This document shows positions 1 through 48,740 of a stretch of DNA of 48,740 nt, piece by piece. Both the position numbers and the translations under genes were made by a program. This stretch comes from an uncultured Propionivibrio sp. Lineage in GTDB: Bacteria > Pseudomonadota > Gammaproteobacteria > Burkholderiales > Rhodocyclaceae. The notes beneath the pieces are model-generated. The model was not told where the DNA came from. It saw nothing but the letters and a program-made list of their open reading frames with translations, and ran no database searches. The stretch lies in NCBI GenBank assembly GCA_937923255.1, contig CALAIL010000041.1, positions 1-48,740 on the forward strand. Reading direction: 5' to 3'. Positions within the stretch are counted from its first letter, which is position 1, and each line of letters begins with the position of its first letter.

Positions 1-118
1 GGGCGTTTCCGGGTAGGCACCCCTGAAACGCCCTATTTATAAGGGCTTCAGAGCACCCCTCTCGGAGATGCCCTAAATACGCGGGGTTCAGGGCACCCAC
101 ATTTAAGACGCCCAAAAT
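1..118. repeat. REP-like imperfect palindrome cluster
   Basis: The stretch is built of units such as CTGAAACGCCCTA-TTTA-TAAGGGCTTCAG (19-51), an imperfect inverted repeat, followed by a second unit with GATGCCCTAAATACGCGGGG and TTCAGGGCA. A further degenerate unit lies at 228-266. The same family recurs in most long intergenic gaps of this window, always outside genes. No ORF is credible here. Confidence 0.8.
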
Positions 119-222
119 ATAGCGGCTCGACTTTGCCAAAAGACAAGGCGGCGAGCCGCTGACAGTACGAATAGTACGGCAAGGCGAAGCCAACGTAGTA
201 TTTTGGCAAAGGAAGCCGCTAT
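119..222. mobile_element. Correia-like miniature inverted-repeat element, copy 1 (104 bp)
   Basis: The ends are inverted: ATAGCGGCT (119-127) against AGCCGCTAT (214-222), and TTTGCCAAAA (132-141) against TTTTGGCAAA (201-210). An internal hairpin pairs AGCGGCTCG (121-129) with CGAGCCGCT (152-160). The interior carries, in order, GACAAGGCG, AGCCGCTGACAGTAC, AGTACGGCAAGGCGA and CCAACG. From memory this is the order found in neisserial Correia repeats (CREE/NEMIS), and the length fits their short internally deleted class. There is no ORF, so any movement would need a transposase in trans. A second copy lies at 40136-40247. Confidence 0.72.
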
Positions 223-403
223 CAACTCCCTCGGAGATGCCCGTAAATAAAGGGGCTCCGGGCATCTCATTTGCTGATTGCTTTATACTTGCCGCCCGAA
301 CAGCCGACAGACATTCCGGCAACATTTTGCGGAATCCGCTGTCGATAGAATCACTTTGCCTCCGATCGCGGGGGCTTTATTGAAAGAGAGCGAAGGATTT
401 TTG

Positions 404-4105
<3,702 letters not shown>

Positions 4106-4288
4106 TTGGCAAATGCATGGCCGCCCGAAAAGAAATATGCGGAAAGAGCGCTGCCAGCATTGCTGCACCTCTTGCAGAACAGGCTTGATCGGCCTATATA
4201 TTTGCCACGCCATGCCTCTATACCGCAATGAATACCCCCGCCTTATTGCCGGCACAACCATTCGCCAGGCGCACCCTTAGCCGGTAAG

Positions 4289-5566
4289 ATGCGCGCCATG
4301 TCTGCCGCCCGATCCGTTTTTCCAGCCAATTCTTTTTCCTCCGCTGCTGCGTCCGCTACCGCGTCCACTACTGCGCCCCTTTCGGCGCCCCTGGCCGCGG
4401 AGGATTCCACACCTGCCGTTGCTCCCGCCCCGCACGCCTGGCCTGTTGCGCATTCGGTCGACCTGTCGCCCTTCAATACGCTGGCCTTACCCAGCTGTGC
4501 GGCGCGTTATCTGAAAATCACCGATCCGGCACAGCTGACCGCGCCAGACATCGCCGGTGCGCGGCGCTTCGTACTCGGCGGCGGCAGCAATCTGGTGCTG
4601 ACCGGCGACATCGACGGCCTGGTGCTGCACATGGCGATCGCCGGCAAGGCGAAGACGGGCGAAGACGCCGAGGCCGTGTACGTCACCGCGGGCGCGGGCG
4701 AGCGTTGGCACGACTTCGTGCAATGGACGCTGGCGCAGGGCTGGCCAGGGCTGGAAAACCTGTCCCTGATCCCCGGCACGGTCGGCGCCGCGCCGGTACA
4801 AAACATCGGCGCTTACGGCATGGAAGTTGCGGAGCGCATCCACACATTGACGGCATACGACCTGGATACCGGCACAGTCCGCCGGTTTGACCGCGCCGCC
4901 TGCCGCTTTGCCTACCGCGACAGCGTTTTCAAGCAGGAAGGCTGGCATCTCGACGGGCGCTTCGCCATCACCGAAGTCACCTTCCGCCTGCCTAAACACT
5001 GGCGGCCGAACATCCGCTATGCCGGTATCGCCGAGGAACTGGCGATGCGAGGCGTCGAGACGGCGATGGAGGTGACGACGGCGACGCACGCCGATACGCG
5101 CCATTGCCCCACGTCCCGGCAGATTGCCGATGCCGTGATTGCCTTGCGCCGGCGCAAACTGCCCGATCCGGCCGTATTGCCCAACGCTGGCAGTTTTTTC
5201 CAGAATCCTGTCGTCGCCGCGGCCGCCGCCGCAACGCTTTGCGCAGCGCATCCGGGCCTGCCCGCCTATCCGCAGGCGGACGGCCGGGTCAAGCTGGCGG
5301 CAGGCTGGCTGATCGAACAGGCCGGCTGGAAAGGTCGCCGCCTCGGCCCCGTCGGCATGTATGCGCATCAGGCGCTGGCGCTGGTCAACCACGGCGGTGC
5401 CAGGGGACGGGACGTGCTGGCGCTGGCGCATGCCGTGCAGGACGACGTGCGGCGAATCTTCGGCGTTGAACTGACGCCTGAGCCGGTGTACATGCCGAAT
5501 ATCGCCTTCGACCCATCAGACACTTACGAAAACGACACGCTGCAAGAAAAAAGCACAGAGCAGTGA
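4289..5566 (+). CDS. murB: UDP-N-acetylenolpyruvoylglucosamine reductase
   Basis: FAD- and NADPH-dependent reduction of UDP-GlcNAc-enolpyruvate to UDP-MurNAc, the second committed step of peptidoglycan precursor synthesis. It is a type I (E. coli-like) MurB: GGGSNLVL for FAD binding, [28 protein letters not shown], and [11 protein letters not shown] containing the catalytic serine. The first 50 or so residues are a Ser/Ala/Pro-rich extension that E. coli MurB lacks; the conserved part begins near [14 protein letters not shown]. No start codon exists between the extension and the conserved part except the ATGs at 4289 and 4298, so the extension seems genuine. The Shine-Dalgarno is weak. The 183-bp gap after metH shows no clear signal. 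Confidence 0.93.
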
Positions 5567-5807
5567 TCCTGGCCTGATCGCATGAACGGTGCCTGATCGA
5601 CACATTGATATCGACACATCCATTTTTCAGCCGGCATTCGCCCGCCCTGCACGCCTGAGGATCGGCTGACGGCCGGTATGGTCTGCCGGGCCGGTACAAA
5701 TACCGCCATTGCCCATGCTTCGGCAGGCTGGAAAAACGGCTGCATCGAACGAGGAGAATCCGCTAGAATTTTGCGCTTGGACGATCAATGAGATTTGCAG
5801 AAACGAC

Positions 5808-6611
5808 ATGCACGGAAAAACGGCGTTGATTACCGGCGCGGCAAAGCGGGTGGGGCGGGCCATCGCCAGCGAGCTGCACGCCGCGGGCGCCTGTGTCGCG
5901 GTGCATTACCGAAGCGCCGCTGGGGCTGCCGAGGCGCTGGTTCGGGAACTCAATGCCGTTCGCCCCGGTTCGGCCTGCGCGGTGGCGGCCGATCTGCACG
6001 CGGCAAAAGCCGCGGAGCGGCTCGTCGAGGCTGTCATCGCCCGCTTTGGCAGGCTTGATGCGCTGGTCAACAACGCATCGACCTTCTTTGCAACGCCGCT
6101 GGGCAGCATCGACACCGCCGCCTGGAATGACCTGATCGGCAGCAACCTGAAGGCGCCGCTCTTTTTGACGCAGGCGGCCGCTCCCTATCTGCGCGCGGCG
6201 CGCGGCGCCGTCGTCAATATGACCGACGTGCACGCCGAACGTCCGCTGGCCGGCTATCCGCTGTACTGCGCCGCCAAGGCCGGGCTGCTCGGCCTGACGC
6301 GGGCGCTGGCGATTGAGCTAGCGCCCGAAGTGCGCGTCAACGCCGTGGCGCCTGGCCCGATCCTCTGGCCGGAAGCCGAAGAAACCTCCCATGCCGACGC
6401 GCCGTCCGCCCCTTCATCTTCTTCCCACTCTCCTTCCTCCGCCAGCGGCTTTGATGCTGATGAGCGGGCGCGCATTGTCGCCCACACGCTGCTCAAACGC
6501 ACCGGCGAAGCCGGCGATATCGCCCGGACGGTGCGCTTCCTGCTGGCCGAGGCGCCTTACATTACGGGTCAGGTGATCAATGTCGACGGCGGGCGCACGG
6601 CGCATCTTTAG
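5808..6611 (+). CDS. Short-chain dehydrogenase, pteridine reductase-like
   Basis: A 267-residue NADP(H)-type SDR. Visible motifs: TGAAKRVGRAIA (cofactor loop), NNAS, and the catalytic tract MTDVHAERPLAGYPLYCAAK with Tyr and Lys of YxxxK. The usual catalytic Ser region reads MTD, as in pteridine reductases and FolM, which reduce dihydrobiopterin or dihydromonapterin. The end INVDGGRTAHL is typical. Between APGPILWPEAEE and DADERARIV there is a Ser/Pro/Ala-rich insert (about 25 residues) in the substrate loop. The ATG at 5808 is preferred over an upstream in-frame ATG because the Rossmann motif starts a few residues later. The 240-bp gap before it holds no recognised element. The exact substrate is an inference. 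Confidence 0.85.
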   Translation: MHGKTALITGAAKRVGRAIASELHAAGACVAVHYRSAAGAAEALVRELNAVRPGSACAVAADLHAAKAAERLVEAVIARFGRLDALVNNASTFFATPLGSIDTAAWNDLIGSNLKAPLFLTQAAAPYLRAARGAVVNMTDVHAERPLAGYPLYCAAKAGLLGLTRALAIELAPEVRVNAVAPGPILWPEAEETSHADAPSAPSSSSHSPSSASGFDADERARIVAHTLLKRTGEAGDIARTVRFLLAEAPYITGQVINVDGGRTAHL

Positions 6612-6653
6612 GCTTGCCGATCCGATGCTCAGTGGTACATTCTCCGAAACCCG

Positions 6654-6734
6654 TGCCCTATGTGCCCTATGCGCCCTATGTGCCCTATGCGCCCTATGTG
6701 CCCTATGTGCCCTATGTACCCTGTGTGCCATGTG
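6654..6734. repeat. 9-bp tandem repeat (minisatellite)
   Basis: Seven tandem copies of YGCCCTATG (6654-6716) are followed by two decayed copies, TACCCTGTG and TGCCATGTG. Being 9 bp, the unit keeps every frame open, so long artefactual ORFs run through it on both strands. It lies between the SDR gene and ttcA, 46 bases before the ttcA start, and is in frame with ttcA with no stop between. Confidence 0.95.
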
Positions 6735-6779
6735 GCCGTTGCGCCCATTTTATCCGCCCATTTTAGTTGTCGAGGTTAT

Positions 6780-7679
6780 GTGGAACATTCAAACACCCTG
6801 AAGCGGCTGTCCAAAACCCTGGAACGACAGACCGGCAAGGCGATTGCCGATTACAACATGATCGAACAGGGCGATACGGTGCTGGTTTGCCTCTCCGGCG
6901 GCAAGGATTCGCACACCCTGCTTGCGCTGCTGATGGCGCTGCACAAGCGCGCGCCCATCGACTTTCGCCTGATCGCGATGAATCTCGACCAGAAACAGCC
7001 CGGCTTTCCGGCCGACGTATTGCCGAAGTATCTGGCCGGACTCGGCATCGAATACCGCATCATCGAACAGGACACCTACTCGATCGTCAAGGAGAAGATT
7101 CCGGAGGGCAAAACCACCTGCTCGCTCTGCTCCCGCCTGCGCCGGGGTGTGATCTACCGTATCGCCAAGGAACTGGGCGCCAACAAGATCGCGCTTGGCC
7201 ACCATCGGGACGATATGGTGCATACGCTGTTCCTCAACCTGCTGTTCGGCGGCAAGCTCAAGGGCATGCCACCCAAACTGCTGACCGACGACGGTGCGCA
7301 CATCGTCATCCGCCCACTCGCCTACTGTAACGAGCGCGACATCGCCCGCTACGCGCGCGGGATGGCTTTCCCGATCATTCCCTGCAACCTGTGCGGCTCG
7401 CAGGACAATCTGCAACGTCAGAAAGTCCGCGAAATGATGGCCGAATGGGACCGGCGTTACCCCGGCCGAACCGAGTCGGTATTTACCGCCATGCAAAATA
7501 TTGTTCTCTCCCACCTGGCGGACACGACGCGCTTCGACTTCAAAGGGCTGCGGGTCGGCAAGCCGCCGGCTGCCGGCGACGGGGCAGCGCTCGACGAAGA
7601 TCCCTTTGCGCCGGCGGTCGCCACGCTGCCCCGCGATTTTCTTCCGCTGATGCCGCTGCCGGCAGGCTCCGCCCCATAG
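6780..7679 (+). CDS. ttcA: tRNA 2-thiocytidine biosynthesis protein
   Basis: Thiolates cytidine 32 of certain tRNAs using ATP and an iron-sulfur cluster. The 299-residue protein has the PP-loop SGGKDS (39-44), the first cysteine pair [12 protein letters not shown] and the second [14 protein letters not shown], and GHHRDD. The GTG at 6780 is chosen because GAGG lies 4 bases upstream and the product then starts [20 protein letters not shown], as in related proteins. An ATG at 6778 is out of frame. The frame remains open upstream through the 9-bp repeat, so a longer form with a Met-Cys-Pro/Met-Arg-Pro repeat tail cannot be excluded. Confidence 0.95.
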
Positions 7680-7692
7680 AAAGCCCCAAACC

Positions 7693-8673
7693 ATGAACAC
7701 GCACGGGAACGCCGCAAACTCACTGCTGCTGATCGGCATCGACCACGGCGATTGTCCAACGGACAGCGCCATGCAGGCCGTTATCGCACATTGCCGCAGA
7801 CTGACCCTGCGCTGCATCGAAATTTTTGGCGGACACACGCCTAGCCCGCAATCAGCGCCGATCATTGCCGCCTTCAGCTCGGCCAACACCGCCTGCCGGG
7901 CGGCGCTCGTTATCCGCGAAAAAACCGCCGCCCTGCTGGCGGCCGAAAGCGGCCGCGCCGCGCCGGGCATCCCGATCATCTGCCTCCAGGAGCGCGAATA
8001 CGTCAGCATGCAAACCGGCAGTCTTGTGATGGAAAAGCTCTCGCCCATCATCGACGCCCTGATGACGGGCGAGGTCGCCGGACGCATGCATATCGATACG
8101 GACACGCTCAAGGCGCTTTCGCCCGATTTGCAGCGCCATTTCCAGCCGGAGGTTGACGCGCCGGCGCATCGCCTGCCGGCCGGCCACCGTTTCTACCGAT
8201 ACCTGGCCGCTCGCGATGCCGACGCCACAGAAATGGCTGCACCCGCAGCCTATGGCCATGCCTCTCTCGTTCCGGCGGCACAACCGCCGCGCGCGCAGAC
8301 GCCGGTTCCCGCCATACACGACACGCAGCCGGCCGGGCCTGCCCGCCTCTACCTCACCCACGCCGACACGCGCATCGTGCTCGACGGCAACCAGCAAACC
8401 TTCACCATCGGCCGCAACCGAAGCTGTCATCTTTGCATTACCGGCGCCAACATCTCGCGCCTGCACGCCTGGATTCACGAAGAAAGCGGACGCTTCATCC
8501 TGCTTGACCAAAGCACAAACGGCACTTTCGTCAAAATCGGCAACGCGGCGGAAATTTATCTGCATCGTCAGGAAATCGTCCTGCGCGAAGCGGGCCTCAT
8601 CGGCCTTGCCGGTTCGACGAAGGACCCGGCCATCCCGCAGATCGCGTTTCAAGTCAGCCGCGCGGAGCCATAA
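7693..8673 (+). CDS. FHA-domain protein with degenerate cyclase-like N-terminus
   Basis: The C-terminal part (about residues 225-320) is a forkhead-associated phosphothreonine-binding domain: FTIGRNRSCHLCI, ISRLHAWI, LLDQSTNGTFV. The N-terminal 160 residues follow the order of a class III adenylate/guanylate cyclase domain: CRRLTLRCIEIFGG, PIIAAFSSANTACRAAL, a middle strand, and IDTDTLKALSPDLQRHF. The metal-binding aspartates and the usual DxxGSTxL start are absent, so catalysis is unlikely. The linker is Pro/Ala-rich. It starts 13 bases after ttcA and may be cotranscribed. A signalling adaptor reading Ser/Thr phosphorylation is an inference; the cyclase kinship is by eye only. The last bases of the gene are duplicated at 8892. 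Confidence 0.8.
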   Translation: MNTHGNAANSLLLIGIDHGDCPTDSAMQAVIAHCRRLTLRCIEIFGGHTPSPQSAPIIAAFSSANTACRAALVIREKTAALLAAESGRAAPGIPIICLQEREYVSMQTGSLVMEKLSPIIDALMTGEVAGRMHIDTDTLKALSPDLQRHFQPEVDAPAHRLPAGHRFYRYLAARDADATEMAAPAAYGHASLVPAAQPPRAQTPVPAIHDTQPAGPARLYLTHADTRIVLDGNQQTFTIGRNRSCHLCITGANISRLHAWIHEESGRFILLDQSTNGTFVKIGNAAEIYLHRQEIVLREAGLIGLAGSTKDPAIPQIAFQVSRAEP

Positions 8674-8837
8674 CCTCACGACCGTGCCGCCGCCCGCATT
8701 TTCCGGCCGGGTCATGGCTGCGCCCCAATCGCCCTCATTCATGCATCTTGCGGGATAGACGGCCGGAAACGCCCAATCCACGCGGGTTACAGGGCAGCAG
8801 GCTGGAAATGCCCAATTCACGCGGGGTTCCGGGCAGC
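8639..8837. repeat. 200-bp direct duplication, copy A (overlaps FHA 3' end)
   Basis: This copy begins in the last 35 bases of the FHA gene and runs through a downstream spacer into two REP-like units (GGAAACGCCCAATCCACGCG and GGAAATGCCCAATTCACGCG). It aligns nearly without gaps to 8892-9089. Both share the tracts GTGCCGCCGCCC, CGCCCCAATCGCCCTCATT and ATGCATCTTGCGGGATAG. Confidence 0.9.
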
Positions 8838-8891
8838 GGGTTAGAAATAACCAATCTGTGCAGATGTTCGATGCAGGCCCGACCACCCCAT

Positions 8892-9089
8892 AGATCGGGT
8901 TTCAGATCAACCGCGCGGGGCCATAGCATCACAACAGTGCCGCCGCCCACATTCCAGGCGGGTGCATGGCCGCGCCCCAATCGCCCTCATTTATGCATCT
9001 TGCGGGATAGCCGGCCGGAAACGCCCAATCCACGCGGGTTACAGGGCAGCAGGCTGGAAATGCCCAATTCACGCGGGGTTCCGGGCAGC
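8892..9089. repeat. 200-bp direct duplication, copy B
   Basis: Second copy of 8639-8837, offset by 252-253 bases. It carries a decayed FHA gene tail (GGTTTCAGATCAACCGCGCG) without the rest of the gene. The two copies are separated by 54 bases of unrelated spacer. Confidence 0.9.
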
Positions 9090-9471
9090 CGGATCGCTCA
9101 GGATCGGCATCATCGGGGGTTCTTGATTGGCATTAGCGGCACTGTTTCAACGCGGGAATACGCATCAGCTGCGGCGCGCTGTCTTGCCCTGATTGGGAAA
9201 GAATGGCGCGCCCCAATAAACTTTGGCGCTGCTGCCGGAAATGGCCAGCAATGGCGGTATTTCAGACAAAAGAAATATTCGATGAATGCGCGAATGCACA
9301 TCGCCACTCGGGAAACAACATCCTCATGAAATTTCGGGCGACTGCTTTTCGGCGGCTCGTCCCCAGCGCATCGGAAAATTCGCCCAATGCGCTCTTCGCC
9401 GCCGACCTCCGAACACTCGTCGCTTTCCGGCAGAGCGGGGAAAGAAGGCGCCGGAAAATCTGATCGGCCTT
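9090..9471. other. Noncoding gap downstream of hprK
   Basis: About 380 bases between the duplication and the hprK stop. Short open frames exist on both strands but none has a ribosome site or a recognisable protein. In many betaproteobacteria rapZ follows hprK; nothing here resembles rapZ. Confidence 0.6.
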
Positions 9472-10422
9472 TTATCGGCCGTCCTGCCCGTCGCGCAGCG
9501 CCTGCTGCTGGCGGCTGATGAATTCGCCCATGCTGTCGATGCCGCGCAACTGGAGAATGTGGTTGAGCACGGCCGCTTCGAGCAACACTGCAAGGTTGCG
9601 CCCCGGCGCAACGTGAAAGGTTACTTTCCTGATCGATACGCCCAGAATTTCCTGCGACTGCGCTTCCAGCGGCAGACGCGGGAGTTCCGCGACCGCGACC
9701 TGCCGTTGCAGGTGTACGATCAGCCGGAGCCGCTTTTTGCGGCGTGCGGCCGCTTCGCCGAAGATCGTCCGGATGTTGAGCATCCCCAGGCCGCGCACTT
9801 CAAGGTAGTCACGCAGCATCGGCGGGCAGCGCCCTTCCAGCGTATTCGGCGCGGTATGCGACAGGTCGACAATATCGTCGGCCACCAGGCCGTGACCGCG
9901 CGAGATGAGTTCCAGCGCCAGTTCGCTTTTGCCGATGCCGGCATCGCCGGTAATCAGTACGCCGATGCCGTAAACATCCATGAATACGCCGTGCATCGAC
10001 ACGGTGTCGGCAAATTCGCGCGCTAGATAGAGGTGCAGCGCGTCGATGACCATCGAGCAGGGCTTCGGCGTCACAAACAGGGGCGTGCTATGGCGTTCGC
10101 ACAGCGTCGTGAGCATTTCGGACGGCGGATAGTCGTCGGCGACGATGATTGCCGGCGGCCGGGCAGCCATCATCATCTCCACCTGACGCCGCCAGTCCGG
10201 CTCGCCCACCCGGGCGATCCAGCGACACTCGGCGTTGCCGATCACCTGAATGCGATGGCTGTAGATGAGGTTGAAGTGGCCGACAACGTCGGGGCCGAAA
10301 ACTTCGTGATCGGCCAGTTCGACTTCACGGTCGATACCCTGCGCGACGATCCAGCGCAGGCCAAGTTTTTCGGCATGTTCGCGGTAGATTCTGGCAATGC
10401 TGAGCGAACGGGCCGCGCTCAT
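9472..10422 (-). CDS. hprK: HPr kinase/phosphorylase
   Basis: Phosphorylates and dephosphorylates Ser46 of HPr-type PTS proteins. The 316-residue protein has the N-terminal HprK domain, the P-loop GDAGIGKS (159-166), and the family signature EVRGLGMLNIRTIFG (208-222). The start overlaps the ptsN stop (ATGA), implying translational coupling. In proteobacteria lacking sugar PTS it is thought to link the nitrogen PTS with carbon and cell-envelope state. It is the last gene of the long minus-strand block. Confidence 0.96.
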   Translation of the reverse strand: MSAARSLSIARIYREHAEKLGLRWIVAQGIDREVELADHEVFGPDVVGHFNLIYSHRIQVIGNAECRWIARVGEPDWRRQVEMMMAARPPAIIVADDYPPSEMLTTLCERHSTPLFVTPKPCSMVIDALHLYLAREFADTVSMHGVFMDVYGIGVLITGDAGIGKSELALELISRGHGLVADDIVDLSHTAPNTLEGRCPPMLRDYLEVRGLGMLNIRTIFGEAAARRKKRLRLIVHLQRQVAVAELPRLPLEAQSQEILGVSIRKVTFHVAPGRNLAVLLEAAVLNHILQLRGIDSMGEFISRQQQALRDGQDGR

Positions 10423-10880
10423 GCCGGCGCCTCCCGGCAGGCAAAGACGGCGCGCACCTCGTCGATGGATGCCGCCGACTGCAAGGCTTCGCGGCGCGCG
10501 CGATCAGAAAACAGCCCGGCCAGTTCCGCCAGAATCTGCAAATGCTGTTCCGCCGCCTGCTCAGGCACGAGCAGGGCGAAAAGCATGGAAACCGGCAGAC
10601 CGTCCGGCGATTCAAAAGGCACCGGCGAGGCCAGGCGGATGAAAGCGCCCTGCGGCGCCCTGAGTCCCTCGATGCGCCCGTGCGGAATGGCGATGCCCTG
10701 CCCCAGACCGGTCGAACCGAGGCGTTCGCGGGCCAGCAGGCTGTCAAAGACGACGCGCTGCCCAATGCCCTGATTGTTTTCAAAGAGCAGGCCGATGTGC
10801 TCGAACACCCGCTTTTTACTGGTTGCCTGAAAATCAAGCAGGATATTCTCTGGAGGCAGCAGGCGGGAAAGAGGCTTCAT
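10419..10880 (-). CDS. ptsN: Nitrogen-PTS EIIA component
   Basis: A 153-residue PTS EIIA domain of the mannitol/fructose type. The phosphoacceptor is His67 in GQGIAIPHGRI. It accepts phosphate from NPr and signals to potassium, nitrogen and envelope regulators rather than transporting sugar. The ATG at 10880 gives the usual start MKPLSRLLPPENILLDF; a TTG ten codons earlier is possible but less likely. The context hpf-ptsN-hprK behind rpoN is the classical order. Confidence 0.95.
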   Translation of the reverse strand: MKPLSRLLPPENILLDFQATSKKRVFEHIGLLFENNQGIGQRVVFDSLLARERLGSTGLGQGIAIPHGRIEGLRAPQGAFIRLASPVPFESPDGLPVSMLFALLVPEQAAEQHLQILAELAGLFSDRARREALQSAASIDEVRAVFACREAPA

Positions 10881-10986
10881 GGGAATTGGCTGACTGCAAT
10901 AAAAAGACAATAAAAAATCTGACCTTACCAGCGTCGGGGTGCCAGGCGCTGCGCACCGTTACCGGTGCGGCGCCCGGGCGGCGTGC

Positions 10987-11298
10987 TCAGTTTACGTCTG
11001 CCTTCTGGCTGCGATGATTCTGGAGTTTTTCTTTGTAGCGCTGGATCTGGCGGTCCAGCTTATCCGCCAGCGCATCGATGGCGGCGTACAGATCGGCTTC
11101 GTCCGCCTCGACATGCACATCCTTGCCCGGCATACGGACAGTCACCTCGGCGCGCTGCTTTAGTTTTTCCACCGACAGGGTCACATTGGCATCGATCACA
11201 TGGTCAAAATGGCGGACGATGCGTCCGATTTTTTCCAGCGCATAATCATGAATCGCCGGTGTAACTTCGACATGACGTCCACTGATTTTCAGGTTCAT
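10987..11298 (-). CDS. hpf: Short-form ribosome hibernation promoting factor
   Basis: A 103-residue protein of the HPF/YfiA family that binds the 30S decoding channel in stationary phase. Visible: MNLKISGRHVEVTPAI, the acidic-basic strand EADLYAAIDALADKLDRQI, and a Lys-rich tail. There is no long C-terminal dimerisation domain, so it is the short form. A good ribosome site (AAAGGAG) precedes the ATG. It lies between rpoN and ptsN. Confidence 0.95.
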   Translation of the reverse strand: MNLKISGRHVEVTPAIHDYALEKIGRIVRHFDHVIDANVTLSVEKLKQRAEVTVRMPGKDVHVEADEADLYAAIDALADKLDRQIQRYKEKLQNHRSQKADVN

Positions 11299-11449
11299 GC
11301 GTGACTCCTTTCTTTTCGTGTTACCGGCCTCTACCGGCCGCCCTCATGCCTTGCGGGCTGGACCGCGTCCCGCGAGGCGCATTAAAACCACTCCCCAATT
11401 CAACACTCCAACAATCCAACCGGCGCCTGTCCGGTACGCCCGCGCATAC

Positions 11450-12925
11450 CTAAAGCGCCTTTCTTAGCTTGACGGGCGGAATACCCAGGGCTTCCCGGTA
11501 TTTCGCCACAGTTCGCCGCGCCACGACAACCCCCTGCTCGCCGAGCAAGTCGACAAGCTGGCTATCGGAGAGCGGTTTTTTCACGTCTTCGGCAGCGACC
11601 AGCTGCTTGATCAGCGCCCGGATAGCCGTGGCCGAACAGGCGCCGCCCGCATCGGTCGCCACATGGCTGCCGAAAAAATACTTCAGTTCAAAGATGCCGC
11701 GCGGCGTCGCCATGTATTTCTGTGTCGTCACCCGCGATACCGTCGATTCATGCAAACCGAGGAGGTCGGCGACCTCACGCAGCACCATCGGCCGCATGGC
11801 GATCTCGCCATGGTCGAAAAACTGCCGTTGGCGCTCAACGATCGTCTGCGCCACACGCAGAATGGTGTTGAAACGTTGTTCGACATTCTTGATCAGCCAG
11901 CGCGCTTCCTGTAGCTGTCCGGCCAGCCCGGAACCGCGCTGGCCGGAGAGAATCTGCGCATACAGGCTGTTGATGCGCAGTCGCGGATAGGCGTCGGCAT
12001 TGATGCTCGCCGTCCATTGTCCACGCACTTTGCGCACCACCACGTCGGGCGTGATATAGCGCGTATCGGCCGTATCGTAAGGCGCGCCAGGACGCGGATC
12101 GAGGCTGCGGATCAGTGATTGCGCCTCGCGCAAGGCATCATCGTCGCAGGCGAGGAGTTTTTTTAGCCTGGCGAAGTCGCGGCTGGCCAGCAGATCGAGA
12201 TGGTCACGCACGATAGCTAGGGCCAGATCGCGCGTTGTCCCGGCCGGCTGCAGCGCCAGTTGCAGCGCCAGGCATTCGCTGACATTGCGCGCCCCGACAC
12301 CCGCCGGTTCGAGGTGCTGAAGCCGCCGAAGCGCAATCTGCAATTCTTCCGGCTCGATTTCCAGCTCGGCGGGCAAGGCCTCGGCCACATCCTCCAGCGA
12401 CATGGTCAGATACCCGCCTTCATCGACGGCATCGACCAGGCATTGCAGCAACACACGATCGCGTTCGGACAGTTTCAGCAAACCGACCTGTTGCGTGAGA
12501 TGTTCGCGCAGCGAAATCCGGGCGGCCTGAATGTCCTGGTAATCGCCGTCATCGTCATCGGGCGAGCTGGGCGGCCCCGAAAAATGCGGTTCATCGGCAT
12601 CGGCAAACCAGCTTTCGCCGTCATCGGCAAGGGAAGCCGGCAGGCTGTCCTCCCTTTCCCCGTTGGCGGACTCCGGAACATCGTGCGTATCGCCCGCCCC
12701 ATCCGGAATCCCCCCGTTTACATGCATGTCATCGCCCTGTACATGGGCGTTGGACAGCGTAGCGTATTCGTTTTCCACACGCTCCAGCAGCGGATTTTCC
12801 TGAAGGAATTTTTCCAGCTCCTGCTCCAGTTCCAGTGTAGAGAGTTGCAGCAGGCGGATCGACTGCTGCAACTGAGGCGTCAGTGCCAAATGCTGTGAGA
12901 GCTTGAGCTGTAGGGACGGTTTCAT
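11450..12925 (-). CDS. rpoN: RNA polymerase sigma-54 factor
   Basis: A 491-residue sigma-54. Region I is the Gln/Leu-rich N-terminus ([20 protein letters not shown]) that contacts enhancer-binding proteins; region II is a long acidic spacer (about 60-130). The core-binding domain follows, then an HTH ([14 protein letters not shown]) and the RpoN box [10 protein letters not shown] (469-478), which reads the -24 element. It is the usual partner of lptB upstream and hpf-ptsN downstream. Confidence 0.98.
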
Positions 12926-13017
12926 AAAATGATCGGTAGCGTATCGCCCGCCCGGACGATCGAACCGCGCGATGGCCGGATCAGGCCGGGCTGGCCATCG
13001 GTAAACCGCGCGGCGAT

Positions 13018-13812
13018 TTAGAGGCGGAAGTTCTCGCCGAGATACACCTTACGGACGTCTTCATTATAAATGATTTCATCGGGCCGACCGGCCGCCAATA
13101 CCATGCCGTCATTGAGAATATACGCGTGATCGCAAATACCGAGCGTCTCGCGCACGTTATGGTCGGTAATCAGCACGCCGATGTTGCGCTCTTTGAGAAA
13201 GCGGATGATTTTCTGGATGTCGAGCACGGCGATCGGATCAATTCCGGCGAATGGTTCGTCGAGCAGAATAAAGCGCGGCTGCGTCGCCAGAGCGCGTGCG
13301 ATCTCGACACGCCGCCGCTCGCCGCCGGACAGCGCCGCCGCCGGACTGTTGCGGATATGCCCAATGTGCAGATCTTCGATCAGATCACTGGTGCGGCGTT
13401 CGACTTCCGCCGCCGAGTGCCCTTGCAGCTCCAGAACAGCACGGATATTCTCGGTCACGCTCAGCTTGCGGAACACCGAGGCTTCCTGCGGCAAATAGGA
13501 AATTCCCATATGGGCGCGGCGATGAATCGGCAGGTGCGTAATCCGTTGGCCGTCGATGAGCACCTCGCCGCTATCGCAGGCGACCAGCCCGACCACCATA
13601 TAAAAGCAGGTGGTTTTACCCGCGCCGTTTGGCCCCAGCAGCCCGACGACCTCGCCGCTGCACACCTCAAGCGAAACGCCCTGTATAACCTGGCGTTTTT
13701 TGTAACGCTTGCGTAAATCCTGCGTCGCCAGCGTACTTTGCACGCGGATTGGATTTTCGACAGGATCGCCGTCGGCATTGCTGACAACGTGGCTGTTTTC
13801 GGCTTCGTTCAT
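13018..13812 (-). CDS. lptB: LPS export ABC transporter ATP-binding protein
   Basis: ATPase of the LptB2FG complex that extracts LPS from the inner membrane. Of 264 residues: Walker [10 protein letters not shown] (60-68), signature LSGGE (161-165), Walker [13 protein letters not shown] (181-192), switch His in [10 protein letters not shown]. The first 28 residues are an acidic extension beyond typical LptB. The start lies 3 bases after the recX stop. lptA and lptC, the usual upstream partners, are absent from this position. Confidence 0.96.
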
Positions 13813-13815
13813 GCT

Positions 13816-14427
13816 TTATTCTTCATCAAAATCCGCGCCCAGGGCGCGGCGGATGGTTTCGCCGGAAAATCCCCGGCGCATCAGAAAGCGCACCTGCTTC
13901 GCCCGTCCGGCGGCATCCAGCGCTGGCGGCTGCGCACCGAACCGGCGCTGCCACACCTGGCGCGCCCGCGCGACTTCATCCCCACAGGCGGCCAGCGCCG
14001 TCTCGACCAGCGCGGCGTCGACGCCACGGGCGCGCAGTTCCTGCGACAGACGCCGATTGCCATAACGCGCGCCGCGCGCATTCAAGCGCGCTTCCACATA
14101 ACGCGCGTCGGAGAGCAGGCGACGCGCTTCCAGATCGTCGAGCAGTGCGGCCAGCACCTCGTCCGACTCGGCGTATGCGGCCAGTTTACGCGCCAACTCG
14201 GCGCGGGAATGTTCACGGCGGGCCAACATGCCCAGCGCCCGCGCGCGCAGGCTGATGCCGGAATTCGCCGTATTGCGCGCGCGGTCAAGGCGCCTTGCGG
14301 CATCTTCCGGCAGCCTTTCGACGCCGCTTCCGTCACCGCCGATTCCCTGTTCGGCGCCGTATTCAGCCTTGTGCCCGAATCGGCGGATCTTGCCTTCCCG
14401 GCGCGCTTCTTCCCGCCCCATCGGCAT
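13816..14427 (-). CDS. recX: Regulatory protein RecX
   Basis: Modulator of RecA filaments and recombinase activity. The conserved part starts at ISLRARALGMLARREHSRAEL and continues through LEARRLLSDARYVEARLNAR and a QVRFLMRRGFSGETIRRAL end. The frame is open far into recA; the ATG at 14427 is chosen because it is the first after the recA stop, leaving about 200 residues. Roughly 65 residues before the conserved core have no counterpart in ordinary RecX, so a later start is possible. It follows recA by about 20 bases. Confidence 0.85.
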   Translation of the reverse strand: MPMGREEARREGKIRRFGHKAEYGAEQGIGGDGSGVERLPEDAARRLDRARNTANSGISLRARALGMLARREHSRAELARKLAAYAESDEVLAALLDDLEARRLLSDARYVEARLNARGARYGNRRLSQELRARGVDAALVETALAACGDEVARARQVWQRRFGAQPPALDAAGRAKQVRFLMRRGFSGETIRRALGADFDEE

Positions 14428-14449
14428 CTGATCCGCCGCTGCGCCTTGC

Positions 14450-15463
14450 CTAAGCCTCATCCGCCTGCGGCAACGGCACATTGACGGCAGCGCGGATCTT
14501 CGCCTCGATTTCACCCGCCACCTGCGGATTGACGCGCAGATATTCGCGCACGTTGTCTTTGCCCTGGCCGATCTTGTCGCCGTTGTAGGCATACCAGGAG
14601 CCGGATTTGTCGATCAGCTTGTGGGCCACGCCCAGCTCGATGATTTCGCCTTCGCGCGAAATGCCTTCACCGTACAGAATGTCGAAAATCGCTTCGCGGA
14701 AAGGCGGAGAAACCTTGTTTTTAACCACTTTGACGCGGGTTTCGTTGCCAATCACCTCATCGCCTTTCTTGATGGCGCCGATGCGGCGGATATCCAGGCG
14801 CACCGAGGCATAGAACTTGAGCGCATTGCCGCCGGTTGTCGTTTCCGGGTTGCCGAACATGACGCCGATCTTCATGCGAATCTGGTTGATGAAGATAACC
14901 AGCGTATTGGTGCGGTTGATGTTCGCCGTCAGCTTGCGCAAGGCCTGACTCATCAGACGGGCGTGCAGGCCCGGCAGCGAATCCCCCATATCCCCCTCGA
15001 TTTCCGCCTTGGGCACCAGCGCCGCCACCGAGTCGATGACCACGACGTCGACACTGCCCGAACGCACCAGCATATCGGCGATTTCGAGCGCCTGCTCTCC
15101 GGTATCCGGCTGCGAGATGAGCAGATCGTCGAGCTTGACGCCCAGCTTCTGCGCATACACCGGATCAAGCGCATGCTCGGCGTCGATAAAAGCCGCCGTC
15201 CCGCCGAGTTTCTGCATCTCGGCGATGACCTGAAGCGTCAGCGTTGTCTTGCCGGAAGATTCCGGGCCGTAAATCTCGATAACCCGCCCGCGCGGCAGGC
15301 CGCCGACACCCAGCGCAATGTCAAGACCGAGCGAGCCGGTCGAAACCACCTGCAAATCCTTTTCGACGCTGCCCTCGCCCATTTTCATGATCGAGCCTTT
15401 GCCGAACTGCCTTTCGATCTGGGCCAGCGCCGCGGCTAGCGCCTTTGCCTTGTTATCGTCCAT
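14450..15463 (-). CDS. recA: Recombinase RecA
   Basis: DNA strand-exchange ATPase and coprotease for LexA. The 337-residue product has Walker A GPESSGKT (66-73), the conserved [17 protein letters not shown], loop L2 with [18 protein letters not shown], and an acidic-poor C-terminus. It stands behind a LexA-type box at 15631-15646 and is followed by recX. Confidence 0.99.
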
Positions 15464-15630
15464 GGCGTGTCCTCTTCATCCTTTTCGTTCCTTCGTCCTT
15501 TTCGTCTATCTGAATGATGCCGTCCGTCGCCCGAATTGCCTGGCAACCAGGCGAAACAAATACGGCCGGATTATCGCACGATGCCGGACAGGCACATGTG
15601 CGGAATACGCGATCTTTATACACCTGATTA

Positions 15631-15646
15631 CTGTAATTATATACAG
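15631..15646 (-). promoter_or_regulatory. LexA (SOS) box upstream of recA
   Basis: CTGTAATTATATACAG fits the proteobacterial LexA consensus CTGT-N8-ACAG exactly. On the minus strand the box contains TATAAT, which could be the recA -10 element so that LexA would cover the promoter. The site is 168 bases before the recA ATG, so the recA leader would be fairly long. No good -35 is evident. Confidence 0.8.
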
Positions 15647-15679
15647 CTTTTACCCGTAAAAACCAGTCATGCGCACTGC

Positions 15680-16228
15680 TTATGCGCTCATGGCGCCGAC
15701 CGCACTACCGTCAGGTTCCGCCAGCAGGCCGCTCAAGGCATAGGCCACCGCCTGCGCCCGCACCTGGGCGCGCGTTCCAGAAAAACGGCGCGCGCTGACG
15801 CGCAATGCACCGCTCCGCGCCGCCCAGGCAAAACAGACCAGACCGACCGGCTTTTCCGCCGAACCGCCGCTCGGCCCGGCCACGCCGGTAATTGCCAGCG
15901 CAAAATCAGCGCGGCTGTGCGTCAGCGCGCCGGTGGCCATGGCTGCCGCCGTGGCTTCGCTGACCGCCCCGTGCACGGCCAGCGTTTCCGCATCGACGCC
16001 GAGCATCTCCTGCTTGGCCGCGTTGGAATAAGTGACGAAACCGCGCTCAAACCAGACGGAACTGCCGGCAATCGCCGTCAGGCATTGCGCCACCCAGCCG
16101 CCGGTACACGATTCCGCTGCCGCCAGCCGCTGTCCGCGTGCGCCCAGCATCTCGCCCACACGCGCAGCCAGCGCTTCAAGCGCCGCCTGAGTAGGCGCGG
16201 AAACAAGCATAGGATCGGCGTCCGTCAT
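15680..16228 (-). CDS. pncC: Nicotinamide-nucleotide amidase (CinA C-terminal domain)
   Basis: Deamidates NMN to nicotinic acid mononucleotide in pyridine nucleotide recycling. The 182-residue protein is the stand-alone CinA C-terminal domain: AESCTGGWVAQ (39-48), VTYSNAAKQEMLGV, and AITGVAGPSGGSAEKPVG. The ATG at 16228 is used because AGGAGGG stands just upstream; this places it 11 bases after the pgpA stop. It forms the conserved thiL-pgpA-pncC series. Confidence 0.93.
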   Translation of the reverse strand: MTDADPMLVSAPTQAALEALAARVGEMLGARGQRLAAAESCTGGWVAQCLTAIAGSSVWFERGFVTYSNAAKQEMLGVDAETLAVHGAVSEATAAAMATGALTHSRADFALAITGVAGPSGGSAEKPVGLVCFAWAARSGALRVSARRFSGTRAQVRAQAVAYALSGLLAEPDGSAVGAMSA

Positions 16229-16239
16229 GTTTTCCCTCC

Positions 16240-16746
16240 TCAAACTCCGAAAAATTGCACGATGGCCAGCACCAGAATCGCATAACAGGCGGCGAACAGG
16301 TCGTCGGCCATAACGCCAAAACCATTCTTCACCTGCGTATCGAAATACCGGGCCGGTTGCGGCTTAACGATGTCGAAAAAGCGAAACAGCAAAAACGCCG
16401 CGCCTTGCCACGCCCAGCCCGGCGGGCAGCAGAACAGCACCAGCCAGAACGGCACAATTTCATCCCAGACGATGCTCCCGTGATCGACCGCGCCCAGATC
16501 GGCACCTGTTTTCTGCACGGCCGGCACGCCGAGAGCAAAGCACACGGCCAAAAGGCCCGCCAACTGCGCATCGCCCAGCCACGCCCGCAGCGGCAGAAAC
16601 AAGGCCCAGGCCAGCAGCGTCCCGACCGTCCCCGGCGCCAGCGGCGACAGGCCGCTGCCAAAACCGCAGGCGACAAAATGCGCCGGATGCGAAAAGAGAA
16701 AACGCAAGGACGGCGCCTTACGGTGCGGGATATCGATGTCGGACAT
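16240..16746 (-). CDS. pgpA: Phosphatidylglycerophosphatase A
   Basis: Inner-membrane enzyme dephosphorylating phosphatidylglycerophosphate to phosphatidylglycerol. The 168-residue product has GSGLSPLAPGTVGTL, DHGSIVWDEIV (metal site) and FRFFDIVKPQPARYFD with VKNGFGVMADDLFA, plus several membrane helices. thiL would normally lie just upstream; here three membrane-protein paralogues intervene. Its first 16 codons reappear as two fossils at 17962-18009 and 19213-19260. Confidence 0.95.
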   Translation of the reverse strand: MSDIDIPHRKAPSLRFLFSHPAHFVACGFGSGLSPLAPGTVGTLLAWALFLPLRAWLGDAQLAGLLAVCFALGVPAVQKTGADLGAVDHGSIVWDEIVPFWLVLFCCPPGWAWQGAAFLLFRFFDIVKPQPARYFDTQVKNGFGVMADDLFAACYAILVLAIVQFFGV

Positions 16747-16758
16747 ATCAATGCATGC

Positions 16759-16775
16759 CTTTTAACCGTTAAAAG
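16759..16775. repeat. Palindrome between paralogue 1 and pgpA
   Basis: CTTTTAAC-C-GTTAAAAG, 8-base arms around one base, 12 bases upstream of the pgpA start. It could be a small hairpin or an operator. The fossil pgpA starts at the other two junctions lack it. Confidence 0.6.
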
Positions 16776-16797
16776 CAAGGAAAATAAATCCCGGCGC

Positions 16798-17820
16798 TCA
16801 TAAAAACAGATCCAAAAGCGACCACAATATTACAAACAATATTAAACAACATTGCGCTATTCTAATCTTTCGCTTCTGCTGAGATTCCCTACGATTTAAC
16901 TCATCTGCAATTATCTTACAATCTTCTTCGCACTGCTTTAATTGCTCCAACTGATCAGGCAAAAATTCATTCTTTTGCCCATCTTTTATATTGACACTAT
17001 TTTCAGAAATACGCCTTATTGCCCCATTATATGCATCAGAAAAGAATGGATTCCAATCATACTGGCGCCCCGTGGACTTTTCCCAAAGCAAATTAGCCGC
17101 CATTTCAATCGTTTCCGGGGCCTTATGTTTACTATTACTATTTAGTGCAATAGTAATAGTAAAATAATTGGTATGGGCACGCACCAGACCCAAATAAATA
17201 AGTATTCTCCGTATCCAACGTTTTTCCAATATAGACTGGCTATTTTCAACATAAAAATATAAAGTGTAATAACGTGAGTCAAATCTACTTGAATAGGACG
17301 AAAGATAAATACCAAAAACCTGGTGCCAGGGAATAAAGCCATATCGAGGTGTAAAAAAGCCGTCCCGACTCAACTCACACGCAGGCTTTCCTAGATAAGG
17401 AATAAAATCAAAAGAATACAAAACTGCCATAACCAGTATGCAGCTACTTACTAATATAATTTTCCAACTTACCAGATTTAATATTTCCCCATCATATATC
17501 AGCATAAGCCCTATTACAATAATAAACAGACTAAATAGAAACATACCTGGAAGTCTTTCAGCGCCAGTTTTTAATACTTTTCCAGCAGGCCAGAAACTTA
17601 TTTCTATCAGTTCGCGTATTTCCTGTTTCGCTTTTTGAATATATCTTTTTTCTCGATTATTTAAATATTTTTTATCTAGAATATTTACGCATATAATTAT
17701 CCCCAAGCCTAAACCAATAGCGATAGCAGCCATAGCTATATCGCTATAGACTTTTGCTATTCCGACACCAAGCATTAATATCCCTGGCAATAATAACAAC
17801 ATAATTATTACACGTAACAT
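16798..17820 (-). CDS. AT-rich membrane protein, paralogue 1 (STM3941-like)
   Basis: Function unknown. The 340-residue protein has two N-terminal membrane helices (from MLRVIIMLLLLPG), a short basic loop (KKYLNNREKRYIQKAKQE), two more helices, and a soluble core with LGKPACELSRDGFFTPRYGF, IPWHQVFGIYLSSY, FYVENSQSILEKRW and TIALNSNS. A charged coiled segment and a final hydrophobic helix follow. The core resembles the PH-like STM3941 family, by eye only. The ATG at 17820 is used because MLRVI is conserved in all three copies. Base composition is far more AT-rich than the neighbours, pointing to acquisition. It sits between thiL and pgpA. Confidence 0.75.
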   Translation of the reverse strand: MLRVIIMLLLLPGILMLGVGIAKVYSDIAMAAIAIGLGLGIIICVNILDKKYLNNREKRYIQKAKQEIRELIEISFWPAGKVLKTGAERLPGMFLFSLFIIVIGLMLIYDGEILNLVSWKIILVSSCILVMAVLYSFDFIPYLGKPACELSRDGFFTPRYGFIPWHQVFGIYLSSYSSRFDSRYYTLYFYVENSQSILEKRWIRRILIYLGLVRAHTNYFTITIALNSNSKHKAPETIEMAANLLWEKSTGRQYDWNPFFSDAYNGAIRRISENSVNIKDGQKNEFLPDQLEQLKQCEEDCKIIADELNRRESQQKRKIRIAQCCLILFVILWSLLDLFL

Positions 17821-17930
17821 TTCAGTCAAATAATAAATAAAAGTTGATTGATTCGGACAATTTAGATACTTAAATCTTTTAAATTAACAACTTATCATAA
17901 ACTGCAACGTTGCATTAACCAATAAGTGTT

Positions 17931-17952
17931 TATATTCTGCCGTCAGAATATA
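17931..17952. repeat. Conserved hairpin upstream of paralogue 1
   Basis: TATATTCTG-CCGT-CAGAATATA, a perfect 9-base stem with a 4-base loop. The same hairpin occurs upstream of paralogue 2 (19182-19203) with the loop CCAT. It could be a weak terminator or processing site between copies. Confidence 0.7.
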
Positions 17953-17961
17953 CGGGATTAC

Positions 17962-18009
17962 CTAGAATTTCATACGTGCTTTACGAGGCGGGATATCGAT
18001 GCCGGGCAT
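17962..18009 (-). pseudogene. Fossil of the pgpA start, copy 1
   Basis: The minus strand reads MPGIDIPPRKARMKF then TAG, against the PgpA start MSDIDIPHRKAPSLRF. The sequence ATGCATTGATATG around the start is also shared with pgpA. It shows that an ancestral duplication unit ran from the membrane gene into pgpA. It may now be only a spacer or a 15-codon leader. Confidence 0.8.
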
Positions 18010-18055
18010 ATCAATGCATTTTAGCAATATTGAAAAAAGGAAATGGATTCCGCAC

Positions 18056-19075
18056 TTATGAAAAAATCCCCTTCAAAAATGGCCATAATAGCGTAGCCAA
18101 TATTCCAAATATCAATAGCCTAGTTAACCACTTAATTTTGGATTCATAACGACAAAGTTCATTTTCTATTATCTTGAGATCTCTGAGATTTTCCTCAAAT
18201 TTCTGCTCCCAATCATGCATAGAGCCATTCTCTTGCACATCCATATTGATACTATTTTCTGAAATACGTCTTACCGCATCATTGTACGCATCGGAAAGCC
18301 ATGGTTTCCAATCATACTGGCGCCCCGTGGCCTTATTCCAAAGCAATTTAGCCACCGCTCCAATTGTTTCTGGCGTCTCGTATTTACTATTACTATTTAA
18401 TGCAATAGCAATATTAAAATAATTAGCATGGGCATGCACCAAACCTAAATAAACAAGCATTCTCTGCACCCAACGTTTTTCTATTATAGACTGGCTATTT
18501 TCAACATGAAAATATAAAGTATAATGACGCAAATCAAACCTATCTGAATAAGACGAAAGAGCAATACCAAAAACCTGGCACCAGGGAATAAAACCCCATC
18601 GGGGTGTAAAAAATCCGTCCCGACTCAGCTCGCACGCAGGTTTTCCCAAATAAGGAATAGAATTAAAAAAATACAGAGCCGCCATAACTAGTATGCAACC
18701 ACTTGCTAATATAATTTCCAAACTTACCGGATCTGATATCATTTCATTGTATATTAGTATAGAACCTATCACAATAATAAATAAACTAAATAAAAATATA
18801 CCAAGATTTATTTCCGGGTCGGTTCTCAATACTTTTCCAGCAGGCCAGGAACTTATTTTCATCAGTTTGTGTATTTCCTCCTTTACTTTTTGAGTATGTT
18901 TTCTTTCTCGCTTCTTTAAATATTTTTCATCTAGAATATTTGCGTATCTTATTGTCAAAAAACCCAGGCCAATAACAACAGCAGCAATAGCCATATCGCG
19001 AAATCCTATTATCAGTCCGGCAGTAATTATTATTACTCCCAGCAATGATAATAATGTACTTATTACACGCAACAT
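18056..19075 (-). CDS. AT-rich membrane protein, paralogue 2 (STM3941-like)
   Basis: Function unknown. At 339 residues it is collinear with paralogue 1: N-terminal helix pair from MLRVISTLLSLLGV, basic loop KKYLKKRERKHTQKVKEE, second helix pair, core LGKPACELSRDGFFTPRWGF and IPWCQVFGIALSSYSDRFD, then YFHVENSQSIIEKRW and IALNSNSKYETPETI. A charged stretch and one C-terminal helix close it. The ATG at 19075 matches the conserved start. Like its neighbours it is strongly AT-rich. It probably shares a transcript with paralogues 1 and 3, though the hairpins between copies may modulate this. Confidence 0.75.
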   Translation of the reverse strand: MLRVISTLLSLLGVIIITAGLIIGFRDMAIAAVVIGLGFLTIRYANILDEKYLKKRERKHTQKVKEEIHKLMKISSWPAGKVLRTDPEINLGIFLFSLFIIVIGSILIYNEMISDPVSLEIILASGCILVMAALYFFNSIPYLGKPACELSRDGFFTPRWGFIPWCQVFGIALSSYSDRFDLRHYTLYFHVENSQSIIEKRWVQRMLVYLGLVHAHANYFNIAIALNSNSKYETPETIGAVAKLLWNKATGRQYDWKPWLSDAYNDAVRRISENSINMDVQENGSMHDWEQKFEENLRDLKIIENELCRYESKIKWLTRLLIFGILATLLWPFLKGIFS

Positions 19076-19181
19076 TTCAGTCAAATAATAAATAAAAATT
19101 GATTTGGACAATTTGGATATTCAAGCTTTTTAAGTTATCAGCTTATCATAAACTGTAGTATTGCATTAACTAATAAGCATT

Positions 19182-19203
19182 TATATTCTGCCATCAGAAT
19201 ATA
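19182..19203. repeat. Conserved hairpin upstream of paralogue 2
   Basis: TATATTCTG-CCAT-CAGAATATA, the second copy of the 9-base-stem hairpin at 17931. The arms are identical and the loop differs at one base. Confidence 0.7.
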
Positions 19204-19212
19204 CGGGATTAC

Positions 19213-19260
19213 CTAGAATTTCATACGTGCTTTACAAGGCGGGATATCGATACCGGACAT
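19213..19260 (-). pseudogene. Fossil of the pgpA start, copy 2
   Basis: The minus strand reads MSGIDIPPCKARMKF then TAG. It is closely similar to the fossil at 17962-18009 and to the first codons of pgpA. The start codons of pgpA and the two fossils are 1263 and 1251 bases apart, which gives the period of the tandem array. Confidence 0.8.
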
Positions 19261-19308
19261 ATCAATACACTTTAGCAATGTTGAAAACAAAGGAGATGAA
19301 TCCTGCGT

Positions 19309-20469
19309 TCATGAAAAAAACTTCTTCAGAAGTGACAATAATATTACAGTCAATATCAAACAATACTGCGCTATTCTATCTATCCGCTTCCGCTGAGATT
19401 CTTCACGATTCAATTCGTCAGTAATTATCTTTAAAGATTCTTCGTTTGATTTGAGTTTTTCTAGCAAATCAAGCAGAATCTTATCCTCTTGATCGTCTTC
19501 CATATTGACGCTGCTTTCTGAAATACGCTTTACCCCCTCACTATACTCATCAAAAAAGAATGGATTCCAACCATGCGGCCGCCCTGTAGCCTTTTCCCAA
19601 AGGAATCTGGTCATAATTTCAATCGTTTCCGGCGTCTCATGTTTACTATGTAATATAATAACAATATTAAAATCATCGTCTTGAGTACGCACCAAACCCA
19701 AATAAATAAGCACTCTCCGCATCCAGCGTTTCTTCAAAATAGACTGGCTATTTTTGATGCGAAAATCTAAAGAATAATGACACGAGCCAAATATGCCGGT
19801 ATGGGTCCAAAGATGAATACCAAGAACTTGATGCCAGGGAATAAAACCCCATCGAGGCGTAAAAAAGCCATCCTGACTCAGCTCAAATGCTGGCTTTCCC
19901 AGATAAAAAATAATTCTAGAGAGATACAAAACTGCTACGACCAGCATGCAACCACTTGCTAATATAATTTCCCAGCTTACCGGATTTAATGTCATTCCTT
20001 TACGTATCAGTATGGGGCCCATCACGATAAAAAACAGGCTAAACAAAAACATACCGAGATCTAGTTCAGAGTCGGTTTTTAACACTTTTCCAGTAGGCCA
20101 TGAACTTATTTCCCTCAGTTTGTTCCATTCTTGTTTCATTTTTTGAGTATGTCTTCTTTCTCGCTCCTGCAAATATTTTTTATCTAGAGTATTTGCATAT
20201 ATAATTATCGCAAAGCCCAAGCTAATAACAACAGCACTTATAGCCATATCGCGATAGCCTGTCGCCGTTCCGACGCCAATTATTATTATCCCCAGCGCCA
20301 ATAGCAATAATTTTTTATTTAGAACATTCACGTACCTGATTATTACCAAACCCAGTCCAACAACGATAGCAACCATAGCTATAGAGGTTTCGTGATTGCT
20401 TATCGCCATCCCGATGCCAATTATTATTAGTCCTGACAGTAATAACAATATACTTATTACACGCAACAT
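19309..20469 (-). CDS. AT-rich membrane protein, paralogue 3 with duplicated helix pair
   Basis: Function unknown. At 386 residues it is 46 longer than its paralogues because the first membrane-helix pair is doubled: LLLLSGLIIIGIGMA..VNVLNKK (about 8-53) is repeated as LLLLALGIIIIGVGTA..ANTLDKK (about 54-98). The rest is collinear: LGKPAFELSQDGFFTPRWGF, IPWHQVLGIHLW, FRIKNSQSILKKRW, a charged segment and a C-terminal helix. It follows thiL after about 110 bases. The copy is the most divergent of the three in the soluble part (IVIILHSKHETPE). Confidence 0.75.
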   Translation of the reverse strand: MLRVISILLLLSGLIIIGIGMAISNHETSIAMVAIVVGLGLVIIRYVNVLNKKLLLLALGIIIIGVGTATGYRDMAISAVVISLGFAIIIYANTLDKKYLQERERRHTQKMKQEWNKLREISSWPTGKVLKTDSELDLGMFLFSLFFIVMGPILIRKGMTLNPVSWEIILASGCMLVVAVLYLSRIIFYLGKPAFELSQDGFFTPRWGFIPWHQVLGIHLWTHTGIFGSCHYSLDFRIKNSQSILKKRWMRRVLIYLGLVRTQDDDFNIVIILHSKHETPETIEIMTRFLWEKATGRPHGWNPFFFDEYSEGVKRISESSVNMEDDQEDKILLDLLEKLKSNEESLKIITDELNREESQRKRIDRIAQYCLILTVILLSLLKKFFS

Positions 20470-20578
20470 TTTAGTTAAATAACAAATAAAGATTGATTGA
20501 TTTGGACAATTTAGATATTCAAGCCTTTTAAGTTACCGGCTTATCACAAATTTCTCGCATATTTTGCCTTTTCAAACT

Positions 20579-21586
20579 TCAAGCTGACTCAAAATGATCG
20601 AAACCCCGGCGTTGCGGCGTAACGCGCTGGCCGTCGGCATCGATAAGATTCACCGCGCCGGGTACATCATCCTGCCCAACTGCGCCCCCCTGACCGGCCG
20701 CGCTTACCTGCCCGATCCGCCAGAGCGGCAGGTCGAGCCGCGCGGCAAGTGCGGCAAGCGCGGCGCGCCGATCGGGCGCGGCCGTAAAAGCCAATTCGTA
20801 ATCGTCGCCGCCGGCGAGCTGGCAATCACGCGCCAGCACCGGATCGGCCCCCGCCGGGAGGCACGGCAGGTGCGCCATCCACACGTCGATGCAGCAGCGC
20901 GAACGCTCGGCGATATGGCCGACATCCGCCAGCAGACCGTCGGAAACGTCGATCGCGGCGTGCGCCAGAGCGTCCTGACGCAAGGCCAGCCCCAGCTCGA
21001 CGCGCGGCAGCGGCCGCTGCAAGGCTTCGACACAACGCTTCGCCAGCGCGGCAGGCAGCGCCGTGCGGCCTTGCAGATGCGCCAGCCCCAGCGCCGCCAG
21101 CCCCGGCTGCCCGGACACCCACAGGTCGTCGCCGGCTTGCGCGCCGTCGCGCCGCAAAGCCGCGCCGGCGGGGGCTTCGCCAATGGCCGTGACGCAGAAG
21201 TTGAGCGGCCCGCGCGTCGTGTCGCCACCGATGAGGTCGACGCCATAACGCCCGGCGCAGGCAAAAAGGCCCTCGGCAAACGCCGCCAGCCAGGCCTCAT
21301 CGGCCTGCGGCAGACTGCCGGCGAGCAGGATCCAGCGCGGCCGCGCGCCCATAGCGGCGAGGTCGGAAAGATTGACCGCCAGCGTTTTCCAGCCCAGCTG
21401 GCGCGGGTCAGTCTCCGGCAAAAAATGCGTGCCGGAAACCAGCATATCGGTCGTGATCGCCAGTTCCATGCCCGGCGCGGGCGCGATTAGGGCGCAATCG
21501 TCACCGGGGCCGAGCGCGGTCTGCGGCGTCGGGCGGGCAAAATAACGGTCGATCAGGGCAAATTCGGCGCGTTTTTCAGAGGTCAT
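20579..21586 (-). CDS. thiL: Thiamine-monophosphate kinase
   Basis: ATP-dependent phosphorylation of thiamine monophosphate to the diphosphate coenzyme. The 335-residue product has GPGDDCAL (GDD at 28-30), TTDMLVSGTHF, VNLSDLAAMGARP, GGDTTRGP (120-127) and IDVSDGLLADVGH. Its normal partners are nusB upstream and pgpA downstream; here a 1.3-kb repeat field and the paralogue array separate it from both. Confidence 0.96.
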   Translation of the reverse strand: MTSEKRAEFALIDRYFARPTPQTALGPGDDCALIAPAPGMELAITTDMLVSGTHFLPETDPRQLGWKTLAVNLSDLAAMGARPRWILLAGSLPQADEAWLAAFAEGLFACAGRYGVDLIGGDTTRGPLNFCVTAIGEAPAGAALRRDGAQAGDDLWVSGQPGLAALGLAHLQGRTALPAALAKRCVEALQRPLPRVELGLALRQDALAHAAIDVSDGLLADVGHIAERSRCCIDVWMAHLPCLPAGADPVLARDCQLAGGDDYELAFTAAPDRRAALAALAARLDLPLWRIGQVSAAGQGGAVGQDDVPGAVNLIDADGQRVTPQRRGFDHFESA

Positions 21587-22924
21587 GGCGCGATGTTATA
21601 CGATTCGGCTACGGCGCGGCAGCCCGCCAACAAAGGGAAAAACGGGAAAGGCAATGCCCGGAAGCCCGCGTATTTAGGGCTTTTCCACCGAGGCTGCCCG
21701 ACAAGGCGCATGGATGGGGTCACGCAGCATCACTTGCCCGTAAGTCCGCTATTCATAAGGCTCCCAAAGATGCCTGCCATCAAGCCCAGTATCCATGCGG
21801 CTTCCAGAGAGTCCTACCCTCAAGCTCACTATCCATAAGCCTTTCAGAGATACCTACCCGCAAACCCTTTATCCATAAGCTTTCCAGAGGCACCTGCCCG
21901 CAAACGCCCTAAATACACGGACTTCAACGTGGTTTGATACGGCGGGTGTGTTGGGTGCACTAGAGACGCTGGATGCGTTGGATGGGATAACCAATGGCCT
22001 GGCGGCAGGACGGAGCCGCGCCGGCAATGCAGCGCCCCCTGCCCGCAAGCCCGGTACTCATGTGGTCTTCAGAGACACCTACCCGAAAAACCACTATCCA
22101 TAAGCCTCCCAGAGATCACTGCTCGCAAGCCCAGTATTCATGCGGCTTCTGGAGACGCCTACCCGAAAACCCTTTATCCATAAGCCTTCCAGAGGCACCT
22201 GCCCGCAAACGCCCTAAATACACGGGCTTCAGCGGGGTTTCTATACGGTGGATGCGCAGGGTAAGGTCGTTGCCCAGCCTAGCAGTTTTTCCGTGCGCGG
22301 ATGTGCTGGGTGTGCGTGGTGTGCTCGATACTCTGGGTGCGCCGGGCGCGTTCAGTTGCGTGCATTAGACGCGAATGACCGGCGGATTGGCGGAAGGACG
22401 AAGCCGCGCCGGCAATGCGGCAGCCCGCTGGCAATGGGAAAAACGGGAAAGGCAATGCCCGGAAGCCCGCGTATTTAGGGACTCTCCGCCGAGGCTGCCC
22501 GGCAAGACGCATGGATAGGGTAACGCAGCATCCTCGCCCGTAAGTCCGCTATTCATAAGCCTCCCAGAGATGCCTGCCTGCAAGTCCAGTACTCATGCGG
22601 TCTTCAGCGACACCTACCCAAAAAACCACTATCCATGAGGACTCCAGAGACACTCACCCGAAATCCCTTTATCCACAAGGGTTTCAGAGACCCATGCCCG
22701 CAAACCCTTTATCCATAAGCCTTTCAGAGGCACCTGCCCGCAAACGCCCTAAATACGCGGGCTTCAGCGGGGCTTCGATACGGCGGGTGAGCGGGGTAAG
22801 GTCGTTGCCCAGCCTAGTAGTTTTTCCGCGCACGGATGTGCTGGGTGCGCTAGATGCGCCGTGTGCGTTAGATGGGGATCACCGGCGGGCAGGCGATCTT
22901 TTACGCACCGCCCACGCCGTGGGG
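21587..22924. repeat. 1.3-kb REP-like repeat field between nusB and thiL
   Basis: The gap is filled with palindromic units of the CGCCCTAAATACRCGGGCTTCAG and TATCCATAAGCCTTYCAGAG types. Larger blocks are duplicated: about 21640-21775 matches 22432-22575 (AACGGGAAAGGCAATGCCCG onward), about 22198-22310 matches 22737-22850 (GTAAGGTCGTTGCCCAGCCT included), and 21898-21960 is a shorter copy of the latter. No ORF is credible on either strand. Confidence 0.85.
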
Positions 22925-23713
22925 TCAGGGCTGGCGGTTGATCGGGTCGTTCTCCGGGTCGGCCGCCGTTTTGAAGTTCTCGGCGCTCTCGACACGCTCG
23001 GCCGTCCCTGGCTGATCGGGCGCTTTTTCCGACGCTTTCCCGGATGCTTTTCCGGATACCTTCCCGCCGGTCTTGCCGGCAGCGCGGCGGGCATTCACCT
23101 CGGCCGGGCGCAGTTTGGCAGCCAGCCGGTCGAGCACGCCATTGACGTATTTGTGGCCGTCCGCGCCGCCAAAGCCTTTGGTCAGTTCGATGGCTTCGTT
23201 GATGATGACGCGGTACGGCGTTTCCGGGTTGTTGCCCAGTTCGTAAGCGCCCGCCAGCAGAATGCTGGCCTCGACAGGCGAGAGTTCGGCAAAGGGGCGG
23301 TCGAGAAATTCCTGCAATTGCGCCTGCAACTGGTTTTCCTGCGCAAGCACGCCATGCAGCAGTGCGGAAAAGAATTCGCGGTCGGCCCGGCCAAAACCTT
23401 CGCTGTCGCGCAGATGCGCTTCGATGGCCGCTTCGTCGTTTCCGGACAGACGCCACTGGTACAGGCCCTGCATGGCGAACTCGCGGGCGCGGCGGCGCGG
23501 CGAGCGGGCGGCCGCGCGGCCAGACGGGGCGGATGAGCTGGATGGGCAGTTCGGGCGATTTTTCGCCGCGCCGGGCGGCGTTTGGCCGTGAGGCGCCGCC
23601 TTTGTATCCTGCGCGTTCTGTGTGTCCGGCATCGTCTGCCCCTCCGGTATGCGGCCGGGCGTATGCATGTCGCGCATGTCATTCATGCCACTCGTGTCAC
23701 GCGTGTCGTTCAT
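22925..23713 (-). CDS. nusB: Transcription antitermination factor NusB, with long tails
   Basis: RNA-binding partner of NusE in boxA-dependent antitermination of rRNA operons. The core runs from [19 protein letters not shown] through [19 protein letters not shown] to [15 protein letters not shown]. The product is 262 residues, about 120 more than usual: a disordered N-terminal part of some 70 residues containing Met-Asp-rich repeats, and a C-terminal tail rich in Gly-Lys-Ser/Ala ([16 protein letters not shown]). The first ATG is used because it overlaps the ribH stop (ATGA); an internal start such as the Met before PDTQNAQD remains possible. Confidence 0.88.
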
Positions 23714-24189
23714 GCCGGTCTTTCGTTGATGGCGCGCAGCAGATGAGCCATCTCAACGGCGGCGCGGGCGCAGTCGGTCCCTTTTTCGCGCGTGCGCGCC
23801 TGCGCCTGCGCGTCGGTTTCACAGGTCAAAATGCCGTTGGCGACCGGGATGCCGGTATCGAGTTGCACTTCCATGAGGCCGCGTGAGGAATCGTTGGAAA
23901 CGACCTCGAAATGGTAGGTTTCACCGCGCAGCACCGCGCCCAGCGCGATCAGCGCGTCGTAGCGGCGGCTCTGCGCCATGCTTTGCAGGGCCAGCGGAAT
24001 TTCCAGCGCGCCCGGCACGGTGGCAATTTCGATATCCGCATCGGATAGCCCCAGCCGCCGCAATTCTTCGACGCAGGCGGAGCGCAGCGCCTCGCCGATC
24101 TCCGGATTGAAGCGGCTCATGACAATGCCGACGCGCACGCCGCCGCCTGTCAGATCGTTCGGATACTCAAAAATGTCGAATCGGGGCAT
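23710..24189 (-). CDS. ribH: 6,7-dimethyl-8-ribityllumazine synthase
   Basis: Condenses the ribityl-aminouracil with dihydroxybutanone phosphate, the penultimate riboflavin step. The 159-residue product has [41 protein letters not shown] with catalytic His93, and PVANGILT. It sits between ribBA and nusB as in many proteobacteria. Confidence 0.97.
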
Positions 24190-24235
24190 GGTGCGTCCTT
24201 CAAAAACAGATCAAAACAGTCGGTTGCAACCGGCC

Positions 24236-25387
24236 TTAAGCGGCCGGCGCCGACGATGGCGGCAATGCATCCGCCTCGCCAGGCCGCGTGATGTAGCCGG
24301 TGACCTCCAGGCCAAACCCAGCCATGCTCGGGATGCGGCGGGGGCTGCCCAGCAGGCGCATTTTGCGCACGCCGAGATCGCGCAGAATCTGCGCGCCGAT
24401 GCCGAAAATGTGCGGGTCCCAGCGCGTCGCATGCGTTTCGCGCGGCGTCGCCTGCGCCTTCAGGATATCCGCGCCGCTTTCCGGGCTGCGCAGCAGCACG
24501 ATCACGCCCGATTCGCTGCGCGCCAGCAGATGCAGGGCGTCGTTGAGCGAAAAAGTATGGCGGCTGTTATCGAGATCGAGAAAATCGAGCACGCTGAGCG
24601 GTTCATGGACACGCACCAGCGTTTCCCTGTCCGGCGCGATCTCGCCACGGGTCAGCGCCAGATGCACGTCGTTGGCGGCGCGGTCGGCGTAGGCATGCAG
24701 GATAAACTCGCCGTACACCGTCCGCACCGGTTTCGAGAAACAGCGTTCGACCAGCGTCTCATGGCGGCTGCGGAATTCTATGAGATCGGCGATCGTGCCG
24801 ACTTTCAGCCCATGATGCGCGGCGAATTCAAGCAGATCAGGCAGGCGCGCCATAGTGCCGTCCTCGCGCAGCACCTCGCAGATTACGGACGCCGGCTCCA
24901 GGCCGGCCATCTGCGCCAGATCGCAGCCCGCCTCGGTATGGCCGGCACGCACCAGCACGCCGCCTTCGCGCGCGATGATCGGGAAAACATGCCCGGGCTG
25001 CACCACATCTTCCGGCCGGGCATGACGCGCCACGGCAGCCTGCACGGTGCGCGCGCGGTCGTGCGCCGAAATGCCGGTGGTCACGCCTTTGGCGGCTTCG
25101 ATCGAAACGGTAAAGGCGGTGTGAAAGGGGCTGCGGTTATCACGCGCCATCGGCGTCAGCCCCAGCTGGCGCGCGCGCGCCGCCGTCAGGGTCAAACAGA
25201 CAAGGCCGCGCGCATGCGTCACCATGAAATTGATCGCATCCGGCGTAATGTGTTCGGCGGCGATCAGCAGATCCCCTTCGTTTTCGCGGTCTTCCTCATC
25301 GACGAGGATCACCATGCGACCGTTGCGCAGTTCGGCGACGATCTCCTCGATCGGCGCGATGGCCGACGATGCGCGCTCGGGCGACAT
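24236..25387 (-). CDS. ribBA: 3,4-dihydroxy-2-butanone-4-phosphate synthase with degenerate GTP cyclohydrolase II domain
   Basis: The N-terminal RibB domain (about 1-205) looks active: DEEDRENEGDL (30-40), THARGLVCL, GVTTGISAHDRA, GHTEAGCDL (148-156). The C-terminal half has the RibA fold (HLALTRGEI, LVRVHEPLSVLDF, YGIGAQIL-like FGIGAQILRDLGVRKMRLL) but the zinc cysteines and GTP-site motifs of cyclohydrolase II are missing. It should therefore supply only the dihydroxybutanone branch, with a separate ribA elsewhere. The start overlaps the ribE stop (TGATG). Confidence 0.95.
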   Translation of the reverse strand: MSPERASSAIAPIEEIVAELRNGRMVILVDEEDRENEGDLLIAAEHITPDAINFMVTHARGLVCLTLTAARARQLGLTPMARDNRSPFHTAFTVSIEAAKGVTTGISAHDRARTVQAAVARHARPEDVVQPGHVFPIIAREGGVLVRAGHTEAGCDLAQMAGLEPASVICEVLREDGTMARLPDLLEFAAHHGLKVGTIADLIEFRSRHETLVERCFSKPVRTVYGEFILHAYADRAANDVHLALTRGEIAPDRETLVRVHEPLSVLDFLDLDNSRHTFSLNDALHLLARSESGVIVLLRSPESGADILKAQATPRETHATRWDPHIFGIGAQILRDLGVRKMRLLGSPRRIPSMAGFGLEVTGYITRPGEADALPPSSAPAA

Positions 25388-26019
25388 CAGTGCGCCTCCT
25401 GGGAATTATCGCCATCGCCGGCTTCGTCGGCGTTCAGCATGCGCTCGACGTAGCGCGCGATCAGGTCGACTTCCAGATTGACGGCATCGCCCACTTTGAG
25501 TTCGCCCAGCGTCGTTGCCGTCAGGGTGTGGGGAATCAGGTTGATGGAAAAATCCGCCGCCTCAACCGTGTTGGTGGTCAGGCTGACGCCATTGACGGTA
25601 ATCGACCCTTTGCGCGCGATATACCGCGCCAGCGCCGCCGGCGCGCGGATGACAAGCAGGCGGTTGTCGCCCAGCGCATCGAAGCGCAGCACCCGACCGA
25701 CGCCGTCGACGTGGCCGGAAACAAGATGCCCGCCCAGCCGATCAGAGAGGCGCAGCGCCTTTTCCAGATTGATGGCGCCCGGTGCGGCCAGCCCGACGGT
25801 GCAGGAAAGCGTTTCCGGCGAGACATCGACGCTGAAGGTCGTGTCCTTCATCTCGACGACGGTGAGGCAGACGCCGTTACAGGCAATCGAATCGCCGATG
25901 GCGACATCGGCCAAATCCAGCGCGCCGGCCTCGATGGTCAGACGCACGGTTGATGCGCCGTCGTTACGCGGCGTCAGAGCAGTAATGCGGCCTATGGCCG
26001 CGATGATTCCGGAAAACAT
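25387..26019 (-). CDS. ribE: Riboflavin synthase alpha subunit
   Basis: Dismutates two lumazine molecules to riboflavin. The 210-residue product starts MFSGIIAAIGRI and holds two lumazine-binding repeats (SIACNGVCLTV and SITVNGVSLTT are the equivalent strands). It is the first gene of the minus-strand block; no ribD precedes it and no FMN riboswitch was recognised upstream. Confidence 0.96.
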   Translation of the reverse strand: MFSGIIAAIGRITALTPRNDGASTVRLTIEAGALDLADVAIGDSIACNGVCLTVVEMKDTTFSVDVSPETLSCTVGLAAPGAINLEKALRLSDRLGGHLVSGHVDGVGRVLRFDALGDNRLLVIRAPAALARYIARKGSITVNGVSLTTNTVEAADFSINLIPHTLTATTLGELKVGDAVNLEVDLIARYVERMLNADEAGDGDNSQEAH

Positions 26020-26115
26020 GGCAAGAGCGTTTCACAGCGATCAAAAGATAGCGGTGATTCTAGCATTGCCGCTCCACGCGCGTCGCGGGGAAGCCAATGA
26101 ACATCGACGTACCCC

Positions 26116-26217
26116 CTGCCCACCGCGCGCGCAGAAAGAAAGTTCGCTGCCGGCTTGCGGCACGACAGCTTCAAACAGCATCTCCTGCCCACCGCGCGCG
26201 CAGAAAGAAAGTTCGCT
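26116..26217. repeat. 33-bp direct repeat pair upstream of ribE
   Basis: The 33-base sequence beginning CTGCCCACCGCGCGCGCAGA and ending AAGAAAGTTCGCT is present at 26116-26148 and, apparently identical, at 26185-26217, period 69. A degenerate third form (GCGCGGGGCGGAAAGAAAGG) lies at 26260-26280. Confidence 0.85.
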
Positions 26218-26256
26218 ATCCACGCTGAAGAACTCCCGCTGCAGCCACCTGTCGCC
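26201..26256. repeat. Flanking direct repeat, left copy
   Basis: CAGAAAGAAAGTTCGCTATC followed by CACGCTGAAGAACTCCCGCT and a CACCTGTCGCCT end. It matches 27289-27345 with a few differences and one small gap. The pair encloses the Fic antitoxin island. Confidence 0.75.
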
Positions 26257-26281
26257 TTGTGCGCGGGGCGGAAAGAAAGGT

Positions 26282-26507
26282 CCAATCATTGCCGGCTGCT
26301 ACGGTTGGATGATATTCACCTGGCTTAACATCATCAAAGCCTAAGCCGAGCAACTCATTGAAAAATACGGCGGTTAATTTCTTTTAGGTGTGCTGCATCG
26401 AAGTCGCCACGCACTGGACTAGCACGCAGATCAATGATACGAAAAGCCATCTGCTCAGCTTCTAACGCATACCTCTCTTGAGGGGTCAGCGTCAGCTTAT
26501 CGCTCAT
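26282..26507 (-). pseudogene. fic toxin remnant (frameshifted and 3'-truncated)
   Basis: The intact frame (26355-26507) encodes 50 residues, MSDKLTLTPQERYALEAEQM up to AAHLKEINRRIFQ, then TGA. Reading on in the next frame gives ELLGLGFDDVKPGEYHPTVA and AGNDW, the natural continuation of Fic N-terminal sequence, so an extra T in CAATGAG (probably once CAAGAG) caused a frameshift. Homology stops near 26282 at the flanking repeat, before the HPFxxGNG active site. The ATG overlaps the antitoxin stop, as in antitoxin-toxin operons. The toxin is dead. Confidence 0.72.
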
Positions 26508-26820
26508 GGCGATAGCCTTTAACAAGCTCTTCTATGCTAATTTCGCCATTGATGTAGCGGAGTGCATGCTGCTCTGCAGCTTCGCTAAGTTTGAAGCCTT
26601 CCAGTCCGACGGAAGCACGTGCATACTTGAAGGCTTCTTCTCTGCGCTCGCGCTCTTCTGGCGAAATGGATGCCGTGCGGTTACGCACTTGCTGCACATA
26701 GTTACTCATCAACTCGCGCAATACTTGCACGGCCGGGCGGTGATCTGCCTCGGCTGCACTGTAAAAATTGGCTTGAAGCTCTGCCTCAACTTGAAATGTC
26801 ATGGTGGCTTCTTTAGTCAT
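26497..26820 (-). CDS. Class I Fic antitoxin (VbhA-like)
   Basis: A 107-residue protein in two parts. The N-terminus (TFQVEAELQANFYSAAEADH and RPAVQVLRELMSNYVQQV) resembles a RelB/ribbon-helix-helix DNA-binding segment. The C-terminus YARASVGLEGFKLS carries the Fic inhibition motif S-xxx-E-G at Ser70, Glu74 and Gly75, followed by a helix (INGEISIEELVKGY) like the VbhA tail. In the family this glutamate blocks ATP binding in the Fic toxin. TAGGAG lies just upstream of the ATG. Its toxin is the broken gene downstream. Family assignment is by motif, not by search. Confidence 0.75.
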   Translation of the reverse strand: MTKEATMTFQVEAELQANFYSAAEADHRPAVQVLRELMSNYVQQVRNRTASISPEERERREEAFKYARASVGLEGFKLSEAAEQHALRYINGEISIEELVKGYRHER

Positions 26821-26836
26821 AACTTGCTCCTATATT

Positions 26837-27220
26837 TCAACTCGCTGCCGTCAACAAATTCAAACATACACGGGAAATTTCAACCTCTTCATCCTGCCCG
26901 TTGTCCTCGTATCTGATAAATATCCAACCGTCTTTTGATGGCCTACGATTCAGCAGCAACATGACAGCACGTGCATTGTAAATACCCAAAAGCAAAGGTT
27001 TCTTCAAGGTCATTGAGTCAGACATAGCAGGCTTCTGCTCTTTTTCGATGTCGGAATTGTGGTACGGAAGCTTGCTTGCCGCATCACCATCGCTACCGCT
27101 ATCAGAAACTTCGTCATGACGAAGTTTTTTACTGCCTGTTTCTACTATTACATCCGAAAGTGCATCTTCATCTGTCTTGTTAGGCAGTAGGGCAGTGGGA
27201 TTCCGCAGACTTTCTTCCAA
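26837..27220 (-). CDS. Hypothetical protein in Fic antitoxin island
   Basis: I do not recognise this gene. The 127-residue product has an acidic, Ser/Asp-rich middle (KLRHDEVSDSGSDGDAASKL) and a hydrophobic then basic C-terminal part (LGIYNARAVMLLLNRRPSKD and GWIFIRYEDNGQDEEVEISR). The start is a TTG with AGGAG 10 bases upstream. In frame, coding-like sequence (KEQDITRRSIAI) continues upstream to a TAA near 27270, so the gene may be 5'-truncated at the flanking repeat. It reads toward the antitoxin, 17 bases away, and may form an operon with it. Confidence 0.5.
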   Translation of the reverse strand: MEESLRNPTALLPNKTDEDALSDVIVETGSKKLRHDEVSDSGSDGDAASKLPYHNSDIEKEQKPAMSDSMTLKKPLLLGIYNARAVMLLLNRRPSKDGWIFIRYEDNGQDEEVEISRVCLNLLTAAS

Positions 27221-27288
27221 AATCGCGATACTCCTGCGAGTAATGTCCTGTTCTTTATTGGCAACCCAAGATTAAACCTGCTCGGGAA

Positions 27289-27345
27289 AATGAAAGAAAG
27301 TTTGTTATCACGCTGAAGAACTCCCGCTGTAGTTTCCTGCCGCCT
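27289..27345. repeat. Flanking direct repeat, right copy
   Basis: ATGAAAGAAAGTTTGTTATC followed by CACGCTGAAGAACTCCCGCT and a CCTGCCGCCT end, matching 26201-26256. Together they bracket about 1.05 kb of lower-GC sequence. Confidence 0.75.
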
Positions 27346-27433
27346 CGCACGCGGGTGCGGGCGCCGCCATAGCTCTCACGCATATCCATCATCCATAGAC
27401 AGGCACTCATGCTACCAAACGGAGAAAGGCCGT

Positions 27434-27486
27434 ATGCCGCATCCACCGCCCGTTTCGGACAAGAGCGCTGATGGTGGATACGGCAT
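27434..27486. promoter_or_regulatory. 14-base inverted repeat upstream of the MFS gene
   Basis: ATGCCGCATCCACC (27434-27447) and GGTGGATACGGCAT (27473-27486) pair at 13 of 14 positions around a 25-base loop. It stands about 150 bases before the MFS start and could be an operator or a transcript hairpin. The rest of the 27346-27632 gap shows no gene. Confidence 0.5.
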
Positions 27487-27632
27487 TGGTGTCGCCGGGC
27501 GTTGGTGCTAGAGTGGTGCCCTGCCCACGCCAGGCCAGTTACGCAACCGCGGCAGTCGTGCCCGCTGGGCGTTTATCGTTTATCTATCTGCTTCATCCGC
27601 CCTCTGTTCATCTGACGTTCATCCGCCCGCCC

Positions 27633-28877
27633 ATGTCAGCCAGACCGCCCGCGCCTGTCCCTCCCTCTCCCCCGATATCCCAGCCCGGAGATCCCCGCCG
27701 GCTGTCCAGTACAGTGGCTTGGCTATGCGCCTTTTTCGCCTTTCTGAATATCTACGCCATGCAGCCTGTGCTGCCCATGGTTATGCGCGACTTTGGCGCC
27801 ACGCCGGTGCAGGCCGGTTTTACCGTGGGCGCGACGATTCTCGCACTGGCGCTGATGTCGCCGTTCATCGGCATGCTGTCCGACGCTGCGGGGCGTAAAT
27901 CGGTCGTGTTCTTTTCGCTGCTCGGGCTATGCCTGCCAACGGCGCTGGTGCCTTTTGCCGACAGCCTGCGCATGCTTATCGTCCTGCGCTTTCTGCAAGG
28001 CTTATTCATCCCCGGCATCGTCGTCGTGCTGCTGGCCTATATCGGCGAGGAGTTTGCAGGGGAGGCGATTGCGCGCTTGAACGGCATTTTTATGAGCGGC
28101 GCGGTCATAGGCGGCTTCTGTGGCCGCTTTATCACCGGCCATCTAGGGCATCTTTTCGGCTGGCGCAGCGCCTTTGTTGCGCTGACGCTGCTCGATGCGC
28201 TCGGCGCGCTGATCGTATGGCGCGGAATACCCGCTTCACGCCATTTCACGGCCAACCGCGATTTTGGCAATGCCTTGCGCATCCTCGCCCGGCATCTGCA
28301 CAACATTCCGTTGCTCACCGCCTGCGTGGTCGGCTTCTGCGTGCTGTTCTCGCTGATCGGCACCTTTACCTATGTGGTCGTATTGCTCGGCTTTCCGCCT
28401 TTCAGCCTGTCGGTCGCCGCGCTGGCAAACATCTTCTCCATCTATCTAATCGGCGCGTTTATCACGCATTTTTCCGGGCGCTTCATCGCCCGCATCGGCA
28501 GCCGCGCAGCGCTCCTCATTGCCCTGGCGGTGTCTTCGGGCGGACTGTGCCTGGCGCTGCTGCCCTCGCTCTTCGCCGTTCTCGCCGGCCTGACGCTGTG
28601 TTCCTCGGCGATATTCATCTGCCAGGCCGCGGCGTTCAGCGCCATCGCCCATAATGTCAGCGAGGGGCGTTCGCTGGCCAGCGGCCTGTATTACATGGCC
28701 TATTACGGCGGCGGCGCAACCGGCGCCTGGGTGGCCGGGCTGGCGTTCGAGGCATACGGCTGGAGCGGATCGGTCCTCTCCATGATTCTGGCTCAGGCCG
28801 TTGCCGCCGTCGCTGCCTGGTTCGGCTGGCGTCAGGCCACGCCAACGCCGTCGTCGCGCACCCCTCCGGAAAACTAG
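27633..28877 (+). CDS. MFS transporter, YnfM-like drug/arabinose efflux type
   Basis: A 414-residue major facilitator with 12 predicted helices. Visible: first helix FFAFLNIYAMQPVLPMVMRD, motif A in loop 2-3 (GMLSDAAGRKSVVFFSLLG), motif-C-like GAVIGGFCGRFITGHLG, and a second-half motif FSGRFIARIGSRAAL. The frame is open upstream to 27471, but the ATG at 27633 gives a sensible 28-residue Pro-rich cytoplasmic start. The substrate cannot be told; YnfM relatives are annotated as efflux proteins. It stands alone between the Fic island and leuA, convergent with leuA. Confidence 0.85.
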   Translation: MSARPPAPVPPSPPISQPGDPRRLSSTVAWLCAFFAFLNIYAMQPVLPMVMRDFGATPVQAGFTVGATILALALMSPFIGMLSDAAGRKSVVFFSLLGLCLPTALVPFADSLRMLIVLRFLQGLFIPGIVVVLLAYIGEEFAGEAIARLNGIFMSGAVIGGFCGRFITGHLGHLFGWRSAFVALTLLDALGALIVWRGIPASRHFTANRDFGNALRILARHLHNIPLLTACVVGFCVLFSLIGTFTYVVVLLGFPPFSLSVAALANIFSIYLIGAFITHFSGRFIARIGSRAALLIALAVSSGGLCLALLPSLFAVLAGLTLCSSAIFICQAAAFSAIAHNVSEGRSLASGLYYMAYYGGGATGAWVAGLAFEAYGWSGSVLSMILAQAVAAVAAWFGWRQATPTPSSRTPPEN

Positions 28878-28964
28878 GTTTCAGATTTCATTGGCGGCTG
28901 CTTGATACGCCATGCGCCTTGCGCGCGAGCGACTGCGGCGGCTGATCGCCGATTTGCCGGCGGT

Positions 28965-30620
28965 TTACCGGATGAGGCGATTGGCGCCGCTGACCAGCGC
29001 TTTGAGCGAAGCGGTCACGATGTTCTCATCCAGGCCGACGCCGTAGCATTCATGCTCGCCGTTGCCGGCCATCACTTCCATGAAGGCGCAGGCGCGGGCA
29101 TCGCCGCCCTTGCCCATCGAACGTTCCTCGTAGCTGCGCACCTGCAGGCTGATCCCGATGGCCGCCAGCGCCTGCACGGCCGCATCGATCGGGCCGTTGC
29201 CGCGCCCGTCAATCGCCTGGGCGATGCCATCGTGCTCGACGGTCAGCCGGATGCCCTGCTGCACGCCGGCGTCGAACAGCTGATGGCTGACGTAACGCAC
29301 AGGGGCGGCGGTATTCAGATAAGTGCGCGCAAAAAGCGACCAGATATCGCCCGCGTCCATTTCACCGCCGTGATGGTCGGTATACCGCTGCACCTCGCCG
29401 GAAAATTCGACCTGCAAGCGCCGTGGCATGGCAATACCGTACTCGGTTTCTAGCAAGTAGGCGATACCGCCCTTGCCCGACTGGCTGTTGATGCGAATGA
29501 CGGAATCGTAGCTGCGGCCAAGGTCGCTCGGATCGATCGGCAGATAGGGCATATTCCACCGCTGCGCACCGTTCTGCATGGCGAAGCCTTTCTTGATCGC
29601 GTCCTGATGCGAGCCGGAAAAGGCCGTGAAGACGAGATTGCCGACATAGGGATGGCGCGGATGGATCGGCATCTGCGTGCAATGTTCGTAGCAGCGCGCA
29701 ACTTCGTTGATATTGGAAAAATCAAGTTGCGGATCGACGCCCTGCGTATACATATTGAGCGCCACCGTGACAATATCGACGTTGCCGGTGCGCTCGCCAT
29801 TGCCGAAAAGGCAGCCTTCCACGCGGTCGGCGCCGGCCATCAGCCCCAGCTCCGCCGCCGCCACGGCCGTGCCGCGGTCATTGTGCGGGTGCAGGCTGAG
29901 GATCACGCTGTCGCGCCGCGCCAGATGGCGGTGCATCCATTCGATCTGGTCAGCGTACACATTGGGCGTCGCCATTTCCACCGTCGTCGGCAGATTGAGG
30001 ATGATTTTGCGCTGCGGCGTCGCCCCCCACGCCGCACTGACGGCATCGCAGACTTCCAGGGCAAAATCCAGTTCGGTGCCGGTGAAATGCTCCGGGCTGT
30101 ATTCGAGCATCCACTCGGTTTCCGGCTGCGCCTCGCACAGACTGCGCGCCAGCTTGACGGCAGAGACGGCCATATCGACGACTTCCGCCTTGCTCAGGTG
30201 GAAGACGAATTCGCGGAAAGGTTTGGACGTGGCGTTGTAAAGATGAACGATGGCGCGCTTTACCCCCCGGAGCGACTCGAAGGTGCGGCGGATCAGCTCC
30301 TCGCGCGCCGGCGCCAGCACTTCGATGGCGACATCGTCAGGAATATGATTTCCCTCGATCAGCATGCGCACGAAATCGAAATCGGTCTGCGAAGCGGACG
30401 GGAAACCGATCTCGATTTCCTTGAAGCCGATCTGGCACAGCGTGCGGAACATGCGCATCTTGCGCTCGCTGTCCATCGGCTCAAACAACGCCTGATTGCC
30501 ATCGCGCAGATCCGAGCTCATCCAGATCGGCGCCTTGTCGATGGTGCGGCCCGGCCACTGGCGGTCAGTGAGGGGTATCGGGGGAAACGGCGTGTATTTG
30601 CTGGCGGGATTTTTCAACAT
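28965..30620 (-). CDS. leuA: 2-isopropylmalate synthase
   Basis: First committed step of leucine synthesis: acetyl-CoA plus 2-oxoisovalerate. The 551-residue product is the longer LeuA type starting [20 protein letters not shown]. It has [10 protein letters not shown] (36-45) with the catalytic Arg-Asp pair, [28 protein letters not shown], and a C-terminal leucine-feedback domain containing [14 protein letters not shown]. The ATG at 30620 is chosen by family start. It is divergent from an Lrp-family gene. Confidence 0.96.
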
Positions 30621-30752
30621 GATGCGCTCTTTCGGAAGTCGTTGTTCAGACAAGTTTTCGATAACGGAATCATACTCCGGGCGCCGGCGCAGACGATTGC
30701 GATTTTTTCCTGATAATGGCGTAAATACGAAATAAACCAACCCAAATAAGAA

Positions 30753-30770
30753 AATATTCGGCAGAATATT
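30753..30770. promoter_or_regulatory. Putative operator between leuA and lrp
   Basis: AATATTC-GGCA-GAATATT is a perfect 7-base inverted repeat followed by GCCAATAT, in the AT-rich intergenic region (30621-30798) of the divergent pair. AT-rich palindromes are typical targets of Lrp/AsnC proteins, so autoregulation and control of leuA are plausible. Confidence 0.5.
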
Positions 30771-30798
30771 GCCAATATATCTCTTTCAGGAAAAAATC

Positions 30799-31260
30799 AT
30801 GCAAATCGACCGCATCGACCGTCAGATGCTTCGGCACCTCCAGCAGGACGGGCGCATCAGCAACCAGGAACTCGCCGACCGCGTCGGCCTCTCGCCCTCA
30901 CCCTGCCTGCGCCGCCTGCGCGCGCTTGAAGAGGCCGGCATCATCGCCGGCTACTGCACGCGGCTCGATGCCAAACAGCTCGGCTATACGCTGATGGCGC
31001 TCATCCACATCTCGATGGACGCACACACGCCCGAGCGCTTCGAGCATTTCGACCAGGAGATCGCCGCCATGCCGGAAGTGCTCGAATGCCTGCTGATCAC
31101 CGGGCAGGAAGCCGACTACCAGCTCAAGGTCATCGTGCCCGACATGGACGCCTTTCAGGAACTGCTGCTCAACCGCATCACGCGCATTCCCGGCGTGACC
31201 GGCGTGCATTCGAGCTTTGTCCTGCGCCGGGTCGTCGACCGCACGGATATTCCGGTATAA
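30799..31260 (+). CDS. Lrp/AsnC family transcriptional regulator
   Basis: A 153-residue regulator: N-terminal HTH (DRQMLRHLQQDGRISNQELA and DRVGLSPSPCLRRLRALEEA) and a C-terminal RAM ligand-binding domain (EVLECLLITGQEADYQLKVI, NRITRIPGVTGVHSSFVLRR). AGGA lies 7 bases before the ATG. Divergence from leuA suggests amino-acid-responsive control of leucine synthesis. Its last 161 bases are duplicated at 32913-33073. Confidence 0.93.
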   Translation: MQIDRIDRQMLRHLQQDGRISNQELADRVGLSPSPCLRRLRALEEAGIIAGYCTRLDAKQLGYTLMALIHISMDAHTPERFEHFDQEIAAMPEVLECLLITGQEADYQLKVIVPDMDAFQELLLNRITRIPGVTGVHSSFVLRRVVDRTDIPV

Positions 31261-31547
31261 CGCCGCCGGATGCAGAGGTCACGCACACCCTGGCAACGCT
31301 TTTGATCGGGAAATGGCCCCGTGCCCATTCCATTCTGTAGCCGCGCTCATTCTGTCCAGCAAAAGGCTCACTGCGCCTATAAAATGCGAAGCGCTTCCAC
31401 TTTTGCCGTCGTCAAACCGCGCGCCGTCCGCGGGCAGCCGCCCGACGCTGGCGCTGCGGGCGGCCGTCGCCCATGCCGTGCGTCCGGGCTATGCACGGCA
31501 CGAGGGATCGAGCGCCGGCCACGTACCAACAACCCCGTGCACAACCC

Positions 31548-32468
31548 ATGAAGATCGACTACCACCGCCGCCTGCGGCCCGTCATCCGCCATCTGGAGCA
31601 GCATTACGCCGAGCCGATTGATCTGCATGAAATGGCGCGCCTGGCCGCCTTTTCGTCGCATCACTTTCATCGCGTTTTCAAGGCAGTCACCGGCGAAACG
31701 CCGGCGGCCTATTTGCGCCGCTTGCGGCTGGAAGCGGCGGCCCGGCAGCTTTTTTACGACGATAGCGCCCACATCACTGCGCTGGCGCTGGAATACGGTT
31801 TTTCTTCCTCGCAGGCGCTCGCCAAGGCATTTCGCCAGCACTTTGGCGTACCGCCCAGCGAGATTCGCGCCTGCACCGATCTGGAAAGCATCATCCGCAC
31901 CATGCACAACAGCAAGATCGGACACCTCTTGCACAAAAGCGGACACGCCAGCGCCCCCGCCAATCCGCATCATGAGGCCTCTGCAACCCAACAGGAGCGT
32001 CCCATGAAAACCGAACGTCTTACCCCCTGCACCGTCGCCTACATCCGCGTGACCGGCTCTTACGGCCAAGGCTACGAGGCGGCCACGAACCGCCTGTACC
32101 AATGGGCCGGCGCGCATGGCCTGGCCGATGGCGAATGCCTGTTTATTTATTTCGACAACCCGGAAACCACGCCCGCCGAAAAGTGCCGCACCGACATCGC
32201 CATCACCCTGCCCGACGCGGTGGCAGACAGCGTGCCGCTACAAGGCGACATCGAAAAACGGCGTCTGCCCGGCGGTAGCTACGCGACCCTGCGCCGCACC
32301 GTGACGGCGCCCGAGCAATACCGCCAGTATTGGCAAGAGGCCATTGCCGCCATCATCGCCGCGCATCTGGAGATTGACGATGCCCGCCCCTGCTTCGAGC
32401 GTTACCACCGCTACGATATGGCCACAGGCGAGGCGGATGTGAGTTTTTGCACGGCTGTCCGCCTTTGA
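31548..32468 (+). CDS. AraC-family regulator with GyrI-like effector domain
   Basis: A 306-residue protein. The N-terminal AraC/XylS double HTH (about 5-105) shows YAEPIDLHEMARLAAFSSHH, FHRVFKAVTGETPAAYLRRL and ALEYGFSSSQALAKAFRQHF. The C-terminal GyrI/SbmC-type small-molecule domain (about 153-306) starts MKTERLTPCTVAYIRVTGSY. Rob-like fusions of this kind sense drugs or metabolites. Within the gene, AGGAG (31993-31997) precedes an in-frame ATG at 32004, which would give the GyrI domain alone (154 residues). The 287-bp gap before the gene shows no clear signal. Confidence 0.88.
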   Translation: MKIDYHRRLRPVIRHLEQHYAEPIDLHEMARLAAFSSHHFHRVFKAVTGETPAAYLRRLRLEAAARQLFYDDSAHITALALEYGFSSSQALAKAFRQHFGVPPSEIRACTDLESIIRTMHNSKIGHLLHKSGHASAPANPHHEASATQQERPMKTERLTPCTVAYIRVTGSYGQGYEAATNRLYQWAGAHGLADGECLFIYFDNPETTPAEKCRTDIAITLPDAVADSVPLQGDIEKRRLPGGSYATLRRTVTAPEQYRQYWQEAIAAIIAAHLEIDDARPCFERYHRYDMATGEADVSFCTAVRL

Positions 32469-32814
32469 CGTGATGCCGTACTCAGTCCTCCCCCTCACAG
32501 GCAGCGCAAGGCGTAGGATTTCGTACGATTTGTATGATTCGGCAAAATTCCTGCCTCGTGCACCGGCGCGGAACAGCATATCCTGCACCTGGGGAAATGC
32601 GCACCCAGCCGCATAGTGCTGAACCTGCGATATGCGCCAATCACTTTCTGCCATCCCGTAATCGCCGCCGGTCTGAACAACCGGCGGCCGGGCGCAGCCG
32701 CATCCACGCGCTTGCGCAGATCAAGCTGCCCCATTCTTGGCCCCGCCTTCCTGGCCGGCGAGCCAGCGCCGTGCCGGAACTGGCGCCTGCCGTCATACCC
32801 CCTCGGCTGAAGCC

Positions 32815-32925
32815 CGCGTCTTTTGGGCGTTTCCGGGCAGCCATGCCGGAAACCCACGTCCCTTGGGCATTTCCGAGCAGCCATCGCCAGAACCCGCGTC
32901 CTATAAGGCGTTCCGGGCAGAAGGC
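32815..32925. repeat. REP-like cluster joined to the lrp fragment
   Basis: Units TTGGGCGTTTCCGGGCAGCC, GGAAACCCACGTCCCTTGGG and CCTATAAGGCGTTCCGGGCA in series. The last unit runs directly into the lrp duplicate through the shared bases CCGGGCAG. A close copy of the whole cluster is at 34568-34680. The 32469-32814 part of this gap shows no gene. Confidence 0.8.
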
Positions 32926-33073
32926 CGACTACCAGCTCAAGGTCATCGTGCCCGACATGGACGCCTTTCAGGAACTGCTGCTCAACCGCATCACGCGCAT
33001 TCCGGGCGTGACCGGCGTGCATTCGAGCTTTGTCCTGCGCCGGGTCGTCGACCGCACCGACGTGCCGGTGTAG
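32913..33073 (+). pseudogene. 3' fragment of the Lrp-family gene
   Basis: 161 bases aligned without gaps to 31100-31260 of the lrp gene, with about nine differences, most in the last six codons. It encodes GQKADYQLKVIVPDMDAF through RRVVDRTDVPV and a TAG stop, that is the last third of the RAM domain, with no HTH and no start. Open upstream frame comes only from repeats. Confidence 0.9.
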
Positions 33074-33120
33074 CCGATTTCGCCGGATTTACACCTTCAA
33101 ACCTTAACTTGTCCTATTTC

Positions 33121-33193
33121 TTAGTTAAGAAAAATGGATTAACCTTAACTAAGAAAAACGCTTAGTTAAGGGAAATCGGATAACTTTAACTAA
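33121..33193. promoter_or_regulatory. Two tandem palindromes upstream of fic
   Basis: TTAGTTAA (33121-33128) faces TTAACTAA (33145-33152), and the same arrangement recurs at 33162-33169 and 33186-33193: two 32-base inverted repeats with a 41-base period. They end 80 bases before the fic ATG. A dimeric regulator, possibly the Fic protein itself through its C-terminal winged helix, could bind them. Confidence 0.65.
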
Positions 33194-33195
33194 CA
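33167..33195. repeat. Direct repeat flanking fic, left
   Basis: TAAGGGAAATCGG followed by ATAACTTTAACTAACA. It matches 34404-34432 with five differences in 29 bases; the right copy begins at the fic stop codon. Confidence 0.6.
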
Positions 33196-33272
33196 CAGGC
33201 GCTTAAGTTAAACTAATCGCCACCCAGCCCACATTCCATCATTCCATCTATCCGGCGCCGCCCATCTTGCCT

Positions 33273-34406
33273 ATGAAATTCGAGAACTTCACCCCCGGCC
33301 GCTGGCAGCAGCGCCTGCAATATAAGAGCTTTGAACCCGTTCCGGTCAATCATGACTGGGCCTGGGAAGACCCACAAATCAACCTGCTGCTGGAATCCGC
33401 CAACCGCGCGCTGGGCGAACTCAATGCTTTTTCGTTGATCGTGCCGGATATTGACCTGTTCATTGCAATGCACGTAGTCAAGGAAGCGCAAACCTCCAGC
33501 CGCATCGAAGGCACGCGCACAAGCATTGACGAAGCCGTCCTGCCCGAAGAGCAAATCACCCCCGAAAAACGCGATGACTGGCACGAAGTCAATAACTACG
33601 TCGAGGCCGTCAATTACGCCATAGCCGAGCTGCATAGCCTGCCGCTATCCAACCGTCTGCTGCGTCAAACCCATACCATTTTGATGCGCGGCGTACGCGG
33701 GCAGCACAAGCAGCCCGGCGAATTCCGCATCAGTCAAAACTGGATTGGTGGCTCCAGCCTCGCCGATGCCGCGTTCATCCCCCCGCATCACGACAATGTG
33801 CCGGAACTGATGGGCGATCTGGAAAAATTCTGGCACAACGAAGCCATTACCTTGCCGCACCTGATTCGGGTGGCGATCAGCCATTACCAGTTCGAAACCA
33901 TTCACCCGTTTTTCGACGGCAACGGCCGCATCGGCCGCCTGTTGATTCCGCTTTATCTAGTCAGCAATGGCCTGCTAGCCAAACCCTCGCTCTATCTGTC
34001 GGATTTCTTCGAGCGCAACCGGGGCAGCTACTACGATGCGCTGACCCGCGTGCGCACTTCCGGCGACCTGATTCACTGGGTGCGTTTTTTTCTGCAAGGC
34101 GTTGCCGAAACCTCGATCAAAGGGCGCGAAACGTTCAGAAAAATTCTTGCCTTACGCACAGAGGCGGAGCAGCGCATCCTGAGCCTGGGCAAACGCGCGC
34201 CCAATGCACATACCGCACTGAACCTGCTATACAGCCGCCCCATCATCGCCGCCGCCAATCTGGAACAAGCGCTTGGCGTATCCACGCCCACGGCGCAGGC
34301 CTTGATCAAAGATCTGGTTCGCCTCGACATTCTGAGCGAAATCACCGGCCAGAAACGCGCCCGGCTGTACTCCTTCAAATCCTACCTCGACCTGTTCCTT
34401 GGCTAA
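33273..34406 (+). CDS. Fic family protein (class II, self-inhibited AMP transferase)
   Basis: A 377-residue Fic protein that should transfer AMP (or another nucleotide phosphate) to target hydroxyls. The inhibitory helix SSRIEG (75-80, S-xxx-E-G) lies N-terminal to the Fic core, which defines class II. The active site HPFFDGNGRIGR (211-222) is intact, with catalytic His211. The C-terminal 90 residues form a winged helix (LEQALGVSTPTAQALIKDLV). The ATG at 33273 is preferred to a TTG two codons earlier. It is flanked by 29-base direct repeats and preceded by tandem palindromes. Confidence 0.93.
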   Translation: MKFENFTPGRWQQRLQYKSFEPVPVNHDWAWEDPQINLLLESANRALGELNAFSLIVPDIDLFIAMHVVKEAQTSSRIEGTRTSIDEAVLPEEQITPEKRDDWHEVNNYVEAVNYAIAELHSLPLSNRLLRQTHTILMRGVRGQHKQPGEFRISQNWIGGSSLADAAFIPPHHDNVPELMGDLEKFWHNEAITLPHLIRVAISHYQFETIHPFFDGNGRIGRLLIPLYLVSNGLLAKPSLYLSDFFERNRGSYYDALTRVRTSGDLIHWVRFFLQGVAETSIKGRETFRKILALRTEAEQRILSLGKRAPNAHTALNLLYSRPIIAAANLEQALGVSTPTAQALIKDLVRLDILSEITGQKRARLYSFKSYLDLFLG

Positions 34407-34432
34407 GGGAAACCGATTGACTTTAACGAACA
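34404..34432. repeat. Direct repeat flanking fic, right
   Basis: TAAGGGAAACCGA followed by TTGACTTTAACGAACA, starting with the fic stop codon. Partner of 33167-33195. Confidence 0.6.
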
Positions 34433-34567
34433 TGAAAAATTCTGGCATTACCTAATTTCTCATATTGCGTTGGAAATGCTTGCCGTACAAAAAATAACCG
34501 CCCCCAGGTGAACGCATTCAAACCTCAACCGATTGCAGCGCGGGCAGCATAGCACCGTCGAAGCCCT

Positions 34568-34700
34568 TATAAACAGGGCGTTTCCGAGCAGCCATGCCGG
34601 AAACCCGCGCCCCTTGGGCATTTCCAGGAACCCATCGCCAGAACCCGCGTCCTATAAGGCGTTCCGGGCAGGCAGGCCGGAAACGCCCGATAGACAAGGG
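34568..34700. repeat. REP-like cluster downstream of fic and rng
   Basis: Same order of units as 32815-32925: GGGCGTTTCCGAGCAGCC, GGAAACCCGCGCCCCTTGGG, CCTATAAGGCGTTCCGGGCA, then GGAAACGCCCGATAGACAAG. It lies between the convergent fic and rng genes. Confidence 0.8.
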
Positions 34701-34748
34701 CTAGCGGCCGACGGCATAAATTATCGGGCAGAGAAGCGGCTGGCGGCC

Positions 34749-36203
34749 TTACAGCAGCACGATATCGTACTGCTCCGGCGCATAGCTCGGCTCGGCCTGA
34801 AGGGAGACCGGCTTGCCGATGAAATCGGACAGCTTCGCCAGCCCCTGCGACTCTTCGTCGAGAAAGACGTCGATCACCGGCACGCCGGCGAGAATGCGGT
34901 ATTCGCGCGCGTTGAACTGGCGCGCCTCGCGCAGCAGGTCGCGCAGGATTTCATAGGCGACGGTGCGCGCCGTCTTCACCTCGCCGCGGCCGCCGCAGGT
35001 CGGGCATTCTTCGCACAGGATGTGCGCCAGCGACTCGCGCGTGCGCTTGCGTGTCATCTCGACCAGCCCAAGGGCGCTGAAGCCGTTGACTGTCAGGCGG
35101 GTGTGGTCGCTGGACAGCGCTTTGTTGAATTCGGCCAGCACGGCGGTGCGGTGCTCGTCGCTATCCATGTCGATGAAGTCGATGATGATGATGCCGCCGA
35201 GATTGCGCAGGCGAAGCTGGCGGGCAATGGCCTGCGCGGCTTCCAGATTGGTCTTGAACACGGTGTCGTCGAAGTTGCGCACGCCGACAAAGCCGCCGGT
35301 GTTGACGTCGATCGTCGTCATCGCCTCGGTCTGGTCGAAGATCAGATAGCCGCCGGATTTTAGATCGACACGCCGCGCCAGCGCTTTCTGGATTTCTTCC
35401 TCGACGCCGTGCAGGTCGAACAGCGGGCGGTCGCCGCCGTAGTGCGCCAGCAGCGGGACGACGTCCGGCGTATACGTTTCGGCAAAGGTGCGCAGCGCCT
35501 GAAAATTTTCGCGCGAGTCGATGACGATTCCCTGCGTCTCCGGATTGACAAAATCGCGCAGCACGCGCAACCCCAGCGACAACTCACAGTAAATTGCCGA
35601 AGGCGCCGGCCGGATTTGCGCACGCGCCTCGATATCCGCCCACAGCTTGCGCAGATAGGCCATGTCCTTGAGCAGTTCTTCGTCGCTGGCGTTCTCGGCC
35701 ATCGTGCGCACGATGAAGCCGCCCGATTCTTCCTCCGGCACCAGTTGCGCGAGCCTTTCGCGCAGCGCCTCGCGCCCCGCTTCATCGCCAATGCGCTGCG
35801 AGATGCCGATATGTTTCTCTTTCGGCAGATAGACGAGCAGACGCCCGGCCAGCGACATCTGCGTTGACAGGCGCGCGCCCTTGCTGCCGATCGGGTCTTT
35901 GATGACCTGGACGATCAGGCTCTGCCCTTCGTGCAGAATGCGCTCGATCGGCCGCGGCGAATCGCCGTTGGTGCGCGGCTCGTAAATATCGGCGACATGC
36001 AGAAAGGCCGTGCGCTCCAGGCCGACATCGATAAAGGCCGACTGCATGCCCGGCAGCACGCGCACAACCTTGCCCAGGTAGATGTTGCCGACCAGACCGC
36101 GGCTGGCGGTGCGCTCGATGTGCAACTCCTGCACGGACCCCTGGTCGATCACGGCGACGCGCGTTTCCTGCGGCGTAAAGTTGATGAAAATTTCTTCTGA
36201 CAT
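34749..36203 (-). CDS. rng: Ribonuclease G
   Basis: Endonuclease of the RNase E/G family that matures 16S rRNA 5' ends and decays some mRNAs. The 484-residue product has the S1 domain (GNIYLGKVVRVLPGMQSAFI), the metal site region FDQTEAMTTIDVNTGGF and IIIDFIDMDSDEH, and the zinc link CEECPTCGGRGEVKT. The ATG at 36203 gives the standard start MSEEIFINFTPQETRVAV. It usually follows maf; here maf lies 4 kb away. Confidence 0.96.
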   Translation of the reverse strand: MSEEIFINFTPQETRVAVIDQGSVQELHIERTASRGLVGNIYLGKVVRVLPGMQSAFIDVGLERTAFLHVADIYEPRTNGDSPRPIERILHEGQSLIVQVIKDPIGSKGARLSTQMSLAGRLLVYLPKEKHIGISQRIGDEAGREALRERLAQLVPEEESGGFIVRTMAENASDEELLKDMAYLRKLWADIEARAQIRPAPSAIYCELSLGLRVLRDFVNPETQGIVIDSRENFQALRTFAETYTPDVVPLLAHYGGDRPLFDLHGVEEEIQKALARRVDLKSGGYLIFDQTEAMTTIDVNTGGFVGVRNFDDTVFKTNLEAAQAIARQLRLRNLGGIIIIDFIDMDSDEHRTAVLAEFNKALSSDHTRLTVNGFSALGLVEMTRKRTRESLAHILCEECPTCGGRGEVKTARTVAYEILRDLLREARQFNAREYRILAGVPVIDVFLDEESQGLAKLSDFIGKPVSLQAEPSYAPEQYDIVLL

Positions 36204-36318
36204 GGCAAACGAAAGCGTTAAACAAACGCTGTAGAATGTTGAAATTCCGGGCATTCTACCGCGATCTCTCCGCCTTTCTTTTCGCTTTTTTCCCCTGCCT
36301 TCTCACGTCAGTCCCGCC

Positions 36319-37602
36319 ATGGTCGTTCCCGAACTGCTTTCCCCCGCCGGCTCGCTGGCCATGATGCGCCGCGCTTTTGCTTTCGGCGCCGATGCCGTTT
36401 ACGCCGGCCAGCCGCGTTACAGCCTGCGTGTGCGCAACAACGAATTCGGCGATGCGGCGCGGCTCGGCCAGGCTATCGACGAAGCGCACGATGCGGGCAA
36501 GGCGTTTTACCTCGTCAGCAACGCCGTGCCGCACAATGCCAAGGTGCGCACCTATCTGGCCGACATGGAAGAGATTGTTGCGCTTTCGCCGGACGCCCTG
36601 ATCATGGCCGACCCCGGCCTGATCGACCTGGTGCGCGAACGCTGGCCGGATATGCCGATTCACCTTTCGGTGCAGGCCAACACCGTCAATTTCGCCGCCG
36701 TGCGTTTCTGGCAGAAGCTCGGCCTGCGGCGCATCATTCTCTCGCGCGAGCTGTCGATTCCGGAAATCGCCGAAATCCGCCAGCAGTGCCCGGACATCGA
36801 ACTGGAAGTTTTCATCCACGGCGCGCTGTGCATCGCCTATTCCGGCCGCTGCCTGCTGTCCGGCTACTTCAACCGGCGCGACGCCAACCAGGGCGCCTGC
36901 ACCAATGCCTGCCGCTGGAACTACACGCTGAACGCGGCGGCCGCAGACGCCGCCGGCGATGTCTGGCTGCTTGAAGAAAGTGAACGCCCCGGCGAGATGA
37001 TGCCGATCGAGGAGGATGAACACGGCACTTACATTCTCAATTCCAAAGATTTGCGCGCCGTCGAGCACGTCCAGCGTCTGGTCGAGATCGGCGTCGATTC
37101 GCTGAAAATCGAAGGGCGGACCAAGTCACCGTACTACGCCGCGCGCACCGCGCAAATTTACCGCTGCGCCATCGATGACGCTATCGCCGGCCGGCCGTTC
37201 GATCCGCGTCTGCTCAGCGCGCTGGAAAGCCTGGCCAACCGCGGCTATACCGACGGTTTTTACCGGCCGCGGCGCAACGCCGATCTGGCCGACCAGGCCC
37301 GGCTGCAAAACTACCAGCGCGGCAGCTCCGAGTCCGAACACAGCCGCTACGTCGGCGACGTGCTCAACTGGGACGAAACACGCCAGCTCGCTGAAGTCGA
37401 CGTCAAAAACCATTTTGCCGTCGGCGACCGTCTGGAACTCATCCACCCGTCGGGCAATGTCACACTGCGCCTCGAACGCATGGAAAACGCCGACGGGCAA
37501 GCGATCCCGACGGCGCCCGGCAACGGCCATCGCGTCTGGATTCCGCTGCCCGCGCCGCGCCCGGCGCCGCTGGCGGAAGCCATGTTGGCGCGGTTTTCCT
37601 GA
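36319..37602 (+). CDS. trhP: tRNA 5-hydroxyuridine hydroxylation protein, peptidase U32 family
   Basis: YegQ/TrhP family, needed with prephenate-derived chemistry for ho5U at tRNA position 34. The 427-residue product starts VPELLSPAGSLAMMRRAFAF and has GADAVYAGQPRYSLR, ELEVFIHGALCIAYSGRCLL, the cysteine set CSGRCLL plus GACTNACRW, and LKIEGRTKSPYYAARTAQIY. It is divergent from rng with about 115 bases between them. It is cotranscribed with the next gene, 26 bases on. Confidence 0.92.
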   Translation: MVVPELLSPAGSLAMMRRAFAFGADAVYAGQPRYSLRVRNNEFGDAARLGQAIDEAHDAGKAFYLVSNAVPHNAKVRTYLADMEEIVALSPDALIMADPGLIDLVRERWPDMPIHLSVQANTVNFAAVRFWQKLGLRRIILSRELSIPEIAEIRQQCPDIELEVFIHGALCIAYSGRCLLSGYFNRRDANQGACTNACRWNYTLNAAAADAAGDVWLLEESERPGEMMPIEEDEHGTYILNSKDLRAVEHVQRLVEIGVDSLKIEGRTKSPYYAARTAQIYRCAIDDAIAGRPFDPRLLSALESLANRGYTDGFYRPRRNADLADQARLQNYQRGSSESEHSRYVGDVLNWDETRQLAEVDVKNHFAVGDRLELIHPSGNVTLRLERMENADGQAIPTAPGNGHRVWIPLPAPRPAPLAEAMLARFS

Positions 37603-37628
37603 AATACCGGCGCCGTGACCGTTGCCCG

Positions 37629-38897
37629 GTGAACAGCCCTCTCACGCCTAGACGCAGCATGGCCCAAGCGCAGACACATAACGCCGCCGCAGGCACCGAT
37701 CCGGGCGGCCGTCCGCTCGCACATTCGGTCACACCTCCGGCCGCACATTCGGCCGCGCACCTGTTCGTTGATATTTCCGCGCATGGCTTCGGCCATCTCG
37801 CTCAGGCTGCGCCGATTCTCAATGCCTTGCAGCGGCAGCGCCCCGGCCTGCGCCTGACGCTGCGCAGCGCCTTGCCGGAAGCGCGGCTGAAAAGCCGTAT
37901 CGACGGCTTGTTCACGCACATCGCCGCCGCCTCCGATTTCGGTTTTGCCATGCATGACGCCCTCAATATCGACCTGCCGGCCACGCTGCGGCGCTACCGC
38001 CAGCAGCATGCGGACTGGACGCGGCGCGTCGATGCCGAAGCGCGTTTTCTGGACACGCTGCGCCCCGATCTCGTGCTCACCGATGTCGCCTATTTGCCGC
38101 TCGCCGGCGCAGCGCACGCCGGCATTCCCGCCTGGTCGATGTGTTCGCTCAACTGGGCCGACCTGTTTGCCCATTTTTTCGTCGATCGGGAAAATGATGA
38201 TCACGGACAAGATGCGGCCGCCCGCCGCAAGCGCGAGAAGCGTTGCAAAATCCACGGCGACATTCTCGCCGCCTACCGCAGTGCGGCGCTTTTTCTGCGC
38301 CTGACGCCGGCCATGCCGATGCACGATTTCGGCAACACGCGCGCCATCGCCCCCGTCGCCGCACTGGGCGCGCCGCGCCGCGCCGAACTGGCGGATAAAC
38401 TGGCGCTTGCGCCCGATGAGCGCCTGGTGCTCATCACCTACGGCGGGTTTGATCACGATCTGGGCGCCGCCCGCTGGCCGCACCTGCCGGGCATCCGCTG
38501 GCTGATTCCGCAGTCCTGGCAGATCCGGCGGCCGGACATGACGGCGCTCGAATCATTGCTTTCCCCCGACTTTACCTTTTCCGATCTGCTGGCCAGCGCC
38601 GATGCGCTGCTCGCCAAGCCGGGCTACGGCACCTTCGTCGAAGCCGCCTGCAACGGCATCCCCGTGCTCTACCAGCGGCGAGGCGACTGGCCGGAACAGG
38701 ATTATCTGATCGACTGGCTGGAACAAAACGCCTTCTGCCGGGAAATCGCGCCGGAAATGCTGGCGCGCGGCGCCTTGGCAAGCAGCCTGAAGGCGCTCTG
38801 GCGGGACGCCGAGGAAACGCCGAACAGACCGCCGCGCCCGCGCCCGGACGGCATCGCCGAAGCCGCCCAGCTGCTATCGGCACAGCTCACGCGCTGA
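37629..38897 (+). CDS. Glycosyltransferase-like protein (GT-B fold)
   Basis: Function unknown in detail. The protein has an N-terminal nucleotide-fold start LFVDISAHGFGHLAQAAPIL and a C-terminal donor-site-like motif KPGYGTFVEAACNGIPVLYQ with RRGDWPEQDYLIDWL. Both are typical of GT-B enzymes and UDP-GlcNAc transferase relatives such as MurG. The start is GTG at 37629 or ATG at 37659; either leaves a low-complexity Ala/His/Pro leader of 30-40 residues. There are no membrane helices. The acceptor cannot be predicted. Confidence 0.75.
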   Translation: MNSPLTPRRSMAQAQTHNAAAGTDPGGRPLAHSVTPPAAHSAAHLFVDISAHGFGHLAQAAPILNALQRQRPGLRLTLRSALPEARLKSRIDGLFTHIAAASDFGFAMHDALNIDLPATLRRYRQQHADWTRRVDAEARFLDTLRPDLVLTDVAYLPLAGAAHAGIPAWSMCSLNWADLFAHFFVDRENDDHGQDAAARRKREKRCKIHGDILAAYRSAALFLRLTPAMPMHDFGNTRAIAPVAALGAPRRAELADKLALAPDERLVLITYGGFDHDLGAARWPHLPGIRWLIPQSWQIRRPDMTALESLLSPDFTFSDLLASADALLAKPGYGTFVEAACNGIPVLYQRRGDWPEQDYLIDWLEQNAFCREIAPEMLARGALASSLKALWRDAEETPNRPPRPRPDGIAEAAQLLSAQLTR

Positions 38898-39230
38898 ATT
38901 GGAAATCCCGACAGGCACCGCTACAGCCCGCGCAAACAGGGCATTCCAGAGTTGGCTGCCCTGCAACCCTTTATCCATAAGGGTTTCAGAAGTATCCGCC
39001 CGGAAACGCCCTATTTATAAGGGCTTCAGGGCATACCTCTCGGAGATGCCCTAAATACGTGGGCTTCAGGCCACCTCTTTTTGGAGATGTGCCTGCGCTT
39101 TCACCTCCGCGTTTTTCTAATTCTTCCCCTGTCGGGGAGGTGTCCCGAAACCCGCGCGGATAAAGGAATTCAGGACAGGTACCCTGAAACCCATGTGGAT
39201 AGGGCGTTTGCGGGCAGGTGCCCTGAAACT
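38898..39230. repeat. REP-like cluster after the glycosyltransferase gene
   Basis: Units such as GGAAACGCCCTATTTATAAG with GGCTTCAGGGCA (about 39000-39035), TTTATCCATAAGGGTTTCAG, GATGCCCTAAATACGTGGGC, and CCCGCGCGGATAAAGGAATT with CAGGACAGGTACCCTGAAAC. No gene. Confidence 0.8.
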
Positions 39231-39250
39231 AAAAAACAAAAACTACTAAA

Positions 39251-39690
39251 GCCTGTGCGCTGACCTTCCCCACGAAACTTCTCTTGATGCCGTTGCGCTG
39301 AGCGGCAGCGCACCCCGCTGACTTTCTTTGCCTCGCCAAAGAAAGTCAGCAAAGAAAGGCGACCCCCAGGCGCAGAAGACTCCTTGTCGCGGGTTTGCTT
39401 GGCGGCGGGCTTGATAACTCGCTGCGCTCAGACAATCAAGCCCTTGTTCCCGCCAAGCCGCCCCGCGCCTGCGGCTGCGCCTAAGGGGTCTTTGGGTACT
39501 TCGTAGTGATCGAATAGGCGAGAGAATATGCCCGGAAGCCCGCGTGGATAAAGGTGCTCTAGGCAGGTGCTCTGAACCCCGCGTGGAATGGGTGTCTCCG
39601 GACAGGCACCTCTGGAACCCTTATGAATAAAGGACTTCAGGGCAGGGGTGCCGGAGATGCCCTAAATACGCGGGCTAGCGGGTAGGCGCC
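39251..39690. repeat. Large intergenic repeat, copy 1 of tandem pair
   Basis: About 300 bases (39251-39553) followed by REP-like units. It holds a perfect 14-base hairpin GCTGACTTTCTTTG-CCTCGC-CAAAGAAAGTCAGC (39317-39350) and an arm pair GGGCTTGAT / ATCAAGCCC (about 39407-39443). Short ORFs across it on the minus strand (MLTFFGEAKKV type) are frequent artefacts of this repeat in databases. It repeats at 39722-40115. Confidence 0.85.
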
Positions 39691-39721
39691 CTGAGTTACT
39701 TTAACTATAGGAATTGCCAAG

Positions 39722-40115
39722 GCTTGCGCCCTGACCTTTCCCCACGAAACGTCTCTTGATGCTGTTGCGCTGAGCGGCAGCGCACCCCGCTGACTTTCTT
39801 TGCCTCGCCAAAGAAAGTCAGCAAAGAAACGCGGCCCCAGGCGCAGAAAACTCCTTGTCGCGGGTTGGAGTGGTACTTGTGCGGCGGGCTTGATAACTCG
39901 CTGCGCTCAAACAATCAAGCCCTTGTTCCCGCCAAGCCGCCCTGCGCCTAAGGGGTTTCTGAGTGCTTCGTAGTGATCGAATGCGCGAAGGGATATACCC
40001 GGAAGCCCGCGTGGATAAAGGATCTCCGAGCAGGCACCTCTAAAACCCTTATCAATAAAGGGCTTCAGGGCAGGGTGCCCGGAGATGCCCTAAATACGCG
40101 GGGTTGCGGGCAGCC
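39722..40115. repeat. Large intergenic repeat, copy 2 of tandem pair
   Basis: Second copy of 39251-39690, period about 470 bases, with the same hairpin at 39789-39822 and the same trailing REP-like units (ACCCTTATCAATAAAGGGCT, GATGCCCTAAATACGCGGGG). It lacks one short CCTGCGGCTGCG tract present in copy 1. Confidence 0.85.
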
Positions 40116-40135
40116 CTTTTAAAAACCGACAATCT

Positions 40136-40247
40136 ATAGCGGCTCAACTTTGCCAAAAGACAAGGCGCTAAGCCGCTGACAGTACGAGCAGTACGACAAG
40201 GTCAGGCCAACACAGCAACGCCGTATTTTGGCGAAGGAAGCCGCTAT
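40136..40247. mobile_element. Correia-like miniature inverted-repeat element, copy 2 (112 bp)
   Basis: Ends ATAGCGGCT and AGCCGCTAT, inner arms TTTGCCAAAA and ATTTTGGCGAA (one change). The interior reads GACAAGGCG, AAGCCGCTGACAGTAC, AGTACGACAAGG and CAACGCCGTA, even closer to the neisserial Correia order than copy 1. Its right end stands one base from the maf stop codon, so it forms the 3' untranslated end of the nadD-rsfS-rlmH-maf transcript. Confidence 0.72.
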
Positions 40248-40248
40248 C

Positions 40249-40929
40249 TCAGGGCATGACTTTGAACTGCCGCAGCAACTCGCCGGTTTCAAAGAGCGGC
40301 AGCCCCACCACGCCGCTGAAGCTGCCGACCAGATGCTGGATGAACAGCCCCGCGCCGCCCTGGATGCCATAAGCCCCTGCTTTGTCGAGCGGCTCGCCGG
40401 TGGCGACGTAGCGGCGGATGCCCGCTTCATCAAGCGGAGAAAAGCGGACTTCGCTGATCGACAGCGCCGATTCGATGTGCGCCGCATCGGCGACCGACAC
40501 GGCCGTCAATACGCGATGGGTTTGTCCGGAGAGGCGTTTGAGAATACGCACGGCGTCTTCCTCATCCGCCGGTTTGCCGATGATTTCGCCTTCAAATTCG
40601 ATCGTCGTATCCGCCGCCAGTACCGGACACGGCGGCAGATTGCGCCAGGTCACCAGCCGCCGGCCATGTTCCGCCTTGGCCAGGGCGATGCGTTGCACGT
40701 AGTCGATCGCTGCCTCGCCGGGCAATACCGCCTCACTGACTTCCGGGTCTTCGCGTGGCGGCAGGCGAAAGAGCAGCGGCCGGAAACGGATGCCGATCTG
40801 CTTGAGCAGCTCACGCCGGCGCGGGCTGCGCGAGGCGAGATAAATCTGCGGCGCCTCGATGTCATCGACCGCTTCGCTGGCGGCAATTTCGGGCATATCG
40901 ATTGTAGTTTCAGAGCTTATTTCGTTCAT
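40249..40929 (-). CDS. maf: Maf-family nucleoside triphosphate pyrophosphatase
   Basis: House-cleaning pyrophosphatase hydrolysing modified or canonical NTPs. Of 226 residues: YLASRSPRRRELL (30-42), the catalytic aspartate in AADTTIEFEG (Asp107), GKPADEEDA, and a GAYGIQGGAGLFI end. The first 25 residues are an acidic extension before the normal start. It is the last gene of the nadD-rsfS-rlmH-maf run; a 168-bp gap without features separates it from rlmH. Confidence 0.93.
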   Translation of the reverse strand: MNEISSETTIDMPEIAASEAVDDIEAPQIYLASRSPRRRELLKQIGIRFRPLLFRLPPREDPEVSEAVLPGEAAIDYVQRIALAKAEHGRRLVTWRNLPPCPVLAADTTIEFEGEIIGKPADEEDAVRILKRLSGQTHRVLTAVSVADAAHIESALSISEVRFSPLDEAGIRRYVATGEPLDKAGAYGIQGGAGLFIQHLVGSFSGVVGLPLFETGELLRQFKVMP

Positions 40930-41097
40930 GGCGTATCATGGAGTGATTGCTGGGGAAGCGCATTTCTCCGCCGATTGGCGCGCCCCGGCGTCTCGGGGTC
41001 GGGCTGCACGCGCTTTGCTTTGCCGCTGCGCTGGCAGTACGGATGATCGCGTCCTCTGCGTCGGATGGTTGGAGAGATGCCGGGCGGACACGACCAT

Positions 41098-41568
41098 TTA
41101 GCCCTCCCGGTGATAAGGGTGGTTCTTGACGATGCTGACCGCGCGATAAAGCTGCTCGCACAGCACCAGCCGCGCCAGCGCATGCGGCAGGGTCAGGCTG
41201 GAAAGGCGCAGCCTCATGTGGGCACGCTGTTTGATGTCTTCATCAAGGCCGTCGGCGCCGCCAATGACAAAAGCGGTGTCGCCGCCTTCGCGCAGCCAGT
41301 CTTGCAGGCGCTGCGCCAGCTGCATCGTAGGCAGATCTTCGCCACGCTCGTCGAGGACAACGATCCGTGCATATCCCGGCAGAGCCGCCAGCAGGCGCGT
41401 TTTTTCCGCAGCCAGCAGTTGCGCGCGGGTTTTGCCGGCGCGCGCTTCGGGCTTGATTTCGGTCACGCTCACCGACAGTTCGCGCGGCAGCCGTTTGAGA
41501 TATTCCTCGCAGCCTTCCGCCACCCAGCCCGGCAGCCGGTGCCCCACCGCCAGAATGCCCAGTTTCAT
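41098..41568 (-). CDS. rlmH: 23S rRNA pseudouridine-1915 N3-methyltransferase
   Basis: SPOUT methyltransferase acting on the 70S ribosome. The 156-residue product has [34 protein letters not shown], the SAM knot [17 protein letters not shown], and the C-terminal end [15 protein letters not shown] with NHPYHR. It follows rsfS by 20 bases. Confidence 0.97.
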
Positions 41569-41588
41569 CGGCTGTTACGTCCCCTCGC

Positions 41589-41981
41589 TTACGCGGAGGC
41601 ATCCGTTGCCTGAGATTGAGTGGCCTCGCGCACGCGCAGCGGCCCTTTGCCGCCCCAGAGTTCTTCCAGGTTGTAGTAGCTGCGGATGGCCGGCTGCATG
41701 ATATGCACGACGACGTCGCCGAGATCGACGAGCACCCATTCGCCCGCATCCTCGCCTTCGGTTGACAGGATGTCGATGCCGGCCTCGCGCGCCTTGTCGG
41801 TCACGTTGCGCGCCAGCGAACGCACCTGCCGGTTGGAGTCACCGCTGGCAATGACGATGCTCTCGAACAAAGATGTCAGTTTTTTCGTGCTGATGACCTC
41901 GATCTCCTTGCCCTTGATGTCTTCCAGGGCGGCGATGACGATTTTTTCAATCTGGCTGCGGGTTGGGCGGCGGGTGCTCAT
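41589..41981 (-). CDS. rsfS: Ribosomal silencing factor RsfS
   Basis: Binds L14 on the 50S subunit and blocks subunit joining during starvation. The 130-residue product has ALEDIKGKEIEVISTKKLTS, IVIASGDSNRQVRSLARNV and EWVLVDLGDVVVHIMQP with YNLEELWG. The ATG at 41981 gives the normal length; a longer frame would overlap nadD. nadD ends 7 bases upstream. Confidence 0.96.
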   Translation of the reverse strand: MSTRRPTRSQIEKIVIAALEDIKGKEIEVISTKKLTSLFESIVIASGDSNRQVRSLARNVTDKAREAGIDILSTEGEDAGEWVLVDLGDVVVHIMQPAIRSYYNLEELWGGKGPLRVREATQSQATDASA

Positions 41982-41988
41982 GAAGGTT

Positions 41989-42681
41989 TCAATGCTCCGT
42001 ATAAAGGTTATGGCGGCGAATGTAGTCGATGACCGCATCGGGCAGCAAGTAGCGCGGCGTCATGCCCCGCACCAGAAACGCCCGAATGCGGGTTGCGGAA
42101 ATATCGAGCGGCGTCATGGCGAAGGCTACGATCCGTCCGGCGGGCGATGCAGACAGCGCGGCGAGGTCATCGACGCAGCGCGCGCGGAACGCCGCCGCCA
42201 GCGCCGGCGACAAATCTTCCGCACGCAATGAATAGCCGGGGCGGCAGACGACGGCGATATGCGCCAGTTCAAACAGCTGCTGCCAGCGATGCCACGCCTC
42301 CAGGCGGAGGAACGCATCGACGCCGGTGAGCAGCACCAGCGGCTGCCTGCTGCCGCAAACCTCCGCGTGGCGCAGGCGCTCCAGCGTTGGCACGGTATAG
42401 CTGACACGCTCGCTCGCCACTTCGGCATCGTCAAGAATGAAGCGCGGATTGTCGGCGATAGCGCACCGCGTCATCGCCAGCCGGTGCGCAGCGCTTGCCT
42501 GCGGCACCGCGCGCAGCGCCGGCCGCCCGGCCGGTATCCAGCGCACGGAAGACAGCCCCAACGCTTCGGCGGCTTCCTCAGCCAGGCGCAGATGGCCGTA
42601 ATGCACCGGGTCGAAGGTACCGCCGAACACCCCCTGCGGCGCCGGAGAAGGCGACGGGTCAAGCCCCGGTGTTTCGGGCAT
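41989..42681 (-). CDS. nadD: Nicotinate-nucleotide adenylyltransferase
   Basis: Adenylates nicotinic acid mononucleotide in NAD synthesis. The 230-residue product has FGGTFDPVHYGHLR (19-32) and the C-terminal PLDISATRIRAFLVRG with DAVIDYIRRHNLY. The ATG at 42681 avoids overlap with the upstream membrane-protein gene and has AAAGG 7 bases before it. A Pro-rich stretch precedes the conserved start. Confidence 0.96.
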   Translation of the reverse strand: MPETPGLDPSPSPAPQGVFGGTFDPVHYGHLRLAEEAAEALGLSSVRWIPAGRPALRAVPQASAAHRLAMTRCAIADNPRFILDDAEVASERVSYTVPTLERLRHAEVCGSRQPLVLLTGVDAFLRLEAWHRWQQLFELAHIAVVCRPGYSLRAEDLSPALAAAFRARCVDDLAALSASPAGRIVAFAMTPLDISATRIRAFLVRGMTPRYLLPDAVIDYIRRHNLYTEH

Positions 42682-42691
42682 TTCAGGCCTT

Positions 42692-43468
42692 TCAACCCTG
42701 ATCGCCGCCCGCCACGAACACATCGCGGTAGCTGACGTAGAAACTGGCATACAGCACCGGCATGGCGAGGAAGAAAAACAGCAGTACGGCGGGGATGCTC
42801 TGCGCCACGCGCGGCAGGCTGGCGGGCAGCCAGGAAGCCATCATGCCGGCGACGATGGTCATCAGAATCATCAGCATGATCAGCGAGCAGGTATAAACAA
42901 CGAAGGCCCGCCAGTTGCGCAGGCAGGCAAAGAGGCTGAAAAACAGGGACTTGCCCACCGAATGCCCATGCCAGGCGACGAGTATCGGCGCGTACCAGTA
43001 CGCCATGGCCACCGGCAGCATCAGCAACAGCAAAGCCCAGGTCGCCAGCGGGTTTGCCTCGGCCGCATCCAGTTTCCCGCCCATGAGAAACACGTGAAAG
43101 AAACGGCCGCCATCGATCAGCGCCACGACGCCCAGCGCCGCCGCCAGCACGACGATGTACATCACGCCCAGCAACAGCAACGCGCCCATGTGGCCGGAAA
43201 GTCCGGAAAGCAGGGCTGAAGGCGCCATCGTATCCTCCTGGTCGAGATAGCGGCAAAGCCCCATCAGGCCGACCGATATGGCCGGCATGCAGATCGTCGC
43301 CAGCAGCCTGCCGATTTGAGGCACCTGGCTGCCGACCAGCCCGATCAGCAGCCAGAAGCCAATGACCGCCAACGCCAGCAGCATGCGATTTTTGCCATAA
43401 ATCCGGCTGCCTTCGGTAATCCATTGCCAGCCGTTTCTGGCGGGAACAATCAGGGTTTTTGTTTGCAT
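42692..43468 (-). CDS. Membrane protein, BPSS1780-type, second of a tandem pair
   Basis: A 258-residue integral membrane protein with about six helices. It follows the plan of its upstream neighbour: a soluble N-terminus ending GWQWITEGSRIYGKNRMLL, helix pairs, MAYWYAPILVAWHGHSVGKS as the counterpart of MAMWFAPALVFFEDASPIDA, and ASFYVSYRDVFV as the counterpart of SMLASYKDIFAS. The family is widespread in betaproteobacteria and functionally undefined. It lies just upstream of nadD and may be in the same transcript. Confidence 0.8.
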   Translation of the reverse strand: MQTKTLIVPARNGWQWITEGSRIYGKNRMLLALAVIGFWLLIGLVGSQVPQIGRLLATICMPAISVGLMGLCRYLDQEDTMAPSALLSGLSGHMGALLLLGVMYIVVLAAALGVVALIDGGRFFHVFLMGGKLDAAEANPLATWALLLLMLPVAMAYWYAPILVAWHGHSVGKSLFFSLFACLRNWRAFVVYTCSLIMLMILMTIVAGMMASWLPASLPRVAQSIPAVLLFFFLAMPVLYASFYVSYRDVFVAGGDQG

Positions 43469-43473
43469 GGGGC

Positions 43474-44214
43474 TTACGATTGGCTGGCAAAAATATCTTT
43501 GTACGAAGCCAGCATCGAGCCGAATATGATGGGCAGCAAAACGAGGAAGCCAAGCATGAAAGGCAGCGCCGCAACGATTGAGGCGATAAACATCAACAGC
43601 CCATAGACGATAAAGGGCACGATATTTTTCCAGCAGGCGCTGAAACTGGCCTTGATCGCATCAATGGGCGAGGCGTCTTCAAAGAAGACCAGCGCCGGCG
43701 CAAACCACATGGCCATCATCACGGGAACAAAGAGAATTATTGACAACACAAATGCGACCAGCACGCTGCCAATCGCCATTCCAACGCCGGTCATATCGCC
43801 GCGCATTGCACCGCTGAAGATAGCGCCGCCGACAATCAGAAACAAGACCAGCATAATGATCAGGTTGGCTGCGGTATACAGCGCGCCGAGGATCATCAGG
43901 CTGATAGGTTTCTGGCTGAAGCCGACAAACATGCTTTCGAAGGTGGGATCCTGTTCATCATCCACACGCTGGGCGACGTACAACATGCCGGCGACGAAAA
44001 CCGGCGTCAGTAAAATGGCAAGTAGGTTGCCCAGCAAGGGAATGAGCGACAACACCAGCATGATGACGATCAGCACCAGCGTCATCAGCAGCCATTGCGC
44101 CGGCTCAGCCATGAATAGCAACCATCCGCGCTGCAACCAGTCAAAGACGCGATTGACATCGACGACGCGGCTCTCGCCGGTAAATTTGCGGACGGGGACA
44201 GGCAGTTGCTCCAT
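43474..44214 (-). CDS. Membrane protein, BPSS1780-type, first of a tandem pair
   Basis: A 246-residue integral membrane protein. It has VDVNRVFDWLQRGWLLFMAE before the first helix, a run of hydrophobic segments, the conserved MAMWFAPALVFFEDASPIDA-IKASFSACWKN, and GSMLASYKDIFAS at the end. AAGGAAGG precedes the ATG at 44214. The stop is 5 bases before the next paralogue, so the two are surely cotranscribed. Confidence 0.82.
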   Translation of the reverse strand: MEQLPVPVRKFTGESRVVDVNRVFDWLQRGWLLFMAEPAQWLLMTLVLIVIMLVLSLIPLLGNLLAILLTPVFVAGMLYVAQRVDDEQDPTFESMFVGFSQKPISLMILGALYTAANLIIMLVLFLIVGGAIFSGAMRGDMTGVGMAIGSVLVAFVLSIILFVPVMMAMWFAPALVFFEDASPIDAIKASFSACWKNIVPFIVYGLLMFIASIVAALPFMLGFLVLLPIIFGSMLASYKDIFASQS

Positions 44215-44317
44215 AAGATGACCTTCCTTGTTTAGAAAATTCAAGGTAACAGGAAAAAGAAAAAAGCTGAAAGCAAAGACAAATGGCAAATGCCGCCGCA
44301 GCTTCTACGCACCGCGC

Positions 44318-44677
44318 TCAGAATGTGCCGAGAACCCACATCGGCACGGCGATCTGCGGCGCGCCCTGGTCGATTTGCACAAACGTACCGTCGCCCTTCG
44401 GATCGACCAGAACATAGGGCACGCCGTGCGCGGGCGTCACCACGATCTTGTAGAGGCGCCCTTTGATGCGGTGTTCCTCAATGGTGTCGCCGTCGCGCTT
44501 GCGGATCGTCACGTCCGGCTCAAAATCATCGTCGATGATCTCCAGCGGGGGCGGCGGCGCATCGGCGGCAGGTGGTGGTGCCGCCTGCGACTGCGCCGCA
44601 GCAGGCGCCGTGGCGGTAATGAGCGCGATAAACGGCAGGGTCAGTAGAAAGGCAAAACGGTGAGCGGTGTGGCGCAT
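44318..44677 (-). CDS. DUF2782 secreted protein
   Basis: A 119-residue protein with a signal peptide (AFLLTLPFIALITATAPAAA, cleavage near AAAQS), a Pro/Ala linker, and a small domain PDVTIRKRDGDTIEEHRIKG, LYKIVVTPAHGVPYVLVDP. The family occurs beside polA in many beta- and gammaproteobacteria; its role is unknown. The ATG at 44677 gives the signal peptide. Confidence 0.88.
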   Translation of the reverse strand: MRHTAHRFAFLLTLPFIALITATAPAAAQSQAAPPPAADAPPPPLEIIDDDFEPDVTIRKRDGDTIEEHRIKGRLYKIVVTPAHGVPYVLVDPKGDGTFVQIDQGAPQIAVPMWVLGTF

Positions 44678-44806
44678 GGCAATCGTCCAGGGAAGGGAAT
44701 CGGGCGGTAAACACGCTCCGGAACACGGCCTGAAACGCAGATGAACACACGGAAACACGCTTGCTGCGCGTCTTCGCTCCAGGCCAGGAAACACAATCTC
44801 ATTGTA

Positions 44807-45532
44807 TTACAGATTGAGCAGCAGCTCGTGTTCGGACGGCAGCGGTGCAAAACCGCGCGTTGCGTAATGGTCGAAAATCGCGTCGACAACTTCTTCGGGA
44901 CGGTCGAGCACCTGAAGCAGTTGCATGTCTTCCGGCGCAATCATCTGTTCCTCGACCAGACGGGCGCCTAGCCAGTCGACGAGTCCGCGCCAGAAAGGCG
45001 AATGCACGAGGATGATCGGAATTTTCTGGCTTTTCCCCGTCTGCACCAGCGTCAGCGCTTCGAGCAACTCGTCAAGCGTGCCGAAGCCGCCGGGCATGAC
45101 GACGTAGGCGCTGGCAAAACGCACGAACATATATTTGCGTGCAAAAAAATGGCGGAAAGTCTGCGAAATATCCTGATAGCCGTTGCTGACCTGCTCGCGC
45201 GGCAACTGGATATTGAGGCCGACGCTCGGCGATTTGCCGTGGTACGCCCCCTTGTTGGCAGCCTCCATGATGCCCGGCCCGCCGCCGGAAATCACCGAAA
45301 ATCCGGCGTCGGACAGTTTGCGCGCGATCTCCTCGGTCAAGACGTAATACGGCGAGCCGGGCGGCGTGCGCGCACTGCCGAAGATCGACACCGCCGGGCG
45401 AATGGCCGAGAGACGCTGCGTGGCCTCGACGAACTCTGACATAATGCCGAAAACCCGCCACGCCTCCTGCGCAGCGGTGAATTTTGACTCGGCGATATCC
45501 GCCGGTTCCGGGATTTTTGCTTTCTCGCTCAT
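44807..45532 (-). CDS. LOG-family Rossmann protein (TIGR00730)
   Basis: A 241-residue lysine-decarboxylase-like/LOG protein, expected to be a nucleoside 5'-monophosphate phosphoribohydrolase. Motifs: SIFGSARTPPGSPYY, VISGGGPGIMEAANKGA (80-96) and the diagnostic PGGFGTLDELLEAL (147-160). It is divergent from polA, with 42 bases between starts, so the promoters must overlap the coding starts. Confidence 0.92.
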   Translation of the reverse strand: MSEKAKIPEPADIAESKFTAAQEAWRVFGIMSEFVEATQRLSAIRPAVSIFGSARTPPGSPYYVLTEEIARKLSDAGFSVISGGGPGIMEAANKGAYHGKSPSVGLNIQLPREQVSNGYQDISQTFRHFFARKYMFVRFASAYVVMPGGFGTLDELLEALTLVQTGKSQKIPIILVHSPFWRGLVDWLGARLVEEQMIAPEDMQLLQVLDRPEEVVDAIFDHYATRGFAPLPSEHELLLNL

Positions 45533-45574
45533 CTTGAGTTTCAGTCCTTCATTTGAATCGTTCGGTTCTTTGCC

Positions 45575-48376
45575 ATGCCAACCCTGCTTCTGGTCGACGG
45601 ATCATCCTACCTCTACCGCGCCTTTCACGCCCTGCCCGACCTGCGCAATTCGCGCGACGAGCCGACGGGGGCGATTTACGGCGTCCTCAACATGCTGCGC
45701 CGGCTCGACGCCGACACGCAACAGCGAAACATAGCTTACAAGGCTTGCGTGTTCGATGCCAAGGGAAAAACCTTCCGCGACGATTGGTATCCCGATTACA
45801 AGGCCAACCGGCCGTCCATGCCGGATGACCTGGCGCGCCAGATCGCGCCCATTCACGCCGGCGTCGCCGCGCTCGGCTGGCCGATCCTGAGCGTCCCCGG
45901 CGTTGAGGCCGACGACGTGATCGGCACGCTGGCGCGGCGTGCGGCGGCGCAGGGACTCGAAGTCATCATTTCAACCGGCGACAAGGACCTCTCCCAGATC
46001 GTCGATGACCGCATCACGCTGGTCAATACGATGAGCGGCGAAACGCTGGATGCCGCCGGCGTCCTCGCCAAGTTCGGCGTGCCGCCGGAACGCATCGTCG
46101 ATTATCTGACGCTGGTCGGCGATGCGGTCGACAACGTGCCGGGCGTGGCCAAAGTCGGGCCGAAAACGGCGGTCAAATGGCTGACGCAATACGGCTCGCT
46201 CGATGGCGTCATTGCCGCCGCCAATGACATCGGCGGTGCGGTCGGCCAGAATCTGCGCGCAGCGCTGGATTTTCTGCCGCTCGGCCGCCGGCTGGTGACA
46301 GTTCGCTGCGATCTCGATCCGGCCGAGCTGCCGCAGCTGCCCGATAGTCTTGCGCCGCTCACGCCGCAATTGCCGCAGCGGGATACGCTGATTGAATTCT
46401 TCACGCGCTACGAAATGAAATCCTGGCTCAAGGAAGCGCAGCGTCTGGAGCCGTCGCAGCCTTTCCCCGCCGGCCATTCCGTCGGCCATCCCACCAGCCA
46501 TTCCACCTCGCCGGCACAGGCCGCCAGCCCCGAACCGACGGCCTTTCCAACGCCGCCGGAAAAACATTACGAGACGATCCTCGACTGGCCGACGTTTGAG
46601 CGCTGGCTGGCAAAAATCAGCGCCGCGCCGCTGACCGCGCTCGACACCGAAACGACCAGCCTCGACCCCTTGAACGCACGCATCGTCGGCGTGTCCTTTG
46701 CCGTCGCGCCCGGCGAAGCGGCCTACCTGCCGCTTGCCCACGATTATGCCGGCGCGCCGGCGCAATTGCCGATCGACGAGGCGCTAACACGCCTGAAGCC
46801 CTGGCTGGAATCGCCGCAGCACGCCAAGATCGGCCAGCATCTGAAGTACGACGAACACGTCTTTGCCAACCACGGCATCGCCCTGCGCGGCATCGCCCAC
46901 GATACGCTGCTGGAATCCTACGTGCTCGAATCAGGCAAATCCGGTGTGCGCGGACACGACCTCGGCCAACTGGCCGAGCGTCATCTCGGCCTGGCGACAA
47001 TTTCTTTTGAAAGCCTGTGCGGCAAGGGCGCCAGCCAGATCGGTTTCAACCAGGTCGCCGTCGAACAGGCCGCTGAATACGGCGCGGAAGACGCCGACCT
47101 CTGCCTGCGCCTGCACGCCTGCTTTTACCCGCAGATCGCCGCCCATGCCGGACTCGCCTATATTTACGGCGATATCGAGATACCGGCGCGCGAAGTGCTG
47201 TTCCGCATGGAGCGCAACGGCGTGCTGATCGACGCCGAGGCGCTGGCGCGGCAGAGCAACGCACTCGGCCAGCGCCTGCTGGAACTGGAAGCGCAGATTT
47301 ACGAAGCCGCCGGCCAGCCGTTCAACATCAATTCCCCCAAACAGCTCGGCAACATCCTATTCAGCAAACTGGGCCTGCCCGCCCGTAAAAAAACGCCGTC
47401 GGGCACGCCCTCGACCGACGAAGAAGTGCTCTCCGAACTCGCGCTCGACTACCCGCTGCCCAAGCTGCTGCTCGAATCGCGCCAGATCGTCAAGCTCAAA
47501 GGCACTTACACCGACAAGCTGCCGAAAATGATCGACCCGAAAACCGGCCGCGTGCACACCCATTTCGCACAGGCGGTCGCCGTCACCGGCCGATTAGCCT
47601 CCAGCGACCCCAATTTGCAAAATATTCCCGTGCGCACCGCCGAGGGACGGCGCATTCGCGCCGCCTTCGTCGCACCGCCCGGCAGCCGCATCGTTTCGGC
47701 CGACTACTCGCAAATCGAATTGCGCATCATGGCGCACCTTTCGCAGGACGCCGGCCTGCTCAATGCATTCGCCCACGGCGAGGACGTACACCGCGCCACA
47801 GCGGCCGAAATCTTCGGCCTCACGCCACCCGAAATCAGCGCCGACCAACGGCGTGTGGCCAAGGTCATCAACTTCGGCCTCATCTACGGCATGAGCGCCT
47901 TTGGCCTTGCCCGTCAGCTCGGCCTTGAACGCAGCGCCGCGCAGGGCTACATCGAACGCTACTTCGCCCGCTACCCCGGCGTTGCCCGCTACATGGAAGA
48001 AACGCGTCATGAAGCACGGATGAACGGCTACGTCGAAACGGTGTTTGGCCGCCGGCTCTGGCTGCCCGACATCCGCGCGGCGCAGGCCGGCCGCCGCCAG
48101 GGCGCCGAACGCGCCGCCATCAATGCGCCGATGCAGGGCACCGCCGCTGATCTCATCAAACTGGCCATGATTGCCGTGCAGGACTGGATCAGCCGCGAAC
48201 ACCTGCACACGCGACTGATTCTGCAAGTGCACGACGAACTCGTGCTGGAAGTGCCGGAAGCCGAACTTCCCCGCCTGCGTACCGAACTGCCGCCGCTCAT
48301 GACGCGCGTCGCCGCGCTGCGCGTACCGCTGGCCGTCGAAGTCGGCGTCGGCGCCAACTGGGACGAAGCGCACTGA
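45575..48376 (+). CDS. polA: DNA polymerase I
   Basis: The 933-residue enzyme for Okazaki-fragment and repair synthesis. The 5'-nuclease domain shows VDGSSYLYRAFHALPDL and DADDVIGT-like EADDVIGTLARRAAAQG. The 3'-5' proofreading domain looks active (ALDTETTSLDPLNARIVGVS). Polymerase motifs are VSADYSQIELRIMAHLSQD, RRVAKVINFGLIYGMSAFGL and LILQVHDELVLEVPE. Between the 5' nuclease and the proofreading domain, around 46450-46575, sits a low-complexity linker with repeated GHS/GHP and Ser-Pro (PAGHSVGHPTSHSTSPAQAA). Confidence 0.98.
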   Translation: MPTLLLVDGSSYLYRAFHALPDLRNSRDEPTGAIYGVLNMLRRLDADTQQRNIAYKACVFDAKGKTFRDDWYPDYKANRPSMPDDLARQIAPIHAGVAALGWPILSVPGVEADDVIGTLARRAAAQGLEVIISTGDKDLSQIVDDRITLVNTMSGETLDAAGVLAKFGVPPERIVDYLTLVGDAVDNVPGVAKVGPKTAVKWLTQYGSLDGVIAAANDIGGAVGQNLRAALDFLPLGRRLVTVRCDLDPAELPQLPDSLAPLTPQLPQRDTLIEFFTRYEMKSWLKEAQRLEPSQPFPAGHSVGHPTSHSTSPAQAASPEPTAFPTPPEKHYETILDWPTFERWLAKISAAPLTALDTETTSLDPLNARIVGVSFAVAPGEAAYLPLAHDYAGAPAQLPIDEALTRLKPWLESPQHAKIGQHLKYDEHVFANHGIALRGIAHDTLLESYVLESGKSGVRGHDLGQLAERHLGLATISFESLCGKGASQIGFNQVAVEQAAEYGAEDADLCLRLHACFYPQIAAHAGLAYIYGDIEIPAREVLFRMERNGVLIDAEALARQSNALGQRLLELEAQIYEAAGQPFNINSPKQLGNILFSKLGLPARKKTPSGTPSTDEEVLSELALDYPLPKLLLESRQIVKLKGTYTDKLPKMIDPKTGRVHTHFAQAVAVTGRLASSDPNLQNIPVRTAEGRRIRAAFVAPPGSRIVSADYSQIELRIMAHLSQDAGLLNAFAHGEDVHRATAAEIFGLTPPEISADQRRVAKVINFGLIYGMSAFGLARQLGLERSAAQGYIERYFARYPGVARYMEETRHEARMNGYVETVFGRRLWLPDIRAAQAGRRQGAERAAINAPMQGTAADLIKLAMIAVQDWISREHLHTRLILQVHDELVLEVPEAELPRLRTELPPLMTRVAALRVPLAVEVGVGANWDEAH

Positions 48377-48419
48377 CGCGACGCCCGCACAGGCCGCGAC
48401 GCACCTTTCGTCAGCAGGC

Positions 48420-48570
48420 GCCCCGCCAGCCCGCGTATTTAGGGCATTTCAGAGGGGATGCTCTGAACCCCGCGTAAACAGGGCATCTCCGGGCACTCTA
48501 CCCTGAAGCCCTTTGTTTATAAGGGTTCCAGAGGTGCTTGCCCGCAAACGCCCTATCCACGCGGAGTTCA
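48420..48570. repeat. REP-like cluster after polA
   Basis: Units AGCCCGCGTATTTAGGGCAT, AACCCCGCGTAAACAGGGCA, CCCTGAAGCCCTTTG-TTTATAAGGGTTCCAG and AACGCCCTATCCACGCGGAG. No gene is seen from 48377 to 48740. Confidence 0.85.
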
Positions 48571-48573
48571 GAG

Positions 48574-48740
48574 AATCCAAAAATCCTCCCGCCCTTTAGG
48601 AGAAGAATTCGGGGAGAGGGTAAAAAAGTAAAAAGAGCACAGAAGCAAAATCAAATCCCATCTGAAATAACAAAAGCCAAGCCTTCGGCGTGTTGCCCTC
48701 TCTGCCCCTTCGGGGCATCTCCCCCACAGGGGGAGAATTA
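48574..48740. repeat. Terminal inverted-repeat region
   Basis: The end holds GCCCCTTCGGGGC (hairpin), CTCCCCCACAGGGGGAG (hairpin) and CCTTTAGGAGAAGAATTCGG, a type of intergenic sequence often repeated in betaproteobacteria. Nothing coding is visible, and the window ends inside it. Confidence 0.5.

Follow-up and report, generated by a model that had tools for sequence, protein, structure and literature searches.

Tandem copies of an unnamed membrane-protein gene, with pgpA-derived stubs between them, at the thiL-pgpA junction of a Propionivibrio relative

What are three AT-rich genes doing between thiL and pgpA, and how did they come to lie there? The question is raised by a 48,740-nucleotide stretch of DNA (the window) from a Propionivibrio relative of the Rhodocyclales, whose ThiL and RecA are 73% and 92% identical, respectively, to those of Propionivibrio limicola. 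A sequence-only reading had described the genes as a triplicated membrane-protein gene inserted between two normally adjacent genes. We find that the array is real, that its genes belong to a membrane-protein family without a name, that expansion in place explains it most simply, and that it carries an unusual duplication scar.

An AT-rich insert separates thiL and pgpA

The genes on the minus strand run in the order thiL, orf3, orf2, orf1, pgpA, cinA and recA, and those that make up the junction are the following.

20579 to 21586, minus strand: thiL, intact, the upstream flank
19309 to 20469, minus strand: orf3, open frame of 386 aa, the copy closest to thiL, with an extra N-terminal helix pair
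18056 to 19075, minus strand: orf2, open frame of 339 aa, the middle copy
16798 to 17820, minus strand: orf1, open frame of 340 aa from its ATG, the copy closest to pgpA, a membrane protein with a PH-like core
16240 to 16746, minus strand: pgpA, intact, the downstream flank and the source of the copied 5' end described below

An alternative TTG start is possible for orf1 at position 17829.

The AT-rich composition claimed for the interval was borne out: positions 16747 to 20578 have a GC content of 35.7%, against 61.8% in the remaining window. The same difference was observed gene by gene, with 35.0% in orf1, 35.6% in orf2 and 38.1% in orf3 versus 59.7 to 69.5% in thiL, pgpA, cinA and recA, and it was widest at third codon positions (30 to 37% in the three copies versus 73 to 78% in the flanking genes). 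No Rfam family reached its gathering score within the window, and no tRNA was found there. Scans for promoters and terminators gave numbers close to the means of shuffled sequences (16 versus 14.0, standard deviation 3.9, and 8 versus 5.1, standard deviation 2.2, respectively).

The junction was then compared with that of relatives. The pgpA of the window matched 367 of the 395 genomes examined from the P. limicola family, and the 30 loci with the best matches were used. The gap between the aligned thiL and pgpA sequences was -23 to +37 bp in every one of them, while the two genes are 3832 bp apart in the window; this comparison supports the insertion. None of these loci had a relative of orf1 to orf3, and in none of the 30 did the junction carry the array gene as a single conserved housekeeping gene of matching composition. 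In a wider set of 80 loci, 63 had both genes, separated by at most 50 bp in 27 cases and by at most 300 bp in 55, and relatives of the three copies were again absent from all 80. Eight loci of this set (L021, L024, L025, L029, L049, L052, L053 and L065) showed gaps of 541 to 7643 bp, which indicates that other lineages sometimes carry inserts at this junction. The statement that thiL and pgpA are normally adjacent holds for the near relatives. As far as the examined genomes show, the insert is particular to the lineage of the window. A literature search, judged by title, returned no related account of paralogues inserted at this junction.

The three copies are diverged and open

The claim of three collinear paralogues stands. 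Their pairwise protein identities are 58.0, 61.1 and 61.4%, orf1 being 61% identical to each of the other two, and their nucleotide identity over aligned codons is 73 to 76%. The greater length of orf3 reflects an in-frame duplication of its N-terminal hairpin, which adds two hydrophobic segments and constitutes a fourth copy of repeat D7, at a spacing of 135 nt.

20175 to 20383, minus strand: internal duplication of orf3 (second hairpin), in-frame, 135 nt (D7), with 51 of 74 nt identical

Two sequence motifs had been quoted as common to the copies, the second of them IPWHQVFGI. Both occur exactly in orf1 and the first occurs exactly in orf2, while orf3 has neither in exact form.

Synonymous divergence among the copies is considerable (dS of 0.46 to 0.62), and all three frames have remained open. 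Since the pairwise dN/dS, calculated by two methods with an experimental Biopython module, is 0.45 to 0.62, there is no excess of nonsynonymous change between copies. Variation is unevenly distributed along the protein, with the lowest entropy in the PH core (0.60 bits) and in the helix that follows it (0.59 bits) and the highest in the C-terminal helix (0.98 bits), in accordance with the earlier impression that the copies diverge while sparing the core. The further step taken there, that this reflects selection for variants, fares less evenly: the dN/dS values give no sign of it, whereas the mosaic structure of the homologues (see below) favors the making of variants.

Spacers between the copies contain altered pgpA 5' ends

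The main repeats of the array recur with a start-to-start spacing of 1253 to 1255 nt, and the repeated unit includes the spacers, each of which contains an altered copy of the beginning of pgpA.

17836 to 18036, minus strand: spacer and leader between orf2 and orf1, 86% identical to the orf3-orf2 spacer over 201 nt (repeat D6)
19087 to 19287, minus strand: spacer and leader between orf3 and orf2, repeat D6, 201 nt, 86% identical to the orf2-orf1 spacer
17962 to 18009, minus strand: altered copy of the pgpA 5' end before orf1 (D11), 88% identical over 42 nt, a 15-codon open frame with its stop
19213 to 19260, minus strand: altered copy of the pgpA 5' end before orf2 (D11), 81% identical over 42 nt, a 15-codon open frame with its stop

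The stubs translate as MPGIDIPPRKARMKF before orf1 and MSGIDIPPCKARMKF before orf2, compared with MSDIDIPHRKAPSLRF in pgpA, and both depart from pgpA in the same way after about codon 11. Their core pattern has three matches in the window and none in 100 shuffled versions of it. No third stub was found on the thiL side of orf3 when the pattern was sought across the whole window with up to two mismatches. The presence of pgpA stubs in both spacers is a finding of the present analysis.

Given stubs in both spacers, the simplest origin of the copies is a tandem duplication at this site that broke within pgpA. The simplest history compatible with the repeats would begin with one gene copy at the junction of thiL and pgpA, proceed by a tandem duplication ending inside pgpA and then add another copy, and we prefer such duplication in place to three independent insertions.

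The spacers are more conserved than silent positions of the genes that they separate. When the two internal spacers were aligned with MAFFT, they had the same base at 179 of 202 positions, against 44 of 67 fourfold-degenerate sites in the orf3/orf2 comparison (Fisher P = 5e-5). This conservation could be due either to selection or to homogenization by recombination.

A predicted split PH-like fold, distantly related to STM3941

The structure predicted for orf2 (pLDDT 78.3, pTM 0.66; an earlier model built from a 14-row alignment, with a pLDDT of 48.9, was dropped) suggests two membrane hairpins, the second of which interrupts a PH-like domain. The layout proposed from the letters, with two helix pairs, a PH-like core and a C-terminal helix, agrees with both the hydrophobic segments and this prediction. 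The product would be an inner-membrane protein whose PH-like domain is joined by a helical linker to a membrane helix at the C terminus, the soluble part being most likely cytoplasmic.

Searches for known relatives gave little. Foldseek comparison with the PDB and BFVD yielded no match at an E value of 0.001 or less, and a sequence search of solved structures yielded nothing at an E value below 0.05. None of the three proteins scored over a curated Pfam or NCBIfam cut-off, the Pfam bPH models included, and none had a convincing match in PHROGs, where the best E value (0.0087) was to a family of unknown function. In PADLOC-DB output taken without a cut-off, orf2 matched the type II restriction-enzyme model REase_II over 56 residues (15.5 bits, E = 0.0026) and orf1 had a weaker match (10.4 bits, E = 0.078), with no match for orf3; these matches are weak and partial, and a restriction-enzyme identity for orf1 and orf2 was not taken as real. 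The family DUF443 (PF04276), considered for its link to TsaI, was likewise unsupported: orf1 scored 7.4 bits (E = 4.6) against a Pfam cut-off of 26.2 bits, orf2 and orf3 were unlisted, and none of the control genomes matched the family.

The assignment to the STM3941 family (NF041635) held only in part. The three proteins themselves gave no match at an E value of 10 or less and so fell short of the 40-bit cut-off, while some of their relatives matched below it, namely, P0016 (22.9 bits, E = 6.6e-5) and P0017 (19.7 bits, E = 6e-4), both among the 4 of 14 A5 members found with the model at an E value of 0.01 or less (best value, 1.3e-5). Comparison of profiles gave an E value of 3.9e-7 with L114, a relative of 274 aa, and weaker values of 0.028 with L117 and 0.09 with the STM3941-like L118. 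A search for the STM3941 family itself returned no match in 4 genomes, five matches below the cut-off in 150, and no positive among 14 control genomes. The two families appear to have in common a helix pair followed by a GKP...G...P..G.IPW core, whereas the array proteins have an additional N-terminal hairpin and C-terminal helix and are about twice the length of the 157-position STM3941 model. Taken together, the profiles point to STM3941 as a distant relative of the array proteins.

Homologues are rare and mosaic

Protein searches, which gave 13, 4 and 17 clusters, identified homologous clusters with at least 22 different identifiers, P0001 being orf2 itself and P0014 the L081 protein; in the 4- and 17-cluster searches, the sequences scored were the best 7998 candidates by shared words. 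Representative homologues found elsewhere include P0006, 94.7% identical to orf1, and P0010, 97.7% identical to orf3.

Several of the homologues appear to be composed of parts with different affinities. Before residue 139, P0002 and P0003 agree in 0.43 of the variable columns, and after it they agree in 0.96; P0012 resembles P0005 at the front and P0011 at the back, and P0009 resembles P0002 at the front and P0004 in the middle. A maximum chi-square analysis of 12 full-length proteins, made at the protein level with 300 permutations and leaving out the partial P0009 and P0012, placed the strongest break at residue 139, directly before the YLGKP core, and 17 of the 66 pairs reached the permutation floor of 1/301. 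Uneven rates along the gene can also raise this statistic, and some of the weaker pairs may reflect only that. Homologues of the array proteins thus appear to recombine at conserved blocks near the core, a statement about distinct and mosaic forms seen as proteins, which does not imply their arrangement in one array.

Single mosaics could be assembly chimeras, and P0013, a chimera-like fragment, was excluded from A1. P0003 is unlikely to be such a chimera, because it is represented by 39 member sequences.

The family is rare among relatives of the host. Of the 395 family genomes, one matched with the first alignment and four with a wider one. The clear match among the four was G223 (E = 9e-129, the G223 protein itself being part of the profile), and the remaining three were weak relatives of 274 to 281 aa. 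The G223 gene is the only match in its genome and has a GC content of 50%, within a 2.4-kb locus of 58% GC. A sample of 399 genomes of the order contained one weak match (L112, E = 3e-4), and 28 genomes of the genus of P. limicola contained none in a search run without a positive control. Profile scans confirmed none of 50 pattern matches in genome contigs and none of 106 and 18 pattern matches in viral contigs. No relative was found in plasmids, either by tblastn of P0020 or by blastn of positions 17800 to 20580, and a tblastn search with orf2 found none in 50,697 phage records. The gene family is rare, bacterial and unnamed.

A possible array of immunity genes

The array resembles known immunity arrays because it combines tandem, unlike copies with conserved core and spacer blocks and with mosaic relatives. 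In the account of such arrays given in PMC9484751, esaG forms tandem paralogues with conserved core and spacer blocks, mosaics and changes in copy number, and tipC recombines at conserved blocks. The array of the window shares with both the tandem nonidentical paralogues, the conserved blocks within genes and the mosaics, and with esaG the conserved blocks in the spacers. It differs from these type VII secretion arrays of Firmicutes in that it encodes multipass membrane PH-like proteins in a Gram-negative host, has only three copies, has spacers with a stub of a housekeeping gene and has no recognized toxin or secretion gene (PMC9484751). Homogeneous polyimmunity loci, as defined in PMC3482391, consist mainly of tandem paralogues of a single kind, as does this array with its three copies, and their variants differ between genomes; the array differs in that its proteins are at most candidate members of an Imm family and candidate neutralizers of toxins.

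On this basis, we propose tentatively that the array functions in the manner of a small homogeneous polyimmunity locus, protecting the cell from toxins of its competitors. A Rhodocyclales bacterium would have acquired a foreign-looking AT-rich gene at its thiL-pgpA junction, where the gene was duplicated in tandem. One breakpoint would have lain within about the first twelve codons of pgpA, and every new unit, made of the leader, the gene and the 5' end of pgpA, would thereby have left a stub between copies. The copies would then have stayed open while diverging most at their ends, and recombination may have reshuffled them, at the conserved core and probably also through the conserved spacers. 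Each variant membrane protein could defend the cell against a distinct toxin or bacteriocin that acts on membranes, by binding the toxin or by shielding its target in the membrane. The role in competition or defence suggested from the letters would fit this proposal, and we likewise infer it from the form of the locus.

We hold the proposal to be the best of the readings but no more than possible, for four reasons. PMC9484751 describes little recombination in tsaI; known immunity proteins are, according to PMC3482391, cytoplasmic and globular in all but a few cases; the PH-domain proteins DdE and DdF, which belong to the enterocin DD14 cluster, are connected in PMC8657885 with export and not with immunity; and no toxin was recognized beside the array in the open reading frame lists of the window, where no secretion gene or recombinase was recognized either. 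As predicted for the array proteins, YdbS/YdbT and DdE/DdF combine membrane helices with a bacterial PH domain; they are linked to a membrane-active bacteriocin, the role described for them being its export (PMC8657885). The small number of copies and a dN/dS below 1 also count against immunity.

The same features can be read in other ways. EROS (CYBC1) is a split-PH membrane chaperone that helps a client membrane protein to fold or persist. It has a membrane hairpin set within a PH-like domain, an arrangement that prediction also suggests for the array proteins. They might accordingly be lineage-specific factors for membrane stress or membrane-protein assembly, with copies specialized on different clients, which we consider unlikely. 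We give about the same low credence to a nearly neutral expansion, in which chance recombination duplicates of a horizontally acquired gene, sharing no system, were kept by drift or because they are harmless. A dN/dS of about 0.5, the lack of a recognized partner gene and the single copy in G223, the one clear distant relative, all suit such an expansion, but three frames still open after a dS of about 0.5, spacers more conserved than silent sites and the mosaic homologues do not, and the close forms of orf1 and orf3 found elsewhere suggest persistence.

An array of anti-phage or abortive-infection membrane effectors is quite improbable: its foreign composition, its combination of membrane helices with a soluble domain and the variation among homologues would be expected of one, yet PADLOC gave only the two weak partial matches, no effector domain was seen, and neither the phage records nor the viral contigs held a relative. 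Least probable of all is a mobile cassette that integrates site-specifically, with the start of pgpA serving as attachment site and the 5' end of that gene being rebuilt at each arrival. The 42-nt pgpA-like repeat does close each unit of an AT-rich insert on its downstream side, but it is absent from the thiL side of orf3 (with two mismatches allowed, all three matches in the window lie elsewhere), no recombinase was recognized, and plasmids and viral contigs gave no match. Moreover, the changes shared by both stubs after about codon 11 point to one event followed by duplication.

If the immunity proposal is right, a membrane-protein fold can be added to the self-protection genes that form tandem, recombining arrays, here in a Gram-negative lineage from the environment. 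It would also show that an array of this kind can start within a core operon and that a legible duplication scar, the pgpA stubs, can remain. This scar offers a way of testing the order of events in other strains. A bolder form of the proposal, in which an undescribed split-PH family consists of membrane-embedded immunity factors, the pgpA-derived spacers serve a recombining array as homology for unequal crossing-over and a core operon hosts the generator of variants, is in our view unlikely.

Inverted repeats in the spacers

The spacer was also considered as a structured RNA and rejected as such, whole-spacer folding being no better than that of shuffled sequences (z of -0.6 to -0.9). The inverted-repeat pattern of the spacers had no match in viral contigs. 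Within the array, it occurs once in each spacer.

17931 to 17952, minus strand: inverted repeat I4 in the orf2-orf1 spacer
19182 to 19203, minus strand: inverted repeat I4 in the orf3-orf2 spacer

Both are copies of the same repeat, with 9-bp arms and a 4-nt loop, and are predicted to form a hairpin.

Relatives of the array proteins and an STM3941-like stretch outside the window

Among the loci fetched from other genomes, two (L114 and L115) hold weak relatives of the proteins encoded by the array, 274 to 281 aa in length, located immediately ahead of genes that, by eye, read as thiS and thiG. In the window the array lies after thiL, whereas the relatives precede the putative thiS and thiG, probably a coincidence. 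A further homologue, the cluster P0013 from the protein search, has 229 aa, with unrelated sequence in its first half; its source looks like a chimeric contig (881 bp), and it was omitted from the alignments of homologues. At L117:1414-3084, a stretch similar to STM3941 (NCBIfam NF041635, probably distantly related to the array proteins) was found (E value, 6e-8) at the front of a product that, judged by eye, reads as a rhomboid-type protease.

Other features of the window

8766-9089, 21742-22745, 32809-32920 and 33120-33211: tandem repeats, unit of about 40 nt, outside the main genes
26115-26217 and 26221-27355: exact direct repeat of 34 nt and repeat of 47 nt (83%)
33267-34406: Fic-family-like ORF

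The repeats of about 40 nt reach their greatest extent in the thiL-nusB interval; those of 34 and 47 nt are flanked by an ORF at 25387-26019 and another at 27471. The ORF at 33267-34406 contains the motif HPFFDGNGRIGR, by which we take it to read as a Fic-family protein; GC content is 54% across 33001-34000.
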